This document shows, one piece after another, positions 1-64,000 of a DNA stretch of 64,000 bases (its first letter is position 1; every line of letters begins with the position of its first letter). A model generated the notes under the pieces. The model did no database searches. It saw nothing but the letters and a program-made list of their open reading frames with translations, and was not told the origin of the DNA. This stretch comes from Streptomyces broussonetiae (GTDB lineage Bacteria; Actinomycetota; Actinomycetes; Streptomycetales; Streptomycetaceae). The DNA lies in NCBI RefSeq assembly GCF_009796285.1, contig NZ_CP047020.1, positions 8,680,001-8,744,000 of the forward strand, given 5' to 3'. The position numbers and the translations under genes are program-made.

Positions 1-689
1 TCGCCCGGCCCCAGCTCGATCCAGGTGCGGACCCCGGTGCGGTGCAGTGCGCCGGCCATGTCCGTGAACGGCAGTGGGGCGCGTGGTACCCAGAACTCCG
101 CCTCGGCGGTCTCGGCGCCCACCGGGCGGGCGGTGACATCGCACACGAGCGGGAGGCGCGGGGCCCGTGGGTGCAGCGTGGCAAGCGTACGGCCGTACGC
201 GCCGAGGAGCCCGTCCATCCCGGGGCGCTCCGGTGCCGGTTCGGGCAGGGCGTCGAGGAGCCGGGCCAGAGTGCCGACCGCGTGGCAGGCCTCGGCCAGG
301 GAGAAGACACCGGCGGCATACGCGGCGGCCATCCGCCCGGCCGCCTGACCGTAGACCACGTCCGGCCGGACGCCCCAGCTGCCCAGCAGCCGGTACTGCG
401 CCGCCTGGAGCGCGAAGAGCGCCGGACCGGCGAACGACGCCCGCTCCAGCAGCGCCGCCGTGTGCGTGCCGTCGGCCGCGAACATCACGCCGCCCAGCGG
501 GAGTTCGAGATACGGGTCGAGGCGTGCGCAGACGTCGTCCAGTGCCTCGGCGAACACCGGGCACTCCGCCCGGAGTTCACGCCCGGTTCCGGGCCGTGGC
601 GAGGCATCGGCCGAGAACAGGAATGCGGTACGTCCGGTGCGGCCGTCAAGGAACATGCCCCCATTGAGGCACGGCGCGGCCGGGCGCAC
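1..689 (-). CDS. Degenerate polyketide-type acyltransferase-like protein (partial, runs off the window)
   Basis: The reverse strand from a GTG at 689 (GGGAG about 10 bases upstream), or an ATG at 656, reads into the window edge without a stop. The protein follows the malonyl/acyl-transferase fold of type I PKS AT domains: TAFLFS start, [27 protein letters not shown], then [12 protein letters not shown] and IELGPG. The nucleophile elbow, normally GHSxGE, is GQAAGR (residues 103-108 from the Met at 656), so the catalytic serine is absent, and the GQGAQ oxyanion motif reads ADASP. The segment after the elbow is much shorter than usual, as if the small subdomain were lost. Probably inactive as a transferase; could be a scaffold, a decayed gene or the start of a longer protein whose rest lies outside the window. 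Confidence 0.6.
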
Positions 690-945
690 ACACCAGGCAG
701 ACTCCCACACCCTGCAAAAAAATTGTCATCATGGAATGGCCATTTTCGGTCACATTCCAATGCGATGCGAAGCGACAGCAAAGGATTCCGATCCCCTTCC
801 CCGGCTGCAGCCCCTCTGCCGGTGGCTGCCGGACCCGTGCGGCCGGAGGCCGGAAAGATCCACGACCACCGCCGTGGTCCGCCCCGCTACCGATCGGTCA
901 CGCGTAGGGTCGGCAACGAAGGCAATCGAAAGAAGGGGCCGGACC
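690..945. promoter_or_regulatory. Divergent intergenic region between the AT-like gene and the mycothiol dehydrogenase
   Basis: This 256-base gap separates two divergently read genes and should hold both promoters. It contains a local A+T-rich island around 715-760, unusual in this GC-rich window, but I cannot assign a convincing -35/-10 pair or operator. Confidence 0.35.
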
Positions 946-2031
946 ATGGCGCAGGAAGTACGCGGCGTGATCGCACCGGGGAAGGACGCACCCGTACGGG
1001 TCGAGACGATCGTGGTCCCGGACCCGGGGCCCGGCGAGGCCGTCGTACGCGTCCAGGCCTGCGGTGTCTGCCACACCGATCTGCACTACAAACAGGGCGG
1101 CATCACGGACGACTTCCCCTTCCTGCTCGGCCACGAGGCCGCCGGCGTCGTGGAGTCGGTCGGCGAGGGTGTCACGGAGGTGGCACCCGGTGACTTCGTC
1201 GTCCTCAACTGGCGTGCGGTGTGCGGCCAGTGCCGGGCCTGTCTGCGGGGCCGCCCCTGGTACTGCTTCGACACCCACAACGCCAAGCAGAAGATGACCC
1301 TGACCGATGGCACCGAGCTGTCCCCGGCGCTCGGCATCGGCGCGTTCGCCGAGAAGACGCTCGTCGCCGCCGGTCAGTGCACCAAGGTCGACCCGGCCGT
1401 CTCCCCGGCGGTCGCCGGACTGCTCGGCTGCGGAGTCATGGCCGGCATCGGCGCGGCCATCAACACGGGCGGCGTCGGCCGCGGCGACTCCGTCGCCGTC
1501 ATCGGCTGCGGCGGCGTCGGCGACGCGGCCATCGCCGGGTCGAACCTCGCGGGCGCGGCGAAGATCATCGCCGTGGACATCGACGGCCGCAAGCTCGACC
1601 GGGCCCGCGCCCTGGGCGCCACCCACACCGTCAACTCCAAGGACACCGACCCGGTCGAGGCGATCCGCGAGCTGACCGGAGGCTTCGGAGCCGACGTCGT
1701 CATCGAGGCCGTCGGCCGCCCCGAGACCTACCGGCAGGCCTTCTACGCCCGCGACCTCGCCGGCACCGTCGTCCTCGTCGGCGTGCCCACCCCCGAGATG
1801 AAGCTCGAACTGCCCCTGCTGGACGTCTTCGGCCGAGGCGGCGCCCTGAAGTCGTCCTGGTACGGCGACTGTCTGCCCAGCCGGGACTTCCCCATGCTGA
1901 TCGACCTGCACCTGCAGGGCCGGCTGCCGCTCGACGCGTTCGTCACCGAGACCGTCCAACTGGACGAGGTGGAGAAGGCGTTCGAGCGGATGCACGGCGG
2001 TGACGTGCTGCGCTCGGTGGTGGTGCTGTGA
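946..2031 (+). CDS. S-(hydroxymethyl)mycothiol dehydrogenase-like zinc alcohol dehydrogenase
   Basis: 361-residue zinc-dependent medium-chain alcohol dehydrogenase. Catalytic zinc ligands are C39 and H63 (CGVCH, GHE); the four structural-zinc cysteines are C93, C96, C99 and C107; the NAD site is GCGGVGDAA near residue 183. This class, in actinomycetes, oxidises S-hydroxymethyl-mycothiol formed from formaldehyde to S-formyl-mycothiol. The start is the ATG at 946 with AAGGGG upstream; the frame stays open further upstream but nothing there resembles the family. The next gene overlaps its stop codon and encodes a metallo-beta-lactamase fold hydrolase, the arrangement expected for mycothiol-dependent formaldehyde detoxification. 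Related alcohol dehydrogenases with other substrates cannot be excluded. Confidence 0.85.
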
Positions 2032-2660
2032 TGACCGTGCGCATCGAACGCCTCGTCACCTCCGGCAAGTTCAGCCTCGACGGCGGCACCTGGGACGTCG
2101 AGAACAACGTGTGGATCGTCGGCGACGAGCGGGAGGTGATCGTCGTCGACGCAGCCCACGACGCCGAGGCCATCGCCGCAGCGGTCGACGACCGGCGCCT
2201 GATCGCCATCGTGTGCACGCACGCCCACAACGACCACGTCAACGCCGCACCGCGACTCGCCGACCTCACCGGCGCCACCATCTGGCTGCACCCCGACGAC
2301 CTGCCGCTGTGGCGGATGACCCACCCGGACCGCGAGCCCGACCGGCACCTGTTGGACGGGCAGGTCATCGAGGCGGCCGGCGCCGACCTCACCGTGATCC
2401 ACACCCCGGGCCACGCCCCCGGGGCCGTCTGCCTGTACGACCCCGGGCTCGGCGCCGTCTTCACCGGCGACACCCTCTTCCAGGGCGGTCCCGGCGCCAC
2501 CGGCCGCTCGTACTCCCACTTCCCGACGATCATCGACTCCATCCGCGACAAGCTCCTCACCCTGCCGCCGCAGACCAAGGTTCTCACCGGGCACGGCGAG
2601 TCCACGACGATCGGTGCCGAGGCACCCCACCTGGAGGAGTGGATCCGTCGCGGGCACTGA
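2031..2660 (+). CDS. Metallo-beta-lactamase fold hydrolase, probable S-formylmycothiol hydrolase partner
   Basis: 209-residue MBL-fold protein. The metal motif THAHNDH lies at residues 63-69 (H64, H66, D68, H69), followed by HTPGHAPG, FTGDT and a late TGHGE histidine, which completes a glyoxalase II-like di-metal site. Its ATG shares one base with the stop of the upstream dehydrogenase (TGATG); a GTG three bases earlier would give a 4-base overlap. Translational coupling with the dehydrogenase suggests that it hydrolyses the S-formyl-mycothiol product to formate and mycothiol. That substrate is an inference from context; the fold alone would fit many thioester hydrolases. Confidence 0.83.
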   Translation: MTVRIERLVTSGKFSLDGGTWDVENNVWIVGDEREVIVVDAAHDAEAIAAAVDDRRLIAIVCTHAHNDHVNAAPRLADLTGATIWLHPDDLPLWRMTHPDREPDRHLLDGQVIEAAGADLTVIHTPGHAPGAVCLYDPGLGAVFTGDTLFQGGPGATGRSYSHFPTIIDSIRDKLLTLPPQTKVLTGHGESTTIGAEAPHLEEWIRRGH

Positions 2661-2675
2661 AGCCGCGTACGCCCG

Positions 2676-2681
2676 TACGAT
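2676..2681 (+). promoter_or_regulatory. Putative -10 (TACGAT) of a leaderless transcript
   Basis: TACGAT ends 7 bases before the ATG at 2689, and no Shine-Dalgarno sequence lies between. This TAnnnT spacing is typical of leaderless actinomycete mRNAs that start at the A of ATG. Confidence 0.5.
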
Positions 2682-2688
2682 CACGGTC

Positions 2689-3063
2689 ATGACCGCGCAC
2701 ACGAACACGCTCGAGACCCTGCACGGCACCCGCGTCCTGCGCTGTGCATCCCACGGCCCGCTCCTCGACGGCGAACGCGTGGCGCTGGACCTGATCGGCG
2801 ACGCGTTCGGCCAGGACGCCGAGCTGGTCGCGGTGCCCGTGCAGCGGGTGGCGGAGGAGTTCTTCCGGCTGCGCTCCGGCGTGGCCGGCGCCGTCGTGCA
2901 GAAGTTCGTGAACTACCGGCTGCGGCTCGCGGTCCTCGGCGACATCTCGGCGCACCTCGGGGCGAGCGAGGCCCTGCGCGACTTCGTGTACGAGTCCAAC
3001 CAGGGAAACCAGCTGTGGTTCCTCGCCGACGAGGCAGGGCTGGAGGAGCGACTGAGCAGGTAG
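2689..3063 (+). CDS. DUF4180 domain protein
   Basis: 124 residues, single domain of the DUF4180 type, recognised by the C-terminal signature SEALRDFVYESNQGNQLWF and the preceding FVNYRLRLAVLGD. No transmembrane segment or signal peptide. Members are widespread in bacteria, often near regulators, and have no established biochemical role. The start at 2689 is chosen because a -10-like hexamer sits just upstream and there is no ribosome-binding site, which suggests a leaderless transcript independent of the formaldehyde pair 28 bases upstream. Confidence 0.78.
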   Translation: MTAHTNTLETLHGTRVLRCASHGPLLDGERVALDLIGDAFGQDAELVAVPVQRVAEEFFRLRSGVAGAVVQKFVNYRLRLAVLGDISAHLGASEALRDFVYESNQGNQLWFLADEAGLEERLSR

Positions 3064-3158
3064 TACCGGCAGACCTCGCAGGCAATACCGACAGAAGATG
3101 TCCGGCTTTCCCGTGACAGTGGACCGCGACAGCAGTCGCACCGCACAGGAGGCCGGGC

Positions 3159-4073
3159 ATGTCAGGACCGCTCAACGACAGGGTGGCGCTGGTCGCCGGG
3201 GCGACCCGGGGCGCCGGACGCGGCATCGCCGTGGAACTCGGCGCGGCCGGCGCCACCGTCTACGTCACCGGCCGCAGCACCCGCACCCGGCGCTCGGAGT
3301 ACGACCGCCCCGAGACCATCGAGGACACCGCCGACCTCGTCACCGCGGCGGGCGGAACCGGGATCGGCGTCCCCGTCGACCACCTGGACCACGGCGCCGT
3401 ACGGACCCTGGTGGACCGCATCGCGGACGAACAGGGCCGGCTGGACATCCTCGTCAACGACATCTGGGGCGGCGAGAACCTCTTCGAGTGGAACACCCCG
3501 GTCTGGGAGCACGACCTGGACAACGGGCTCAGGCTCCTGCGGCTCGCGGTCGAGACCCACGCCGTCACCAGCCACTACGCGCTGCCCCTGCTGCTGCGCC
3601 GGCCCGGCGGCCTGGTCGTGGAAGTCACCGACGGCACCGCCGACTACAACCGCGACACCTACCGCGTGAACTTCTTCTACGACCTCGCCAAGGCCGGCGT
3701 CCTGCGCATGGCCTTCGCGCTCGGCCACGAGCTGGGCCCGCGCGGCGCCACCGCCCTCGCGCTCACCCCGGGCTGGCTGCGCTCGGAGCTGATGCTCGAC
3801 GCATACGGAGTGCGCGAGGACAACTGGCGTGACGCCCTCGTCCGCGAACCGCACTTCGCCATCTCCGAGACCCCGCGCTTCGCCGGCCGCGCCGTTGCCG
3901 CCCTGGCCACCGATCCCGACGTTGCCCGCTTCAACGGGCAGTCCCTGTCCAGCGGCGGACTCGCCCGGGTGTACGGCTTCACCGACCTCGACGGCAGCCG
4001 GCCCGACGCCTGGCGGTACCTGGTCGAGGTGCAGGACACGGGCAGGCCCGCCGATGTCACCGGCTACCGGTGA
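3159..4073 (+). CDS. SDR-family oxidoreductase
   Basis: 304-residue short-chain dehydrogenase/reductase. The N-terminus carries the Rossmann motif GATRGAGRGIA (TGxxxGxG type), then VYVTGRSTR, and ILVNDIWGG in place of the usual NNAG. The catalytic Tyr-Lys pair is less canonical: FFYDLAKAGVLRMAF gives Y-x3-K around residue 173. It is longer than the usual 250 because of a C-terminal extension (ARVYGFTDLDGSRPD) seen in SDRs annotated as dehydrogenase/reductase members. AGGAGG precedes the ATG. Substrate unknown; it is not obviously coupled to the next SDR, which has its own promoter-like element. Confidence 0.8.
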   Translation: MSGPLNDRVALVAGATRGAGRGIAVELGAAGATVYVTGRSTRTRRSEYDRPETIEDTADLVTAAGGTGIGVPVDHLDHGAVRTLVDRIADEQGRLDILVNDIWGGENLFEWNTPVWEHDLDNGLRLLRLAVETHAVTSHYALPLLLRRPGGLVVEVTDGTADYNRDTYRVNFFYDLAKAGVLRMAFALGHELGPRGATALALTPGWLRSELMLDAYGVREDNWRDALVREPHFAISETPRFAGRAVAALATDPDVARFNGQSLSSGGLARVYGFTDLDGSRPDAWRYLVEVQDTGRPADVTGYR

Positions 4074-4115
4074 GGTCGTCCCGCCGTACCCGGTGAAACC
4101 GCGGCGCCCGGGCCG

Positions 4116-4121
4116 TACGGT
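4116..4121 (+). promoter_or_regulatory. Putative -10 (TACGGT) of a leaderless transcript
   Basis: TACGGT ends 6 bases before the ATG at 4128 and no Shine-Dalgarno sequence is present, the same layout as at 2676, 12803 and 14010. Confidence 0.5.
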
Positions 4122-4127
4122 CGGCCC

Positions 4128-4979
4128 ATGACCGATCACAGCCGTTTCACCGGACACGGAGTTCTCGTCACGGGCGCGGCCCGCGGTATCGGCGCGGCCG
4201 TCGCCCGCCGGCTCGCCGAGGAGGGCGGCCTGGTCCTGCTGACCGACCGTGACCTGCCCGAGGCCGGGCGAGCCGCGGTGTCCCTGCGTCAACAGGGCCT
4301 GGTCGCGGAGGCGTTGGCGTGCGACGTCGCCGACCGCCTGTCGGTGCAGGCCGCCGTCGCGCACGCCGTCGCCGCGTTCGGCTCGCTGGACGTGCTGGTC
4401 AACTGCGCCGCCCACTGCACGCCGGACGCCCCGCTGTTCGAGGACGACCCCGACGAGGCGTGGGCGCGCGACCTCGACATCACCCTCACCGGCGTCCAGC
4501 GCTGCTGCCGGGCCGCGCTGCCCCACCTCGCCGCCTCCGGGCGCGGCGCGATCGTCAGCATCGGCTCCGTGAACGGCCTGCAGGACTTCGGCAACCACGC
4601 CTACAGCGCCGCCAAGGCCGGCCTCTCCTCGCTGACCCGGACCCTGGCCGGGCATGCGGCGGCCCGGGGTGTACGGGTGAACCTCGTGGCGCCGGGTACG
4701 GTCCGCACCTCGGCGTGGGAGGGCCGCGCCGACGAACTCGACGCCATCCGGACCCTGTACCCGCTCGGCCGCATCGGCGAGCCCGAGGACATCGCCGCCG
4801 CGGTCGCCTTCCTCGCCTCACGTGACGCCGCGTGGATCACCGGGACGACGCTGGTGGTCGATGGCGGTCTGACGGCGGTGAACACGGGCTTCCACGCGGC
4901 GCTGCGGCAGCGCCCGGACGGGGTGCGGGCGGCGGCGCGACCGGCCCACCGCGACCCGGAGGCGGGAACGGGCCGGTAG
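4128..4979 (+). CDS. Classical SDR oxidoreductase (FabG-like)
   Basis: 283-residue classical SDR with the nucleotide motif TGAARGIGAA near residue 15, VLVNCAA at about 90 (C replacing N of NNAG), a serine in IVSIGSVNG and the catalytic YSAAKAG around residue 160, then the PG-xx-T segment (APGTVRT) and ITGTTLVVDGG near the C-terminus. These define an active NAD(P)-dependent alcohol/ketone oxidoreductase; the substrate is not visible. It ends 11 bases before the stop of a convergent LysR-type regulator, so the two genes face tail to tail. Confidence 0.85.
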   Translation: MTDHSRFTGHGVLVTGAARGIGAAVARRLAEEGGLVLLTDRDLPEAGRAAVSLRQQGLVAEALACDVADRLSVQAAVAHAVAAFGSLDVLVNCAAHCTPDAPLFEDDPDEAWARDLDITLTGVQRCCRAALPHLAASGRGAIVSIGSVNGLQDFGNHAYSAAKAGLSSLTRTLAGHAAARGVRVNLVAPGTVRTSAWEGRADELDAIRTLYPLGRIGEPEDIAAAVAFLASRDAAWITGTTLVVDGGLTAVNTGFHAALRQRPDGVRAAARPAHRDPEAGTGR

Positions 4980-4990
4980 CTCACCGGCGC

Positions 4991-5884
4991 TCACCGGGCC
5001 GTCCTCGCCCGCAGCCGCCCCAGCAGTTCCCGCGCCGCCGGAGTCATCGGTCCCTCGGCCCGCCAGGCCAGGGCCACGCGTCCGCGTGCGCGCGCGTCGT
5101 CGAGGGGCAGGGCGGTGAGGCCGGGCCGGGGGAGCAGTCCGGGGACCACGGCGACGCCCAGGCCGTGGGCCGCCAGGCGGACGAGCGCGTCCGGGGTCGC
5201 CGCCTCGATGGCGATGTGCGGCCGGAAACCCGCCTCGGCACACAGCCGTTCCAGGACGGCGCGCGTTCCGGTCCCGCGCGGCAGGCTGATCAGCCGGTGC
5301 CCGCGCAGGGCTGTCAGCGGGACGCCGCCCGTGCCGTCGTACCCGGCGAGCAGGGGATGCCCGGGGGCGGCCGACGCCACCAGCGGCTCGTCGATCACGA
5401 CGTGTACGGCGAGGCCCGGCGGCGGCTGGTCGGCGACTGCGGTGACCGCAAGGTCCAGCTCGCCCCTGCGCAGCGCGGCCAGCATCCGGTCCGTGGTGTC
5501 CTCGGTGAGGGTGACCTCGACGTGCGGGTGCGCCGCATGGAAGTCCGCCAGCAGCCCGGCCACGTCGAAGGCGTGCGCGAGCGTGCCGGGGACGAGACCC
5601 ACGGCGACCCGGCCGCGCAGCAGACCGGTGTACTCCTGCACCGTCTGCCGTATCCCCTCGACGGCCGCGAGCGCCGCCCGCGCGTACGGCAGCACGGCCT
5701 CACCGACCTCCGTCGGCCGCACCGATCGGCCCGAGCGGTCCAGCAGCGGTTGCCCCAACTCCCGCTCCAGCTGCCGCACTTGAGCACTCAGTCCGGGCTG
5801 GGCCAGATGCAGCTGCTCGGCGGCCCGGGTGAAACCGGCCTCCTCCACCACCGTCACGAAATACCGCAGCTGCCTCAACTCCAT
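4991..5884 (-). CDS. LysR-family transcriptional regulator
   Basis: 297 residues with the standard LysR layout: an N-terminal winged helix-turn-helix (MELRQLRYFVTVVEEAG, AEQLHLAQPGLSAQVRQLE, residues 1-60) and a C-terminal effector-binding domain beginning near residue 90 (GRVAVGLVPGT). It is divergent from the maleylpyruvate-isomerase-like gene at 5955, with 70 bases between the starts. That gap contains AGAC at 5905-5908 and GTCT at 5916-5919 as an inverted pair, a possible but weak operator. LysR proteins commonly control the divergent neighbour in response to a metabolite; the ligand cannot be predicted. Confidence 0.88.
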   Translation of the reverse strand: MELRQLRYFVTVVEEAGFTRAAEQLHLAQPGLSAQVRQLERELGQPLLDRSGRSVRPTEVGEAVLPYARAALAAVEGIRQTVQEYTGLLRGRVAVGLVPGTLAHAFDVAGLLADFHAAHPHVEVTLTEDTTDRMLAALRRGELDLAVTAVADQPPPGLAVHVVIDEPLVASAAPGHPLLAGYDGTGGVPLTALRGHRLISLPRGTGTRAVLERLCAEAGFRPHIAIEAATPDALVRLAAHGLGVAVVPGLLPRPGLTALPLDDARARGRVALAWRAEGPMTPAARELLGRLRARTAR

Positions 5885-5954
5885 AACCGTTCATGCTAGG
5901 TGCCAGACGGATCATGTCTTGGACTTCCGGCCGCGTGATCAACACCCTGGAGGC

Positions 5955-6593
5955 ATGGGGACAGCAGCAGACACCGCCGCCACAGCCGCCGCCATCGCCG
6001 CCGAGCGTCGCGAATTGGCCGATTTCTTCGAGACGTTGACGCCCCTGCAGTGGGCGGCGCCCAGTCTCTGCGCGGGCTGGCGGGTACGGGAGGTCGTGGC
6101 GCACATGTCGATGGGGTTCAGGTATCCGACCGCCAGGATCCTGGCGGAACTGCTCAAGGCGCGCGGCAGCCTGCACCGCACGACCGACCGGCTCGCCCGC
6201 AAAGACGCGGCCGCCCACTCGGACGCCGAACTCGCCGCGTTCCTGCGGATCCACGCCCACCATCCCTGGAAGCCCCCGGTCGGCGGGCTCGTCGCGGCCC
6301 TCGGGCACGACGTCGTGCACGGCCTGGACGTCACCGTCGCCCTGGGGCTGGACCGCACGGTCCCCGAGGACCGGCTGCGGACCCTCCTCGACGCCGTCGA
6401 CCCGCGCGCCTTCCGCGTCTTCGGCACCGACCTCACCGGCGTCCGGCTGTGCGCCGACGACCTCGACTGGTCCTTCGGCACGGGCGCGCCCCTGTACGGC
6501 CGCGGCCAGGACCTGCTGCTGGTCGCCTACGGCCGCAGGCTTCCCGCCGGCCGGCTGCGCGGCGACGAAGTTCACCGTTTCGTCACAGCCTGA
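5955..6593 (+). CDS. Mycothiol-dependent maleylpyruvate isomerase family protein (DinB-like)
   Basis: 212 residues with the signature of the maleylpyruvate isomerase N-terminal/DinB-like four-helix family: TPLQWAAPSLCAGWRVREVVAHM (residues about 28-50; quoted in part as W-AAPSLCAGW-VREVVAH) with the metal-ligand histidine in VVAHMSMG and a later GHDVVHGLDV. Members use or are predicted to use mycothiol as cofactor. GGAGG lies only one base before this ATG, so the true start might be slightly different, but no better in-frame start is visible. Divergent from the LysR gene, its probable regulator. Together with the dehydrogenase at 946 this makes two mycothiol-linked loci within 6 kb. Confidence 0.72.
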   Translation: MGTAADTAATAAAIAAERRELADFFETLTPLQWAAPSLCAGWRVREVVAHMSMGFRYPTARILAELLKARGSLHRTTDRLARKDAAAHSDAELAAFLRIHAHHPWKPPVGGLVAALGHDVVHGLDVTVALGLDRTVPEDRLRTLLDAVDPRAFRVFGTDLTGVRLCADDLDWSFGTGAPLYGRGQDLLLVAYGRRLPAGRLRGDEVHRFVTA

Positions 6594-6704
6594 CCGGAAC
6601 CACAACCCCCGTGCCCCCGCACAGGTCTAGTGGTCGGACATCGGGGGAAGCGCGTAGAAAGCACCCGGGGCAGGTCCCGGGCCGCAAGGGGAGAGGGGAC
6701 AACC

Positions 6705-7403
6705 ATGGGGGACATACGGAGACGGAGTGTCGTCGCGCTGGGCGTCACGGGACTGGTGGCGCCGCTCGCGCTCGCCCTCACCGCCGCACCGGCCCAGTCG
6801 GCCACGAACTGCACCACGCAGGCGGGGCCGTACCAGAAGCAGGTGGAGAAGTTTCTCGGCCGGCCCGTCGACGGCAGGCAGTCGGCCGCCGACTGCAAGG
6901 CCATCAAGGCCTTCCAGGACCGAAACGGCATCACCCCCGACATCGGCTACGCCGGTCCCGTCACCTGGGCCGTGATGGACCTGATCAACCAGCAGAAGGC
7001 CGTGGGCAAGAACCCCGGCAAGGACGGCAAGTGTCCGGTGAACAAGGGCCGTATCGCCTGCGTGAACCTCACGCTCCAGCTCAGCTGGATCCAGGACGGC
7101 AGGAAACTCGTCTACGGACCCGTCCCCGTGCGCACCGGCCGCAAGGGCTACACCACCCGCACAGGCCTGAAGAAGATCTACTGGCGGGACCTCCACCACG
7201 TCTCGACCCTGTACAACGTGCCGATGCCCTACAGCCAGTTCTTCGACGGCGGCCAGGCCTTCCACTCGGTGGGCCTGAGCATGTGGAACCCGCCCGGTTC
7301 GCACGGCTGCGTCAACATGACCACCAAGGACGCCCAGAAGTACTGGTCGTTGCTGAGGACGGGCGACGACGTCTTCGTCTACGGCCGCAAGCCGGGCACC
7401 TGA
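6705..7403 (+). CDS. Secreted L,D-transpeptidase with N-terminal peptidoglycan-binding-like region
   Basis: 232 residues. A Sec signal peptide covers residues 1-33 (RRR, hydrophobic stretch, APAQSAT). Residues 36-95 resemble a peptidoglycan-binding helical repeat (FLGRPVDGRQSAADCKAIKAF). The YkuD catalytic domain follows, with H187 and SHGCVN at 199-204, so the nucleophile is C202. The expected role is 3-3 crosslinking of peptidoglycan or attachment of proteins to it outside the membrane. The ATG at 6705 has GGGGAGAGGGG upstream; an earlier in-frame start would add residues that hide the signal peptide. It ends 30 bases from the convergent Gfo/Idh gene. Confidence 0.85.
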   Translation: MGDIRRRSVVALGVTGLVAPLALALTAAPAQSATNCTTQAGPYQKQVEKFLGRPVDGRQSAADCKAIKAFQDRNGITPDIGYAGPVTWAVMDLINQQKAVGKNPGKDGKCPVNKGRIACVNLTLQLSWIQDGRKLVYGPVPVRTGRKGYTTRTGLKKIYWRDLHHVSTLYNVPMPYSQFFDGGQAFHSVGLSMWNPPGSHGCVNMTTKDAQKYWSLLRTGDDVFVYGRKPGT

Positions 7404-7432
7404 GGGCCCCTGAACCGTCGCCGCCCGGAGCC

Positions 7433-8635
7433 TCACATCTCGGGCGCGTCCCCGAAGTCGGGGATCGCCAGCCGTACCCCGCCCTGCCGCGCGGACTCGT
7501 GCGCGATGATGCCCGGCAGGGTGTAGCGGGCGGCCGTCCACGCGTCCACCGACGGCAGTGAACGGGTGTTGACGGCGGTGACGAAGTCGTCCACGAGGAA
7601 GTGATGGCTGCCCTCGTGGCCGTTGTGCAGCCCGTCGAACTCCCGGGGCAGCCGGGACCGGTCGTGCACCGGGGCCGAACCGGAGGTGAAGGCGGCCCGC
7701 AGCTCCGGCGCGACATGGGCCAGCGAGGGATCGTCGGGGGACAGCGTCGCCTTGGGCTCCAGCAGTTCGCTGATGTCCTTCACCCCGTCCTTGTCCTGCC
7801 ACAGCGCCACCGTCGCCAGCTGCTCCATGCTGGCCTCGGTGCCGAAGAACCGGAACCGGGACTCGCGGATGTGCGAGGGGTAGCCGACCCGCCGGAACTC
7901 GTTCGTGCGGAACGATCCACCGCCCGCCACCTCGAACAGAGCGGTCGCGTTCGACACGTCGTTGTCGAACTGGCTGACCGAACGATCGAAGACGCCGTCG
8001 CCGCGATCGTCCCGCACGCCGATCGCCGACACGCTCACCGCATGTGTCCGCCAGGCCCCGAGTACCCCGCCCACCGAATGCGTCGGATACAGCAGGGGCG
8101 GATAGCTGGCGGTCGCCTTCCAGTTCTCGCCGCCGCTGTAGCGGTAGGCGTCGTAGAAGCCGAGGTCCATGTCGTGGACGTAGTCGCCCTCGGCGTAGAA
8201 CAGCCGACCGAAGGCGCGCCGGTCGATCTGGTTGCGGGCGTGCACGGTCGCCGGGTTGTACTGGCTGGTCTCGCCCATCATGTAGGTCAGCCCGGTCGCC
8301 CGGACCGCGTCGATGATCGCGGCTGTCTCCTCGGTGCTGATCGCCATGGGGACGGCGGAGTACACGTGCTTGCCGGCAGCAAGGCCCTGCAGCACCAGCG
8401 GGCCGTGCGTCCAGCGCTGGGTGAAGACCGCGACCGCGTCGACCGCTTTCGACTCCAGCATGGCCTCGTACGACGGGAAGGTGCCTGCGAGCCCCTGTGC
8501 GGCGACGAGCCGCTCGGCCCGCTCGGGCAGCAGATCGGTGACATACACGTCACGGACGCCGGGATGGGCCTGGAACAGCGTGGCGAACTGACCGGAGAAC
8601 TGTCCGGCGCCGACGATACCGAGAGAGAAAGTCAT
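7433..8635 (-). CDS. Gfo/Idh/MocA-family oxidoreductase
   Basis: 400 residues. The N-terminal Rossmann domain begins MTFSLGIVGAGQFSGQF (GxGxxG/A); the characteristic EKP-type segment is replaced by YSAVPMAIS around residue 95. The C-terminal alpha/beta domain contains the family GG-W layout (YSGGENWKATAS, THSVGGVLG). Such enzymes oxidise or reduce sugars, inositols or their derivatives with NAD(P). The gene is divergent from a ROK regulator at 8793, and the 157-base gap between them contains a cluster of CTTCTGA/TCAGAAG palindromes, so sugar-responsive control by the ROK protein is likely. The ribosome-binding site is weak. Confidence 0.83.
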   Translation of the reverse strand: MTFSLGIVGAGQFSGQFATLFQAHPGVRDVYVTDLLPERAERLVAAQGLAGTFPSYEAMLESKAVDAVAVFTQRWTHGPLVLQGLAAGKHVYSAVPMAISTEETAAIIDAVRATGLTYMMGETSQYNPATVHARNQIDRRAFGRLFYAEGDYVHDMDLGFYDAYRYSGGENWKATASYPPLLYPTHSVGGVLGAWRTHAVSVSAIGVRDDRGDGVFDRSVSQFDNDVSNATALFEVAGGGSFRTNEFRRVGYPSHIRESRFRFFGTEASMEQLATVALWQDKDGVKDISELLEPKATLSPDDPSLAHVAPELRAAFTSGSAPVHDRSRLPREFDGLHNGHEGSHHFLVDDFVTAVNTRSLPSVDAWTAARYTLPGIIAHESARQGGVRLAIPDFGDAPEM

Positions 8636-8686
8636 GCCGATTACTTTTGTGGCGGAAGAATTGGACCGTCAAGGGGGTCGGAGAAC

Positions 8687-8752
8687 GCTTCTGCGGCGCG
8701 CGCGGCGGAGTAGGGTGACCTGGTTGCTTCTGAGTCAGAAGAAAACAGAAGC
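8687..8752. promoter_or_regulatory. Palindrome cluster, likely ROK operator region
   Basis: CTTCTGAGTCAGAAG at 8727-8741 is a perfect 7-bp inverted repeat around a central G. An extra half-site GCTTCTG lies at 8687-8693 and CAGAAGC at 8746-8752. All sit between the divergent Gfo/Idh gene and the ROK gene. This is the expected place and form for a self-regulated sugar repressor; binding is inferred. Confidence 0.6.
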
Positions 8753-8792
8753 CGAAACACATACCGAGGAGAACCGAGGAGAAGGGGGCGCC

Positions 8793-9941
8793 GTGACCGA
8801 ATGGCTGCCGCTGAGCCCCGCGGAACGCTCCGTCGCCATCGAGGCGCTCGTACACGGACCGCTCTCCCGCACCGAGCTGGCCCGGCGCCTCGGGCTCTCC
8901 CAGGGCAGCCTCACCCGGCTGACCAAGCCCCTCATCGAGTCCGGGCTGCTGGTGGAGGCGCCCGAGGCGGGCGGCGGGGCCGAGGCACGGCAGGGGCGGC
9001 CGTCCCGGCCGCTGGGCGTCGTCGCCGACTCCTGTTCCTTCCTCGGCTTCAAGATCACCGGCGACACGGTCTACGGCGTGGCCACCACGTTGCGCAGCGA
9101 GGTCGTCGGCCGCCTCGACCGGCCGCTGACCACCCATGACCCGGACGCCGTCGCCGGTACGGTCGCCGAGCTGGCCGCCCTGCTGGCCGAGGGGCGTCCG
9201 GCCCCGGCAGGCATCGGCATCGGTGTCGGCGGCCTGGTGCGCGGGCGCGCGGTGGTCGAGGAGTCGCCGTTCCTCGGCTGGCGTGACGTGCCGCTCGCCC
9301 CCCTGGTCCAGGAGCGGACCGGGCTGCCGGTCGTCGTGGAGAACGACGTGGCCGCCCTGACCGAGGCGGAGACCTGGTTCGGCGCGGGCCGCGGGCTGGA
9401 GCGCTTCGCCGTGCTGACCATCGGCGCCGGCATCGGCTACGGGCTGGTGCTCGGCGGCAGGCGCGTGCCCTTCGCGGAGGAGGGCCGCGGCCCCGGCCTG
9501 CACTGGATCATCGACCCGCACGGCCCGCTCACCCCCACCGGCGAGCGCGGCAGCGCTGTGTCGTTGCTCACCATCCCCGGCATCGAGTACCAGGTCCGCG
9601 CCGCGACCGGCCGTGACATCGGCTACGAGGAGATCCTCTCCGGTGCCGCCGCGGGCGAGCCCATGGCCTCCCGGGTGGTCGGCGAGGCCGCCCGGGCGCT
9701 CGGCATCCTGGTCGCGCAGATCGCCAACTTCGCCCTGCCGCAGCGGATCCTGCTCGCCGGCGAGGGCGTCGGCCTGATGGATGTGGCCGGGGACACGGTC
9801 CACCGGACCCTCCGCGCCCACCGGCATCCGCTCGCCGATCCGGTCGCCCTGGAGACGAAGGTCTCCGACTTCCACGACTGGGCGCGCGGCGCCGCCGTAC
9901 TGGCCATCCAGGTGCTGGTGCTGGGTGAGGGCCAGGTGTGA
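8793..9941 (+). CDS. ROK-family transcriptional regulator lacking the zinc-site cysteines
   Basis: 382 residues. Residues 1-70 form a winged helix (LSRTELARRLGLSQGSLTRLTKPLIESG); the rest is a ROK sugar-kinase-like domain with GIGVGGLV, VENDVAALTEAE and GAGIGYGLVLGG. The usual zinc motif CxCGxxGC after the GHxxxD-type segment is missing: the region reads GPLTPTGERGS, with no cysteines. The GTG at 8793 follows a GGAGAAGGGGG ribosome-binding site. Function: probably a repressor or activator of the divergent Gfo/Idh gene, sensing a sugar or its derivative. Loss of the zinc site has been seen in some regulators and could mean altered ligand recognition. Confidence 0.85.
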   Translation: MTEWLPLSPAERSVAIEALVHGPLSRTELARRLGLSQGSLTRLTKPLIESGLLVEAPEAGGGAEARQGRPSRPLGVVADSCSFLGFKITGDTVYGVATTLRSEVVGRLDRPLTTHDPDAVAGTVAELAALLAEGRPAPAGIGIGVGGLVRGRAVVEESPFLGWRDVPLAPLVQERTGLPVVVENDVAALTEAETWFGAGRGLERFAVLTIGAGIGYGLVLGGRRVPFAEEGRGPGLHWIIDPHGPLTPTGERGSAVSLLTIPGIEYQVRAATGRDIGYEEILSGAAAGEPMASRVVGEAARALGILVAQIANFALPQRILLAGEGVGLMDVAGDTVHRTLRAHRHPLADPVALETKVSDFHDWARGAAVLAIQVLVLGEGQV

Positions 9942-10053
9942 ACTCCCGCCTGGCGCTTGACACATCGACGTGATGAGTAACACGGTCCGGAATGTCCGTA
10001 TCACGTGAACTTGCTCACGGCGCCTTCACGTCGATCGGCATATGCTTCACAGC

Positions 10054-10236
10054 ATGTCCACCACTGTTGAAGCCGCCTCGGATCGCTCGGCGCGATCGGC
10101 CGCGGAGGTCAACGAGGAGATCAGGGCCCTGTGGCGCCGGTCCGGCGGGACACTTACCACCGAGCAGCGCGCGAAGTACCAGCGCCTCGTGATGGAGTGG
10201 GCCGCCGTGACCCCCCAGTCGCAGCGCGCGGCCTGA
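10054..10236 (+). CDS. Small conserved hypothetical protein
   Basis: 60 residues from the ATG at 10054 (MSTTVEAASDRSARSAAEV); an ATG at 10042 would add four. It is a soluble, charged, probably helical protein with no signal or membrane segment: NEEIRALWRRSGG followed by LTTEQRAKYQRLVMEWA. Codon third positions are GC-rich as in real genes, and a perfect terminator hairpin follows 33 bases after its stop. I know similar short proteins from other streptomycetes but no function. Confidence 0.68.
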   Translation: MSTTVEAASDRSARSAAEVNEEIRALWRRSGGTLTTEQRAKYQRLVMEWAAVTPQSQRAA

Positions 10237-10269
10237 CCGACCTCGCGCGGACCGCGCCGAACCGTCCGA

Positions 10270-10299
10270 AAAGGCACCCGTCACCGTACGGGTGCCTTT
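10270..10299 (+). terminator. Hairpin terminator after the small protein gene
   Basis: AAAGGCACCCGT at 10270-10281 and ACGGGTGCCTTT at 10288-10299 form a perfect 12-bp stem with a 6-base loop. The short T run at the 3' end of the stem fits a factor-independent terminator. It also lies between this gene and the convergent protease gene, so it may serve both directions. Confidence 0.8.
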
Positions 10300-10330
10300 C
10301 CGCTCCGCTGCCTGCGCAACCCGGCTCCGG

Positions 10331-11716
10331 TCAGCCCCACGTCGCCGAGTAGTACCGCTGATAGGCCTTGCGGTCCTGCTCGGCCCGGATGTACCGGGTC
10401 GCGACGAGCGCGATCAGACTGCCCGCGACGACCAGCAGCCCGGGACCGATGTTCCGGGTGTCCGTCAGCCGTGCCAGCAGCGTCTGGCTCCGGCCGCCCG
10501 TCACGGGCGCCGCCGACCCCGGTGTCACCGCGCTCGGCGCGATCGCCGCCTGGGTGGCCGCCGCGGACGGCGCGGGGGAGGGGGCGGCGCTCCGGGCGGC
10601 CGCGCCGGCGTTCTGCGCCGACACGATGAGCTTGACGTTCAGCGCCGCCAAAGCCTTGGTCACCGGCTGGAAGAACGTCGTCCCGCCCGCCGTGCAGTCA
10701 CCGCTGCCGCCCGAGGTGACACCGAGCGCGATCCCGTCCGAGAACAGCGGGCCGCCGCTGTCGCCCGGTTCGGCACACACATTGGTCTGGATGAGCCCGG
10801 TGACCGTTCCCTCGGGGTAGTTGACGGTCGCGTTCAGCGCGGTGACCGTCCCGTCGTGCAGCCCGCTGGTGCTGCCGCTGCGGAACACCCGCTGCCCCAC
10901 CGTCGCATCGGCGGCCCCGGTGATCCGCACCCCGTTGCCGCCGCCGATCGCGACGACGTCGGCGCCGTCACCGGCCTTGCCGGAGGCGTACTGCACGAGC
11001 GAGAAGTCGTTACCGGGAAAGGTGCTGCTCACCGTCTGCCCCAGCTGCTGGTTGCCCTGGTTGTCGGCGAACCAGGTCGACCCGGCCGGACCGCAGTGCC
11101 CGGCGGTGAGGATGAAGTCGCTCCGCCCGTTGGTCACATTGAACCCCGCCGAGCAGCGCCCACCGGTCGACAGGATCGGCTGGGCCCCGTTCAGCCGCGT
11201 GGTGAAACTGCCCTGCGCCCGCTCCATCCGCACGAAGTCACCTATTTTCGCGGCAAGTCGGCTCATCCGCGACCAGTCCCCCCGGGACACCGTTCGGTCC
11301 GCGCTCACCAGCACCCGGTTGGTCCGGTAGTCCACCGCCCACGCGGTGCCCGCCACACGCGGCGCCGAACGCAGCGTGGCGGTCGCCGACTTCAGTGCGT
11401 CCATACTGTGCGCGACGACCCTGGGCTCGGCGCCCGCGCCACGCACCGCCCGCGCCGCCGCGTCATCGGTCACCGCCACTACCGCACGCCCGTCGGCGCC
11501 GATCCAGTTCCCCGCCGTGCGGGCCGTACCGAGCCGCGCCACCAGCGCGGCTCCGGTGTCCTCGGCGCCGGAGGCGGAGGACAGTGCTCTCGTGGCGGGC
11601 CCAGGCGGCTGGCTCGCCATGGCCGCCTGGGTGACCATCGCGCCCCCCAGAAGGAGTCCGCCGACCGCCGCCAGGCGTGTCACTCGCCGGACGATGCGTC
11701 GTCGTGCGTGCCGCAT
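10331..11716 (-). CDS. Streptogrisin-like S1 serine protease with C-terminal membrane anchor
   Basis: 461 residues: N-terminal signal peptide (1-34), a propeptide-like region (about 35-180), and a chymotrypsin-fold S1 protease with the full triad H207 (LTAGHC), D237 (PGNDFSL) and S320 (PGDSGGP). A disulfide pair is suggested by C188/C208 and C314/C341. After an Ala/Pro/Ser-rich linker (370-405) comes a transmembrane segment (GPGLLVVAGSLIALVATRYI) and a short basic tail. The domain order suggests an externally exposed protease held at the membrane, unlike freely secreted streptogrisins. Substrate unknown; it could process surface or secreted proteins. Confidence 0.83.
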   Translation of the reverse strand: MRHARRRIVRRVTRLAAVGGLLLGGAMVTQAAMASQPPGPATRALSSASGAEDTGAALVARLGTARTAGNWIGADGRAVVAVTDDAAARAVRGAGAEPRVVAHSMDALKSATATLRSAPRVAGTAWAVDYRTNRVLVSADRTVSRGDWSRMSRLAAKIGDFVRMERAQGSFTTRLNGAQPILSTGGRCSAGFNVTNGRSDFILTAGHCGPAGSTWFADNQGNQQLGQTVSSTFPGNDFSLVQYASGKAGDGADVVAIGGGNGVRITGAADATVGQRVFRSGSTSGLHDGTVTALNATVNYPEGTVTGLIQTNVCAEPGDSGGPLFSDGIALGVTSGGSGDCTAGGTTFFQPVTKALAALNVKLIVSAQNAGAAARSAAPSPAPSAAATQAAIAPSAVTPGSAAPVTGGRSQTLLARLTDTRNIGPGLLVVAGSLIALVATRYIRAEQDRKAYQRYYSATWG

Positions 11717-11834
11717 GCAAGGCTCCCGAAGCCGAACCCGAACGCGCGCCGCCCGTGCAGGTGGCGCGGGACCCCCGGCTCGTCGAGGGCCCGCACCTCC
11801 ATACGCGGCCCACGGCCCCGGCGTTCAGCGCGGC

Positions 11835-12665
11835 TCAGTTCTTCCGTGCCACTGCACCGAACATGGCGACCTCCTCCGGCGCTGCCCCGTGCGCGTGCTC
11901 CGGGCGCCAGCGCGAGCAGGACACCACCCCCGGCTCCAGCAGCTCGAGCCCGTCGAAGAACCGGGCCACGTCCTCGGGGGTGCGCTGGGTGAGCCTGGGA
12001 GTGCCGTTCTCGTTCCAGAACTTCACCGCCTCGTCCACGTCCGGCATCGACGGGCTGGTGACGGTGTGCGACAGCACCAGGTGACTGCCCGTCGGCAGAC
12101 GATCCGTCAACTGCCGTACCAGGCCGTACGGATCCTCGTCGTCACCGATGAAGATGACCACGCCGAGCAGCATCAGCGCCACCGGCTCACTGAGGTCCAG
12201 CGTCCGCGCCGCGTGGTCGAGGATCGCGTCGACATTGCGCAGGTCCTCGTCCAGGTAGTCGGTGCGGCCCTCGGGCGTGCTCGTCAGCAGGGCGCGCGCG
12301 TGCGCGAGGACGAGCGGGTCGTTGTCGACGTACACGATCCGGGACTCCGGCGCGATGCGCTGGGCGACCTCGTGCGTGTTGTCGGCGGTGGGCAGCCCGG
12401 TGCCGATGTCCAGGAACTGCCGGATACCCGCCTCGGCGACCAGATGGCGCACGGCACGCCCCAGAAAGAGCCGGTCGGCGCGCGCGTACTCCCCGATGCC
12501 CGGGTGCAGTTGACGGATCCGGTCACCGGCCGCGCGGTCGACCTCGTAGTTGTCCTTGCCGCCGAGCCAGTAGTTCCAGATCCGCGCGGTGTGTGGCTGA
12601 CTGGTGTTGATGCGGCTGCGCAGCGACACGGCCACGTCGTTGGTGGCTGCCGGGTTGTCGGTCAC
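11835..12665 (-). CDS. DUF574-type SAM-dependent methyltransferase
   Basis: 276 residues from a GTG at 12665 that has AGGAG nine bases upstream; a longer start at a GTG at 12716 is possible. It shows the actinomycete Methyltransf_19/DUF574 signature RIWNYWLGGKDNYEVDR followed by the SAM-site FLDIGTGLPTADNTHEVAQ and VYVDNDPLVLAHARALL. These proteins are very numerous in Streptomyces, usually of unknown substrate, and often sit alone, as here. It is divergent from the aminotransferase gene at 12816. Confidence 0.85.
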   Translation of the reverse strand: MTDNPAATNDVAVSLRSRINTSQPHTARIWNYWLGGKDNYEVDRAAGDRIRQLHPGIGEYARADRLFLGRAVRHLVAEAGIRQFLDIGTGLPTADNTHEVAQRIAPESRIVYVDNDPLVLAHARALLTSTPEGRTDYLDEDLRNVDAILDHAARTLDLSEPVALMLLGVVIFIGDDEDPYGLVRQLTDRLPTGSHLVLSHTVTSPSMPDVDEAVKFWNENGTPRLTQRTPEDVARFFDGLELLEPGVVSCSRWRPEHAHGAAPEEVAMFGAVARKN

Positions 12666-12802
12666 GTGGGTCAGCTCCTGGATGCCTGAGGGAAGCCGGG
12701 CGAACGGCGCGTTCACCGTTCACGACGCAATCTAGACGCCCGAGTTGATCATCGCCGGGCACTCCGGCCTTTCCGGTCGTTCCCGCTGCCGCCCCGGCCG
12801 CC

Positions 12803-12808
12803 TATCGT
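12803..12808 (+). promoter_or_regulatory. Putative -10 (TATCGT) of a leaderless transcript
   Basis: TATCGT ends 7 bases before the ATG at 12816 with no ribosome-binding site between, the third example of this layout in the window. Confidence 0.5.
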
Positions 12809-12815
12809 GAGCCCC

Positions 12816-14012
12816 ATGACGGGCATCCCGCACCACCCCGCAGGAGAACCGGACCCGCTGCGCGCCCTGGACCTGGAGCGGCTGCGATGTCGTACCAGCA
12901 TGAAGTGGCGCACCTACCCCGCGGACGTGCTGCCGCTGTGGGTCGCCGAGATGGACGTCCCCCTCGCCGAAGCGGTGGTCCGCGCCGTCACCGACGCGCT
13001 CGCCCTCGGCGACACCGGATACCCCACCGGCACCGCCTACGCCGAGGCACTGGCAGCGTTCGCCGCCGACCGCTGGGACTGGGACGGGATCGCGATCGAG
13101 CGGACCGCGATCGTTCCGGACGTGATGCTCGGCGTGGTCGAGATGCTCAGACTGGTCACCGGGCCGGGTGATCCGGTGATCGTCGACCCGCCCGTCTATC
13201 CGCCGTTCTTCCAGTTCATCGGTCACATGGACCGCAAGGTGGTCGAAGTGCCGCTCGGCCCCGGCCTGCGCCTCGACCCGGCCGCCCTGGAGGAGACGTT
13301 CCGGGCGGCGACCGCCGGCTCCGGCCGCGCCGCCTACCTGCTGTGCAGCCCGCACAACCCCACCGGAACCGTCCACACCGCGGGCGAACTGGCCACCGTC
13401 GCCGCCCTCGCCGAGCGCTACGGCGTCCGGGTCGTCGCGGACGAGATCCACGCCCCGCTCGTCACCCCCGGCGTCCCCTTCGTACCGTATCTGAGCGTGC
13501 CCGGCGCCGAGCGCGGCCTGTCCCTGATGTCCGCCTCCAAGGGCTGGAACCTGGCCGGACTCAAGGCCGCCGTCGCACTCGCCGGACCCGGCGCCGCCAC
13601 CGACCTCGCCCGGCTCCCCGAGGAGGTCGGCCACGGCCCCAGCCACATCGGCGTCATCGCCCACACGGCCGCCCTGCGCGCCGGCACCGGCTGGCTGGAC
13701 GCCCTGCTGGCAGGGCTCGCGGCCAACCGGAACCTGCTCGCCCGCCTGCTCGCCGAGCACCTGCCCGCGATCCGCCTGCACCCGGCCGAGGCGACGTACC
13801 TGGCCTGGCTCGACTGCCGTGCCCTCGACCTCGGCGACGATCCCGCACAGGTCTTCCTCGAGCGCGGCCGGGTCGCCGTCAACTCCGGGCTGCCCTTCGG
13901 CACCGGCGGCGCCGGCCACGTACGGCTGAACCTGGCCACCTCGCCCGAGATCCTCACCGACGGCGTACGACGCATGGCGGCCGCTCTGCCCCCAACGGGG
14001 ACGGGATCCTAG
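12816..14012 (+). CDS. MalY/PatB-type PLP-dependent aminotransferase / cystathionine beta-lyase
   Basis: 398-residue fold-type I PLP enzyme. [19 protein letters not shown] near residue 30 is typical of the MalY/PatB C-S lyase group; the cofactor pocket shows [11 protein letters not shown] and [10 protein letters not shown], and the PLP lysine is in [12 protein letters not shown] around residue 240; RLNLATSP near the end supplies the substrate-binding arginine. Expected reaction: beta-elimination from cystathionine or cysteine S-conjugates, or transamination. The ATG is leaderless-like; a GTG nine bases earlier is in frame. The next gene follows 10 bases downstream but also has its own -10-like element. 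Confidence 0.82.
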
Positions 14013-14015
14013 ACT
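14010..14015 (+). promoter_or_regulatory. Putative -10 (TAGACT) overlapping the upstream stop codon
   Basis: TAGACT begins at the last bases of the aminotransferase gene and ends 7 bases before the ATG at 14023. It could give the PPOX gene its own leaderless transcript in addition to read-through. Confidence 0.45.
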
Positions 14016-14022
14016 GCCGGTC

Positions 14023-14409
14023 ATGGACGACACACGGCTGGACCGGCTCGGCGCCGGTAAGTACCTGCTGGTCACCAGCTACCGCAAGAACGGCACACCG
14101 GTGGCCACCCCGGTGTGGGTGGTCAGGGACGGCGACGCCCTCGGGCTCTGGACGGTCGCCGACAGCTTCAAGGTCAAGCGGATCCGGCGCCGCGCGGACG
14201 TCCTCGTCGGCCCCTGCGACGTGCGCGGCAATCCCACAGGCGACCAGTTGCCGGCCACCGCCGTGATCACCGACGCGGCCACCACCGCCCGCTACCGGGG
14301 CCTCCTCGCCCGCAAGTACGGCATCCTCGGCCGCCTCACCCTGCTGGGCAGCAGGCTGCGGCGCGGCCTGGACGGCACCGTCGGGATCCGCGTGACCCTC
14401 ACGCAGTGA
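14023..14409 (+). CDS. PPOX-class, probably F420-dependent, oxidoreductase
   Basis: 128 residues, split-barrel flavin/deazaflavin fold. YLLVTSYRKNGTPVATPVWVV and GLWTVADSFKVKRIRR match the short PPOX-class F420-dependent oxidoreductases of actinobacteria, where the basic KVKRIRR segment contacts the cofactor phosphate or polyglutamate tail. No signal or membrane segment. Substrate is not predictable; an FMN-binding pyridoxamine oxidase-like role is the alternative. Lies just downstream of a PLP enzyme, which may be coincidence. Confidence 0.8.
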   Translation: MDDTRLDRLGAGKYLLVTSYRKNGTPVATPVWVVRDGDALGLWTVADSFKVKRIRRRADVLVGPCDVRGNPTGDQLPATAVITDAATTARYRGLLARKYGILGRLTLLGSRLRRGLDGTVGIRVTLTQ

Positions 14410-14443
14410 GCGCGGTGCGGGCCACCCGGATCCCGACCGTGCC

Positions 14444-17200
14444 CTACGGCGCGTCCAGCACCGAGCCGTTCAGCACCAGCCCGCCGGACTCGGGCTCACC
14501 GCTCGCCATGTCGGCCTGCTGGAACCGTACCGACTCGGCCGGCTCCTTCACCTTGTCCTCGACGGTGGGCACGGTGATGTCCACGCTGCTCTTCCCGGCC
14601 GGGATGTCCACCCACAGGTAGAGCCCGGCCTTCGACAGCGGCCGCTCCGGGTCCGGCTCGACCCCGGCGGTGTCCCGGAGCCAGCGCGCCGGGACGTCCT
14701 TCGTGGACAGCTCCGGCCCCGTGCCCGGCACCGCCGTGAACATCGCGCTCATGTCCACGTCGACCGCCTGCGACAGGGACAGCCGCCAGATCAGGGACTG
14801 CCCCTCCGTGACCCGGCCGGCGACCGGCGTGACCGTCATCGTCGGCGCCGGATCGTCGTCGTGGACCGTGATCCCGCCCCGGTAGGAGCCGACGACCGCA
14901 CCGTGCACCGCCTTGACCAGCACGTCGTGCGACACGTCCGAGCCGTAGCGGGTGTTGCCCCTCACCTCGACCGGTACGTCGATGTCATGACCGCCCGGAC
15001 GCACCGTCACCAGCCGGTTCTTCGCACTTCCGGTGGCCGGGTCGACGACGTACACCCGGACCTGGCCACTGCCGTGGCCGCTCACCCGGACCGGCACCCG
15101 GTAGGTGCGCACCCCCGAGTCGCCCTCTTCCACCGTCATCCGGCCGACGTCGACCCGGGGCAGTGCCGCCGCCCGCGCCGCCGGCGTCCCCGGACGCCAG
15201 CCCCACGCGTCCAACAGCCAGGCCTGTCCGGAGGCCGAACGTGCCGTCAGCTCCATGGACTTGACCGAGCCGAGCGCGAACCCCGCACGGGTGGCCGCCG
15301 TCAGCGGCAGCCGGAACTCACGTGCCCAGTACGACGCGGTCCGCGCGCTGCCGGGCAACCCGTCGGCGCGGACGCGGCCCAAGGTTGCCTTCCGTCCGGA
15401 GGCGTCGGTGAGCGACACGTCCAGCTGGGTGCCCCGGGAGTTCGGCGGCACGAACAGCCGCAGCGCCAGCGCCTCGGAGCCCTTGAGCGACACCGGTCGC
15501 CGCACACTCACCCGCGCGGGCGCGCCGGCCCGCGTCCAGCGCAGCGCGATCGCGCGCCGGCCGGTCTCCGGGCCGGTCTCCCACTGCGCGAAGTGCGGCG
15601 ACGCCCCCTTCGCGGCCTCCCCCAGACAGGCCCTGCCCGGGCTGGAGGTCACCGCGTCGCACAGCCGGGCGCCGGACACCGACACCCCGCCGTCCGGCAG
15701 GAACCCGGCACCCCGGCGCGCCCCCACCGCATGGCTGAGGACCCGTGCCGGGTCCGCCGACGGCGCCCGCCTGCCGGAGCCGTCCAGCAGCGGCCGTACC
15801 CGGTCGTCCCCGGCCAGGAACAGCCGCGCGGCGGCCGCGACGTACGTCGAACCGGCCCGGTGCTGCTGGTCGGCGCCGAGCCGGGGCGCCGCGTGCTCGT
15901 TGCACACGGGGTCCGGGTGCTTGGGGTCGTCGGAGAAGTCGTCCTCGGCGGGCGCCGCCGACCGGCCCGGAGTCCACTCGGAGTTGAAGAAGTTGTGGTC
16001 GGCACCGATGACGTAGACGGCGCTGTGCAGCGCGCTGCCGTTGCTGACCGCGCGAGTGCCGTCGACGTACACCTCGCCCTGCAGGTCGAAGACGTCACCG
16101 TCGCAGCCGGGAAGGATCGTCACCGACGGCACATCGGGCACCGGGTTCTGCCCGAAGGCCGTGGGGCCGATCAGGACCGTGCCGCGGACCGTCCAGCGGA
16201 CCGGGCCGTGGTAGCCGTCCCGGTCGGCGGGCGGCGGGTAGAGGCTGTCCAGGGCCGCCCGGTTGACGCCCTCGCCACCCCGCGAGTGCCCGACGAGCAG
16301 CACCCGCGACAGGTCGGCACGCGGTGCCCGGCGAACGGCCCCCGGCGCGGTCCCGGGGTGCGCGGCCCAGTCCGCCCAGTGGGCCAGGTGCAGTCGCACC
16401 AGCGAGGAGCGGGCCTGGGCGCCGCCGTCCTCGGCCGCGAAGTCCTGGCCGTTGATGCCGTTGGCGGCGATCGAGACGGTCACATAGCCCTGCGAGGCCA
16501 GCAGTTTCTGGTCGCGCAGATAGCCGCGGTGACTCGGCACCGGCTTCCAGCCGGGCTTGCAGGGCCAGTCGCCGCTGATCTGTTCGCCCTGGTAGCAGGT
16601 GGAGTGGCGGCCGTGCAGGAACAGTGCCAGCGGCCGCTTGCCCGTGGTGCCGACCGGGGCGACGACCACCCCGCGCATCTCCACCGGCGTGGAAAGGCCG
16701 GGCACCCGCACGTCCTTGAGGCTGTACTCGCCGCTCGTGGTCCGGTACGTGCCGGGCCTGCCCGGGTCGACGGTGTTCGCCGGCAGCGGGGCCGGGGGTT
16801 TCACCGCGGACGCGGCCCCCGAGGGCTGACGCGCGTCCAACCTCCGGCCACCGGACCACACTTGCAGCCCGCGCAGCCCGTCGGCCTGCTGTCCGGTGAG
16901 CGGCAGCCGGAAGGTGCGCCCGTCCCGAGCGGGCTGCGGCACGCCCAACAGACGCCCGTCCGAACGGAATTCGACCCGCGCGTCACCCATCGGCACCGGC
17001 CGGTCCGAGCGCCACACCAGCTGCTGTGCCGGCCCCCCGCCGGACAGCCGCCAGCCCGGCGGCAGAGCCTCGCCGTCCGACGCGGCCAACCTGACTGCAT
17101 GCGGCGGCTGTTGGCCTTGCGCGACTGCCACCCCTGGGGACGCCCCCGCTACCGCGAGCAACGCGGCGGCGGTCACCCCTATGTGCCGGGCACGGACCAC
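14444..17200 (-). CDS. Large secreted alpha/beta hydrolase with C-terminal beta domains
   Basis: 918 residues. A signal peptide (1-28, ending AVAQG) is followed by a beta-rich region, then an alpha/beta hydrolase core from about residue 175: ALFLHGRHSTC gives the oxyanion loop, and LLVGHSRGGEG (about 305) contains the nucleophile serine; GCDGDVFDLQGEVY and VIGADHNFFN supply probable acid and histidine. The C-terminal 250 residues include VEEGDSGVRTYRVPV and VTEGQSLIWRLSLS, two copies of a Calx-beta/immunoglobulin-like beta module. Expected location is outside the cell; substrate could be a lipid, ester or polymer. A 918-residue length is well above the usual 300-500 for this fold, because of the accessory modules. 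Confidence 0.75.
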   Translation of the reverse strand: MVRARHIGVTAAALLAVAGASPGVAVAQGQQPPHAVRLAASDGEALPPGWRLSGGGPAQQLVWRSDRPVPMGDARVEFRSDGRLLGVPQPARDGRTFRLPLTGQQADGLRGLQVWSGGRRLDARQPSGAASAVKPPAPLPANTVDPGRPGTYRTTSGEYSLKDVRVPGLSTPVEMRGVVVAPVGTTGKRPLALFLHGRHSTCYQGEQISGDWPCKPGWKPVPSHRGYLRDQKLLASQGYVTVSIAANGINGQDFAAEDGGAQARSSLVRLHLAHWADWAAHPGTAPGAVRRAPRADLSRVLLVGHSRGGEGVNRAALDSLYPPPADRDGYHGPVRWTVRGTVLIGPTAFGQNPVPDVPSVTILPGCDGDVFDLQGEVYVDGTRAVSNGSALHSAVYVIGADHNFFNSEWTPGRSAAPAEDDFSDDPKHPDPVCNEHAAPRLGADQQHRAGSTYVAAAARLFLAGDDRVRPLLDGSGRRAPSADPARVLSHAVGARRGAGFLPDGGVSVSGARLCDAVTSSPGRACLGEAAKGASPHFAQWETGPETGRRAIALRWTRAGAPARVSVRRPVSLKGSEALALRLFVPPNSRGTQLDVSLTDASGRKATLGRVRADGLPGSARTASYWAREFRLPLTAATRAGFALGSVKSMELTARSASGQAWLLDAWGWRPGTPAARAAALPRVDVGRMTVEEGDSGVRTYRVPVRVSGHGSGQVRVYVVDPATGSAKNRLVTVRPGGHDIDVPVEVRGNTRYGSDVSHDVLVKAVHGAVVGSYRGGITVHDDDPAPTMTVTPVAGRVTEGQSLIWRLSLSQAVDVDMSAMFTAVPGTGPELSTKDVPARWLRDTAGVEPDPERPLSKAGLYLWVDIPAGKSSVDITVPTVEDKVKEPAESVRFQQADMASGEPESGGLVLNGSVLDAP

Positions 17201-17570
17201 AGTTCCTCCCTGACCCCCGACCTCGGGCGTCCCGGCCGTCCCGGGAGCCCCTCGCCCCCGGAGGACGGAAGGTCAAGTCTGTGGGTTGCCTGTGAAGGAG
17301 AAGTGATCGATCACATCGTGTGACTGTGACTGTGACTGTGACTGTGACTGTGACTGTGACTGTGACTGTGACAGTGGCTACGGCTACGACGGTCGGCATC
17401 CATTCGGTTGCCGGGCGGGCCGGTCGCCGGTGACCGCGACGGCGTGCTCGCCCAAGCCGTGGGCCTCGGCGCGAACCACGCGTTCGAGACCGGACAGCCG
17501 TTCGCGGTACGGCAGTTGCTGCCGGGGTGTCGCGCGCGTGACGGCCTGGGCCGGGGTGGGCCCGGGATCC
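17201..17570. other. 370-base interval with a hexanucleotide repeat and a possible decayed reading frame
   Basis: The interval separates the hydrolase start from the end of the OB-fold gene. It holds the (TGTGAC)9 array at 17319-17372. The reverse strand of 17396-17570 has one frame with strongly GC-rich third positions (QQLPYRERLSGLERVVRAE) that ends at a TAG, but it lacks a start, so it may be the remnant of an older gene. No function is assigned. Confidence 0.4.
17319..17372 (+). repeat. Hexanucleotide tandem repeat (TGTGAC)9
   Basis: Nine perfect copies of TGTGAC in 54 bases, followed by a degenerate tail. The array is 119 bases upstream of the start of the secreted hydrolase at 17200 (reverse strand), so length changes there could alter its promoter spacing. 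Perfect microsatellites are rare in this otherwise GC-rich, low-repeat context. Confidence 0.95.
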
Positions 17571-17987
17571 TCAGGTCCAGGCCCGCAGGGGCTCGTCCGT
17601 CAGCTGGAAGACCGGCTCGCCGCGCACCGGGTCCTTGGCGGTGGACAACCGCACCCGGTCGCCGCTGTGGATGCCTACCGGCGGGCCCATGACCCGGCCC
17701 CGCACCACGAACCCCTCGGCCATCTCGATCAGCGACACATTGCGCGCAGCAGGCGTGTTGCGGTGCAGCACGGTGGAGTGCCGGACCGTGCCCACGCCCT
17801 CGCTGCGCTCCGTGCGCAGCTCGCTGCCCTGGCACACCGGACACAGCAGCCGGTGGTACATCGCGGTGCCGCACCAGGTGCAGCGCTGGAAGACGATGGC
17901 GTCCCTGGAGTCCGCGGAGACGGGATCGAGTACGCCCGTCGCGGTGCCGGCCGCCGAATGCGTGGCGTTTGCTGAGTGGTGGTACAC
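17571..17987 (-). CDS. Zinc-ribbon / OB-fold protein (DUF35-like)
   Basis: 138 residues from the GTG at 17987 (GGGAG nine bases upstream). N-terminal zinc ribbon: CTWCGTAMYHRLLCPVC, i.e. two CxxC pairs about 12 residues apart; the rest is OB-fold-like (GVGTVRHSTVLHR, FVVRGRVMGPPVGIHSGDRV). The family usually accompanies thiolases or acyl-CoA enzymes as a small partner subunit, but no thiolase is present here. A palindrome TGGCACTGAGTGTCA centred at 18095 lies 108 bases upstream of the start and is nearly identical to a site in front of the adjacent tetR gene, so the TetR protein probably controls it. Confidence 0.75.
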   Translation of the reverse strand: MYHHSANATHSAAGTATGVLDPVSADSRDAIVFQRCTWCGTAMYHRLLCPVCQGSELRTERSEGVGTVRHSTVLHRNTPAARNVSLIEMAEGFVVRGRVMGPPVGIHSGDRVRLSTAKDPVRGEPVFQLTDEPLRAWT

Positions 17988-18087
17988 GCTGGTCAACTCC
18001 CTGCGCTCGGCCGGAAACCCGCGTGTCCGGCGCGCACCGGGCACACGTGTGCGTGGTGGCCGTGCCGCCGCGCACACCGACAGGATA

Positions 18088-18102
18088 TGGCACTGAGTGT
18101 CA
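18088..18102. promoter_or_regulatory. Palindromic operator, TetR-type, upstream of the OB-fold gene
   Basis: TGGCACTGAGTGTCA is an inverted repeat around a central G with one mismatched pair. It matches the sites at 18922 and 18953 near the tetR start in 11-13 of 15 positions. Position between tetR and the OB-fold gene fits control of the latter. Confidence 0.65.
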
Positions 18103-18146
18103 CAGGTAAAGGCACTCGGTACCCTGAATCTGTGTGCAAGGCCCGC

Positions 18147-18890
18147 TCAGGTCCGGCCCAGCGCCGTCTCCAGCTCCTGCACCACCCGCCACAGCGGGGC
18201 GTCTCGGTGGCAGGCCAGCACCACCACGTCGTCGGGACGTTCGGCCGGTCCGCCGGCCGGCACCGGACCGACGCCGACGGACGCCACGTCCTCTACGGCC
18301 CGCCCGAACGCCCGCTGCACAAAACCCAGAGCGTGGTCCACCGCCGCGCCCGCGTCGCCCTCGCCGTCCGACCGCAGCCAGGAGCGCAGGCCGTTGTTGT
18401 GCGCGGCGACGACCGCCGCGGCGATCACGTCGGCCCGCAGCGTCCCGTCGGGGCGCCCCGAGAACCGCCCGCGCAGATACTCCGCGAGCGCACGCTCGTA
18501 GCGCCACACCACCGACAGTTCATAGGCGCGCAGACCCGGCACCTGCCTGGTGAGGCGGTATCGCTGCACGGAGAACGCCGGGTTCTCGGCGTACATCCGC
18601 AGCACCAGCCGGGCCGCGTCGCAGACCCGCCGCACCGGCTCGTGCTCCTCGTCGCTCACCGCGAGAAAGGCGGTCATGTCGGCCAGGCAGCGCTCGTGAT
18701 CGGGGAAGACCACATCCTCCTTGGAGGGGAAGTACCGGAAGAAGGAACGTCGGCCGACCCCGGCCAGCGCCACGATGTCGTCGACGGTGGTCTGCTCGTA
18801 CCCGCGTTCCACGAAGAGCCGGAAGGCCGCCGCGACCAGGGCCTCCCGCATCGGCGGCTTCGCGGCCGGCGCCGCGCTGCTGGAGCTCAT
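18147..18890 (-). CDS. TetR-family transcriptional regulator
   Basis: 247 residues from the ATG at 18890. The N-terminal HTH is typical: AAFRLFVERGYEQTTVDDIVALAGVGRRSFFRYFPSK, residues about 20-56 (given here as motifs AAFRLFVERGYEQTTV and FFRYFPSKEDV). The C-terminal ligand domain is a TetR_C-like helical bundle (AAAVVAAHNNGLRSWLR). Two palindromes at 18922-18936 and 18953-18967 lie just upstream of its start and a third in front of the downstream OB-fold gene, so autoregulation plus control of that gene is likely. The ligand is unknown; given the DUF35 partner, a fatty acyl-CoA is one possibility. Confidence 0.88.
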   Translation of the reverse strand: MSSSSAAPAAKPPMREALVAAAFRLFVERGYEQTTVDDIVALAGVGRRSFFRYFPSKEDVVFPDHERCLADMTAFLAVSDEEHEPVRRVCDAARLVLRMYAENPAFSVQRYRLTRQVPGLRAYELSVVWRYERALAEYLRGRFSGRPDGTLRADVIAAAVVAAHNNGLRSWLRSDGEGDAGAAVDHALGFVQRAFGRAVEDVASVGVGPVPAGGPAERPDDVVVLACHRDAPLWRVVQELETALGRT

Positions 18891-18921
18891 GGACGGGAAC
18901 GTAGCACCCGGACGAGCCTCA

Positions 18922-18967
18922 TGGCACTCAGTGCAACGTGAGCGCGCCGTGAGGGAACTGAGTGCTG
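18922..18967. promoter_or_regulatory. Two TetR-type operators in front of tetR
   Basis: TGGCACTCAGTGCAA (18922-18936) and a second copy GGGAACTGAGTGCTG (18953-18967) share the pattern GnACTnAGTGC. Their centres, 18929 and 18960, are 31 bases apart, about three helical turns, so two dimers could sit on the same face of the DNA and block the tetR promoter. Confidence 0.62.
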
Positions 18968-19008
18968 TCGGACACCCATCCGAACATCGGAGCGATCGAA
19001 TTGAGAGG

Positions 19009-19025
19009 AATCGATCGATACGATT
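19009..19025. promoter_or_regulatory. Candidate operator of the DeoR/LacI hybrid regulator
   Basis: AATCGATCGATACGATT is an inverted repeat (arms AATCG and CGATT) 63 bases upstream of the regulator start. Similar ATCGATC elements occur before the transporter operon at 20224. Weak but consistent with autoregulation. Confidence 0.45.
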
Positions 19026-19087
19026 GTGGGCGTAGAGTAAGCCGTTCGCGATCACTCCAGCGCGCTCACTGTTCCAGGGGGAGCCCC

Positions 19088-20197
19088 ATGCGACTGCACG
19101 TCGACCAGCGCCACGAGCGGGTGCTCGAACTCGTCCGGGAGCGGGGCAGCCTTCGCGTCGCCGAACTGGCCGCCGAACTCGGCGTCTCCGCCGTCACCCT
19201 GCGCCGCGACGTGGAGACCCTCGCCGCCCAGGGCCGGGTGCGCCGGCTGCACGGCGCGGTCGTCTGGCCCGGCGAGCACGCCGCCGCCACGGCCGCCGTC
19301 GGCGAACCGCGGCGGGAATCCCTCGAGGGCGCCGTCATCGGGATGATCGTGCCGACCACGGTCAATCTCTTCGCCGACATCGTGCGCGGCGCCCGGGAGG
19401 CCGTTGAGGCCCGGGGCGGTCGGCTCGTGCTCGGCGTCTCCGGTTATGTCGACACCGAGGACGGCGTCCAGGCGGACCACCTGATCGCAGGCGGTGCGCG
19501 CGGGCTGCTGGCGGCGCCCAGTTGGTTCGCCGGCATCCCCGAGGACGGGCAGGAGAAATGGCTGATGGAGTGCGGGGTGCCCACCGTGCTGGTGGAGCGC
19601 TCCGCCCCGCCCGGCAACCCCGCCGCCGATCTCGACCGGGTCCGCACCGACCGCGCCCACGGTGCCGCCGCCGCCGTCGGCCACCTGGCCGCCCTCGGCC
19701 ACCGCAGGATCACCGCCGTCCTCCAGGAGGGCCCGCACGCCGTCCAGATCAGCGCCGGGTTCCAGGCCGCCGTACGCGCACGCGGCATCGACGTCGACCA
19801 GGGCGCCCCGAGCGTCCGGGAGCACGGCGACTACGACGCCTGCGTCGACTACCTCGTCCGGGCGGTGCGCGAACGCGCCGTCACCGCGGCCCTGGTGCAC
19901 AGCGACGAGGACGCCATCGTGCTCGTCCCCCGGCTCCAGGCCCACGGCGTGCGGGTCCCCGACGACTTCGCGCTCATCGCCTACGAGGACCAGGTCGCCG
20001 CCCTCGCCGACGTACCCCTGAGTGCCATCGCACCACCCACCCGCGCGGTCGGCGAACGGGCCGCCGGACTCCTGCTGCACCGTCTCGCCGAGCAGGCTGA
20101 CGGCCGACGCCCCGGACCCCGCCAACACCTCGACCTGCTCCCGGAGTTGCACATCCGCTCCTCCTGCGGCGGCGAGCAGCCCGTCGGCGGCTTCTGA
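19088..20197 (+). CDS. Hybrid regulator: DeoR-type HTH fused to a LacI-type sugar-binding domain
   Basis: 369 residues from an ATG with GGGGGAG eight bases upstream. Residues 1-60 are a DeoR-family helix-turn-helix (ERVLELVRERGSLRVAELAAELGVSAVTLRRDVE) and not the usual LacI headpiece; a periplasmic-binding-like sensor domain follows from about residue 75: EGAVIGMIVPTTVNLF, GLLAAPSWF, LAALGHRRITAV, FALIAYEDQVAALADVPLSAI. The protein should sense a sugar and control the adjacent CUT1 transporter operon, which begins 148 bases downstream on the same strand. Such DeoR-LacI hybrids are known in actinomycetes but are far less common than pure LacI proteins. Confidence 0.83.
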   Translation: MRLHVDQRHERVLELVRERGSLRVAELAAELGVSAVTLRRDVETLAAQGRVRRLHGAVVWPGEHAAATAAVGEPRRESLEGAVIGMIVPTTVNLFADIVRGAREAVEARGGRLVLGVSGYVDTEDGVQADHLIAGGARGLLAAPSWFAGIPEDGQEKWLMECGVPTVLVERSAPPGNPAADLDRVRTDRAHGAAAAVGHLAALGHRRITAVLQEGPHAVQISAGFQAAVRARGIDVDQGAPSVREHGDYDACVDYLVRAVRERAVTAALVHSDEDAIVLVPRLQAHGVRVPDDFALIAYEDQVAALADVPLSAIAPPTRAVGERAAGLLLHRLAEQADGRRPGPRQHLDLLPELHIRSSCGGEQPVGGF

Positions 20198-20223
20198 CGC
20201 TCCGTACCGGAGAGGCGCTCGGA

Positions 20224-20252
20224 AATCGATCAACTAAGCGATCGTTTTGATT
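20224..20252. promoter_or_regulatory. Candidate operator in the transporter promoter
   Basis: An A+T-rich stretch with ATCGATCAAC, GCGATCG and TTTTGATT lies 94 to 122 bases before the binding-protein start and just upstream of the -35 at 20270. AATC at one end and GATT at the other form an inverted pair; it shares ATCGATC with the site at 19009. Confidence 0.42.
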
Positions 20253-20269
20253 ATCTTGCGCGAACGCTC

Positions 20270-20298
20270 TTGACGTTGATCGTGCGCACACAAAAGAT
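20270..20298 (+). promoter_or_regulatory. Promoter of the CUT1 operon (TTGACG - 17 bp - AAAGAT)
   Basis: TTGACG at 20270-20275 and AAAGAT at 20293-20298, spaced 17 bases, resemble a vegetative sigma promoter. It would give a leader of roughly 40 bases before the ATG at 20346. Confidence 0.5.
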
Positions 20299-20345
20299 GT
20301 CCTGCGACCGCCTCTTCCCGTACGAGGTCTCGTAGGAGCCGTGCC

Positions 20346-21653
20346 ATGACGCGTACGCCACGATCGTTCTGCACAGTCGCCACCGCCGCCGTCGCCGCAC
20401 TGGGCCTGCTCGCCACCGCCTGCGGCGGCGGCTCCGGCTCGACGGGCGACGCGTCCGACGGCAAGCCCGTGACCATCGACTACTGGACCTGGACCCTCGG
20501 CGCCAAGTCGACCGTGGACGCGTTCAACAGGACGCACAAGGACATCAAGGTCAGATTCACGGAGATCCCGAGCAGCACCGAGGGCTACAGCAAGCTGGCC
20601 AACGCGGTGCAGGCGGGCAACGCCCCGGACGTCGCCACGATCGAGTACCAGATGGTCCCCGAGTTCGCCAGCCAGGGCAATCTGATCGATCTGACCAAGT
20701 ACGCCGGTCAAACGGTCAAGACGAAGTTCCCGCAGTCCGTCCAGTCCCTGGTCACCTTCGGCGGCCGCACCTGGACCGTCCCCTACGACGTCGCACCACA
20801 GCTCTTCTACTACCGCACCGACCTGTTCAAGAAGTACGGCATCACCGTCCCCAAGACCTGGGACGACTTCAAGAAGGCCGCAGAGAAGGTCAAGAAGCAG
20901 GACAAGAACATCCGGCTGGCCTCCCTGCCCAAGAACGACCCCGGCCTGCTCGCGGCCCTTGCCTGGCAGGCGGGCGGCAAGTGGTTCGGCACCCGGGGCG
21001 ACGCCTGGAAGACCGGCGTGGACGACGCCGCCACCAAGAAGGTCACCGCCTACTGGGACGACCTGGTCAGGAACGACCTCGTGCAGACCCTCACCGGCTA
21101 CAGCCCCGAGGAGACCAAGTCCCGCGCCCAGGGCAGTACCCTCTCCTACCTGGGCGCCTCCTGGTCGGCCGGCGGCATGAAAACCGCCCTGCCCGACCTC
21201 AAGGGCAAGTGGGCCGCCGCCCCCATGCCCAACTGGGGCACCCCCGCCGTCGGCAACTACGGCGGCACCTCCTACGGCGTACTCAAGGGCAGCAGGCATG
21301 TCGAGGCCGCCACCGAGTTCATCACCTGGCTCACCACGAACAAGGCCGGCGTGGAGGCCCGGCTCGCCGACCTGACGTCACCGAGCAGCGCCCTGCCCGC
21401 CAACCCGGACATGCGCAAGGTCGCCGCGGCCAGGTTCGACACCTCCTACCTCAACGGCCAGGACCTCTACGGCCTCGCCTCCCAGCAGGCGGACACGATC
21501 GTGCCCGGCTGGACCTGGGGCCCCGACCAGATGGACGTCTACACCGCCATCCAGGACGCCACCGCCAAGTCCGGCTTCACCGCGGGCGTCGAGGCGGGCG
21601 AGAAGAAGGCCGAGTCGGGCATCACCGACCGCGGCCTCAAGCTCGCCGAGTAG
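20346..21653 (+). CDS. CUT1-type ABC transporter sugar-binding lipoprotein
   Basis: 435 residues. Lipoprotein signal peptide with lipobox LATAC, so C27 is the lipidated residue. The mature part is a type-1 solute-binding protein for sugars (VTIDYWTWTLGAKSTVDAF, YSKLANAVQAGNAPDVATIE, VPYDVAPQLFYYRTDLFKKYG). First gene of an operon with two permeases, a 2-hydroxyacid dehydrogenase and a regulator upstream. No ATPase is encoded, which is normal in Streptomyces, where MsiK energises many CUT1 systems. The sugar is not identifiable; the linked dehydrogenase could mean a sugar acid or derivative. A strong hairpin follows the gene. Confidence 0.88.
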   Translation: MTRTPRSFCTVATAAVAALGLLATACGGGSGSTGDASDGKPVTIDYWTWTLGAKSTVDAFNRTHKDIKVRFTEIPSSTEGYSKLANAVQAGNAPDVATIEYQMVPEFASQGNLIDLTKYAGQTVKTKFPQSVQSLVTFGGRTWTVPYDVAPQLFYYRTDLFKKYGITVPKTWDDFKKAAEKVKKQDKNIRLASLPKNDPGLLAALAWQAGGKWFGTRGDAWKTGVDDAATKKVTAYWDDLVRNDLVQTLTGYSPEETKSRAQGSTLSYLGASWSAGGMKTALPDLKGKWAAAPMPNWGTPAVGNYGGTSYGVLKGSRHVEAATEFITWLTTNKAGVEARLADLTSPSSALPANPDMRKVAAARFDTSYLNGQDLYGLASQQADTIVPGWTWGPDQMDVYTAIQDATAKSGFTAGVEAGEKKAESGITDRGLKLAE

Positions 21654-21702
21654 ATCCTCATCGGGGCCCCGCATGCCGGGACCCCGGGCAAGGAGAGGGC
21701 GC

Positions 21703-21739
21703 GCGGGTGCGGTGCGCTGAGGGGGCGCGCCGCACCCGC
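21703..21739 (+). terminator. Intercistronic hairpin between binding protein and permease genes
   Basis: GCGGGTGCGGTGCGC (21703-21717) pairs with GCGCGCCGCACCCGC (21725-21739) over 15 pairs with one G-U, leaving a 7-base loop. There is no T run, so it more likely stabilises the binding-protein mRNA or causes partial termination, giving more binding protein than permease. Confidence 0.75.
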
Positions 21740-21858
21740 CCCGCCGGCTCCGGCCCGGACCGCGCGGATCCGAACCGTGAAGACCCCGCCTTCCCCACCC
21801 GCCGCATCCTCCTCGCTTCCGACTCGTCCGCCCCCGCCCCGCCTTCGAAGGAGCCGCT

Positions 21859-22845
21859 GTGGCAGCACCCCTGGCCCGAACCGCCGGACCGCCCGGCGCA
21901 CAGCACGGCCCGGCCGCCGGACCGCAGTCCGCCGAGCCGGCCGCGGCCGTCCGGCCCAGCCGCGGCCGGCGCCGGGCCGCAGCCCTGCTCATCACGCCGT
22001 TCTTCGTCCTGTTCGGCGCCGTGATGGTCGCGCCGATCGGCTACGCGCTGTGGATGAGCCTCTTCCGGGAACGCTCCTCCGGGCTCGGCTTCGGCGGCAC
22101 CCGGAGGGTGTTCGCCGGACTCGCCAACTACTCCGCCGCCCTGTCCGACGCCGGCTTCCGCGCCTCCTTCGCACACATCGCGCTCTACTGCGCGCTGTAC
22201 ATCCCGGCACTGATCGGCTCGTCCCTCGCCCTCGCCCTGCTTGTCGACTCCGCCCTCGCCCGGGCGAAGCGGTTCTTCCAGCTGGCGCTCTTCCTGCCGC
22301 ACGCGATCCCCTCGCTGATCGCCTCGATCGTCTGGATCTACCTCTACACCCCCGGCCTCAGCCCCGTGCTCGACTGGATCCAGTCGGCCGGCGGCAGCTG
22401 GGACTTCTACGCCAACGATCACGTCCTGCTCTCCATGACCAACCTGTCCGCCTGGCAGTGGACCGGCTACAACATGGTCATCTTCTACGCCGCCCTCCAG
22501 GCCGTACCGCGCGAAGTGATCGAAGCAGCCGTCATGGACGGCGCCGGCCACCTGCGCACCGCCCTGCGCATCAAGATCCCCATGATCGCCTCGGCGATCG
22601 TCATGACCGTCCTGTTCACCTGCGTCGGCGCAATCCAGCTGTTCACCGAACCCAAGCTGCTCAACCAGCGGGGCGCGCCCTCGATCGACACCGCGTGGTC
22701 ACCGACCCTGTTCATCTGGAAGGCGGGATTCGTGCAGCACGACTACGGCCTCGCCGCGGCCGCCTCCCTGATGCTCGCCGCGCTCGGCATCGCCCTCTCC
22801 TTCGTCGTCACCCGGCTCGGCAACCGCTGGAAGGCGGCGGCATGA
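21859..22845 (+). CDS. ABC transporter permease, sugar type (first)
   Basis: 328 residues from a GTG with AAGGAG nine bases upstream. About six transmembrane segments begin at residue 40 (AALLITPFFVLFGAVMVAPIGYAL). The CUT1 cytoplasmic EAA loop is EAAVMDGAGHLRTALRIKIPM at about 225. It pairs with the following permease, with which it overlaps by 4 bases (ATGA), to form the channel for the sugar delivered by the upstream lipoprotein. Confidence 0.86.
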   Translation: MAAPLARTAGPPGAQHGPAAGPQSAEPAAAVRPSRGRRRAAALLITPFFVLFGAVMVAPIGYALWMSLFRERSSGLGFGGTRRVFAGLANYSAALSDAGFRASFAHIALYCALYIPALIGSSLALALLVDSALARAKRFFQLALFLPHAIPSLIASIVWIYLYTPGLSPVLDWIQSAGGSWDFYANDHVLLSMTNLSAWQWTGYNMVIFYAALQAVPREVIEAAVMDGAGHLRTALRIKIPMIASAIVMTVLFTCVGAIQLFTEPKLLNQRGAPSIDTAWSPTLFIWKAGFVQHDYGLAAAASLMLAALGIALSFVVTRLGNRWKAAA

Positions 22846-23765
22846 CCACCCTCACCCACGGCACCTCCGCCGCCCGGCAACCCACCGCCCGCCACCGGAC
22901 CCCGACCCGCACCGGCCGCCGTACGCCCACGTCCGCACTGCTGTCGAAGACCGTCGTCAACGGCCTGCTGGTCCTCGCCGCCTGCTACACCCTGATGCCG
23001 GTCAGCTGGCTGTTGATCGCCGCCACCAAGAACCACCGTGACCTGTTCGCCACCTCGGGCTTCGCGCTCGGCGACATGAACCTCCTCACCAACCTCAGAC
23101 ACCTGTTCACCTTCGACGACGGCATCTACCTGCGCTGGTTCGCCAACAGCATCCTCTACTCCGTCGTCGGCTCCGCCGCCTGCAGCCTGCTGTGCGTCGC
23201 CACCGGATACGCCTTCGACAAGTACGACTTCAAGGGCAAGGAGAAGCTGTTCGGCCTCGTCCTCGGCGGCGTCCTGGTACCCAGCACCGTCATCCAGCTG
23301 CCCATGTACCTGCTCGCCACCAAAGCCGGGGTCGTCAACACCTACTGGGCGCTGCTGCTGCCCGCCCTGGTCAACCCCTTCGGCGTCTACCTGGCCCGCG
23401 TCTTCTCCGAGGGCTACGTACCGAACGAGGTCCTCGAGGCCGCCCACGTCGACGGCGCCGGCGAACTGCGCACCTTCGCCCGCATCGGACTGCCCATGCT
23501 GGCACCCGGCTTCATGACGATCTTCCTGTTCTCCTTCACGGCCGGCTGGAACAATTTCTTCGGCGCGCTCGTGATGCTCAACGACGATCACCTCTACCCG
23601 GTCAACCTGGGCCTGTTCATGTGGAACAGCGTCACCCAGCAGCAGCCCGAGTACTACGCTCTCGTGATCACCGGCTCGCTCGTGGCCGTCCTCCCGCTGA
23701 TCGCCGCCTTCGTCTGCCTGCAGCGCTTCTGGCGCTCCGGCCTGACCGCCGGCGCGGTGAAGTGA
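22842..23765 (+). CDS. ABC transporter permease, sugar type (second)
   Basis: 307 residues. The ATG overlaps the previous stop by 4 bases (ATGA), so the reading frame open before it is not used. Six transmembrane segments, first at about 32-52 (KTVVNGLLVLAACYTLMPVSW). The EAA loop is EAAHVDGAGELRTFARIGLPM. It forms the transporter channel with the preceding permease; the C-terminal RFWRSGLTAGAVK is typical of the second CUT1 permease. Confidence 0.86.
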   Translation: MTTLTHGTSAARQPTARHRTPTRTGRRTPTSALLSKTVVNGLLVLAACYTLMPVSWLLIAATKNHRDLFATSGFALGDMNLLTNLRHLFTFDDGIYLRWFANSILYSVVGSAACSLLCVATGYAFDKYDFKGKEKLFGLVLGGVLVPSTVIQLPMYLLATKAGVVNTYWALLLPALVNPFGVYLARVFSEGYVPNEVLEAAHVDGAGELRTFARIGLPMLAPGFMTIFLFSFTAGWNNFFGALVMLNDDHLYPVNLGLFMWNSVTQQQPEYYALVITGSLVAVLPLIAAFVCLQRFWRSGLTAGAVK

Positions 23766-24811
23766 AGGTGACCGAGACCCCCGCCCCTTGCCCTGCCCCT
23801 GCCCGCCCGCGTACCGCACTCGCCATGGGCAGCGACATCCACCACACCCTGCTCACCGACGGCCGCCTCGACCGGCTGCACACCGTCGCCCGCATCGACA
23901 CGACCACGACGATCACGACGATCGACGACGCCGACCCGGCGACAGCCGCCCGACTGGCCCGCACCGAAGTGCTCTTCACCCACTGGGGCGCGCCCGCGCT
24001 CACCGAGGACGCGCTGCGCCGCATGCCCCGGCTGCGTGCCGTCGTCCACGCGGCCGGCTCGGTCAAACACCATGTCACCGACGCCGTCTGGAAACACGGC
24101 ATCACCGTCTCCTCGGCCGCCGCCGCCAACGCCGTACCCGTCGCCGAATTCACCCTGGCCGCCATCCTGTTCGCGGGCAAACGCGTCCTCGACATCGCCC
24201 ACGCCTACGCCCGCACCCGCACCCGGCCCGGCCTCCTGCCGTACTACACCGGCCACGGCAACTACCGGCGCACGGTCGGCGTGGTCGGCGCCTCCCGGGT
24301 CGGCCGACGCGTCATCGAGCTGCTGCGCCCGTTCGACCTGCACGTCCTGCTGTACGACCCCTACGTCGATCCTGCCGAGGCCCGCGCCCTGGGCGCCGAA
24401 CCCGCCGGCCTGGACGAACTCGCCGCGCGCAGCGACGTGGTGAGCATCCACGCGCCCCAACTCCCCGAGACCCGGCACATGTTCGATGCCCGGCGCCTCG
24501 CCCTGCTCAAGGACGGCGCGACCCTCGTCAACACCGCACGTGGCTCCCTGGTGGACACCGACGCCCTCACCGCACACCTGCGCACCGGCCGCCTGAACGC
24601 CGTCCTCGACGTCACCGAGCCCGACCTGCCGCCCGCCGACTCCCCCCTCTACACCCTGCCGAACGTCCTGCTCACCCCGCACATCGCCGGCTCCCTCGGG
24701 ACCGAACTGGGCCGCATGACCGACTGGGCCGTCGACGAACTCGCCCGCTACGCCCGCGGCCTGCCCTTCGCCCACCCGGTCGGCCCGCAGGAGCTGACCC
24801 GCTCGGCCTGA
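23762..24811 (+). CDS. D-isomer-specific 2-hydroxyacid dehydrogenase
   Basis: 349 residues, start GTG overlapping the upstream stop by 4 bases. The catalytic domain N-terminus is unusual and short; the NAD-binding domain begins at about residue 165 with VGVVGASRVGRRVIELL (GxxxxGR). The active-site arginine is in VNTARGSLVD (about 260) and the acid/base His in LTPHIAGSLG (about 305). The family reduces or oxidises 2-hydroxy acids with NAD(P); the link with a sugar ABC operon suggests a step in breakdown of the imported sugar or a sugar acid. Confidence 0.85.
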   Translation: MKVTETPAPCPAPARPRTALAMGSDIHHTLLTDGRLDRLHTVARIDTTTTITTIDDADPATAARLARTEVLFTHWGAPALTEDALRRMPRLRAVVHAAGSVKHHVTDAVWKHGITVSSAAAANAVPVAEFTLAAILFAGKRVLDIAHAYARTRTRPGLLPYYTGHGNYRRTVGVVGASRVGRRVIELLRPFDLHVLLYDPYVDPAEARALGAEPAGLDELAARSDVVSIHAPQLPETRHMFDARRLALLKDGATLVNTARGSLVDTDALTAHLRTGRLNAVLDVTEPDLPPADSPLYTLPNVLLTPHIAGSLGTELGRMTDWAVDELARYARGLPFAHPVGPQELTRSA

Positions 24812-25075
24812 CCGACAGTCCAACTTCCCTTGCAGGCAAAAGAGATCCATGGCCCCTTGGCCGAGCACGCCGGGTGGGGCAAGAGCCCCTGCGGCACTCA
24901 CCGGCGGCCCGGTCCCGGGTTCCGGTCCAGCGCTGCGGCCAGCCCCGCCCGACACCGCCCCCACCCTGCGACGTAACCTTTCTCCACCGTGCCGGGACCG
25001 GCCCGCGTCGGCAGGCCCGCCTGCGGTGGCGGGCCGCCGGCCGTCCCCGCACCGGCCCGTCCTAGGAGATCGCGC
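24812..25075. other. 264-base interval
   Basis: No gene is visible. TAACCT at 24974-24979 is the best -10-like hexamer, 97 bases before the ATP-grasp ATG. No hairpin worth reporting was found. Confidence 0.3.
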
Positions 25076-25918
25076 ATGCCCGCCGTCCGCCCCCGCCTGC
25101 TCTACGTCACCGACCTGGCGTACCAGGCCCGCGGGCGCCGCTACTGCGACGAGGACATCTTCCTCACCGCCCGCCTCCGCGCCCGCTTCGACCTCGCCCT
25201 GTGTCATCCGTTGGACGCGGCCGCGCTCATGGACGGCTTCGACGCCGTGGTCGTCCGCAACAGCGGGCCCGTCCTCGGCTACCAGAGCGCCTACGACGCC
25301 TTCCGCGAGCAGGCGCTCGCCACCGGCACCCGGGTGTACAACCCGCTCACCGGCAAGGCGGACATGGCCGGCAAGCAGTACCTGCTCGACCTGAGCGCCG
25401 CCGGCTTCCCGGTCATACCGACCGTCGGCAGTACCGAGGACCTGGACCGGCTGCCGCCCGCCGAGCGGTACGTGGTCAAGCCGAAGCTGGGCGCGGACTC
25501 GGTGGGCCTGCGGATCGTGCCCGCCGGACAGATCGCCGCGGCGGCCCGCGGCGAGGTGCTGATCCAGCCGTGCGTCGACTTCGTCCACGAGGTCTCCTTC
25601 TACTTCGTCGACGACGACTTCGAGTACGCCCTGTACGCCCCCGACCCGGAGCGCCGCTGGGAGCTGCAGCCGTACCCGGCCACCGCCGCCGACCTGGAGT
25701 TCGCCCGGCGTTTCGTCGACTGGAACGACCTCGGCCACGGCATCCAGCGCGTGGACGCCTGCCGTGCCCGCGACGGCGGCCTGCTGCTGGTCGAACTGGA
25801 GGACCTGAACCCCTACCTGTCTCTGGAGGCACTGCCGGAGGAGGCCAGGGACGCCTTCGTCGGCACGTTCACGGCGTCCCTGAGCCGGTTTGTGCAGGGA
25901 GCGCTCAGCCCAGCCTGA
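25076..25918 (+). CDS. ATP-grasp superfamily protein
   Basis: 280 residues from an ATG with AGGAGA upstream. Likely ATP-grasp: KADMAGKQYLLDLSAAGFPVIPT (short motifs KADMAGKQYLL and AAGFPVIPT) introduces the domain, RYVVKPKLGADSVGLRIV contains the ATP lysine, and ELEDLNPYLSLE near 250 supplies metal-binding Glu/Asp/Asn. Glutathione synthetase- and RimK-like proteins of this shape ligate a carboxylate to an amine or thiol; the substrate is not apparent. The tail overlaps by 14 bases the end of the convergent PL8 gene. Confidence 0.72.
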   Translation: MPAVRPRLLYVTDLAYQARGRRYCDEDIFLTARLRARFDLALCHPLDAAALMDGFDAVVVRNSGPVLGYQSAYDAFREQALATGTRVYNPLTGKADMAGKQYLLDLSAAGFPVIPTVGSTEDLDRLPPAERYVVKPKLGADSVGLRIVPAGQIAAAARGEVLIQPCVDFVHEVSFYFVDDDFEYALYAPDPERRWELQPYPATAADLEFARRFVDWNDLGHGIQRVDACRARDGGLLLVELEDLNPYLSLEALPEEARDAFVGTFTASLSRFVQGALSPA

Positions 25919-28322
25919 CGGCGACCCGCTGGGTGGCCCCCGCGGTTCCCGTGAGGTCGCCGAAGGTGAGCGTCAGTGCGCTTCCGGTGGCTGCCGAGGC
26001 AAGTGCGGCCGGTGTGGAGGTCACCGCGGCGACCGCCCGCCGCCAGGTCAGGGTGAGGCCGGTGCGCATGCGCATCGGATCGCTCACGGCGATCACGGCG
26101 GTGCCGTCGCCGTGCTCGCTGATCATCACACAGCACGGATCGCTCGCGGTCAGCGTTCCGACCGTTCCGCCGAACCAGAAGTTCACCCCGGTGAACCCGA
26201 GCGAACGCACCGAAATGCCCTGCTGGCTGTCGGAGTTGGCGAGAACGGTCAGCCACTGCGCATCCGCGGCCCGCGCCCGGGTGCGGGCCGCGGATGCGCC
26301 GGGGAGCAGGAGGTAGGCGTACGAGGCGTTCACCGGATCGGTTCCGTGATCGACGCACAGCGTCAGGTACCTGCGGTTCACGACGGTCGTCGCACCGCCC
26401 TTGTTGATCGTGCTCCAGCTGCCGTCCCGGGACTCGCGCAGCGCCCGCACCGCCGCCCCACCGGGGAAGACGTAGCCGCCGTGCCCGCCCAGGTGCGCCC
26501 ACTTCGCGCCCGTGAGCGTCGCCGACCATGGGTAGGCAGCGGGCTCGAGCGTGCCGTCCACCGTGAACGGGGCACCGCCGGTGGGGCCGAGGTTGCGGTT
26601 GTCGACCGTGGTCTCCACGGCCGTGCCGTCGGTGCAGGTGATGCCCGCGCCGAGACAGACGACCGTGTCGTCCAGGAAGAACCACGACTTCTTCGCCACG
26701 AGCGTCGACTGCAGCCCCTTGAGGTACTGCCCGACGGCGGCCCGCTCGCCGTCCGTGGCCCCGCCCACCCAGTTCACGTCCGGCTTCGCCGCCCCCCAGT
26801 CGCCGCCCGCCGCATCGGCCAGCGCCTTGCGGGAGGTGGTCGTACCCGGCAGCCGGTACGGGTCGACGGTGGGCCAGAAGGCGTCACTGTACTGGCCGTT
26901 GGCAAAGGTGTCGCCCCACCAGTAGAGCATCCCGGCACCGGTGTGCCAGCCGCGCAGGTTCTCGCCGTTGCCGGTCTCGTAGTAGGTGATCCTCTTGTCG
27001 GCCATGCTCAGCGAGGCCGCCCAGCCGGGTCTGCGGTGGGTGGCCCGCGCCATGGACGGGAACAGGCGATGCCCGGCCGGCTCGGCGACCGCCGTGAGCG
27101 AGGTGTCGTCCTGAACTGCTTTCAGCCGGGCCAGATGCGGCAGGCTCAGCACCGGGTCGGCCAGCGGCGGACTGTAGTGGTCCCGCTGCACCCAGCCCTT
27201 CACCAGCGCCCGCCAGCGCGCGTTCTCCGCATCGCTCGCCCCCTGCCCGAGCAGCACGATCGAGGCCAGGACCGGATGACCGCGCAAGTGATCGTCCTGC
27301 TGGATGTGCTGAGGGTCCGACGCCGTCAGCCCCCGGCTGATCGCCCGGCCCGCGACGCCGTCCATCACCAGACCGTTGTAGAGGAACGGCGCCCAGGAGT
27401 GCTCCACCGCGTCGAACACGATCTGCCGGTTCGGGTCCGTCACCGCCCAACCGGAGCCCGCCAGCAGCGCGAACAGCAGCCCCAGCCCGCCGAGCAGCAC
27501 CGAACCGTAGGAACCGGTGTACGGCACCGAGGTGTGCTGGATGAACGAGCCGTCGGCGTACAGGCCGTCGCCCGAGGTGACGTACGGGAAAACAGGGGAC
27601 AGGGCGTCACGGGCCAGCGCCACCTTGGCCGCACTCGCCCCGACGACCCCGCGCAGCGCCAGCACCCGGCACAGGTCCACCCGGTTCGCGCCCGTGCTCG
27701 TCCCGCTGTAGCTCGCCACCGCCGAGTCGGGCACGAAGTGGTCCACCGCGGCGAGGTGGCCGGCGAGCTGGGTGGCCGACAGGGCGTCGTACATCAGCAC
27801 GCACACGTCGAGCAGCGCCTGAGGGGCGCCGATCTGCCAGTTGTACCAGTTGCCGTACGGGGTCCGGCTCGCGTTGTAGACGTCGTCGTGGAGATGGTCC
27901 AGGCCGGCGACGATCGCGTCCCGCAGGCCGGTGTCACCGGTAAGCCCGGTGCCCGGCTGGCAGTAGGCCTGAGCGAGCGTGCTCAGCCGGGTGTAGCTGG
28001 TGTTCATGTTGCCGGAGTAGCCGAACGACTCCTGGTCGGTGTCCGGATCCGGGTCGGCGTAGACCAGGTCGGGCCACAGGGAGCCGGCGGCGGGGGCCAT
28101 CGTGGCCCGGTACCGGCCCGCCGTCGTGCCCAGGCCGGAGAGGCGGGAGGCGAACGGCTCGGCGGCGGGGTCGAATCCCTCGCCGAGGATCAGGGTGCGC
28201 CAGCGCGCGCGGAGCGTCGCGAACTCGTCCGAGGCCGCGAATGCCGGCGTACCGATCCCCAGGGCGACAGCGGTGCCGGAACAGATGGCCAGAAAGCCAC
28301 GGCGTGACCAAGGAGTCGTCAT
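25905..28322 (-). CDS. Secreted polysaccharide lyase family 8 (hyaluronate/chondroitin/xanthan lyase-like)
   Basis: 805 residues from the ATG at 28322. Twin-arginine signal: SRRGFLAI at residues 6-13, cleavage near 30. The N-terminal alpha-toroid contains the PL8 features NWYNWQIG (158-165), GANRVD (211-216) and FIQHTSVPYTGSYG (260-273). Taking N213, H263 and Y272 as the catalytic triad, their spacings (50 and 9) equal those of N349, H399 and Y408 in the pneumococcal enzyme, so the active site looks complete. Large C-terminal beta domains follow. The enzyme should cleave an acidic polysaccharide by beta-elimination outside the cell. A perfect 10-bp inverted repeat sits 29 bases upstream of the start. 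Confidence 0.87.
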   Translation of the reverse strand: MTTPWSRRGFLAICSGTAVALGIGTPAFAASDEFATLRARWRTLILGEGFDPAAEPFASRLSGLGTTAGRYRATMAPAAGSLWPDLVYADPDPDTDQESFGYSGNMNTSYTRLSTLAQAYCQPGTGLTGDTGLRDAIVAGLDHLHDDVYNASRTPYGNWYNWQIGAPQALLDVCVLMYDALSATQLAGHLAAVDHFVPDSAVASYSGTSTGANRVDLCRVLALRGVVGASAAKVALARDALSPVFPYVTSGDGLYADGSFIQHTSVPYTGSYGSVLLGGLGLLFALLAGSGWAVTDPNRQIVFDAVEHSWAPFLYNGLVMDGVAGRAISRGLTASDPQHIQQDDHLRGHPVLASIVLLGQGASDAENARWRALVKGWVQRDHYSPPLADPVLSLPHLARLKAVQDDTSLTAVAEPAGHRLFPSMARATHRRPGWAASLSMADKRITYYETGNGENLRGWHTGAGMLYWWGDTFANGQYSDAFWPTVDPYRLPGTTTSRKALADAAGGDWGAAKPDVNWVGGATDGERAAVGQYLKGLQSTLVAKKSWFFLDDTVVCLGAGITCTDGTAVETTVDNRNLGPTGGAPFTVDGTLEPAAYPWSATLTGAKWAHLGGHGGYVFPGGAAVRALRESRDGSWSTINKGGATTVVNRRYLTLCVDHGTDPVNASYAYLLLPGASAARTRARAADAQWLTVLANSDSQQGISVRSLGFTGVNFWFGGTVGTLTASDPCCVMISEHGDGTAVIAVSDPMRMRTGLTLTWRRAVAAVTSTPAALASAATGSALTLTFGDLTGTAGATQRVAVRLG

Positions 28323-28350
28323 GACGGCGCTTTCTAGCACGCGCTTTCCC

Positions 28351-28384
28351 AAACGCTCAATGCTTTATACCGAGTTGAGCGTTT
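28351..28384. promoter_or_regulatory. Long inverted repeat in front of the PL8 gene
   Basis: AAACGCTCAA (28351-28360) and TTGAGCGTTT (28375-28384) form a perfect 10-bp inverted repeat separated by 14 bases. TTGAGCGT occurs again at 31619-31626 and CACTCAA-type half-sites at 31582 and 31597, all upstream of the rpiR gene. Probable operator of the RpiR-type regulator. Confidence 0.62.
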
Positions 28385-28513
28385 CGATCGTTCTGTGACT
28401 GTGAGGGGAGCCGGGGAGGATCTGAACGGGGCGGCCGTGCGGGCCGTATCCGAGCACGGGGGCTTCGCAGGTCCTGCCCGTCCGAGACGGGCCGGGGACG
28501 GAAGGAGAGCCAG

Positions 28514-29212
28514 GTGCCGACACCGCCCGAGCCCGAACGCCCTGAGCCCGCACCGGTGCTGGAACCCATCCGGGTGCTGCGGCCCCGCCGGTTCGACGCC
28601 CTCGCGGAGCTGATGCGGGAGATCCGTCCCGACCCGGTGACCTTCGAGCCCGTCACCACGGCGCTCTCCCCGCGCCCCGCTGCGGTGCGCGGGGAGCCAC
28701 CCACCGCCGAGGACGACACCCAGGAACTGCCACCCGCCGCGCCGGCCGGCCCCGCCTCCGGCGCCCGCGTCCCGGCCCCCCGCCTCACCCGGGCCGCCGT
28801 GGCCGGGGCCGTGGCGGCGGCCGCACTCGTCGGCTTCGGCTGCGCCCTGCTGCTGCCCGCCCGCCAGGAGGCCGCCGCGACCGCGCACCCGTCCCGGCCC
28901 GCGACCGGCGCACCGCCCGCCGCCACACCGACCGCGACCTCCTCGGCCACCGCTGCCGCAGATCCCGACGGCCCCGGCACCCTGCGTCAGGGCGACACGG
29001 GCCCCGAGGTCACCGAACTCCAGGAACGCCTGCTGCGCATCCCGGACGTCTACCGCGACGGCTCCGCCAGCGGCACCTACGACGCCGCCCTCACCGCGGC
29101 CGTGGCCCGCTTCCAGCTCTGGTACGGCATCCGCGGCGACGAGACCGGTGTCTACGGCGACGACACCCGCCGCGCACTGGAGTCGCGCACGAACCCCGAC
29201 GACGGTTCGTAA
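28514..29212 (+). CDS. Membrane-anchored peptidoglycan-binding protein
   Basis: 232 residues from a GTG with GGAGAG upstream. Cytoplasmic proline-rich N-terminus (1-90), one transmembrane helix around 95-115 (AAVAGAVAAAALVGFGCALLLP), an Ala/Thr/Pro linker, and a C-terminal peptidoglycan-binding type 1 repeat from 155 on (TLRQGDTGPEVTELQERLLRI, YDAALTAAVARFQLWYGI). Expected orientation is type II, with the binding domain outside. Divergent from the PL8 gene with the inverted repeat between them, so the two could share regulation. Confidence 0.8.
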   Translation: MPTPPEPERPEPAPVLEPIRVLRPRRFDALAELMREIRPDPVTFEPVTTALSPRPAAVRGEPPTAEDDTQELPPAAPAGPASGARVPAPRLTRAAVAGAVAAAALVGFGCALLLPARQEAAATAHPSRPATGAPPAATPTATSSATAAADPDGPGTLRQGDTGPEVTELQERLLRIPDVYRDGSASGTYDAALTAAVARFQLWYGIRGDETGVYGDDTRRALESRTNPDDGS

Positions 29213-29867
29213 GGCCCTCCCGGTCCGGTCCGCGGCGGCGAACCGGCGCGGACCGCCCCGGCGGGCAGGCCGATACGGCTGTCGCGGACGACACTGCTGC
29301 CGCGCACGTCCGTGGCTCCCGTGCAGGTCGTGGCGTCCGCGTCCGACGTCCGTGGCTCCCGTGCAGGTCGTGGCGTCGGCGTCGGGCGTCCGTGGCTCCC
29401 GTGCAGGTCGTGGCGTCGGCGTCGGGCGTCCGTGGCTCCCGTGCAGGTCGTGGCGTCGGCGTCGGGCGTCCGTGGCTCCCGTGCAGGTCGTGGCGTCGGC
29501 GTCGGGCGTCCGTGGCTCCCGTGCAGGTCGTGGCGTCGGCGTCCGGCGTCCGTGGCTCCCGTGCAGGTCGTGGCGTCCGCGTTCGACGTCCGTGGCTCCC
29601 GTGCAGGTCGTGGCGTCGGCGTCCGACGTCCGTGGCTCCCGCGAAAGCCGCTGCCCCCGCATCCGACGTGGCTTCCGTATGCGGCCCGGCTTTCACGCGC
29701 GAGGTCGCTCCCGCGCGCGATGCGGCTTCCGCCCACGCCGCCGCTCCCTGCGTCGGCGCCGTTCCCGCGCGCGCCGGGGCCGGCGCGCGTGAGCCCCCGA
29801 AGAGTTCACCGGCCCGACGTCGGGTGCCTCGCCCCGGCGGGCCGGGAGGCCCGCGCCGACGCGCGGG
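29213..29867. other. 655-base gene-free interval holding a 40-bp minisatellite
   Basis: Between two genes that converge here (peptidoglycan-binding gene and the hypothetical at 29868). Most of it is the tandem repeat at 29311-29640; the part after 29640 looks like degraded copies of the same unit with GCTTCC and CCGACGT remnants. Many frames are open on both strands only because the unit has no stops; none has a ribosome-binding site and start that I trust. Confidence 0.6.
29311..29640 (+). repeat. 40-bp tandem minisatellite, 8 full copies
   Basis: Full units begin at 29311, 29351, 29391, 29431, 29471, 29511, 29551 and 29591, with a ninth partial copy at 29631. Each starts CGTGGCTCCCGTGCAGGTCG. 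Variation is limited to two or three positions near the end of the unit. The period is not a multiple of three, so it does not encode a simple peptide repeat of one unit. No distinct spacers, so not a CRISPR array. Confidence 0.95.
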
Positions 29868-30230
29868 TCAGCGCCCCGCCAGCGCCTCGCTGACCGCCCG
29901 CACGCTGCGGGCGATGTGCTGCAGTTGCAGGACCTCGGCGGCGTACAGCTTGATGGTGTGCTCGATGACCGACTCGGGCAGCCCCAGCATCGGCAGTTCG
30001 GCCCGCGCGGTCTGCAGGGCCGTGCGGGCCACCCGGACCTCCTGCTGGACCTGGAGCTGGGCGTGCCGGGCCAGCAGGACCGGGTGCCGGATGAGCGCCG
30101 GATAGCTGGCGTAGCGTGCAGGGATCAGCTCCCGGAGCCATCTGGCGGCCGAGCGCTCCCAGTCGTACGAGCCCGGGCTCTTGACCTGACAGGGCCAGTC
30201 GGGACTGATGCGCGTGCTGGTCAGGGGCAT
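29868..30230 (-). CDS. Hypothetical protein
   Basis: 120 residues from the ATG at 30230 (GGAAG eight bases upstream); an ATG at 30236 is also in frame. Helical, soluble: YDWERSAARWLRELIPARYASYP, then VLLARHAQLQVQQEVRVARTALQTARAEL, a probable coiled coil, and HTIKLYAAEVLQLQHIARSV. No family recognised by me; the length, composition and conserved-looking YPALIRHPVLLARH suggest a real streptomycete protein. Codon use matches neighbours. The upstream region contains a strong hairpin at 30281. Confidence 0.6.
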   Translation of the reverse strand: MPLTSTRISPDWPCQVKSPGSYDWERSAARWLRELIPARYASYPALIRHPVLLARHAQLQVQQEVRVARTALQTARAELPMLGLPESVIEHTIKLYAAEVLQLQHIARSVRAVSEALAGR

Positions 30231-30636
30231 GATCATCGCTTCCGGTGTGCGGCGTCGTGAGGGTGGTCCGACGAGTGCGGGGCGGCCCCGGCCTAGGGGA
30301 TGGCCGGGGCCGCCACGGGCGCGTCGTGCAACGGGCGCGCCCCGGAACACCCCGGGCACCGACGTGGGTAGGAAACGGCGGCTGAGGGTGTCCGTGCGGG
30401 GCCCCGGGCATCGGGAACCGCCGTTGCGTGTGGAGGTGCGTGCGCATGGCGGGTCCGTCGGCTTTCTCGGGGCAATGTCCGAGCAGTATTTATATATGCC
30501 GTGCGCTTTGCAAGACGTATGAAAACATTCATGCGCGCTTTGTTGTGGATCGTCCCGGTCCAGGACAGGGGGGATCCGCAGGATCTTCACGGGCGCCCGA
30601 CGGCTGCCCGGCGACCGGCGCGGGCAGCCGCGGTAT
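30231..30636. other. 406-base interval with hairpin and A+T-rich island
   Basis: Holds the hairpin at 30281-30314, an A+T-rich TATTTATATATG at 30486-30497, and ATGAAAACATTCAT at 30519-30532, an inverted repeat (ATGAA/TTCAT around AACA). Direct repeats GCGCTTTG flank the latter. Likely a regulatory region for the hypothetical gene at 30230 (reverse strand); the rest has no visible gene. Confidence 0.45.
30281..30314. terminator. Strong GC hairpin upstream of the hypothetical gene
   Basis: GGCGGCCCCGGCC (30281-30293) and GGCCGGGGCCGCC (30302-30314) give a perfect 13-bp stem with an 8-base loop. It lies in the probable 5' leader of the gene at 30230 on the reverse strand, 51 bases upstream, so an attenuator is possible as well as a terminator. 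Confidence 0.65.
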
Positions 30637-31554
30637 TCAGTCCTTCAGGAAGAACTGGTGCTGATCGGAGAGCTGCTCGTACTTCTCGAGGCGGGCCTGG
30701 GTGCGCTCCGGATCGGCGTCGGTCATGGCCTGCAGCAGCGCTGCCGCCAGCACGCCGGGCGCGGCGTAGGAGTCGAACACCATCCGCGAGCCGGTCCCGG
30801 TGGCGAAGACGACGTCGGCCTCGTCGGCCACCGGTCCGAGCGCGAGGTCGGTGACGAGCACGACCTTCAGACCGGCGCCGCGGGCCACCCGGACGGCGTT
30901 GAGGGTCTCCTGGGAGTGCCGGGGCATGGCGAAGGCGAGGACCCAGGTGCCGCCGGCCTCACGCGACTGCATCAGCGCGTCGTAGGCCACGCTGCCGCCC
31001 CGCGTGACCAGCCGTACGTCGGGATGGATCCGGCGGGCCGCATACCCGAAGTACTCGGCCAGCGACACCGAGATGCGCAGGCCGAGCACGGTCAGCGGGG
31101 TGGAGCGGGACAGCGCGCGGCCGACCTGGATGACGCGGTCGGGATCGGCGAAGTCGCGCCGCAGGTTCTCCAGGTTCTCGATCTCGGCGTCGACCGCGGC
31201 CTGGAGCTCGTTGGCCCGGTCCTCCTCGCCCGGCCCACCCGCGAGCGTGCTCAGCGCGATCGACTGCAGCTTCTCGCGCAGCGCCGGATAGCCGCTGAAG
31301 CCGACGGCGGCGGCGAAGCGGGTGACGGAGGGCTGGCTGACCCCGACCCGGTCGGCCAGCTCGGTGATCGACAGGAATGCGGCCTCGGTGATGTGCTCGA
31401 TCAGATACTGGGCGATGCGCCGCTGACCCGGTGACAGGCGGGGGCCGTCGAACATTTCCCTGAGTCGTGAGGTCGGTGCCGCCTCGGCCTCGGGCACGCT
31501 CTTGCCCGAGGTGATCGCTGATGCCTGGGCGCGTGCCTGCTGCGGCGAGGGCAC
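30637..31554 (-). CDS. RpiR-family transcriptional regulator with SIS domain
   Basis: 305 residues from a GTG at 31554 with AAGGAGG seven bases upstream. N-terminal RpiR helix-turn-helix (LSPGQRRIAQYLIEH, SITELADRVGVSQPSVTRFAAAVGF) and C-terminal sugar isomerase (SIS) domain from about 130 (LTVLGLRISVSLAEYFGYAARRI, VLAFAMPRHSQETLNAVRVARGAG). Such proteins respond to phosphosugars. Its upstream region shares the TTGAGCGT half-site with the inverted repeat in front of the PL8 lyase, so it may link polysaccharide breakdown to sugar-phosphate level. Confidence 0.85.
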   Translation of the reverse strand: MPSPQQARAQASAITSGKSVPEAEAAPTSRLREMFDGPRLSPGQRRIAQYLIEHITEAAFLSITELADRVGVSQPSVTRFAAAVGFSGYPALREKLQSIALSTLAGGPGEEDRANELQAAVDAEIENLENLRRDFADPDRVIQVGRALSRSTPLTVLGLRISVSLAEYFGYAARRIHPDVRLVTRGGSVAYDALMQSREAGGTWVLAFAMPRHSQETLNAVRVARGAGLKVVLVTDLALGPVADEADVVFATGTGSRMVFDSYAAPGVLAAALLQAMTDADPERTQARLEKYEQLSDQHQFFLKD

Positions 31555-31581
31555 CGGTCCGCCTCCTTTGTCTGCCACAAG

Positions 31582-31626
31582 CACTCAACATAGCTCACTC
31601 AAAGCTGTGACCAGCGGGTTGAGCGT
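31582..31626. promoter_or_regulatory. Half-sites upstream of rpiR
   Basis: CACTCAA at 31582-31588, CACTCAA at 31597-31603, and TTGAGCGT at 31619-31626 resemble the arms of the inverted repeat at 28351. They are placed for autoregulation by the RpiR-type protein. Confidence 0.45.
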
Positions 31627-31632
31627 GCGTGC

Positions 31633-33399
31633 TCAGCGACGAAAGAGAGTGATCGAATGACCCACATCGTCGATCGGATGACTGGTGGCGATCAGTTCGG
31701 CCAGTCGTCCGCGTGCCCTGGCGACCGCCGAGTCCGACACCACCAGCAGCCCGTGCACCCGGTCCGGCGGCACGTCACGCGGATCGGCGGCGTGTATGCC
31801 GTAGTACGAGGGCACACCGCTGCCCTTGTACACCAGCCACACCCGCTCATCCGGGTAGCGCTGCCGGAGCCGGTCCGCGAGTCGTCCGAGGTCCTGGCCC
31901 CAGTCCACGTTGGAGTCGTGCAGCAGCCGATGGGTGTTGGCCGGCCCGCCGAACGCCTCGTTGGCATACGGCAGGTAGCAGGGGAAGGTCCGCAGCGAAG
32001 TCAGCGCCGTCCACAGCACCAGCGCGGCGGCCGCGGCGGCCGTCCACCGCCGGCCCGGGCGCGGCAGGCAGGCCGGTACACAGGCCGCCGTCACCGCCAG
32101 GAACACCGGAACGAACAGCGCGTACCGCGTCCCGAAGTCCCGCGAACCCGTCATCGCCGCCGCCAGCAGTACGGCGGGCGGCAGCAGCAGATACGGCGCC
32201 GCGGGCCGCAGCCGCCGTACCGCGACGACCGCCACGGCACCGGCCGCACCGAGCGCCAGCAGGCCGAGCGGCGTCTTCACCAGCAGGGCGACGGGCAGGT
32301 AGTACCAGCGCGAGCCGGTGTACAGGTGCCCGAACAGATAGCCCTGCCACGGCTGCTCCTCCAGCGCGAACTGCACCCGCATCCCGGCCCGGTACGCGGG
32401 CGGCAGCGGCAGCAGGTCCACCAGCCGGCCGCGCAGCCCGTGCAGGGCCGGTACCGGTTCGGCGGGAGAGAACCGCAGCCGAGGGTCGACCACCAGATAC
32501 GAGGCCCAGACGACGGCGACGGCCACCACCGCCACCACGGCCGCCCCGCCGAGCGCCGGCAGGGGTCTGCGCCGACCGGCGCCGAGCAGGCCCGTGAGTC
32601 CCGCGGGCAGGTGCCGCCACCGGTCCGCGCCCGTGCCCGGCCGGCCGGACCGCGTCACCTCCCGGCCCGCGGCGAGGACCGACACCGCCGCGAGCCCCAT
32701 CAGCACCGGCACCGCGGGCAGCGCGCTCATCTTGGTCGCCACGGCAGCCCCCAAAGCCGCCCCCGCGAGCGGCAGGTACAGCGCGGGCCGCCGGCGCGCC
32801 CGCCACACCAGCCACGCCGAGGTCAGCACGAAGCCGGTCATCGGCATGTCCAGCGTCGCCAGTGAACCGTGCGCGATCGGATCGGGCGAGAAGGCGTACA
32901 GGGCGAGTGCCACCAAGCCGCCCGCCGTGCCGGTCAGTTCACGGGCGAACGCGAACGCGACCAGCCCGAACAGCAGCGTCAGCGCGATGACCGGCAGCCG
33001 CGCCCACAGCATCAGCCGCCCGGGGTCGTTGCCCGACTCGTACAGCAGATGCCGGCCCACGTCCCCTTGCGTGCCGGCGTACCCCGGGTCGTAGTGCGGC
33101 CCCGCCACCGCGACCCCGGCCGCGATCAGCAGCTTGCCGAGCGGCGGATGCTCGGGGTTGTAGCGGATCCGGTGCTCGTGCAGATAGTCGGTGGCCGTCG
33201 CCACGTACACCGGCTCGTCGATCGTCGGCGTCTGCTGCACGGCCGTCGTCACCATCGCCGCGGCCATCTGGGCGAGCAGCAGCACGACCAGGAGCGGCAC
33301 CAGCCACCGCCGGTGCCGGCGCACTCCCGTGTACGGGCGGGCCGGTGCTCCGGCAAGAGCCGTCCGGCCGAGGACCAGGTGCTGTTCGCGCGCCATCAT
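31633..33399 (-). CDS. GT39-like / ArnT-type membrane glycosyltransferase
   Basis: 588 residues, about 11-12 transmembrane segments. The first extracellular loop carries the catalytic-type motif TIDEPVYVATATDY (about residue 58) and EHPPLGK (about 82), followed by PDPIAHGSLATLDMP, as in dolichyl/polyprenyl-phosphate-mannose glycosyltransferases of the GT-C fold. The C-terminal extracytoplasmic part includes NVDWGQDLGRLADRL. Expected to transfer a sugar from a polyprenyl-phosphate donor to an acceptor on the outer face of the membrane. The acceptor is unknown. Ends 47 bases from the start of the rpiR gene. Confidence 0.77.
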   Translation of the reverse strand: MMAREQHLVLGRTALAGAPARPYTGVRRHRRWLVPLLVVLLLAQMAAAMVTTAVQQTPTIDEPVYVATATDYLHEHRIRYNPEHPPLGKLLIAAGVAVAGPHYDPGYAGTQGDVGRHLLYESGNDPGRLMLWARLPVIALTLLFGLVAFAFARELTGTAGGLVALALYAFSPDPIAHGSLATLDMPMTGFVLTSAWLVWRARRRPALYLPLAGAALGAAVATKMSALPAVPVLMGLAAVSVLAAGREVTRSGRPGTGADRWRHLPAGLTGLLGAGRRRPLPALGGAAVVAVVAVAVVWASYLVVDPRLRFSPAEPVPALHGLRGRLVDLLPLPPAYRAGMRVQFALEEQPWQGYLFGHLYTGSRWYYLPVALLVKTPLGLLALGAAGAVAVVAVRRLRPAAPYLLLPPAVLLAAAMTGSRDFGTRYALFVPVFLAVTAACVPACLPRPGRRWTAAAAAALVLWTALTSLRTFPCYLPYANEAFGGPANTHRLLHDSNVDWGQDLGRLADRLRQRYPDERVWLVYKGSGVPSYYGIHAADPRDVPPDRVHGLLVVSDSAVARARGRLAELIATSHPIDDVGHSITLFRR

Positions 33400-33491
33400 C
33401 CGCCCCGCGGTGGCACCGGCCGTACGACGGCGGAGGCGGGCGTGGGCCGGATCATGGCCCTACTGTCGCACCGCTCCCACCGCCGGGGGCG

Positions 33492-34260
33492 TCACCGCTG
33501 CACGAGTCGTACCGACAGACCTTCTGCCGTGTACACGGGTACGGCCCGCAGCCTCTCGGAGTTCACCTCGATCCGGGCGAACCGGCCGCGCAGCCGCGGC
33601 GCGTCGAGGACCGGCAGGGTGCTGCCCGCGGCAGGTGGCCGCTCGCTGCCGAGCCGCAGCGACAGCGCCGCCGAGCCACCCGGTACCGCCAGTGACGAAC
33701 CGCCAGCGGCGCCCTGCGGCCCGCGCGCAGAACGACCTCGAGCGTGCCGGCGTCCTGCGCGTAGGCGCCGCGCACCCGCAGCCGCTCGGCGAAGCCCGGC
33801 GCGCCGTCCGTGATCCGGACGTCCCCGTGCCGGGCGTCCTTGCCGCCTGCGACCAGCGTGCCCTGGACCAGGACGGTCCCGCCCGTGTACCGGTTGCGGC
33901 CGGTCGGCGTGAGCGTGCCCGTGCCGCGCTCGGTGAGGCCGCCGCGCACGTCGATGTCGTTGCGCCCCGCGTCGGCGACCGATAAGCCGCCCGCCGACGC
34001 GTCCAGCGTGACCGTGACGTCCGTGTCGAAGGCGCCGTAGCCGTCGGCCGCGGCGAACAGGTCGAGCCGGCCCCACTGCTCGAGGCCGTCGAGCAGCACA
34101 CACCCGAAGGGCAGGGCGGTGGTACGCAGCACCTCCCGGCGCCGGTCCACGCCCGGACAGGGCAGAGGGGCCTCCAGCAGCACCTCCGCGCCCTGGGGCA
34201 CGGTCAGCGGCACCTCGCGGCCCTGCCGGGTGAGGGCGAACGTCAGGCGGGGCCGCACCG
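33492..34260 (-). pseudogene. Broken C-terminal remnant of a PAP2-type surface protein with autotransporter-like beta repeat
   Basis: Two reverse frames together encode one recognisable C-terminus. The first (about 34260 to 33700) has LLDGLEQWGRLDLFAAADGYG, TDVTVTLD, GTGTLTPTGRNRYTGGTVLVQGTLV and LEVVLRAG, the autotransporter-associated beta-strand pattern that ends large streptomycete PAP2 phosphatases. The second (33700 to a TGA at 33492) continues it with LAVPGGSAALSLRLG and IEVNSERLRAVPVYTAEGLSVRLV. ACCGCCAG occurs at 33685 and 33699, 14 bases apart; removing one 14-base copy restores a single frame. The N-terminal phosphatase part is missing. Interpretation: a truncated, frameshifted relic. 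Confidence 0.7.
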
Positions 34261-34510
34261 CGCAGGCATCGGCGCATCGGCGCACGGCAACCGGGCCGGT
34301 GCCGGCGGGCGCGCCCACACCCCGGTCCGACCCGGCGGCGGCCACCGGAGCGACCCCACCCTGGTCCCGGACAGGGCAGGCGGCTCCTCCTGCGGTGCGA
34401 AGTTCGCCCTGTCGACACGCGCGCTCGCCCCGACGCTCATCTGTTTCCCCGTCTCCCGCAAGAGACTGGTGGCAGGCCTGGCGACCACCACGAAGAAGGG
34501 CTGACCCAGC

Positions 34511-36340
34511 GTGCACCTGCCCCACCAGCGCGGCCCGCTGCACGACCTGCCGGACACCCCGCAGGCGTACGACGCGGTGCTCGCCGACGTGACCGAAGAG
34601 GCCCTCGCGCGGCTCACCCCCGAGGGCAGCCTCGAACACCCCGACGCCCACGACGACATCGGCGACACCTCGCTCGGCATCACCTCCCTGCTCGCCCTCG
34701 CCTGGCAGCGCGGCAAGGACCCCCGCCTGCCCGAGGCCGTTCGCCGCAGCCTCGTCTTCCACCTGCGCGAGCGCGTCTACACCGGGGACAACCCCGGCTA
34801 CCCCAACCTGTGTCTGACCAACTCCGGCCTGCCGTACGCCCGTTACGTCCTCGACGCGGGCGCCCACCCCATCGGCGACTGGCCCAGCACGGTCTGGGCG
34901 CTGCTCCAGGCGGTCAACGTCCTCGACCAGGCCGAAGGCCTTCTCGGCGACGAACAGCTGGCGGAACTACGGCAGGTGGCCCATGGCTACTGGCGCTGGC
35001 TGACCGAGGCGACCTTCTTCAACCCGCAGCGGGCCGGCAACCAGGCCATCGGCTGTGTGGTCGGTGGCCTCATGCTCGCCCGCCATCTCTCCCAAGAGGA
35101 AGGGGAGTCGGTGCGGGGGAGGGCACTGAGCCTGTATGCCGAGGAGATCCGCGCCCACCGGGTCCGCGACCGGGGAGCCCTGCTGCCGCCCGAGCACGGT
35201 GGTGCCTACGACAACAACTACGGCCCGATCTCCCTGTCCTTCCTCGCCCAGGCCCACCGGGTCAGCGGCACGGAGATGTTCGCCGAGGACGGCGACACCC
35301 TCGCCCGCTACCTCGACGCCCGGCTCACCGGCGGCGGCTACGACTGCGGAGGACCGCGCTACAGCGAACAGCACTCGGGTTTCGAATCCGTCCTGGGCCT
35401 CAGGTACTTCGGCGCTCGCATCGGCGCCGACCTCGGCCGCTACCGGGGCGACACCCGCTGGGGCCGGCACGCGACGCGGCGCGACGGCCGGATCGACGGG
35501 CACTTCGCCTTCATGCTGGTCTGGCAGATCCAGGACCCCACCCGCTGGCACCGCGCTCCGTCCCCGGACGCCGCCCGCCACCAGTTGCGCTCCGGCACCG
35601 TCTCCGTGGCTTTCGACAGCCGGATGACCCCCACCCTGGTCGAGGCCGCCGGCACCTACTACCTGCCCGCCGCCGTGCGCCGCCGGCACGGCTTCGGCCC
35701 GGTCACCGACGGCTTCCTGCTGTGCCGCCCGATGGGCGAGGTACGGGTCCGCGACGTCCGCGCCGACACACTCGCCGCCAAGCTGGTCACCAAGCCGGTC
35801 GTCGGCCGCGACCACGTCCTGCGCCATGTCCGCTCGCTGTACGTCACCGACGGCACGCGCCTGTGGGTGACGGTCGCCGTGGAGCGGCTCGAGGGAGCGC
35901 CGTACCTGCTGTCCGGGCTGCCGTACGCGGCCGACGACGGCGACCGGGTGCGCCGCACTGCCGAGGGCGAGGTCACGGCGGCGGGTGCCCTGCGGCTCAC
36001 CCACCCGGCGGCGCCCGGCGACGAGCACTTCGACGCCCGCGCCGAACTCACCCAGGAACAGGCCGCGTTCGCGCTCGCCGCCGACCCGCGCGGCTACGGC
36101 AACCCGGACGAGGGCTGGCGCCACCTGGTCTCCTCCACCGCCCTGGAAGCCGACCCGGCGCCGGGCACCCCGGACGGGCTGCACGTGTTCGCCGTACGGT
36201 ACGGGCCCGGGGGAGTCTTCGCGCCCGCCTTCGAGGAAGCCGGGGGAGAACTCACCGTACGCACGGAGGCGTTCACGGCGCTCGTCGGTGCCGTGGCCGG
36301 GGACGGCCGGGGCGAGCCCTCGCTCACCCTGCGCGGCTGA
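34511..36340 (+). CDS. Uncharacterised protein, predicted alpha-toroid plus beta-domain (lyase- or hydrolase-like)
   Basis: 609 residues from a GTG, with no signal peptide or membrane segment. The first 350 residues are helical with aromatic-rich loops (GDNPGYPNLCLTNSGLPYARY, NPQRAGNQAIG, GAYDNNYGPISLSFLAQAHR, GPRYSEQHSGFESVLGLRYFG), as in (alpha/alpha)-toroid carbohydrate-active proteins; the last 250 are beta-rich. I do not recognise a family. It sits between the broken PAP2 remnant and a glycoside-phosphorylase cluster, so action on a carbohydrate is plausible but unproven. The weak ribosome-binding region (AAGGG) leaves the exact start uncertain. Confidence 0.6.
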   Translation: MHLPHQRGPLHDLPDTPQAYDAVLADVTEEALARLTPEGSLEHPDAHDDIGDTSLGITSLLALAWQRGKDPRLPEAVRRSLVFHLRERVYTGDNPGYPNLCLTNSGLPYARYVLDAGAHPIGDWPSTVWALLQAVNVLDQAEGLLGDEQLAELRQVAHGYWRWLTEATFFNPQRAGNQAIGCVVGGLMLARHLSQEEGESVRGRALSLYAEEIRAHRVRDRGALLPPEHGGAYDNNYGPISLSFLAQAHRVSGTEMFAEDGDTLARYLDARLTGGGYDCGGPRYSEQHSGFESVLGLRYFGARIGADLGRYRGDTRWGRHATRRDGRIDGHFAFMLVWQIQDPTRWHRAPSPDAARHQLRSGTVSVAFDSRMTPTLVEAAGTYYLPAAVRRRHGFGPVTDGFLLCRPMGEVRVRDVRADTLAAKLVTKPVVGRDHVLRHVRSLYVTDGTRLWVTVAVERLEGAPYLLSGLPYAADDGDRVRRTAEGEVTAAGALRLTHPAAPGDEHFDARAELTQEQAAFALAADPRGYGNPDEGWRHLVSSTALEADPAPGTPDGLHVFAVRYGPGGVFAPAFEEAGGELTVRTEAFTALVGAVAGDGRGEPSLTLRG

Positions 36341-36364
36341 GCCAAGGCGCCGCACGGCGGGGCG

Positions 36365-37027
36365 TCAGCCCTCGGGGAGGACGGCGGTGGGCAGCGCGGC
36401 GGGCGGCACCACCAGGTCCGCCCGCCCCCGGGTCGCCGCCACCAGGCCGGCGTTGCGCTGGTCCGAGCCCAGCACCCAGGCCACGGCGCTCTCGTGGTCC
36501 TTGCCGAACTCCTCGTGCCGGGCGACCAGTCGGCGGATCCGCTCGTCCTCGGCGATCTCGCAGAACCACACCTCGTCCAGCAACGGCCGCACCCGCGCCC
36601 ACGAACCCTCCGCCAGCAGAAGGTAGTTGCCCTCGGTCACCACCAACCGGGCGGCCGGCGGCACCGGGATCGCGCCCGCAAGGGGCTGCTCCAGGACCCG
36701 CTCGAACCCCGGCGCGTACACCACCTCCTCGGTGTCCTCGCGCAGCCGCAGCAGCAGCGCCGCGTACCCGGCCGGGTCGAAGGTGTCCGGCGCGCCCTTG
36801 CGGTCCCTGCGGCCCAGGCGGTCGAGTTCGGCGTCGGCCAGATGGAAGCCGTCCATCGGCACGTGCGCGGCCCGGGGCGGGCCGTCCGCGTTCAGCGCGC
36901 GCACAAGGTGCGCGGCGAGGGTCGTCTTGCCCGCACCGGGGCTGCCCGCGATGCCGAGCACGGCACGCCGGCCGCCCGCAGCGAGGACACGGGCGCGGGC
37001 GAGGAGGTCGTCGAAGGTCAGCGGCAC
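36365..37027 (-). CDS. P-loop nucleoside/nucleotide kinase family protein
   Basis: 220 residues from a GTG at 37027. Walker A GSPGAGKT at 28-35; the phosphoribulokinase/uridine kinase-like motif VPMDGFHLADAELD (about 55) with the basic RDRKGAPDTFDPAGY lid; VVTEGNYLLL as the second strand. This pattern is that of the panK/uridine-kinase-like subgroup that phosphorylates a nucleoside or sugar. The substrate is undecided. Convergent with the upstream toroid-like gene and divergent from the beta-phosphoglucomutase gene. Confidence 0.78.
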   Translation of the reverse strand: MPLTFDDLLARARVLAAGGRRAVLGIAGSPGAGKTTLAAHLVRALNADGPPRAAHVPMDGFHLADAELDRLGRRDRKGAPDTFDPAGYAALLLRLREDTEEVVYAPGFERVLEQPLAGAIPVPPAARLVVTEGNYLLLAEGSWARVRPLLDEVWFCEIAEDERIRRLVARHEEFGKDHESAVAWVLGSDQRNAGLVAATRGRADLVVPPAALPTAVLPEG

Positions 37028-37156
37028 ACCGGACAGTGTGGCACCGCCCCCTTCCGGCGGATCCGGAAGTCCCCCACCGCAGACTCTGCCGAGAAGTACG
37101 CTCCAGTGTGGCGTGCGCCACCCACTTGAACGCCGATCGTGGGGAAGAGTGCGGGT

Positions 37157-37897
37157 ATGACTCAGCTCGGTCTGCCCGATGCAATCCAAGCCTGTCTGTT
37201 CGATCTCGACGGGGTCGTGACCAAGACGGCCGTCGTGCACGCGGCCGCCTGGAAGGAGATGTTCGACCGGTTCCTCAGCGACTTCGACGGCGAGCGGGGA
37301 CGGCCGTTCGACGCCGTCGCCGAGTACGACGAATACGTCGACGGCCGCCCTCGCGCCGACGGGGTGCGCGCCTTTCTGGACTCGCGCGGCATCCACCTGC
37401 CCGAGGGCACCCCGGACGACCCACCGCAGGCCCGTACCGTCCACGGCCTCGGCAACCGCAAGAACGTCCTGCTGCTGGAGAAGATCCGCGCCGGCGGAGT
37501 GGAGGCCTACGAGGGCACCCTGCGCTATCTGGAGGCGGTGCGCGCCGAGGGGCTGCGCACGGCGATCGTCTCCTCCAGCGCCAACTGCCGCGACGTACTG
37601 CGGGCGGTCGGCGCCGAGCACTTCTTCGACGTACGGATCGACGGTGTCGTGGCCGCCGAGCGGCATCTGCCGGGCAAGCCGCACCCGGACACCTTCCTCG
37701 CCGCCGCCCACGACCTCGGCGTCGAGCCGTCCCGCGCGGCCGTCTTCGAGGACGCGCTGGCCGGCATGGACGCGGGCCGCACGGGCGGCTTCGGCTACGT
37801 CGTCGGCGTCGACCGCGTCGGCCAGGCCGACGCGCTGTACGCACACGGCGCGACCCTTGTCGTCAAGGACCTCGCCGAGCTGGGAGGCAGGCAGTGA
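37157..37897 (+). CDS. HAD-superfamily beta-phosphoglucomutase
   Basis: 246 residues. HAD motif I is FDLDGVVT at residue 15-22, motif II SSS with NCRDVL (about 135), Lys in HLPGKPHPDTF (about 173) and motif IV VFEDALAGMDAG (about 195). The cap domain is the beta-PGM type (AAWKEMFDRFLSDF). Converts beta-glucose 1-phosphate to glucose 6-phosphate. The downstream GH65 phosphorylase overlaps it by 4 bases (GTGA) and should supply its substrate. GGGGAAG precedes the ATG. Confidence 0.85.
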   Translation: MTQLGLPDAIQACLFDLDGVVTKTAVVHAAAWKEMFDRFLSDFDGERGRPFDAVAEYDEYVDGRPRADGVRAFLDSRGIHLPEGTPDDPPQARTVHGLGNRKNVLLLEKIRAGGVEAYEGTLRYLEAVRAEGLRTAIVSSSANCRDVLRAVGAEHFFDVRIDGVVAAERHLPGKPHPDTFLAAAHDLGVEPSRAAVFEDALAGMDAGRTGGFGYVVGVDRVGQADALYAHGATLVVKDLAELGGRQ

Positions 37898-40257
37898 TCA
37901 CCAACCGGTCCTACGCCGTCGAACCGTGGACGGTCCGGGAGACCGCCCTCGACCTCGGCGTCCTCGCCCAGAGCGAGTCGGTGTTCGCGCTGTCCAACGG
38001 CCATGTCGGCTGGCGCGGCAACCTCGACGAGGGCGAACCGCACGGTCTGCCCGGCAGCTACCTCAACGGCGTGCACGAGGTGCACCCACTGCCGTACGCC
38101 GAGGCCGGGTACGGCTATCCGGAGTCCGGCCAGACGGTCATCAACGTCACCAACGGCAAGATCCTGAGGCTGCTGGTGGACGACGAGCCGTTCGACCTGC
38201 GCTACGGCCGGCTCGTCTCCCACGAGCGGGTCCTGGACCTGCGCCGCGGGGTGCTGGAGCGGACCTGCGAGTGGACCTCGCCGGCCGGCTCCACGGTCCG
38301 GGTGCGCTCCACCCGGCTGGTGTCGCTGACCCAGCGCGCGGTCGCCGCGGTCGCCTACGAGGTGCAGGCCGTCGGGAGCCGCAGCCGGGTGGTCATCCAG
38401 TCCGAGCTGGTCGCCAACGAGACACTGCCCGAGTCCGACGGCGACCCGCGGGCGGCCATGGCCCTGCAGTCGCCGCTGGAGCAGGAGGACCACCTGGCCT
38501 CGGGCAGCCGGCTGCGGCTGGTGCACCGCACCCGGCGCAGCGGCCTGCGGGTCGCGGTCGCCGCCGACCACGTCGTCAGCGGCCCGCAGCGTACGACGAC
38601 CCGCAGCGAGAGCGGCACCGACGTGGCCCGCCTGACCGTCACCTCCGTACTGGAGCCCGGGCAGACGCTGCGGGTGGAGAAGCTGGTCGCGCACGGCTGG
38701 TCCGGCACCCGCTCGCTGCCGGCGATGGCCGACCAGGTCGACGCCGCGCTCGCCGCCGCCGCGCACGACGGCTGGCAGGGGCTGCTCGAGGACCAGCGGG
38801 ACTGCCTGGACGACTTCTGGGCCCGCGCCGACGTCGAGGTGGAGGGCGACGAGGAGATCCAGCAGGCCGTCCGCTTCGCCCTGTTCCACGTCCTGCAGGC
38901 CGGCACCCGCGCCGAGCAGCGCGCCATTCCGGCGAAGGGCCTGACCGGCTCCGGGTACGACGGGCACGCCTTCTGGGACACCGAGATGTTCGTGCTGCCC
39001 GTGCTCACCCACACCGCGCCCGCGGCCGTCGCCGAGGCGCTGCGCTGGCGGTACAGCACCCTGGACGAGGCCCGCGAGCGCGCGGCCCAGCTGGGGCTCG
39101 GCGGCGCCGCGTTCCCGTGGCGCACCATCGCAGGACCGGAGGGCTCGGCGTACTGGCCGGCCGGTACCGCGGCCTTCCACGTGAACGCCGGCATAGCCGA
39201 CGCGGTCGTCCGGTACGTCGAGGCCACCGGCGACAGCGAGTTCGAGCGCGAGGCGGGCACGGAACTGCTGGTGGAGACGGCCAGGCTGTGGCGCTCGCTG
39301 GGCCACCACGACACCCGCGGCGTCTTCCACATCGACGGCGTCACCGGCCCCGACGAGTACAGCGCGGTCGCCGACGACAACACCTACACCAATCTGATGG
39401 CACGCAAGAACCTGCTCGCGGCGGCGGACGCCGTCGAACGCCACCCGGGCGAGGCGGCCCGGCTGGGCGTGGACGAGGAGGAGAGTGCCGCCTGGCGGGA
39501 CGCCGCCGAGGCGATGTACGTCCCCTACAACTCCGAACTCGCCGTCCACGAACAGCACGCCGGATTCACCCGCTACCAGCGCTGGGACTTCGCCGGCACC
39601 CGCGCCGAGCAGTACCCGCTGCTGCTGCACTTCCCCTACTTCGACCTCTACCGCAAGCAGGTCGTCAAGCAGGCCGACCTGGTGCTGGCCATGTACACCT
39701 GCGCCGACTACTTCGACCAGGGCGACGCGAAGGCGGCCGAGGAGCAGATCGCCCGGAACTTCGCCTACTACGAGCCGCTGACCGTCCGGGACTCCTCGCT
39801 GTCGGCCTGCTGCCAGGCGGTCATGGCCGCGCAGACGGGCCATCTGGACCTCGCCTACGCCTACACGGCCGAGGCGGCCCTGATGGATCTGCAGGACCTG
39901 GAGCACAACACCCGCGACGGGCTGCACATCGCCTCGCTGGCCGGTACCTGGATGGCGCTGGTGGCGGGCTTCGGCGGGCTGCGCCGCGACGGCGCGAGCC
40001 TGCGGTTCGCACCCCGGCTGCCCGGGCGGCTGAGCCGGCTCGCCTTCAACGTCCAGTTCCGTGGCCGTGGGCTGCGCGTGGTCGTCGGCCCGGACAAGGC
40101 GACGTACACGCTCCTGGACGGCCCGCCGCTGACCCTGCACCACCACGGCGAGCCGCTGACGGTGAGCACCGCCGACCCGGCCGTCCGCGCCGTACCGCCG
40201 CCGGTGCGCCGCCCGGCCCCCGAGCAGCCACCGCACCGGGTGCCGGGCGCGGGCTGA
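37894..40257 (+). CDS. Glycoside hydrolase family 65 phosphorylase (maltose/trehalose/kojibiose type)
   Basis: 787 residues from a GTG with GGGAGG upstream. The N-terminal beta-sandwich (RSYAVEPWTVRET, VFALSNGHVGWRGNLDEGEP) precedes an (alpha/alpha)6 barrel with the phosphate- and substrate-binding HAFWDTEMFVLP, the general-acid region DGVTGPDEYSAVADDN and KQADLVLAMY. Inverting phosphorolysis of an alpha-glucoside gives beta-glucose 1-phosphate. Which disaccharide is not clear from sequence alone: maltose, trehalose, kojibiose and nigerose enzymes share these motifs. Coupled to the beta-phosphoglucomutase upstream, so the product goes to glucose 6-phosphate. Confidence 0.87.
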   Translation: MITNRSYAVEPWTVRETALDLGVLAQSESVFALSNGHVGWRGNLDEGEPHGLPGSYLNGVHEVHPLPYAEAGYGYPESGQTVINVTNGKILRLLVDDEPFDLRYGRLVSHERVLDLRRGVLERTCEWTSPAGSTVRVRSTRLVSLTQRAVAAVAYEVQAVGSRSRVVIQSELVANETLPESDGDPRAAMALQSPLEQEDHLASGSRLRLVHRTRRSGLRVAVAADHVVSGPQRTTTRSESGTDVARLTVTSVLEPGQTLRVEKLVAHGWSGTRSLPAMADQVDAALAAAAHDGWQGLLEDQRDCLDDFWARADVEVEGDEEIQQAVRFALFHVLQAGTRAEQRAIPAKGLTGSGYDGHAFWDTEMFVLPVLTHTAPAAVAEALRWRYSTLDEARERAAQLGLGGAAFPWRTIAGPEGSAYWPAGTAAFHVNAGIADAVVRYVEATGDSEFEREAGTELLVETARLWRSLGHHDTRGVFHIDGVTGPDEYSAVADDNTYTNLMARKNLLAAADAVERHPGEAARLGVDEEESAAWRDAAEAMYVPYNSELAVHEQHAGFTRYQRWDFAGTRAEQYPLLLHFPYFDLYRKQVVKQADLVLAMYTCADYFDQGDAKAAEEQIARNFAYYEPLTVRDSSLSACCQAVMAAQTGHLDLAYAYTAEAALMDLQDLEHNTRDGLHIASLAGTWMALVAGFGGLRRDGASLRFAPRLPGRLSRLAFNVQFRGRGLRVVVGPDKATYTLLDGPPLTLHHHGEPLTVSTADPAVRAVPPPVRRPAPEQPPHRVPGAG

Positions 40258-40477
40258 GGCTGCACGGCACACATCGGGCCCGAGCCCGGCCCGTGGCGGT
40301 GGCCAGGGGCCGGGCACCTGTCTGCGGAGGCCGCCCAACGTCCTCGAGATGCGGGCGGGCGACGACCAGCCCCGCCACGGCTGAGCCGGCCCCGGGCGCC
40401 GGGCCTGCGTCGACGGAGCACCGGGCCGAAGACGTCCCGCCGCAGCTACGGCACCGGCGCGGCGTGCACCTCGGACC

Positions 40478-40861
40478 TCATGCGCCGCCCTCGGCGAGCA
40501 GGGTGCGCAGCGCCCGCTCCTCCTCAGGGCTCAGCCCCGTGACGAACTGCTGGAGCGCGGCGATCGGGTCCGGGCCCCGGGACAGGGCCTCGTGCATCGC
40601 CTGGGCGGTCAGTTCCGCCGCGTTCTTCGCCGGCCGGTACGCACCCCGCCGCCCGTTCGCGTCGCGCAGCACCAGCCCCTTGTCGTACAGGCGTTTGAGG
40701 ATGGTGTGCACCGTGTTGTAGGCCAGTGCCCCGTCGACCTCGGCCTGGATCTCCGCCGGGGTCAACGGCCGCTCGGTGGCCCACAGTGCGGCCAGCACCT
40801 CGCTCTCCAGCGCCCCGGCGCTGCGCCGCTCCGCCCTGCCGCGGGACTCTGTGCCAGCCAT
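40478..40861 (-). CDS. BlaI/MecI/CopY-family repressor
   Basis: 127 residues, single winged helix of the Penicillinase_R type: LESEVLAALWATERPLTPAEIQAEV, LAYNTVHTILKRLYDKGLVLRD and GRRGAYRPAKNAAE, then a C-terminal dimerisation helix. It has no metalloprotease (BlaR/M56) partner nearby. A perfect palindrome with TACA/TGTA core at 41010-41028 lies between this gene and the divergent small ORF and flippase genes, and a similar one precedes the dedA operon at 47322. Likely represses the divergent genes and itself. Confidence 0.86.
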   Translation of the reverse strand: MAGTESRGRAERRSAGALESEVLAALWATERPLTPAEIQAEVDGALAYNTVHTILKRLYDKGLVLRDANGRRGAYRPAKNAAELTAQAMHEALSRGPDPIAALQQFVTGLSPEEERALRTLLAEGGA

Positions 40862-41009
40862 GCCCCAACCTTACAGCGCGTAGTGCGTAGGCCGGATGGC
40901 CCCGTCCACCGGGCAAGAGGCTGGGATACGGGGTATTTTGGCGGTGTTTTCCCCCGGGCCCGGCGGCGCCTTTGCCGTGCCTCGGCGGTGTTCTCCTGAC
41001 TCCGGCCTT

Positions 41010-41028
41010 ACCCTACAAACTGTAGGGT
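41010..41028. promoter_or_regulatory. BlaI-type operator
   Basis: ACCCTACAAACTGTAGGGT: perfect 8-bp arms around AAC. The TACA/TGTA core is the one recognised by BlaI/MecI/CopY proteins. It is 149 bases upstream of the blaI-like start and 38 bases before the divergent ATG at 41066. Confidence 0.8.
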
Positions 41029-41065
41029 GACCGGGGTCCCGCACGCCGCGGGGGCAGGAGGGGTG

Positions 41066-41263
41066 ATGAGGGCCCGCAGCGCGCACGTCACACTCGCCGG
41101 ACCACCGAGCGAGCGTTCCCACGGCCTGCCCGTCGCCGGCCGCCGCCCCCGGGTCACCGCCCTCGCACCGGCCCGGCCGACCCCGGCCGGGCCTGGCACG
41201 CCCGGCCGGCGGGCTCCGGCCGCCTCGCTCCGCGCAACCGGCGTACCCGGGTGCGGCCGATGA
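41066..41263 (+). CDS. Small ORF translationally coupled to the flippase-like gene
   Basis: 65 residues from an ATG with GGAGG upstream. Basic and proline-rich (MRARSAHVTLAGPPSERSHG), no recognised family and no membrane segment. Its TGA overlaps the ATG at 41260 by 4 bases (ATGA), so it may act as a leader peptide or help translate the following gene. The frame is GC-rich in third positions, but alternative frames are too; a real protein is plausible but not certain. Confidence 0.45.
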   Translation: MRARSAHVTLAGPPSERSHGLPVAGRRPRVTALAPARPTPAGPGTPGRRAPAASLRATGVPGCGR

Positions 41264-42207
41264 CGTCCCCGCCGGACCTCGCCGCGCCCCCTGTCCGGCG
41301 CCGCGCCCACTGGCACGTGTCCGTCCTGCTCGCCGTCCTGCTCGGCGGGCTCTACCTGGTCCGCCGGCACTGGCCCGTACTCGAGAGCGGGGCCGGGCGG
41401 CTGGCCGGGGCCGACCAGGGCTGGATGCTGGTCGGCGCGACAGCGGCCCTGGGCACCTGGGCGGCCTCGGCGCTGGCCCAGCAGGGCGCGGTCCTGCGAC
41501 GGCTGCCCCGGCCCCGGCTGTTCGCCGCCCAGTTCGCCGCCTCCGCCGCGGGCCACCTGCTGCCCGCCGGGCTCGGCGCCGGCGCGGTCAACCTGCGGTT
41601 CCTCATGCGCTGCGGACTGCCCGCGGGCCGCAGCGCCAGCGCCGTCGCCGTCAAGGCCACCGCCGGTGCCGTCGTCCGCCTCGCGCTGATCGCGCTGCTC
41701 GCCCCGGTCTGCCCGGGCCTGCTGCACCCGCCGCGCCTGTCGCCGACCGTACTCGCCGTCGCAGCGGGCTGTGCCGTCCTCCTTTCGGCGCTGCTCGCGA
41801 CCCCCTGGTGGCCACGCTGCCGCCGAGCCCTCGCCGTCGTACTCGCCGACATCCGCGCGCTGCACGCCTGCCCCAGCCGCGCGGCGGCCCTGTGGGGCGG
41901 CTCCCTCGCCTTCGCCGCGCTGCACTGCCTGGTCCTCATCGCCGTCGGTCAGGCCGTCGGACTGCCCCTGCCCCCGCTCCAGGTGGCCCTGCTGTACCTC
42001 GCCGCCAGCAGTGCCGCCGCCCTGCTGCCCACCCCGGGCGGCCTCGGCTCCCTGGACGCGGCCCTCGCCCTCGCCCTCACCGTCTCCGGCGCCCCCGGCG
42101 TGGCCGCCGCCTCCGCCGTGCTCGGCTACCGGCTGCTGACGGTGTGGCTGCCCCTGCTCCCGGGCCTGCTGGTGCTGGGGTTGCTGGTGCGACGCAAGGC
42201 CCTGTGA
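41260..42207 (+). CDS. Lysylphosphatidylglycerol synthase/flippase-like integral membrane protein
   Basis: 315 residues, 7-8 predicted transmembrane segments, of the UPF0104/AglD-type family: HLLPAGLGAGAVNLRFLMRCGLPAGRS, AASSAAALLPTPGGLGSLDAALALAL. The latter PTPGGxGxxD motif is diagnostic. These proteins move or modify membrane lipids or polyprenyl-linked carriers. A GTG at 41251 would add three residues. Divergent from the BlaI-type repressor across its operator, hence a likely target of it. Confidence 0.78.
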   Translation: MTSPPDLAAPPVRRRAHWHVSVLLAVLLGGLYLVRRHWPVLESGAGRLAGADQGWMLVGATAALGTWAASALAQQGAVLRRLPRPRLFAAQFAASAAGHLLPAGLGAGAVNLRFLMRCGLPAGRSASAVAVKATAGAVVRLALIALLAPVCPGLLHPPRLSPTVLAVAAGCAVLLSALLATPWWPRCRRALAVVLADIRALHACPSRAAALWGGSLAFAALHCLVLIAVGQAVGLPLPPLQVALLYLAASSAAALLPTPGGLGSLDAALALALTVSGAPGVAAASAVLGYRLLTVWLPLLPGLLVLGLLVRRKAL

Positions 42208-42282
42208 GGGCCGCGGAGTTTCCCGCGGGCCCGCTTCAGGTAGGAGTCGGGTGTCGACATGCCGCACAGGAGGGGGAGAGCC

Positions 42283-43137
42283 ATGGCGGGGAACGACCCG
42301 GCGGGGCTGCCGGACGAGGCGTTCTTCACACCCGGTACGTCGTCCTTCACCGAGTTCCTGGCCACCCACCGCCCCGGGCTCCTGCCCACCCGGCCCCGGC
42401 TGCCCGAGGGCGTACGGACGGCCCCCGACAGCTACCCGCACGGCACCACGGTGCTCGCCCTGACCTACGGCGACGGTGTGCTGATCGCCGGCGACCGCCG
42501 GGCCACCATGGGCAACCTGATCGCCCAGCGCGACCTCGAAAAGGTGCACCCCGCCGACGACTTCACGGCCGTCGCCTTCGCCGGCACCGTCGGCCTCGCC
42601 GTCGACATGGTCCGTCTGTACCAGGTCGAGCTGACGCACTTCGAGAAGATCGAGGGCATCCCGATGACCCTCGCGGGCAAGGCGACCCGGCTCGCGACGA
42701 TGATCCGGCAGAACCTCGCCCAGGCCATGCAGGGCCTCGCCGTCGTCCCGCTGCTCGCCGGGTACGACGTCACCGCCCCCGACGGCGGACGCGGCCGCAT
42801 CTTCGGCTTCGACCCAGTCGGCGGCCTGTACGAGAAGGCCGACTTCTACGCCGAGGGCTCCGGCTCGCCGTACGCCCGGGGCGCTCTGAAGAAGCTGTAC
42901 CGGCCCGGCCTGACCCGCCGCGAGGCCGTCCTCGCCGCGCTCCAGGCGCTGTACGACGCGGCGGACGACGACTCCGCCACCGGCGGCCCCGACCTGAACC
43001 GCCGTATCTTCCCCGTGGTGGCCTCGATCACCGAGGACGGCTTCGAGCGGCTGGCGCGGACGGAGACCGAGGAACTGAGCCACGAGATGATCCTGCGCCG
43101 CGGCGACCGCCCGGACGGACCGCACGCCGCGCCCTGA
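42283..43137 (+). CDS. Orphan 20S proteasome beta-type subunit
   Basis: 284 residues from the ATG at 42283 (GGAGGGGGAGAG upstream). The first 54 residues form a propeptide ending PHG; the mature N-terminus is T55 (HG-TTVLALTY). Asp17 and Lys33 equivalents are D71 and K87 (AGDRRATMG, RDLEKV), so the catalytic set is complete. The body (FAGTVGLAVDMVRLYQVEL, AMQGLAVVPLLAGYD, SGSPYARGALKKLY, ALYDAADDDSATGGPD) is clearly prcB-type. No alpha subunit, Pup, Mpa or ligase gene is in this window; the standard prcBA unit must be elsewhere. Either it replaces or mixes with the normal beta ring, or forms a separate peptidase. Confidence 0.87.
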   Translation: MAGNDPAGLPDEAFFTPGTSSFTEFLATHRPGLLPTRPRLPEGVRTAPDSYPHGTTVLALTYGDGVLIAGDRRATMGNLIAQRDLEKVHPADDFTAVAFAGTVGLAVDMVRLYQVELTHFEKIEGIPMTLAGKATRLATMIRQNLAQAMQGLAVVPLLAGYDVTAPDGGRGRIFGFDPVGGLYEKADFYAEGSGSPYARGALKKLYRPGLTRREAVLAALQALYDAADDDSATGGPDLNRRIFPVVASITEDGFERLARTETEELSHEMILRRGDRPDGPHAAP

Positions 43138-43246
43138 CCGCGGCCGGCCGAACGCCCCGGATGCGCTCGGGCGCTGCTCCTGCCCGATCACGACCCGTGA
43201 GGACGTCACCGAGGAGCGGACCGCACGGCAGAGTGCCCGGGCGCGC

Positions 43247-44620
43247 TCAGCCCGCGGGCAGGGTCACCACGAACCGTGCCCCGGGCCCGTGCTCGAGGTC
43301 GTGGGACACCTCGCCGCCGGCGGAGCGGGCCAGGCGCCGTGCGAGCGGCAGCCCGAGGCCCGCCCCACCGTGCCCGTCGCCGGGGTCGGCCCGTCTGCCG
43401 GGCTGGAAGAGCAGCGCCGTGAAGGCCGAGGGCACACCCGGGCCGTCGTCCGTGACCTCGACGCGTATGCCGCCGTCCTCACGGCCCGCGCCGAGCGTGA
43501 CCGTCGTACGGGCGTAGCGCACCGCGTTGGCCAGCAACGGAGCGACCATGCGCTCGAGAAGCGCCGCAGGGACCCCGGCCGTCAGCGGCCCCGGCCCGCC
43601 CGGGACGACGACCCGCACCACGCCGGAACCGTCCGCGTGCGCGGCCAGCCCGTGCAGTACGGCCGCCACGTCGGCGGTGCCGGGAGCCGTGGACACGCCC
43701 TCGCGGGCCTCGGCCAGCAGTGTGTCGCAGATGGTGCGCATCGACTGCGCGGCCTCGGCGACGACGTCCAGGGACGCGGTCGTCTCGGCACCGGACCGGG
43801 GGCGGGCGCGCCACCAGTCCAGTTCGGCGACGATCCGGCTGAGCGGGGTGCGCAGTTCGTGGGACAGTTCGCCGGTCAGCTGCCGCTCGTGCCGCAGCAC
43901 CGCGCGGATGCGGTCCAGCAGGGAGTCCAACGAGGCGCCGAGCGCGGCAAGTTCGGCCGGCCCGCCCCGGCCCGCGAAACGCTCCCCGGACCCCACGGCA
44001 CTCCACTGCGTCGCCTGGTCCGTCATGGTGCGCACCGGCCGCAGCGCCCGCCCCACCGCCAGCCGGGTCAGTGCGTAGGTGCAGGCGAGCATCACCGCGT
44101 CCAGCGCGAACGAGCCCAGCAGCAGGGTCCGGGCCGAGCTGCGGTACGGCGCGAGGTCCAGCGCCGTGACCACGGTGGTCCGTGCCGCGCCACCGGGCAC
44201 CGGCTCCGCGCACAGCCGCACCGTGTCGGGACCGCCCACCGTGCGGCAGGCGCGCCCTCCCCGGGCGGCCAGGGTGCCGGCGGCGCGGGTGAGTCCACCG
44301 GCCCCGGACGGGGGCTGCTCCAGCAGCCGGCCGCCGGCGTAGATCCAGGCGTTGGTGTCCAGCAGCCGGTCGCCGGAGGTCTCCAGCACCCGCACCCGGC
44401 CGTGCCGCGTGTCGACGGTCGTGGCCACGGCCGCCGCGCGGGTGCGCAGTTCGTCGTCCGCCTCCCGCTGCAGGCGGTGGCGGACCACGGTGTTGAACAC
44501 CACGGTGAGGATCACGATCAGCAGCGCGGCCGTGGTCAGCGCGACCAGGGAGAGCCGCCCGCGCAGCGTGCGGGGCGCGAGCCGGGCGAGGAGCGGCCGG
44601 AGCTGTGCACAGGACCTCAT
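43247..44620 (-). CDS. Sensor histidine kinase (PhoR/EnvZ type)
   Basis: 457 residues. Transmembrane segment at about 20-42 (LSLVALTTAALLIVILTVVFN), an extracytoplasmic loop of about 120 residues, a second transmembrane segment (LLLGSFALDAVMLACTYAL), a HAMP-like linker, the H-box GELSHELRTPLSRIV with the phosphorylatable His, and an HATPase_c domain with VTDDGPGVPS (N/G1-type) and GGAGLGLPLARRL. Overlaps the upstream response regulator by 4 bases (ATGA). The external loop has one Cys pair (GGRACRTVGGPDTVRLCAEPV) and is the likely signal sensor. Confidence 0.88.
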   Translation of the reverse strand: MRSCAQLRPLLARLAPRTLRGRLSLVALTTAALLIVILTVVFNTVVRHRLQREADDELRTRAAAVATTVDTRHGRVRVLETSGDRLLDTNAWIYAGGRLLEQPPSGAGGLTRAAGTLAARGGRACRTVGGPDTVRLCAEPVPGGAARTTVVTALDLAPYRSSARTLLLGSFALDAVMLACTYALTRLAVGRALRPVRTMTDQATQWSAVGSGERFAGRGGPAELAALGASLDSLLDRIRAVLRHERQLTGELSHELRTPLSRIVAELDWWRARPRSGAETTASLDVVAEAAQSMRTICDTLLAEAREGVSTAPGTADVAAVLHGLAAHADGSGVVRVVVPGGPGPLTAGVPAALLERMVAPLLANAVRYARTTVTLGAGREDGGIRVEVTDDGPGVPSAFTALLFQPGRRADPGDGHGGAGLGLPLARRLARSAGGEVSHDLEHGPGARFVVTLPAG

Positions 44621-45294
44621 GTCAGCCGGTGGCCGATCCCGCGAGCGGTGGCGATGGTCAGCTCGCTGCCGGCCGCGCGCAGCTTGCGGCGCAGCCGGGT
44701 CAGATACTGGTCCAGCGTGTTCTCGCTGACGCGCGCTCCTTCCGGCCAGCCGGCGCGCAGCAGCTCGCGCCGTCGCACCAGCTCCCCGCCGGCCGCCGTG
44801 AGCGCGGCCAGCAGCCGGAACTCGGTCGGGGTGAGGTCCACGCGGCTGCCGTCCACGGTGGCGCCGTGCCGGACGGCGTCCAGCACCAGAGCGCCCGCGG
44901 CAGTTGACGCGGAGGCCGGCGTGGCCGGGGGTGCGGCCCGGCGCAGTGCGGCGCGCAGCCGGGCGGCCAGCTCGGCGAGGTGGAAGGGCTTGGGCAGGTA
45001 GTCGTCGCCGCCGGCCGAGAAGCCCGACAGCCGGTCGGTCAGCCCGTGCCGGGCGGTCAGGAAGACGACCGGGGCGTGGAACCCGCCCGCGCGCATCGCC
45101 TGGCAGACGTCGCGGCCGTCGGCGTCGGGCAGGCCGACGTCCAGCACCACGGCGGACACGTCCGGCGTCGCCAGCCGCAGGGCGGTGGCGCCGTCGGGCG
45201 CCGTGACCGTGTCGAAGTCCTCGTCGTGCAGACCACGGCGCAGTACGTCACGCAGGGCGTGATCGTCCTCGACGATGAGGATCCTGGGGCGCAT
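44617..45294 (-). CDS. OmpR/PhoB-type response regulator
   Basis: 225 residues. Receiver domain with EDDH acidic pair (about residue 8-11), phospho-acceptor in VVLDVGLPD (about 52) and YLPKPF (about 102); C-terminal winged helix (DLTPTEFRLLAALTAAGGELVRRREL, RRKLRAAG). The ATG at 45294 is preceded by GGAGAGAG and lies inside the tail of the PAP2 gene, giving a 47-base overlap. Cognate partner of the overlapping kinase; its targets could include this operon. Confidence 0.9.
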   Translation of the reverse strand: MRPRILIVEDDHALRDVLRRGLHDEDFDTVTAPDGATALRLATPDVSAVVLDVGLPDADGRDVCQAMRAGGFHAPVVFLTARHGLTDRLSGFSAGGDDYLPKPFHLAELAARLRAALRRAAPPATPASASTAAGALVLDAVRHGATVDGSRVDLTPTEFRLLAALTAAGGELVRRRELLRAGWPEGARVSENTLDQYLTRLRRKLRAAGSELTIATARGIGHRLT

Positions 45295-46000
45295 CTCTCT
45301 CCACCGGCCCGTCGGCCGGACCGCTCGGATGGGGTGTGCCCGGCTCGGGGGCACGCGGGAGGAAGCGCGCGGGCAGCCACCGGGCCACCGCGCGCACGAA
45401 CAGGGCGAGCCAGCCAGTGGCGAAGAGCCAGCCGCCGACGACGTCGGTGAACCAGTGCACGCCGAGGTAGACCCGGGTCAGGCCGACGCCCACGCCCCAC
45501 AGCGCGGCCAGCAGACACAGCGCGGTCCGGCCCCGCGGAGTGCGCAGACAAAGGGCCAGGATCAGCAGCCCCGCCGTGACCGCGCTCGTCGTGGTGTGGC
45601 CCGAGGGGAACGACCAGCCGGAGGCCTGTGTCTGCCAGTCGTACCGCGGCGGCCGGGCACGGGCGACCAGGTCCATCACGCCCAGGCGCACCGCCTGGCC
45701 CGTGCCGAGGCAGGCCACGGCCAGAGCGGCCGCCACCAGCCGCTGCCGTGCGCTGCGCCCCGCGATCAGCCCGGCCACCACCGCCAGGACGTACGGCACG
45801 GCGCCCGTACCCGTCGAGGTCAGCCCGCGGGCGACCGCCACCGCCACCGGCGGGCGGTGCCCGACGGACCAGGACAGCAGTTCCAGGTCCGGAAAGAGGG
45901 GGCCCTGGTCGCTGATCACCACCGCGCTCAGCACCGCGAACGCCATCCAGGCGCCCAGGGCCACCGTGCCCGCCGGCTCCGCCGGGCTCCTCGGCCTCAT
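45248..46000 (-). CDS. PAP2-superfamily membrane phosphatase (second of two)
   Basis: 250 residues with about five transmembrane segments. The three phosphatase motifs are visible: RARPPRYDW (motif C1 K/RxxxxxxRP), FPSGHTTTSA (C2, PSGH) and RVYLGVHWFTDVVGG (C3, RxxxxxHxxxD). The product is probably an undecaprenyl-pyrophosphate or lipid phosphatase on the outer membrane face. Starts at 46000, overlapping the previous PAP2 stop by 4 bases, and its tail overlaps the response regulator start by 47 bases. Confidence 0.85.
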   Translation of the reverse strand: MRPRSPAEPAGTVALGAWMAFAVLSAVVISDQGPLFPDLELLSWSVGHRPPVAVAVARGLTSTGTGAVPYVLAVVAGLIAGRSARQRLVAAALAVACLGTGQAVRLGVMDLVARARPPRYDWQTQASGWSFPSGHTTTSAVTAGLLILALCLRTPRGRTALCLLAALWGVGVGLTRVYLGVHWFTDVVGGWLFATGWLALFVRAVARWLPARFLPRAPEPGTPHPSGPADGPVERDAPQDPHRRGRSRPA

Positions 46001-46608
46001 GCCGGGTCCGACACCAGCACCGGGCGCAGCCGGGTCCCCGACAGCCGTCCGGGCAGATCCTCGGGCAGCCGTTTCAGGGCGGACATCGCAAGGAAGGCCA
46101 CCGCCGCGCCGATCGCCGCCCCCACGGCGACGTCGTGCGGATAGTGGACCCCGACCCACACCCGGGACGCCCCCATGGCACCCGCGCACAGGGCCGCCAC
46201 CGCGCCGAGACGCCGGGAGACGAAGAACAGGGCCGTCGCCGCCGCGAAGGCGATGGCCGCGTGGTTGCTCGGGAACGACCAGTCGCCCCGCGCGGGACAC
46301 GCCTCCAGCGTGCGAAAGGCCAGATGCCGGCACGGCCGGTCCTCGGCCACCAGCGGTTTCACCACACTGGTCACCGCGTAGGCCAGCACCACTACCACCG
46401 GGACGGCGAGCGCCGTCACGGCCGCGCTCGCGCCGTCCCGCCGGGCCCGCCACCAGGCGGCGAGCATGAGCAGGGCGAACACCCCGAGCCCGTACGCCGA
46501 CCAGAGCGCGATCGTGCCGTCCAGCCAGCCGGGGGCGCGGTGGGCGAGGTCCACCACGTCCCGGTAGAGCGGGCCGTCGACCGAGGAGCCCGTCAGCGCG
46601 AGGTTCAT
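45997..46608 (-). CDS. PAP2-superfamily membrane phosphatase (first of two)
   Basis: 203 residues. C1 motif KPLVAEDRPCR, C2 WSFPSNHAA (PSNH in place of PSGH, as in BcrC-type undecaprenyl pyrophosphatases) and C3 RVWVGVHYPHDVAVGA. Four to five transmembrane segments. GGGAGG lies upstream of the ATG at 46608, which overlaps the dedA stop by 4 bases. The PSNH motif makes an undecaprenyl-diphosphatase role likely. Confidence 0.85.
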   Translation of the reverse strand: MNLALTGSSVDGPLYRDVVDLAHRAPGWLDGTIALWSAYGLGVFALLMLAAWWRARRDGASAAVTALAVPVVVVLAYAVTSVVKPLVAEDRPCRHLAFRTLEACPARGDWSFPSNHAAIAFAAATALFFVSRRLGAVAALCAGAMGASRVWVGVHYPHDVAVGAAIGAAVAFLAMSALKRLPEDLPGRLSGTRLRPVLVSDPA

Positions 46609-47267
46609 CCGCGCACCTCCCGGGCGGCCCTGCGGGAGCGCAGCAGCTCGACGGCGAGCGGCAGCAGGGACACGACGACGATCAGCGCGATGACCGGCAG
46701 CAGGTACTTGTCGATGTCCGGGATCGAGGAGCCCAGCGCGTATCCGGCGAGGGTGAGGCCGAGGCTCCACACGAGCCCGCCCACCGTCTGCCAGACGGTG
46801 AAGGTCCTCGCCGGCACACCGAGCGCGCCCGCCATCGGGTTCAGCACCGTGCGCACCACGGGGACGAAGCGGGCCAGCACGATGGCCTTCGCATGGCCGT
46901 ACCGCTCGAGCAGTTCCTCGGCGCGCTGCGCGCCCTCGCGCAGCTTCGCCGACCGGGTGCGGGCCAGCAGCGCCCCGCCCGCCTTCCGGCCGATCAGGAA
47001 GCCGCACTGCGAGCCGGCCAGGGCGCCGACGGCCGCCGCGACGAGCAGTGGGCCGAGCGAGAGATGCAGCCCGCGGTCGGCGGACGCGGTGCACAGCAGG
47101 CCGGCGGTGAACAGCAGTGAGTCCCCGGGCAGGAAGAACCCGATCAGCAGGCCGGTCTCGGCGAAGAGCACCACGCCGACGCCGAGCACGCCGAAGGCGG
47201 CGAGCAGCGAGTGGGCATCGAGCACATTGACCGCGAGCTGCGACGCCAGGTGTGGGGGAGTGGCCAT
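46605..47267 (-). CDS. DedA-family membrane protein
   Basis: 220 residues from the ATG at 47267. DedA/SNARE-associated Golgi domain: VVLFAETGLLIGFFLPGDSLL near residue 30, GSQCGFLIGRKAGGAL, GHAKAIVLARFVPVVRT (FxRxxPxxR motif) and AGALGVPARTFTVWQTVGG. Members act in undecaprenyl-phosphate or phospholipid flipping across the membrane and in envelope stress resistance. First gene of the five-gene operon that runs to the histidine kinase; a BlaI-type palindrome lies upstream. Confidence 0.87.
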   Translation of the reverse strand: MATPPHLASQLAVNVLDAHSLLAAFGVLGVGVVLFAETGLLIGFFLPGDSLLFTAGLLCTASADRGLHLSLGPLLVAAAVGALAGSQCGFLIGRKAGGALLARTRSAKLREGAQRAEELLERYGHAKAIVLARFVPVVRTVLNPMAGALGVPARTFTVWQTVGGLVWSLGLTLAGYALGSSIPDIDKYLLPVIALIVVVSLLPLAVELLRSRRAAREVRG

Positions 47268-47321
47268 CGCCGTACGCCCTTCCTTTCGGCTTCCTACGAA
47301 GTGCATCCCGACTGCATCCGA

Positions 47322-47357
47322 CTACATATTTGTAGACGTCCGACTGGACTGTAGACG
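47322..47357. promoter_or_regulatory. TACA/TGTA palindrome and repeat upstream of dedA
   Basis: CTACATATTTGTAG (47322-47335) is an inverted repeat with a 4-base centre; TGTAGACG at 47331-47338 is repeated at 47350-47357, 19 bases on. The core matches the BlaI-type site at 41010, so the same repressor may act here. Confidence 0.5.
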
Positions 47358-47446
47358 AATCCGAGGCACCGATCGTTCCCGGCCTTTGCCTTGCCATTAC
47401 TCATTCATGACTGACTGAATACGCGCCCGTAGTCATGATGGTCCGC

Positions 47447-47465
47447 GAAGGTTAGGCATGCCTTC
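47447..47465. promoter_or_regulatory. Iron box (DmdR/IdeR/DtxR-type) upstream of efeUO
   Basis: GAAGGTTAGGCATGCCTTC keeps 12 of 19 positions of the DtxR/IdeR consensus TTAGGTTAGGCTAACCTAA, is palindromic at GAAGG/CCTTC and GGCATGCC, and lies 30 bases before the efeU start. Iron-dependent repression of the efeUOB operon is the natural reading. Confidence 0.7.
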
Positions 47466-47494
47466 ACTAAGTAGGTCTGGGAGGGCAGCAGGTC

Positions 47495-49525
47495 ATGTGG
47501 GACGACGCGTTTCCGAGTTTCCTGATCGGTTTGAGGGAGGGACTCGAAGCCGGACTCATCGTCTCCATCCTGGTGGCCACCCTGGTCAGAGCCGAGGCGC
47601 GCTCGCGGCTGCCCCAGGTGTGGACCGGCGTCCTGGCCGCCGTCGCGGTGGCCATGAGCTTCGGCGCAGTGCTCACCTTCACCGCCGCGTCCATGCCGCA
47701 GACCGCCCAGGAGGCGTTCGGCGGCGTCCTCAGCGTGATCGCCGTGGCGTTCGTCACCGCCATGGTCTTCTGGATGCGCCGCTCGGCCCGCAACCTGTCG
47801 AGCGAGCTGAAGGAGAAGGTGACCGGCGCGCTCGCGATGGGCTCCGGCATGCTGATCCTCACCTCCTTCCTCGCGGTCGGCCGTGAGGGCCTGGAGACGG
47901 CCCTCTTCCTGTGGACCACCGCGCGGGCGGCGGGCGAGTCGGCCGGACCGCTGACCGGCGCCGGCATCGGCCTCGTCCTCGCGGCCGGCCTGTGCTGGGG
48001 CCTGTACCGGCGCGTCCTCAAGATCAACCTGACGAAGTTCTTCACCGCCACCGGCGCCGTCCTGATCGTCATCGCGGCCGGAGTCCTCGGCTACGGCCTG
48101 CGCGATCTGCAGGAGGGCGGTGTCCTGCCCGGCAAGACCACCTACGCGTTCGACCTCGCCGGCAGCATCGACCCCGGCTCCTGGTACAGCACCCTGGTCC
48201 AGGGCGTGTTCAACCTGATGCCCACCATGACCTGGCTCCAGGTCATGGGGTACGTCGCCTATCTTGCCGTCGTGATGACGCTGTTCGTGCGCGGCGTGCG
48301 TGCCACGGCTCCCAAGCCGGCCGCGCAGCGCCCCGCGGACGAGCCGAAGGCCGAGCGGCCCGCGCGGCGCCGTCCGGTCTGGGTCGTGCCGGCCGCCGTG
48401 GTCGCCGTACCCGCCGTCATAGCCGGCTGCGTCGTCGCCTTCTCGCGGCCCAAGCCCGCCGGGGACCAGACCGTCGCCGTCTCCGAGACCGAGTGCGGCA
48501 AGGGCTTCACCGCGCCCAAGCCGGGCCGGCAGACCTTCCAGATGAAGAACACCGGCGGCAAGACCTCCGAGGTCTACCTCGTCGACCCGTCGAGCAACGC
48601 GGTGTACGGCGAGATCGAGGGCCTGGCCCCCGGCACCACCCGCGACCTCGTCGCCACCGTGGCCGGCGGCACCTATGCCTGGCGCTGCGTCCCCACCGGC
48701 GGCAGGACCGTCACCTCCAAGTCGGTCACCGTCAGCGGCGGCGGCGCCGCCATGCCGGTCGTTCCGGTCTCCGAGCAGGACCTCGCCGCGCCCCTGAAGG
48801 CGTACAAGGCGTACGTCGGCCAGGGCCTGGCCACCCTCGTCACCCAGACCCGCACCCTCGCCGACGACATCAAGGGCAACCACCTGGACAGGGCCCGCAC
48901 CGACTGGCTCACCGCCCACCGCACCTACTCCTCGCTCGGCGCCGCCTACGGCACCTTCGAGGACTTCGACAAGAAGATCAACGGCCGGGCCGACGGACTG
49001 CCCGGCGGCGTCGCGGACAAGGACTTCACCGGCTTCCACCGCCTGGAGTACGGCCTGTGGCACGGCCAGTCGGCCAAGGACCTGACCGGCCCCGCCCAGC
49101 AGCTCGCCACGGACTGTGCCGGACTGCGCAACGCCTTCCCGAGCCAGGACTTCGACCCGGGTGACCTGCCGCTGCGTGCCCACGAGATCCTCGAGAACAC
49201 CCTCCAGTTCGAGCTGACCGGCGACACCGACGAGGGCAGCGGCACCAACCTCGCCACCGCCGACGCCAACCTCTCCGGCACCCGTGAGCTGCTCACCGTT
49301 CTCAAGCCGCTGCTCACCACGCGCGCGCCCAAGCTGCTCCCCACGGTCGACGCGGACATCGCGCGCGTGCAGAAGCTCCTGGACGCGGCCCACGACGGCG
49401 AGCACTGGACGGCCGTCGACAAGCTGGCGCAGACCGACCGGCAGCGGCTGAACGGCGCCACCGGCCAGTTGCTGGAGGACCTCGCGCCGGTACCGGACCT
49501 GCTCGAGATCCGGAAGTCCGCCTGA
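47495..49525 (+). CDS. efeUO: EfeU-EfeO fusion, iron uptake permease and cupredoxin/M75 domain
   Basis: 676 residues, ATG with GGGAGGG nine bases upstream. The N-terminal half is FTR1/EfeU with seven transmembrane segments and two REGLE iron-binding motifs (14-18, 130-134). After a seventh transmembrane helix and a cytoplasmic or linker region near 290, residues 305-400 form an EfeO cupredoxin-like domain and 430-676 the M75 domain ([21 protein letters not shown]). Fusion of EfeU and EfeO is common in actinomycetes. Acts in ferric or ferrous iron import with EfeB, encoded next. Confidence 0.88.
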
Positions 49526-50859
49526 TGAACGACGACGCCTGCCCGATGGCGCCCGCGCACCCCCCGCACTCCGAAGGGAACCCACCGATGCCGACCGCCG
49601 ACACGCCGACCTGCCCCGTCGGCCCCGCCCGCCGCTCCTTCGTGCGGTCCGCGCTGGGCGCCGGCGCCGCCGGAGCGGTCCTGGCCGGCGGCGGCTTCGC
49701 CCTCGGGGAGAGCGGCGGCACGGCCGAGGCGCAGACCCCGAACGCCGACAGCAGCGCCAAGGTCCCCTTCCACGGTGCCCACCAGGCGGGGATCGTCACC
49801 CCCGCGCCGGCCGCCGCCACCTTCGTCTCGCTGAACGTGATCGCCGAGGACCGCCGGGGCCTGACCGATCTGCTCAAGACCATCACCGAGCGGGCCCGCT
49901 TCCTCACCTCCGGCGGCGCACCGGCCGACCTCGGCGTCGGCGCGCCGCCCTCCGACAACGGCATCCTCGGCCCCGAGGTCCCCTCGGACGGCCTCACGAT
50001 CACCCTCGGCGTCGGCGCCTCCCTCTTCGACGACCGCTACGGCCTCGCCAAGGCCCGGCCCGCCCGCCTCACCCCGATGCGGACCTTCCCCAACGACAAC
50101 CTGAACGCCGCCGAATGCCACGGCGACCTGTCGCTGCAGATCTGCGCCCAGAGCACGGACACCGTGCTGCACGCGCTGCGCGACATCGCCAGGCACACGC
50201 GTGGCGCCATGCAGATCAAGTGGCGCATCGACGGCTTCCAGAACGCCCCGCGCCCCACCGGCGCCCAGCGCAACCTGCTCGGCTTCAAGGACGGCATCGC
50301 CAACCCGGACGTGAACTCCGCGCGCGAGACGGACAAGCTGATCTGGGTCGGCGACGGCCAGGGCGAGCCCGCCTGGACCACCGGCGGCAGCTACCAGGTG
50401 ATCCGGGTCATCCGGATGCTGGTGGAGTTCTGGGACCGGGTCTCGCTGAGCGAGCAGGAGAAGATGTTCGGCCGCCGCAAGGACACCGGCGCCCCGCTCG
50501 ACGGCGCCAAGGAGACAGACATCCCCCAGTACGCCAAGGACCCCAAGGGCAACGCGATCCCGCTGGACGCCCACATCCGGCTCGCCAACCCGCGCACCGC
50601 GCAGAGCGACAGCTCCCGCATCCTGCGCCGCGGATTCAACTACGACCGGGGCGTGGACAACGTCGGCAACCTCGACATGGGCCTGGTGTTCTGCTGCTAC
50701 CAGCAGGACGTCAAGCGGCAGTTCGAGGCCGTACAGACCCGGCTGATCGACGAACCCCTCGTCGACTACATCTCCCCGACGGGCGGCGGCTACTTCTTCG
50801 CCCTTCCCGGTGTGCGGGACAGCAAGGACTGGCTGGGCAGCGGGATGCTGTCCGCCTGA
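49525..50859 (+). CDS. efeB: EfeB, Tat-exported DyP-type haem peroxidase
   Basis: 444 residues, ATG sharing one base with the efeUO stop (TGATG); a second in-frame ATG at 49588 with GAAGGGA upstream is a possible start. The twin-arginine signal is [18 protein letters not shown]. The DyP fold shows GFKDGIANP (the GxxDG distal-haem aspartate) and RGFNYDRG. Oxidises ferrous iron or releases it from haem in the EfeUOB system; forms the third component after EfeU and EfeO. Confidence 0.88.
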
Positions 50860-50877
50860 GCGTTTCCCCAGGTCCAG

Positions 50878-50924
50878 GGCAGGTCTTTCCCTTTTCTTTT
50901 CCTTTTCCATGGGAAAGGCCTGCC
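50878..50924 (+). terminator. Hairpin after efeB
   Basis: GGCAGGTCTTTCCC (50878-50891) and GGGAAAGGCCTGCC (50911-50924) form a 14-bp stem with one G-U, around a 19-base pyrimidine-rich loop. It ends the efeUOB operon 18 bases after the stop and is just upstream of the nickel-transporter region. Confidence 0.7.
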
Positions 50925-50934
50925 GCGCTCTTTA

Positions 50935-50951
50935 CTGCACATGACTTGCAA
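50935..50951. promoter_or_regulatory. Nur-box-like nickel operator
   Basis: CTGCAC-ATGAC-TTGCAA matches the streptomycete Nur pattern TTGCAA-N5-TTGCAA in 4 of 6 bases of the left arm and all of the right, with the exact 5-base spacer. It lies 68 bases before the Ni/Co transporter start. Binding is inferred. Confidence 0.55.
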
Positions 50952-51019
50952 GTAGGAGAGGATGGCACAAGGCTGCGGGGTGCAGCCGTACCCTCACGAC
51001 CTAAGGACAGACCCTCCCG

Positions 51020-52171
51020 ATGACGGCCGCCCCTGGTTCCGCTCCATCCCTCCCCGCCCAGGCCGACCGCAAGCGGTCGGCCTGGCAGCGCGTCCGGGGC
51101 TCCATGACGCGCCAGGAGTGGATCAGGGTCGGCGGGATGGCCGGCTTCGTCCTCGCGCTGCACATCATCGGCTGGGGGACCCTGGTCGGCATCATCGCGC
51201 CCCAGCACTTCAGCGTGGGCAAGGAGTCCTTCGGCATCGGCATCGGCGTGACCGCCTACACGCTCGGCATGCGGCACGCCTTCGACGCCGACCACATCGC
51301 GGCGATCGACAACACCACCCGCAAGCTCATGGGCGAGGGACAGCGCCCCTTGTCGGTCGGCTTCTGGTTCTCCCTCGGCCACTCCAGCATCGTCTTCGGC
51401 CTCTCCCTGCTGCTCTCCCTCGGGATGAAGACCCTGGCCGGCCCGGTCCGCGACGACAACTCCCACCTGCACCAGGTCACCGGCCTGATCGGTACGACGG
51501 TCTCCGGCGCCTTCCTCTACCTCATCGCCGGTATCAACCTCGTCATCCTGGCCGGCATCTGGAAGGTGTTCCGCCGGATGCGCACCGGCCAGTACGACGA
51601 GGCCGCCCTGGAGCACCAGCTCAACAACCGCGGCTTCATGAACCGCCTGCTCGGACGCGTCACCGGCTCGATCAGCAAGCCGTGGCAGATGTACCCGCTG
51701 GGCCTGCTGTTCGGCCTCGGCTTCGACACCGCCACGGAGATCGCCCTGCTGGTCCTCGCCGGCTCGGGCGCCGCCTCCGGCCTGCCCTGGTACGCCATCC
51801 TGACCCTGCCGATCCTGTTCGCGGCCGGCATGTCGCTGCTCGACACCATCGACGGCTCCTTCATGAACTTCGCCTACGAATGGGCGTTCTCCAAGCCGGT
51901 CCGCAAGGTCTACTACAACCTGACCATCACCGGCCTGTCCGTCGCCGTCGCCCTGATCATCGGCACCGTCGAACTCCTCGGCCTCCTCGCCGACAAGCTG
52001 GACCTGCACGGCGCCTTCTGGGACTGGGTCTCCGGCCTCGACCTCAACACGGTCGGCTTCGTCATCGTCGGCCTCTTCTTCGCCACCTGGGCGATCGCCC
52101 TGCTGGTCTGGAAGGCGGGCCGCATCGAGGAGAAGTGGACGGCGGGCCTGGCGGAACAGTCCGCGGACTGA
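51020..52171 (+). CDS. NiCoT-family nickel/cobalt transporter
   Basis: 383 residues with eight predicted transmembrane segments. The signature HAFDADH is at 86-92 in helix II; helix V-VI carry LGFDTATEIALL and FAAGMSLLDTIDGSFMN. Both are the metal-recognition motifs of the NiCoT/HoxN family. Imports Ni2+ and/or Co2+. The upstream Nur-like box points to nickel as the regulator; no cobalamin riboswitch is seen. Confidence 0.9.
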   Translation: MTAAPGSAPSLPAQADRKRSAWQRVRGSMTRQEWIRVGGMAGFVLALHIIGWGTLVGIIAPQHFSVGKESFGIGIGVTAYTLGMRHAFDADHIAAIDNTTRKLMGEGQRPLSVGFWFSLGHSSIVFGLSLLLSLGMKTLAGPVRDDNSHLHQVTGLIGTTVSGAFLYLIAGINLVILAGIWKVFRRMRTGQYDEAALEHQLNNRGFMNRLLGRVTGSISKPWQMYPLGLLFGLGFDTATEIALLVLAGSGAASGLPWYAILTLPILFAAGMSLLDTIDGSFMNFAYEWAFSKPVRKVYYNLTITGLSVAVALIIGTVELLGLLADKLDLHGAFWDWVSGLDLNTVGFVIVGLFFATWAIALLVWKAGRIEEKWTAGLAEQSAD

Positions 52172-52182
52172 CCCGGCAGACC

Positions 52183-53589
52183 CTAGTCGAGCCGGTCCAC
52201 CTGACGGAGCCGGTTCGTCACGTCCAGCGCGGCGACCTTGTACGACTCCGCCAGCGTCGGATAGTTGAACACCGCGTTGACCAAGTAGTCCACCGTGCCC
52301 CCGCACCCCATCACGGACTGCCCGATGTGGATCAGCTCGGTCGCGCCGGAACCGAAGCAGTGCACTCCCAGCAGGGTGCGGTCCACCGGGGAGACCAGTA
52401 GCTTCAGCATGCCGTGGGAGTCGCCGATGATCTGTCCCCGGGCCAGTTCCCGGTACCGGGCCACCCCCGCCTCGAACGGCACCGAGTCCTTTGTCAGCTG
52501 GTCCTCGGTCCGGCCGACGAAGCTGATCTCCGGAATCGTGTAGATCCCTATCGGCTGCAGGTTGTGCATGCGCCCCACGGGCTCCCCGCACGCGTGGGAG
52601 GCGGCCGCCCGGCCCTGTTCCATGGACGTCGCCGCGAGCGCCGGGAAGCCGATCACGTCTCCGACGGCGTAGATGTGCGCCACCTCGGTGCGGTAGTACT
52701 CGTCCACCCGGATGCGGCCTCGCGCGTCCGCCCCGAGGCCGGCCCTGTCCAGCTGCAGGGCGTCCGTCAGGCCCTGGCGGCCCGCCGAGTACATCACCGC
52801 GTCCGCGGGGATCTTCTTGCCGCTCTCCAGCACGGTCAGCGTGCCCCGCGGATGCCGCTCCACCGCGGCCACGCTCTCCCCGAACCGGAAGGTGACGGCC
52901 AGGTCCCGCAGGTGGTACTTGAGCGACTCCACGACCTCGACGTCACACAGGTCCAGCATGCCCGGGCGCCGCTCCACCACGGTCACCCTGCTGCCCAGCG
53001 CCGCGAACATGCTCGCGTACTCCATGCCGATCACACCGGCCCCCACGATCACCATGGACCGCGGCACCCGCTCCAGCGAGAGGACGTTGTCCGAGTCCAT
53101 GATCGTCCGCCCGTCGAACTCGACACGGTCCGGGCGGGCCGGCCGGGTGCCGGTGGCGATCACGATGTGCTCGGCCCCGATCAGCCGCTCCCGGCCCGGG
53201 GCCTCGGACAGGGCGACCGTGTGCGGATCGGCGAAGCGGGCCGTCCCTGCGTACACCGTCACATGATTGCGGGCGAGCTGGTTGCGGACGACGTCCACCT
53301 CGCGGCCGACCACGTGCCGGGTGCGCGCGGTCAGGTCGGCGACGGTGATGTCCTCCTTCAGCCGGTAGCTCTGCCCGTACAGGTCACGCTGGGTGAGACC
53401 GGTCAGATACAGCACGGCCTCGCGCAGTGTCTTGGAAGGGATGGTGCCGGTGTGCAGGGAGACCCCACCGAGCATGTCGGGGCGGTCCACGACGGCGACC
53501 CGGCGGCCGAGCTTGGCCGCGGCGATGGCGGCCTTCTGACCGCCGGGTCCGGATCCGATGACGAGCATGTCGAAGTCGAAGTCGGGCAC
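52183..53589 (-). CDS. sthA: Soluble pyridine nucleotide transhydrogenase (SthA-like)
   Basis: 468 residues from a GTG at 53589, the length of SthA. FAD motif [39 protein letters not shown] where the redox-active cysteine pair of disulfide reductases is absent (as in SthA, which has one Cys at most), NAD(P) motif [19 protein letters not shown], and [12 protein letters not shown] for FAD. The C-terminal [14 protein letters not shown] and [11 protein letters not shown] fit. Transfers hydride between NADPH and NAD+. Mercuric or other flavoprotein reductases are excluded by the missing cysteines. Confidence 0.88.
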
Positions 53590-53688
53590 CCTCGGGAGTC
53601 TGACAGGCCCCGGCCCGGTGCGTAAGGGACCGCGGAGCCGCGCCTTGCACACGGCCCCGCGAGCCCCGGGATCGGTTCCCCGGACGCC

Positions 53689-53892
53689 CTACGGCATCAG
53701 CTTCTCGACGGCCTTGGGGTCCGTCTCGAGCTTGCGTCGGGCCCAGTCCAGATTCTTGGGAGTGACGTCCCTGCCTGCCGCCATCGCCAGATCCTCCGGG
53801 GTGACACCCTGGGAGGGAGCGCTGTGGAGCAGGGCGTCCGGGGTGCAGTGGTCGTCGGACGACCGGGACTCGTCGGGTGTGGTTGTCGACAT
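53689..53892 (-). CDS. Small hypothetical protein
   Basis: 67 residues from an ATG with GGAGGAGG just upstream, the best ribosome-binding site in this region. Acidic and soluble: MSTTTPDESRSSDD, ALLHSAPSQGVTPEDLAMAAGRDVTPKNLDWARRKLE, LMP end. The repeated VTPEDLA/VTPKNLD pattern suggests two helix starts. Function unknown. Divergent from the GH15 gene at 54046. Confidence 0.7.
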   Translation of the reverse strand: MSTTTPDESRSSDDHCTPDALLHSAPSQGVTPEDLAMAAGRDVTPKNLDWARRKLETDPKAVEKLMP

Positions 53893-54045
53893 GATGCCTC
53901 CTCCTCGGTCCGGATGACCGCATCCGTGCCGGTGCCGCCGTACGGGGCACACTCTCACCATTGCCCCCACCTCCTTCCCACGCCACCGGAGAGCACTCGC
54001 TTCTAAGCTGGAAAACATCCAGCACCACACACCGGGAGGCCGCCG

Positions 54046-55896
54046 ATGGCCGAGACCCCGTTCGCCGAGGACGTACGCCCCGGCCCGCGCTATCTGCCGA
54101 TCGCCGAGCACGGACTCATCGGAGACCTGCGCAGCGTGGCCCTGGTCGGCACCAACGGCACGATCGACTGGTACTGCTGCCCGTCCTTCGACGCCCCCAG
54201 CGTCTTCGCGGCCATCCTCGACGCCGAGCGCGGTGGCTCCTTCGAGCTGGCCGCCACCGTGCCCGCGCGTACCAAGCAGTTCTACTTCCCCGACACCAAC
54301 GTCCTGATCACCCGCTTCTACACCGAGGACGGCGTCGGCGAGGTGCAGGACTTCATGCCGGTGACCGGCGACGGCACGGCCGGCGCGGGCAACGGGGCCC
54401 GGCACCGGCTGATCCGGCGCGTGGTCTGCGTCCGCGGCACCGTCCCCTTCCGGGTGCTGGTCGCCCCACGCTTCGGCTACGGCGCCGTCCCGCACACCCT
54501 GCGCACCGTCGACGACCTCGTCGTCTTCGAGTCCGCCGTGCAGTGCCTGGCGCTGACCTCCACGGTCGCCCTGGAGTGCGACGCCCGGGACGCGCGCGCC
54601 GACTTCAAGCTGGGCGAGGGCGAGACAGCCGTGTTCGCTCTCGACCAGGTCAGCGACGAGGTGTCCCCCCGGTGCTGCCCGCATGCCGAGGCCGAGCAGG
54701 AGTTCAACGCCACGGTCTGCTACTGGCGGCGCTGGCTGCGCCAGTCCCGCTACCGGGGCCGCTGGCGCGAGATGGTGCACCGCTCCGCCCTCACCCTCAA
54801 GCTGCTCACCTACGCCCCCACCGGCGCCATCGTCGCCGCCCCCACCACCAGCCTGCCCGAACAGCTCGGCGGCGAGCGCAACTGGGACTACCGGTACGTA
54901 TGGGTGCGCGACGCCGCCTTCGCCGTGTACGCGCTGCTGCGGCTCGGCTTCAGCGGTGAGGCCGAGGCGTTCATGCGCTTCCTGACCACGAACGTCAGCC
55001 CCTGCGACACCGGCGCGGGCTCCCCGCCGCTGCAGATCATGTACGGCATCGACGGCCGCACCGACCTGCCCGAGCGCGTACTGCCACACCTGGAGGGCCA
55101 TCTCGGCTCCGCCCCGGTCCGGGTCGGCAACGCCGCCGCCGACCAGCTCCAGCTGGACATATACGGCGCCCTGATCGACTCGATCTACCTCTACGACAAG
55201 TGGGCCCAGCCGATCCCCAGCGACCAGTGGGACGACGTGTGCAAGCTGGTCGACTGGGTCTGCGCCCACTGGGACCAGCCCGACGAGGGCGTGTGGGAGA
55301 CCCGCGGCGGCCGCAAGAACTTCACATACTCGCGGCTGATGTGCTGGGTCGCCATCGAACGGGCCATGCGCCTCGCCCGCCGCCGCGGGCTGCCCGCCAA
55401 CCTGTCCCGCTGGGGCCGCTCCCGCGACGCCATCTACCGGCGGATCATGGACCGCGGCTGGTCACAGCGGCGCGGCGCCTTCGTGCAGTACGAGGGCGGC
55501 GACGTCCTCGACGCCTCGCTGCTGATGATGCCGCTCGGCAAGTTCGTCGCCCCCACCGACCCCAAGTGGCTGGCCACCCTCGACGCCCTGACCGAGGACC
55601 TGGTCTCCGACTCCCTCGTCTACCGCTACGACCCGCAGGCCAGCCCCGACGGACTGCGCGGCGACGAGGGCACCTTCTCCATCTGCTCCTTCTGGTACGT
55701 CGAGGCACTGGTCCGGGCCGGCCGGGTCGACGAGGCCCGGCTGGCCTTCGAGAAGATGCTCACCTACGCCAACCACCTCGGCCTGTACGCCGAGGAGATC
55801 GGCCGCACCGGCGAGCAACAGGGCAACTTCCCACAGGCGTTCACCCATCTGTCCCTGATCAGCGCCGCGTTCAACCTCGACCGCGCCCTGGGCTGA
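54046..55896 (+). CDS. GH15-family glucoamylase/trehalase-like protein
   Basis: 616 residues, GGGAGG before the ATG, no signal peptide, so cytoplasmic. The N-terminal beta domain (YLPIAEHGLIGDLRSVALVG, IDWYCCPSFDAPSVFAAILD) and the (alpha/alpha)6 barrel with NWDYRYVWVRDAAF and the late EEIGRTGEQQGNFPQAFTH are typical of streptomycete GH15 glucodextranase/trehalase relatives. Probably hydrolyses trehalose or alpha-glucans; the exact substrate is not determined. A perfect terminator hairpin starts at its stop codon. Confidence 0.87.
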   Translation: MAETPFAEDVRPGPRYLPIAEHGLIGDLRSVALVGTNGTIDWYCCPSFDAPSVFAAILDAERGGSFELAATVPARTKQFYFPDTNVLITRFYTEDGVGEVQDFMPVTGDGTAGAGNGARHRLIRRVVCVRGTVPFRVLVAPRFGYGAVPHTLRTVDDLVVFESAVQCLALTSTVALECDARDARADFKLGEGETAVFALDQVSDEVSPRCCPHAEAEQEFNATVCYWRRWLRQSRYRGRWREMVHRSALTLKLLTYAPTGAIVAAPTTSLPEQLGGERNWDYRYVWVRDAAFAVYALLRLGFSGEAEAFMRFLTTNVSPCDTGAGSPPLQIMYGIDGRTDLPERVLPHLEGHLGSAPVRVGNAAADQLQLDIYGALIDSIYLYDKWAQPIPSDQWDDVCKLVDWVCAHWDQPDEGVWETRGGRKNFTYSRLMCWVAIERAMRLARRRGLPANLSRWGRSRDAIYRRIMDRGWSQRRGAFVQYEGGDVLDASLLMMPLGKFVAPTDPKWLATLDALTEDLVSDSLVYRYDPQASPDGLRGDEGTFSICSFWYVEALVRAGRVDEARLAFEKMLTYANHLGLYAEEIGRTGEQQGNFPQAFTHLSLISAAFNLDRALG

Positions 55897-55929
55897 CCGG
55901 CACACCGGCCGGGCCGTCCGGTGTGCCGG
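55897..55929 (+). terminator. Perfect hairpin immediately after the GH15 gene
   Basis: CCGGCACACCGG (55897-55908) and CCGGTGTGCCGG (55918-55929) form a 12-bp perfect stem with a 9-base loop, one base after the TGA. Confidence 0.85.
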
Positions 55930-56296
55930 CTCGGTTCAGGTGAACGGGAGCCGGTGACCGGTCCGGTGGAGCGTGTCCGGGTACGGTTGCCGTACAGGCG
56001 GCTGTCGCGGATTGCCGTGGCGAACCTGGTGAACCGTGTGCCGGTGTCCGTGCGGCCCGTGCCGTCGCCGGGATCGGGTCCGGGGCCGGCCGCCGTCATC
56101 CCGGCGGCGATCTCCGCCTCCGGACGGTCGTCCGCCGGCCCCTGCTCGACACCGCCTTCGGCGACGACCGTGGCGGCGGCCTCGGCGAGGTCGTCGAAGC
56201 CCGCAGCCTCGGCGGCCCGCCGCACCAGCACGGCCACCTCGGCGAGCGGCTGCTCCTCACCGGCCGCCCGCACCTGCCGCAACGCGCCCGCGGTGC
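55930..56296 (-). other. 367-base interval with a GC-biased open frame on the reverse strand (possible gene remnant)
   Basis: Just downstream of the SpoIIE-type gene, the reverse frame from a TTG at 56282 reads RQVRAAGEEQPLAEVAVLV, RRAAEAAGFDDLAEAAATVV with nearly all G/C third positions over about 70 codons, as in real genes. It has no good ribosome-binding site and runs on through the convergent GH15 terminator, so the end is lost. It may be a small remnant or an unrecognised short gene. I assign no function. Confidence 0.35.
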
Positions 56297-59035
56297 CTAC
56301 GGCAGCGGCTGCTCCGCCCAGATGATCTTGCCGTCGGGGGAGTAGCGGGTGCCCCAGCGCTCGGCCAGCTGCGCGACCAGGAACAGGCCCCGCCCGCCCT
56401 CGTCGGTGCTCGCCGCGTACCGCAGATGCGGTGACGTCGTGCTGCGGTCGGAGACCTCGCAGATCAGCGTACGGTCGCGCAGCAGCCGTACGCCGATCGG
56501 GCCGCGCCCGTAGCGGATGGCGTTGGTGACCAGCTCGCTCAGGATCAGCTCCGTCGTGAAGTCCAGCTCCTCAAGGCCCCAGTCGGCCAGCTGCCGGGTC
56601 ACCGAGGCCCGCACCTGCGACACCGCAGCCGGGTCGGACGGCACCTGCCACTCGGCGACCCGGTCGGCACCCAGCACCCGGGTACGGGCGACGATCAGCG
56701 CGACGTCGTCGTCCGGCCGGTCCGGCAGCCGCTCCAGCACGGTACGGCAGGTCTCCTCCGGCGAGGCGCCCGGCGTGCGGCGCAGGGCGTCGCGCAACAG
56801 CTCGAGACCCTCGTCGATGTCCCGGTCGCGGTCCTCCACCAGCCCGTCGGTGTACAGCACCAGGCGGGTGTCCTCGGCCAGCTCCAGCTCGGCCGTCTCG
56901 AACGGCAGCCCGCCCAGCCCCAGCGGCGGACCCGCCGGCACCTCGGGGAACTCCACGCTGCCGTCGGGCCCCACCAACGCCGGCGGCGGATGGCCGGCCC
57001 GGGCCAGGGAGCAGCGCCGTGAGACCGGGTCGTAGACGGCGTACAGACAGGTCGCGCCGGTGATCGCGGCCGAGCCGTCGACGGACATCTCGTCCTGGTC
57101 GATCCGGCCCACCAACTCATCCAGCAGACCCAGGAGTTCGTCGGGCGGCAGATCCAGCGAGGCGAAGTTGTGCACCGCCGTGCGCAGCCGGCCCATGGTG
57201 GCCGCCGCGTGCAGCCCGTGCCCCACCACGTCCCCCACCACCAGCGCCACCCGGGCTCCGGACAGCGGCAGCACGTCGAACCAGTCGCCGCCCACCCCGG
57301 ACTGCGCCGGCAGATAGCGGTAGGCGATCTCCAGCGCGTCCTGCTCGGGCAGCGTGCGCGGCAGCAGACTGCGCTGCAGGGTGACCGCCATGCTGTGCTC
57401 GCGGGTGTAGCGGCGGGCGTTGTCGATGGAGACCGCCGCCCGCGCGACCAGCTCCTCGGCGAGCGCCAGCTCCTCGGAGTCGAAGGGCTGCGGCTTCTCC
57501 GAGCGCCAGAAGTTCGCCACCCCCAGCACCAGGCTGCCCGCCTTGAGCGGCACGGTGATCAGCGAGTGGATGCCGTACTCCAGCACCTGGTTCGTGCGCT
57601 CCAGGTCCTGCGCGCGCCAGCCGGGCGCGTCCCGCAGGCTGGGCACCACCACCGACTGCCCGGTGGTCAGACTGCGCGCCTGCGGCGAGGTGGTCACGAA
57701 CCGGATGCGCTCGCCGACCGGGTACAGCGGGGAGTCCTTGCGGACACCGGCGAGCGCCGTACGGCGCAGCGCGGTGCCCGGCCGCGGCTCCTCCCCGTGC
57801 AGCACCGCGTCGAAGAGGTCCACCGTCGCGAAGTCCGAGAACCGGGGCACCGCCAGCTCTGCCAGCTCCTCCGCGGTACGGGTCACGTCCAGGCTGGTGC
57901 CGATGCCCACTCCGGCGTCGTACAGCATGTTCAGCCGCTCGCGCGCCACCTCCGCGCGGCCGGACAGGGCCCGCAGCTCGGTGGAGTCGCGCAGCGTGGT
58001 GACACTGCCGGCCGGGCCGCCGCGCAGATCGGTGGGGCGCTGGTTGATCGCCAGCAGCCGGTCCTTGACCAGGTGCACCTCGTCCGTCGCCACCCGTCCG
58101 GAGGCCAGCAGCGCAGCCGTCTCGTCGTCCAGGTCCAGCTCCAGCACGCTGCGCTGCTCCGCGTCCTGCGGCAGGTCCAGCAGCCGGTGCGCCTCGTCGT
58201 TGGCGAGCAGCAGCCGGCCGCCGTCGCCGACGATCAGCACGCCCTCGCGGACCGCGTGCAGCACCGCGTCGTGATGCTCGTACATGCGGGTCATCTCGTA
58301 CGGCCCGAGACCGTGCGTCTGACGCAGCAGCCGTCTGCTGACCAGGGCGGTGCCGGCGGTCGCCAGCACGAGGGCCGCCGCAGCCGCCGCCAGCAGCAGG
58401 GGCATCTGCTGGTTGGCGGCCCCGCCCACGTGCTCCGTGGTGATCCCCGCCGAGACCAGCCCCACCACCTTGCCGGCAGAGTCCTTCACCGGGACCACGA
58501 CCTGCACCAGCGGCCCTATCGTGCCGTTGACATGCTCGATGACCGTGCCGCCGGCCACCGCCGGGGCGATGGTGCCGACGAACTTCTTGCCGATCCGGCC
58601 CGGCTTGGGGTGTGTGTAGCGGATGCCGTCGGTGTTCATCACGACGACGAAGTCCACGCCGGTCGACTTGCGTACGGCCTCCGCCTTGGGCTGCAGCACC
58701 TTCGTCGGGTCCGCGGTGCGCAGCGCGGCCGCGGTGCCCGGCGCGTTGGCGAACGTCTGCGCCACCGCGAGCGAACGGTTGCGGGCCTCGGTGTCACTGT
58801 CGCGCTGCACCTGGAGCAGCTGTGCCACCACGGCCGCGACGACCAGCAGCAGCACGATCACCACTTGGAAGAGGAAGACCTGCCCGGCGACGCTGCGCCC
58901 GGTCACCGCCGACCGCAGCGCCCCCGCCCGGCCGCCGCCCTTGCCCGGGCCGTCCGAGACCGGGCCCTTGGGTGCGCGCGGGGGCCCGGACGTTCGGGGC
59001 GGCCGGGTCGCGGACCGGCCGGACAGTCGCACCAT
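56297..59035 (-). CDS. SpoIIE-type PP2C phosphatase with membrane sensor, PAS, GAF and anti-sigma kinase-like domains
   Basis: 912 residues from the ATG at 59035. Order: transmembrane helix near 50-76, extracytoplasmic DcuS/CitA-like sensor of about 130 residues (GVDFVVVMNTDGIRYTHP, VVPVKDSAGKVVGLVSAG), second helix near 205, PAS, GAF, then the SpoIIE PP2C domain (GGDWFDVLPLSG, VVGDVVGHGLHAA, DDVALIV) and finally an HATPase/RsbW-like domain (TTELILSELVTNAIRYG, DEGGRGLFLVAQL). Phosphatase and kinase in one chain suggest control of an anti-sigma factor antagonist. Upstream -10-like TAGACA suggests near-leaderless expression. Confidence 0.85.
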   Translation of the reverse strand: MVRLSGRSATRPPRTSGPPRAPKGPVSDGPGKGGGRAGALRSAVTGRSVAGQVFLFQVVIVLLLVVAAVVAQLLQVQRDSDTEARNRSLAVAQTFANAPGTAAALRTADPTKVLQPKAEAVRKSTGVDFVVVMNTDGIRYTHPKPGRIGKKFVGTIAPAVAGGTVIEHVNGTIGPLVQVVVPVKDSAGKVVGLVSAGITTEHVGGAANQQMPLLLAAAAAALVLATAGTALVSRRLLRQTHGLGPYEMTRMYEHHDAVLHAVREGVLIVGDGGRLLLANDEAHRLLDLPQDAEQRSVLELDLDDETAALLASGRVATDEVHLVKDRLLAINQRPTDLRGGPAGSVTTLRDSTELRALSGRAEVARERLNMLYDAGVGIGTSLDVTRTAEELAELAVPRFSDFATVDLFDAVLHGEEPRPGTALRRTALAGVRKDSPLYPVGERIRFVTTSPQARSLTTGQSVVVPSLRDAPGWRAQDLERTNQVLEYGIHSLITVPLKAGSLVLGVANFWRSEKPQPFDSEELALAEELVARAAVSIDNARRYTREHSMAVTLQRSLLPRTLPEQDALEIAYRYLPAQSGVGGDWFDVLPLSGARVALVVGDVVGHGLHAAATMGRLRTAVHNFASLDLPPDELLGLLDELVGRIDQDEMSVDGSAAITGATCLYAVYDPVSRRCSLARAGHPPPALVGPDGSVEFPEVPAGPPLGLGGLPFETAELELAEDTRLVLYTDGLVEDRDRDIDEGLELLRDALRRTPGASPEETCRTVLERLPDRPDDDVALIVARTRVLGADRVAEWQVPSDPAAVSQVRASVTRQLADWGLEELDFTTELILSELVTNAIRYGRGPIGVRLLRDRTLICEVSDRSTTSPHLRYAASTDEGGRGLFLVAQLAERWGTRYSPDGKIIWAEQPLP

Positions 59036-59118
59036 GTGCCCATGTCTACACTGCCCTGCGCCGCGAGGCGAGACTGTCGCCCGGACCGACACGCGCCGCC
59101 CGGTCCGGCGCGCCGCTG

Positions 59119-61623
59119 TCATGGCCCGGGCGGGGGAGCCGAACGGCGGGCAGCGAGGAGCAGCGCCACGTCGTCGGGGCGGTCGGCGGCATGCCGGGCG
59201 GTGGCGGTGAGCCGGTCGGCGACCCCGGCCAGCGAGCGCCCGCCGCGCCGCCCGGCGGCGGACCCGGCCCTGGAGAGCGCGAGGCGCAGCGCGGCGATGC
59301 CGTCGTCGATGTCGGCCCCCGGCCGCTCCACCAGCCCGTCCGTGTACAGGGCGAGGATCGCGTCCGGCTCCAGCAGCAGCCCGGCCACCGGATACCGGGC
59401 CTGCGGATCCACACCGAGGACGACCCCGCCCGGAATGTCCAGCAGCCGGGTGCGGCCGTCGGGGGAGCGCAGCAGCGGCGGCGGATGCCCCGCACGGGCG
59501 ACCCGGGCCCGGCCGGTGGCCGGGTCCAGCCGCAGATAGCAGCAGCTGGCGAACTGGCCGGGATCGAGATCGATCAGCAGACGGTTGGTGCCGCTCATCA
59601 CCTCGTCCGGCGGCCGGTCGCCCAGCGCGAACGCGCGCACGGCACTGCGCAGCTGCCCCATCGTGGCCGCCGCCTGTACCCCGTGCCCCTGCACATCGCC
59701 GATCACCAGGGCGATCGCGTCACCGGCCTCGACCACGTCGTACCAGTCGCCGCCCACGTCCATGCCCTGTGTGCCCGGCAGGTACCGGCCGGCGGTCTCC
59801 ACCCGGGGATGCGTCGACAGCCGGCGCGGCAGCAGCGCCTGCTGCAGGCCCCGGGCGAGGGCCGCCTCGCTGTCGTAGCGCTGCGCCCGCTCCATGGCGT
59901 GCGCGATCAGCCCGGCGAGCGCGGTGAGCACGGTGCGTTCCTCGGTGCTGATGCAGCGCGAGCGGTCGAAGCCGAGGATGCACGAGCCGACCGGGCGGCC
60001 GGAGGCGATCAGCGGCAGAAAGGCCCGCGCGCCCTCGGTCGCGTCCAGCGGGATGCCCGGGTAGGCGGCCGTCAGCTGCTGCATCGACTCGAAGAACAGC
60101 GGCCGCCCCGTGGTCAGGGTCTCCACACCGGGCAGGTGCGCATCCAGCCCGGTCCCCTCGAACGGGGCGAGGAAGCCCGGCGGGAAGCCCGTCTCCCAGG
60201 CCAGATACAGATGCCGGTCCTGCAGCAGGTAGATGGCCAGGCAGCGGCCGCCGAACGCGGGCAACAGCTCCTGCATGACCACCGCCGACACCTGGCGGGC
60301 GGTCACCGCGTCCGTCAGTGCGATGGCCAGGGCGATCGGCCGGTACAGCGGCGCCAGCGAGTGGTCGGCCGGCTCCTGGGGCAGCTGCGCAGGAAGGACC
60401 GACCCGGCCGGTGTGTCCATGCGGGTGGCCGGGGCGAGCGTGCAGGTCAGCAGGTCCTCGCCGGGATGCACCGAGACGGCGAGCCAGTCGCCCCCACCCG
60501 CCGCCTCGCCGTCACCGGCCGGGCGCTGTACATGGAAGTGAACCGGATCCGGGGCGAGCAGCGCACCCCGCAGATGATCGTCGCACGGCGGCCCGGTCAG
60601 CCACGGCATCGCCTCCCACAGCTCCCGCCCGACCAGCCGGCTGCGCTCGCATCCCGCGAACCGGGCCGCGGCCTCGTTGGCGTACACGATCAGCCCCAGC
60701 CGGTCCAGACAGAACACACCCTGCGGCAGCGGGTCGGCCGCGCTGTCCGTGGCCGAGGCCGGACGGGGATCGAAGACCACCCCGCCGACCCGTCCGGCCG
60801 CCGCGTCCTCCGCCGCCGACCACAAATCCAGCAGCCGCTCCGTGCCGTCCCGCGCCCGCAGGCTCAGCGGCGCACCGGGCGGTTTCCCGGCGGCGGTGTC
60901 GCGCAGCGCGGCCAGGATCCGGTCCGCGTCGAGCGGAGCCACGGCGCCCGCGAGCGCCGTGTCCGTGCCCGCGAACTCGCCGGGGAGCAGGCCGAGAAGT
61001 ACGTGCAGCCGGTCGTCCGCGCGCACCGCGCCGGTCACCGGATCCCAGCTGAACCGGCCGACGGCGGCCTGCGCGGACCGGCTCCCCGGCGGCCGTACGC
61101 ACAGCGGCTCTGCGTCCCAGACCACCACGCGGGGATCCCCGTCGGCGAGGCCGAGCAATTCGGCGCCGAGCCCCTCGGTGAGCCGGCCGAGCACCTCCTG
61201 GTCCAGTGGTTCTTCCGTGGGGTCCGCCACCGCCGGGCGCAGCACCGTGAGCACCCCGAGCGGCTCGCTCCCGCCGGGCACCGGCAGATGGACCGACCCG
61301 AACGGGAAGGGCAGGCCCGCCGCGAACTGCGGGTAACGGCGCACCGTCTCGGCGGCGTTCGCGAGTACCACCTTCACACCGAGCCGGTAGGCGTCGGCCA
61401 CGGGGAAGGGACGGGCCACGTGCAGCCGCCACCACGGGCGGAACAGCGGGCCGGGCAGCCCGGCGAGCACCGCCAGGCGAAGCAGGCCCGGCGTGCCCGA
61501 GCGCAGGTACACGCCCGCCACCCGGCCGCCCGCCGCGTCGAGCGCACCGGTCGAGGCGTCCGCCAGCAGCGCGGCGAGTCTGGCCCGCGTACGGACCAGC
61601 TGCTCGCCGCCGCTCCCAGTCAT
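59119..61623 (-). CDS. SpoIIE-type PP2C phosphatase with PAS and GAF sensors, no kinase domain
   Basis: 834 residues from the ATG at 61623. No membrane segment. An N-terminal GAF-like region (LAALLADASTGALDAAGGRV) and two further sensor parts (PAS at about 360, GAF at about 510) precede the PP2C domain, GGDWYDVVEAGDAIALVIGDVQGHGVQAAATMG, RPDDVALLLAAR. All metal-ligand aspartates are in place. It would dephosphorylate an antagonist protein in response to cytoplasmic cues. The next gene downstream, 83 bases away, is the membrane-bound relative, so they probably act on the same partner. Confidence 0.85.
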   Translation of the reverse strand: MTGSGGEQLVRTRARLAALLADASTGALDAAGGRVAGVYLRSGTPGLLRLAVLAGLPGPLFRPWWRLHVARPFPVADAYRLGVKVVLANAAETVRRYPQFAAGLPFPFGSVHLPVPGGSEPLGVLTVLRPAVADPTEEPLDQEVLGRLTEGLGAELLGLADGDPRVVVWDAEPLCVRPPGSRSAQAAVGRFSWDPVTGAVRADDRLHVLLGLLPGEFAGTDTALAGAVAPLDADRILAALRDTAAGKPPGAPLSLRARDGTERLLDLWSAAEDAAAGRVGGVVFDPRPASATDSAADPLPQGVFCLDRLGLIVYANEAAARFAGCERSRLVGRELWEAMPWLTGPPCDDHLRGALLAPDPVHFHVQRPAGDGEAAGGGDWLAVSVHPGEDLLTCTLAPATRMDTPAGSVLPAQLPQEPADHSLAPLYRPIALAIALTDAVTARQVSAVVMQELLPAFGGRCLAIYLLQDRHLYLAWETGFPPGFLAPFEGTGLDAHLPGVETLTTGRPLFFESMQQLTAAYPGIPLDATEGARAFLPLIASGRPVGSCILGFDRSRCISTEERTVLTALAGLIAHAMERAQRYDSEAALARGLQQALLPRRLSTHPRVETAGRYLPGTQGMDVGGDWYDVVEAGDAIALVIGDVQGHGVQAAATMGQLRSAVRAFALGDRPPDEVMSGTNRLLIDLDPGQFASCCYLRLDPATGRARVARAGHPPPLLRSPDGRTRLLDIPGGVVLGVDPQARYPVAGLLLEPDAILALYTDGLVERPGADIDDGIAALRLALSRAGSAAGRRGGRSLAGVADRLTATARHAADRPDDVALLLAARRSAPPPGP

Positions 61624-61852
61624 CGGCCCTGCCTCGTCCTGTGCGCCTTCCGGGTGGCTGACACAGCAAGAATGCGCCTGCAGGAGCACGGAACGCACCT
61701 CAGATGCGCACCACTCACCTGGCCTATCCAAGGGGAGGCCAGGTGGCGGGGGCCGCGATCGGCCATTCCTAATGGAGTGCGTACCGCTGCAGCCGTGCTG
61801 CAGCCGTACAAGGGGGGCGCTGAGGTGACCGCACCCGTCTACTGGAGCCGAG
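61624..61852. promoter_or_regulatory. Divergent intergenic region of the phosphatase and repeat-protein genes
   Basis: A 229-base gap between divergent genes with direct repeat CTGCAGCCGT at 61789 and 61799 and a local A+T-rich patch. No clear promoter pair or operator can be named, but both genes must be read from here. Confidence 0.4.
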
Positions 61853-63826
61853 ATGACCACCTGCTCTTCATCCGACCGCCCCGAAGACGCCCTCTTGGCC
61901 TCCGCGCCGGCCCCCACAGGCGTCAGCAACCCGTTCCCGCACCTTCTGACACCACCGGCACCACCGGCACCGCCCGAAGGTCTCCAGCAGGACCCGGACA
62001 CTCAGCAGCCGGTCCGCAGTGAAGCCGGGGTCCGCGACGCGGCCGTGGGGTCCCACGGGGCCGCGTACGACGACGCCGGTGCCACGTACGCCGATCCCCT
62101 GCGCGGCCTGGTCCGCTCGGCCGTGGCCGACCGGCCGCTCGAGGACGTCGTCCGGCTCATCACGCTGCTGGAAAGCTCGCCCGAGCACGCCCGGACCGCT
62201 GCCGACGCGCTGCGTGCGGTCGGACTCGACCGGTCCGTCGAGGATCTCGCCCACCTGATCACCCTGCTCACTCGGCCGCCCCGGGAGATCGGCGGCGCGG
62301 ACGAGGCGATCCGCGCCGCCGCGGAGGGCCGTCCCCTCGAGGACGTCACCCTGCTGATACGGCTGCTGCACGACACCCCCTTGGAGCCCCACTGCGGGCA
62401 GACCGTCATACAGGCGGCGGCCGTCCATCGGCCCGTCGAGGAACTCGCCGAGCTGATCAGCCAGTTGGCGGCGGACCGCAGCGGGAGCGGGCCCGGCCCG
62501 CTGCCCGGTACCGCCCACCTGGTGCCCATCGAGGCGGCGTTCGCACCCGCCGCCGTGCCGGACCCTCCCGCCGACCGGCAGGACCCGCGGACCGCGGGGC
62601 GGCTCACGGAGGACGGGCCCACGGCGGCCCGTCTCACGGAGGCCCGTCTCACGGAGGCCCGTCTCACGGAGGACGGGCCCACGGCGGCCCGTCTCACGGA
62701 GGCCCGGCCCACGGAGGCCCGGCCCACGGAGGAGTGGCCCACGGAGGAGTGGCCCACGGGGGAGTGGCCCGCGTACGACCTGTCGGCGTACGAACAGTCG
62801 GCGAACGACCTGTCAGCGATCGCGAGGCCCGCGGAGGAGGAGCTGTCGACGGCGCGCCGGTTCGCGACGGACCGGCGCGCGGCGGCCGGATCGGTGGCGG
62901 ACTGGTCCATGGCGGTCGGGCCGACGACGGACAGGACCGAGATGGACTGGGCCGCGACGGACTGGTCCGCCACGGAGACAGCCACGGCGTCCCGGTCCAC
63001 GGTGGACGTGGCGGCGGCTTGTGAGGGAGGGGCGGTCGGGCCGGTGGTGGATGAGCTGGTGCCGGTCCGGCCGGTGACGATTCGGCCGGTGGCGTCCCGG
63101 CCCATGGCGGACGCGGTGGCGGCTTGTGAGGGAGGGGCGGTCGGGCCGGTGGTGGATGAGCTGGTGCCGGTCCGGCCGGTGACGATTCGGCCGGTGGCGT
63201 CCCGGCCCATGGCGGACGCGGTGGCGGCTTGCAAGAGAGGGGCGGTCCGGCCTGTGTCGGACCAGACCGTGTCGGACCAGACCATGTCGGATCAGACCGT
63301 ATCGGACCGGACGGTGTCGGAGCGGTCCACGGTGGACGCGGTGGTGGGGCGCAAGGGGGCAGCTGGGCGGCCGGCCGTGCGCCGTTCCGCGGCCGGCCGG
63401 GGACGGGGCCGTCGGAGTTCTCGGGCGGCGGTCCGGACCGCCCGGGGCGCCGCGCTGCTCGTCCTCCTGTGCGGCGTGGCCCACGCCCCGCGCTCCTGGG
63501 CCGGACTGTCCCGGAGCGTACCCCTGGCCGGTGCCGTCGCCTCGGGTCTGTGCGTGCTGCTGGCTTTGGCGCTCGCCCTGCCCCTGCGTGCGGCGCAGGT
63601 CCGGCTCGGTACGGCGCTCGCCGCGCTCGGTGTCGGCGCGGCCCTCGCCGTCGGGCCGGCGCTCGGCTGGCGGCTCGGCCTGCCGGGCCGGCCCCCGCTG
63701 TGGGACATGACGCTGGCCCCGCGGTGGCTCGCCGGTACGGCGGCGGCGGCGACCGCGCTGGCGGCCCTGGCAGTGTTGCTGACCGGCCTGGTCACCGGCC
63801 GCGCCCGCCGCGACACCGTAGGCTGA
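61853..63826 (+). CDS. Repeat-rich membrane protein of unknown function
   Basis: 657 residues. Residues 80-210 hold four related helical units of about 32-37 residues (VADRPLEDVVRLITLLESSP, LDRSVEDLAHLITLLTRPP, AEGRPLEDVTLLIRLLHDTP, VHRPVEELAELISQLAAD): consensus R-P/S-L/V-E-D/E-x3-L-I-x-L-L. Residues 240-510 are low-complexity and made of tandem duplications visible in the DNA. The last 130 residues contain four transmembrane helices. Divergent from the SpoIIE phosphatase at 61623, which suggests shared regulation. Family unknown to me; a scaffold or anti-sigma-type partner is only a guess. Confidence 0.72.
   Translation: MTTCSSSDRPEDALLASAPAPTGVSNPFPHLLTPPAPPAPPEGLQQDPDTQQPVRSEAGVRDAAVGSHGAAYDDAGATYADPLRGLVRSAVADRPLEDVVRLITLLESSPEHARTAADALRAVGLDRSVEDLAHLITLLTRPPREIGGADEAIRAAAEGRPLEDVTLLIRLLHDTPLEPHCGQTVIQAAAVHRPVEELAELISQLAADRSGSGPGPLPGTAHLVPIEAAFAPAAVPDPPADRQDPRTAGRLTEDGPTAARLTEARLTEARLTEDGPTAARLTEARPTEARPTEEWPTEEWPTGEWPAYDLSAYEQSANDLSAIARPAEEELSTARRFATDRRAAAGSVADWSMAVGPTTDRTEMDWAATDWSATETATASRSTVDVAAACEGGAVGPVVDELVPVRPVTIRPVASRPMADAVAACEGGAVGPVVDELVPVRPVTIRPVASRPMADAVAACKRGAVRPVSDQTVSDQTMSDQTVSDRTVSERSTVDAVVGRKGAAGRPAVRRSAAGRGRGRRSSRAAVRTARGAALLVLLCGVAHAPRSWAGLSRSVPLAGAVASGLCVLLALALALPLRAAQVRLGTALAALGVGAALAVGPALGWRLGLPGRPPLWDMTLAPRWLAGTAAAATALAALAVLLTGLVTGRARRDTVG
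62601..62770 (+). repeat. In-frame 15-bp tandem repeats in the membrane protein gene
   Basis: Units such as GCCCGTCTCACGGAG and GCCCGGCCCACGGAG recur about ten times, encoding variants of ARLTE, ARPTE and EWPTE (pentapeptides). Probably expanded by slippage or unequal recombination. Confidence 0.85.
63014..63223 (+). repeat. 105-bp perfect or near-perfect tandem duplication
   Basis: Two copies, 63014-63118 and 63119-63223, encode a 35-residue unit (AACEGGAVGPVVDELVPVRP at its start). A third partial copy begins at 63224. The period is a multiple of three, so the frame is kept. Confidence 0.92.
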
Positions 63827-63827
63827 C

Positions 63828-64000
63828 TCACTGCGCCGGGCCGGCCGCACGCCGGCCGCCCGGCTCGGCCCCACCGGTGTGCACCGGACGCAGTACGAGG
63901 TGGCCGTCCGTCCGGGCGGCCACCATGGCGAACGGGAAGGTGTCCGCCTCCAGGCACATCGCCACGTCCCCGGGGTGGACACCGGCCCAGCCGCGCCGTA
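63828..64000 (-). CDS. C-terminal part of a hypothetical protein (runs off the window)
   Basis: A reverse frame with GC-rich third positions enters the window at 64000 and stops at a TGA at 63828. It reads [39 protein letters not shown] and a basic, Ala/Gly-rich tail. No family recognised from this fragment. Convergent with the repeat-rich membrane protein gene, 1 base between their stops. Confidence 0.55.

Follow-up and report, generated by a model that had tools for sequence, protein, structure and literature searches.

The gene at positions 42283 to 43137 of the window, the whole 64-kb stretch of Streptomyces broussonetiae DNA analyzed here, raises the question of why a streptomycete should keep a second proteasome beta subunit away from its alpha partner, and what such a subunit might do. 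The features needed are as follows.

40478 to 40861, minus strand: BlaI-family repressor gene (PF03965), divergent to the LPG_synthase_TM gene
41260 to 42207, plus strand: LPG_synthase_TM membrane protein gene (PF03706, 91 bits), upstream neighbor of prcB2
42218 to 42245, plus strand: promoter-like box of prcB2, GTTTCC-N14-AGGTAGGA, ending 37 nt before the start codon; conserved in relaxed form in PrcB2 loci
42268 to 42278, plus strand: ribosome-binding site of prcB2, AGGAGGGGGAG, by direct reading of the sequence
42283 to 43137, plus strand: prcB2, second 20S proteasome beta subunit of 284 aa (TIGR03690, PF00227, orthologs in the genus)
42283 to 42444, plus strand: prcB2 propeptide of 54 aa, with HG just before Thr1 (alignment with the Rhodococcus PrcB1 propeptide; TPGTSSFTEFL block conserved)
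42445 to 42447, 42493 to 42495, and 42541 to 42543, plus strand: codons of the Thr1 nucleophile, Asp17, and Lys33, invariant in 27 aligned PrcB2 proteins
42535 to 42591, plus strand: S1-pocket stretch, with Leu31 (42535 to 42537), His35 (42547 to 42549), Phe45 (42577 to 42579), and Val49 (42589 to 42591), from residue comparison with canonical PrcB

The gene was found to encode an intact actinobacterial 20S beta subunit. Its product scored 353.3 bits against the bacterial 20S beta model TIGR03690 (cut-off, 191.9) and 133 bits against PF00227, and it fell below the cut-offs of the HslV and archaeal beta models (TIGR03692, 24.3 versus 157.75 bits; TIGR03634, 115 versus 224 bits). The GSGS and DDDSATGG blocks were intact, and the propeptide could be aligned to that of Rhodococcus PrcB1. 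The complete catalytic site claimed in the preliminary description was borne out, with T55, D71, and K87 of the 284-aa protein being the equivalents of Thr1, Asp17, and Lys33 and with HG preceding the threonine. An alternative in-frame start at 42259 has no visible ribosome-binding site, and the start at 42283 is supported because AGGAGGGGGAG precedes it. An AlphaFold model of PrcB2 was set aside, as its mean pLDDT was 41 (27-row alignment).

The gene could have been the normal prcB, moved away from prcA. In the whole 9.74-Mb, one-contig genome, three PF00227 matches were found: adjacent prcB and prcA at 2.354 Mb and prcB2 at 8.722 Mb, about 6.4 Mb from the canonical locus. The called proteins in the 19 kb around prcBA were recognized by reading as an ARC/Mpa-like ATPase, Dop, Pup (ending in GGQ), PafA, and two PafBC-like regulators, and by eye no Pup, Dop, PafA, or ATPase gene was recognized among the called genes of the window. 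With prcB and prcA together at 2.35 Mb beside the Pup-locus genes, a displaced normal prcB was ruled out. The earlier claim of an orphan second beta, with no alpha in the window, thus held at whole-genome scale, the other prcB being the canonical one beside prcA; prcB2 is not encoded beside prcA in the Pup locus. Linkage to prcA and the Pup locus characterizes the housekeeping gene and does not define the protein family. The suggestion of a separate, stand-alone peptidase was not supported, because any beta in this genome has a single alpha available and PrcB2 has kept its propeptide. A different ring composition, also proposed there, is the leading idea.

PrcB2 orthologs were present in 34/199 sampled Streptomyces genus genomes, including this one (at least 443 bits; 73 to 100% identity), and the next listed matches in that sample belonged to normal PrcB, scoring no more than about 345 bits with roughly 57 to 62% identity. 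A class sample gave PrcB2-level matches in 7 of at least 40 genomes of the genus and, among the matches listed, none in about 354 other genomes, while a family sample (threshold, 435 bits) gave 22/153 genus genomes and 0/144 genomes of other genera. These genus, class, and family samples overlap, and with at most 12, 6, and 8 candidates scored per genome, respectively, single copies could be missed. A scan of named genomes confirmed 312 places; the best 80, on which all counts for named loci rest, were all in Streptomyces (74 to 91% identity), and this 80-locus set shares genomes with the 34-genome set. Carriers of prcB2 in the scan include S. coeruleorubidus ATCC 13740, S. griseofuscus DSM 40191, and S. 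canus DSM 40017. An intact-looking second beta of any clade was present in 44/199 genus genomes. PrcB2 was found to be under purifying selection, with a median dN/dS of 0.24 over 561 pairs. Between members of the clade, the mature proteins were on average 84% identical; against canonical Streptomyces PrcB the mean was 61%, and the mature PrcB2 of the window was 62% identical to PrcB of the same genome.

In genome G133, an apparently frameshifted, decayed PrcB2 (L273, 9618 to 10397) occupies the syntenic place between a GT39-like gene and the usual downstream genes, and in G700 a prcB2-type orphan beta was seen only as a remnant. Because it looks decayed in these strains, prcB2 appears to be dispensable. 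A mobile-element gene was considered and rejected: there was no PrcB2-level match in the plasmid collection, where one 53% match fell on an 11.85-Mb Nonomuraea record, and partial synteny of the locus pointed to descent.

In phylogenetic trees, PrcB2 formed one clade (support, 100/100), which grouped at 100/98 with three second betas of another family of the class (f17) and the Streptomyces copies L213 and L214, and this grouping fell outside canonical Streptomyces PrcB. For the careful tree, six pocket columns were removed and 66/87 rows were used. L210 was dropped from all column counts and later trees, L185 from the careful and updated trees while being kept in the column counts, and L298 from the updated tree and the column counts; L211 and L263 gave no usable beta. 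Ten more apparently intact second betas lay outside the PrcB2 clade among the 199 genomes; two of them are L213 and L214, and the other eight, together with four later finds, made up a second orphan clade, placed beside canonical Streptomyces PrcB. The labels "second" and "canonical" were first set by score and residues, and the check for an adjacent alpha motif came later. The motif was found beside 37/37 canonical Streptomyces rows, 0/17 second-beta rows, and 0/34 PrcB2 flanks, and beside only 7/17 rows labeled canonical from other genera, so that 10 of those labels are unconfirmed; at L206 (G120), a contig end falls where alpha would be.

Some genomes showed unusual arrangements of the housekeeping gene itself. 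In G824, the alpha-side beta (L298, C1:262361-263176) looks decayed, with Lys33 lost, Pro49, and 48% identity, and an intact-looking orphan beta, L293, lies elsewhere and may have taken over the housekeeping role. Genome G615 has two Ala49 beta genes (L289 and L295) with an alpha-like motif in both loci, so that this member of the family may have two prcBA pairs. The sole beta match in G388 (L185) carries Met49 and Ala31, residues uncommon in housekeeping betas, and the sole beta gene found in G180 (C2:8419294-8420137) spans two overlapping matches, indicating a frameshift or a sequencing error.

The two subunits of the present genome differ in the S1 pocket, a point absent from the preliminary description, as is any link to inhibitor resistance. 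Counted from Thr1, Leu31, His35, Phe45, and Val49 were present in 34/34 PrcB2 proteins of the genus sample, whereas canonical Streptomyces PrcB had Ile31, Phe35, Ile45, and Ala49 in 6/6; in a larger canonical set, Ala49 was found in 52/53 and Ala20 in 53/53. Among the best 80 of the 312 named places, Leu31, Phe45, and Val49 occurred in 80/80 and His35 in 79/80, with Tyr35 in the remaining one. Judged from these residues, the S1 pocket of PrcB2 is probably narrowed. The pattern bears on whether PrcB2 is a redundant paralog, that is, a spare beta doing the job of PrcB and kept by dosage or drift. A spare copy would fit the retained catalytic residues and propeptide, the patchy distribution, and the decay in some strains, but it would hardly show pocket changes fixed in 34/34 and, bar one Tyr35, 80/80 (best 80 of 312) loci, together with its own conserved box, a dN/dS of 0.24, and 84% mean identity within the clade. 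Redundancy is accordingly considered very improbable.

Pocket changes were not confined to PrcB2. Val49 was present in 30/30 rows of the PrcB2 superclade, and all 12 rows of the second orphan clade were changed at both 20 and 28, with residue 49 changed in 9/12 (Val in 5, Thr in 4). When 48 canonical betas were compared, 119 columns showed conservation of 93% or more, and among these only residue 49 was altered in every row of three orphan groups (30, 3, and 4 rows); the single-row group L215, an orphan that keeps Ala49, fell outside this criterion. A prediction fixed beforehand for six genomes, that orphan copies lose Ala49, was borne out in 2/4 scorable cases. The orphans of G764 and G698 fit, and those of G595 and G824 failed, both still being changed at 20 and 31; two genomes were unscorable, G615 because both copies adjoin an alpha motif and G700 because a remnant is all that is left. 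The prediction that the alpha-side copy keeps Ala49 failed in G824, where that copy has Pro49 and has lost Lys33. One clade for all non-Ala49 orphans was unrejected by the AU test (p = 0.175), and independent gains at residue 49 are therefore not proven. The safer general statement is that all aligned orphan betas have an altered S1 pocket, residue 49 being the conserved position most shared by the two clades.

Phe45 and Val49 of PrcB2 are the pair reported for SalI, in which Met45Phe and Ala49Val confer self-resistance to salinosporamide A in S. tropica (PMC5721123). SalI has been described as 58% identical to the normal beta, with differences at positions 45 and 49 (PMC6449301), and 30-fold resistance has been attributed to it (PMC6804068). 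Accounts of these changes differ: PMC4177604 attributes the effects on resistance, specificity, and cleavage of the prosequence to Ala49Val and writes Met45Val in place of Met45Phe, and PMC6449301 also states a "greater binding affinity," at odds with the other papers on SalI. For human PSMB5, A49V was reported to make myeloma cells resistant to all inhibitors tested, and in haploid stem cells it abolished chymotrypsin-like activity (PMC7932915). In view of the latter, Val49 might be the mark of a poorly active enzyme and not of a resistant one. Resistance of cores containing PrcB2 to inhibitors is suggested by the matching residues.

If such resistance exists, it might serve a producer. In this explanation, of the SalI kind, prcB2 shields its host from a proteasome inhibitor that the host itself produces, the biosynthetic cluster lying at another place in the genome. 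The substitutions are those of SalI (PMC5721123), and a pan-genome study (PMC8510958) counts cluster-adjacent proteasome beta genes of S. avermitilis and S. bingchenggensis among the self-resistance candidates. However, gene calls in the window and in the flanking DNA fetched for the 34 PrcB2 loci included no large modular synthase, the called proteins not exceeding 895 and 907 aa, respectively; judged by ORF size in these regions, prcB2 does not lie in an inhibitor biosynthetic cluster. A single inhibitor for all hosts is also unlikely, given a partly syntenic locus across many species, and producer self-resistance is thus regarded as improbable. The 14 flanks of the other second betas encoded proteins of up to 1048 aa, with no obvious synthase by eye.

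The nearer neighbors were variable. By tblastn with one query per gene, LPG_synthase_TM was upstream in 20/34 PrcB2 loci (one a partial match), and BlaI, also with one query, was within 4 kb upstream in 10/34. A GT39-like membrane gene, so labeled by reading, was upstream in 26/34, and one or other of the GT39-like and LPG_synthase_TM genes in 29/34. A GH65 gene was upstream in 18/34, and L064 and L067 had none of the queried neighbors. These genes come and go among the loci and do not make up a constant operon. The preliminary description had set prcB2 next to a BlaI-regulated membrane gene; the adjacency is correct for the window, but it appears to be incidental, with BlaI in 10/34 loci and a box belonging to prcB2 itself in the intervening gap. 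An operon with LPG_synthase_TM, or control by BlaI, was likewise weakened, as the neighbors vary while the box stays.

Farther downstream on the minus strand of the window (45248 to 47267), two PAP2 phosphatases and a VTT-domain protein are encoded in a row beside a two-component system, and genes of this block are also found downstream of prcB2 at some of the 34 loci. On the plus strand, a 676-aa protein fusing an FTR1 iron permease and an imelysin (M75) domain (47495 to 49525) is followed by a Dyp-type peroxidase (49525 to 50859). We take the genes at 47495 to 50859 to be an EfeU-EfeO fusion with EfeB.

The box itself was conserved. In its relaxed form, GTTT-N14-22-GGTAG, it was found upstream in 114/114 PrcB2 loci representing 98 distinct contexts (the 34 plus the best 80 of 312, with genomes shared), and in the strict form, GTTTCC-N14-[AT]GGTAG, in 105/114; chance expectation was 0.2 in 112 shuffled stretches. 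It ended 35 to 39 nt before the start in 29/34 genus loci, whatever the upstream gene. It was absent upstream of canonical genes (0/45) and of the other second-beta genes (0/14), the latter including the decayed copy of G133 and one gene with little upstream DNA. In the present genome, GTTTCC-N14-18-GGTAGG occurred once, at the prcB2 site, and a reversed control pattern occurred four times. With one mismatch allowed, the box pattern was found in two places, the second preceding short genes, and the control in one; no regulon was seen in this genome by pattern search. Without mismatches the reversed control was commoner than the box, so the argument rests on the conservation of the box and not on its rarity.

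A similar arrangement, GTTTCC-N13-GGGTAT, has been reported for the SigB- and SigL-dependent S. coelicolor promoter SCO1089p, and GTTT is best kept in the SigF/H/N group of promoters of the S. coelicolor SigB homologues (PMC8346170). In the same report, the -10 element of SigB-homologue promoters almost always begins with G, whereas the prcB2 box has A or T there. A SigB-family promoter is therefore put forward as an inference, the two being alike in GTTTCC and different at the start of the -10 element.

The likeness of the box to SigB-family promoters gives weight to a reading in which the switch of specificity came first: PrcB2 would replace PrcB in stress or sporulation and shift the range of peptides and substrates cut, much as immunoproteasome beta-i subunits do in eukaryotes, and resistance would be a by-product, inhibitors not being the selective force. 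The window and the 34 flanks, with no called protein above 895 and 907 aa, respectively, agree with it, as does the alteration of four pocket positions and not of 49 alone, and A49V has been reported to alter specificity too (PMC4177604). Against it stands the exact Phe45 and Val49 pair, which equals the pair reported for self-resistance (PMC5721123). Specificity as the primary cause is unlikely on this balance but is a serious competitor.

The explanation preferred here, and held to be modestly probable, is that prcB2 encodes a conditionally expressed alternative beta that gives inhibitor-tolerant, re-specified 20S cores with PrcA. The gene would have a promoter of its own, active under particular conditions and probably recognized by a SigB-family stress or sporulation sigma factor, and the product would be processed at Thr1 like normal PrcB. 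PrcB2 would then join PrcA, the sole alpha, in 20S cores whose beta rings consist wholly or partly of PrcB2. With the S1 pocket narrowed by Leu31, His35, Phe45, and Val49, such cores would work despite P1-directed covalent inhibitors from other actinomycetes and would cut with a different P1 preference. Purifying selection, a fixed noncanonical pocket, a conserved box, and lost linkage to prcA together agree with an alternative beta that is produced on demand to serve the PrcA ring. Tolerance is favored by the identity of Phe45 and Val49 with SalI, and conditional use by the box and the lack of a cluster. The main gain may lie in inhibitor tolerance or in altered cutting, tolerance being somewhat the more probable.

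A broader form of this explanation is more speculative and, taken whole, doubtful, although not lightly dismissed. PrcB2 would be a bacterial counterpart of the immunoproteasome subunits, a SigB-family-controlled beta that replaces PrcB on the PrcA ring in stress or sporulation and brings both altered cutting and inhibitor tolerance. The second orphan clade would have rebuilt its pocket by changes at 20, 28, 31, and often 49, so that pocket switching would be recurrent and SalI one example captured by a cluster.

The residue changes of PrcB2 at known drug-resistance spots suggest a swappable, drug-tolerant proteasome. If this is true, bacteria alter the chemistry of their proteasome by swapping the catalytic ring, proteasome-inhibitor tolerance is a standing trait of many soil actinomycetes and not a producer's private trick, and natural variation reveals substitutions that leave a drug-resistant proteasome active. 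The novelty is not full, as SalI is already known and a pan-genome study has named proteasome beta genes near clusters in S. avermitilis and S. bingchenggensis as self-resistance candidates (PMC8510958). Among the titles and abstract openings listed, no published description of such a Streptomyces beta clade was found.

PrcB2 shares with the usual actinobacterial PrcB its family (TIGR03690), Thr1, Asp17, and Lys33, the GSGS and DDDSATGG blocks, and the propeptide; it differs in lying away from prcA and the Pup genes, in residues 31, 35, 45, and 49, and in its own promoter-like box. Like SalI, it accompanies a normal PrcB in its genome as an extra beta and has Phe45 and Val49, and the two are similarly distant from the housekeeping beta (58% identity for SalI [PMC6449301] and 62% for PrcB2). 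Unlike SalI, which lies inside the salinosporamide cluster of Salinispora tropica, PrcB2 is beside no large synthase gene and is found in many species at a partly syntenic place with a conserved box. A 2026 review gives one alpha and one beta per species in these orders, with Rhodococcus erythropolis apparently excepted (PMC13022661). That organism (alpha1, alpha2, beta1, and beta2) also has more than one beta in an actinomycete, but it has two alphas, and its PrcB1 has Ile45 and Ala49. The beta-i subunits of the eukaryotic immunoproteasome would be functional analogues, in that a beta would be swapped on one alpha ring according to conditions, and kinship with PrcB2 is claimed no further than the shared beta family.
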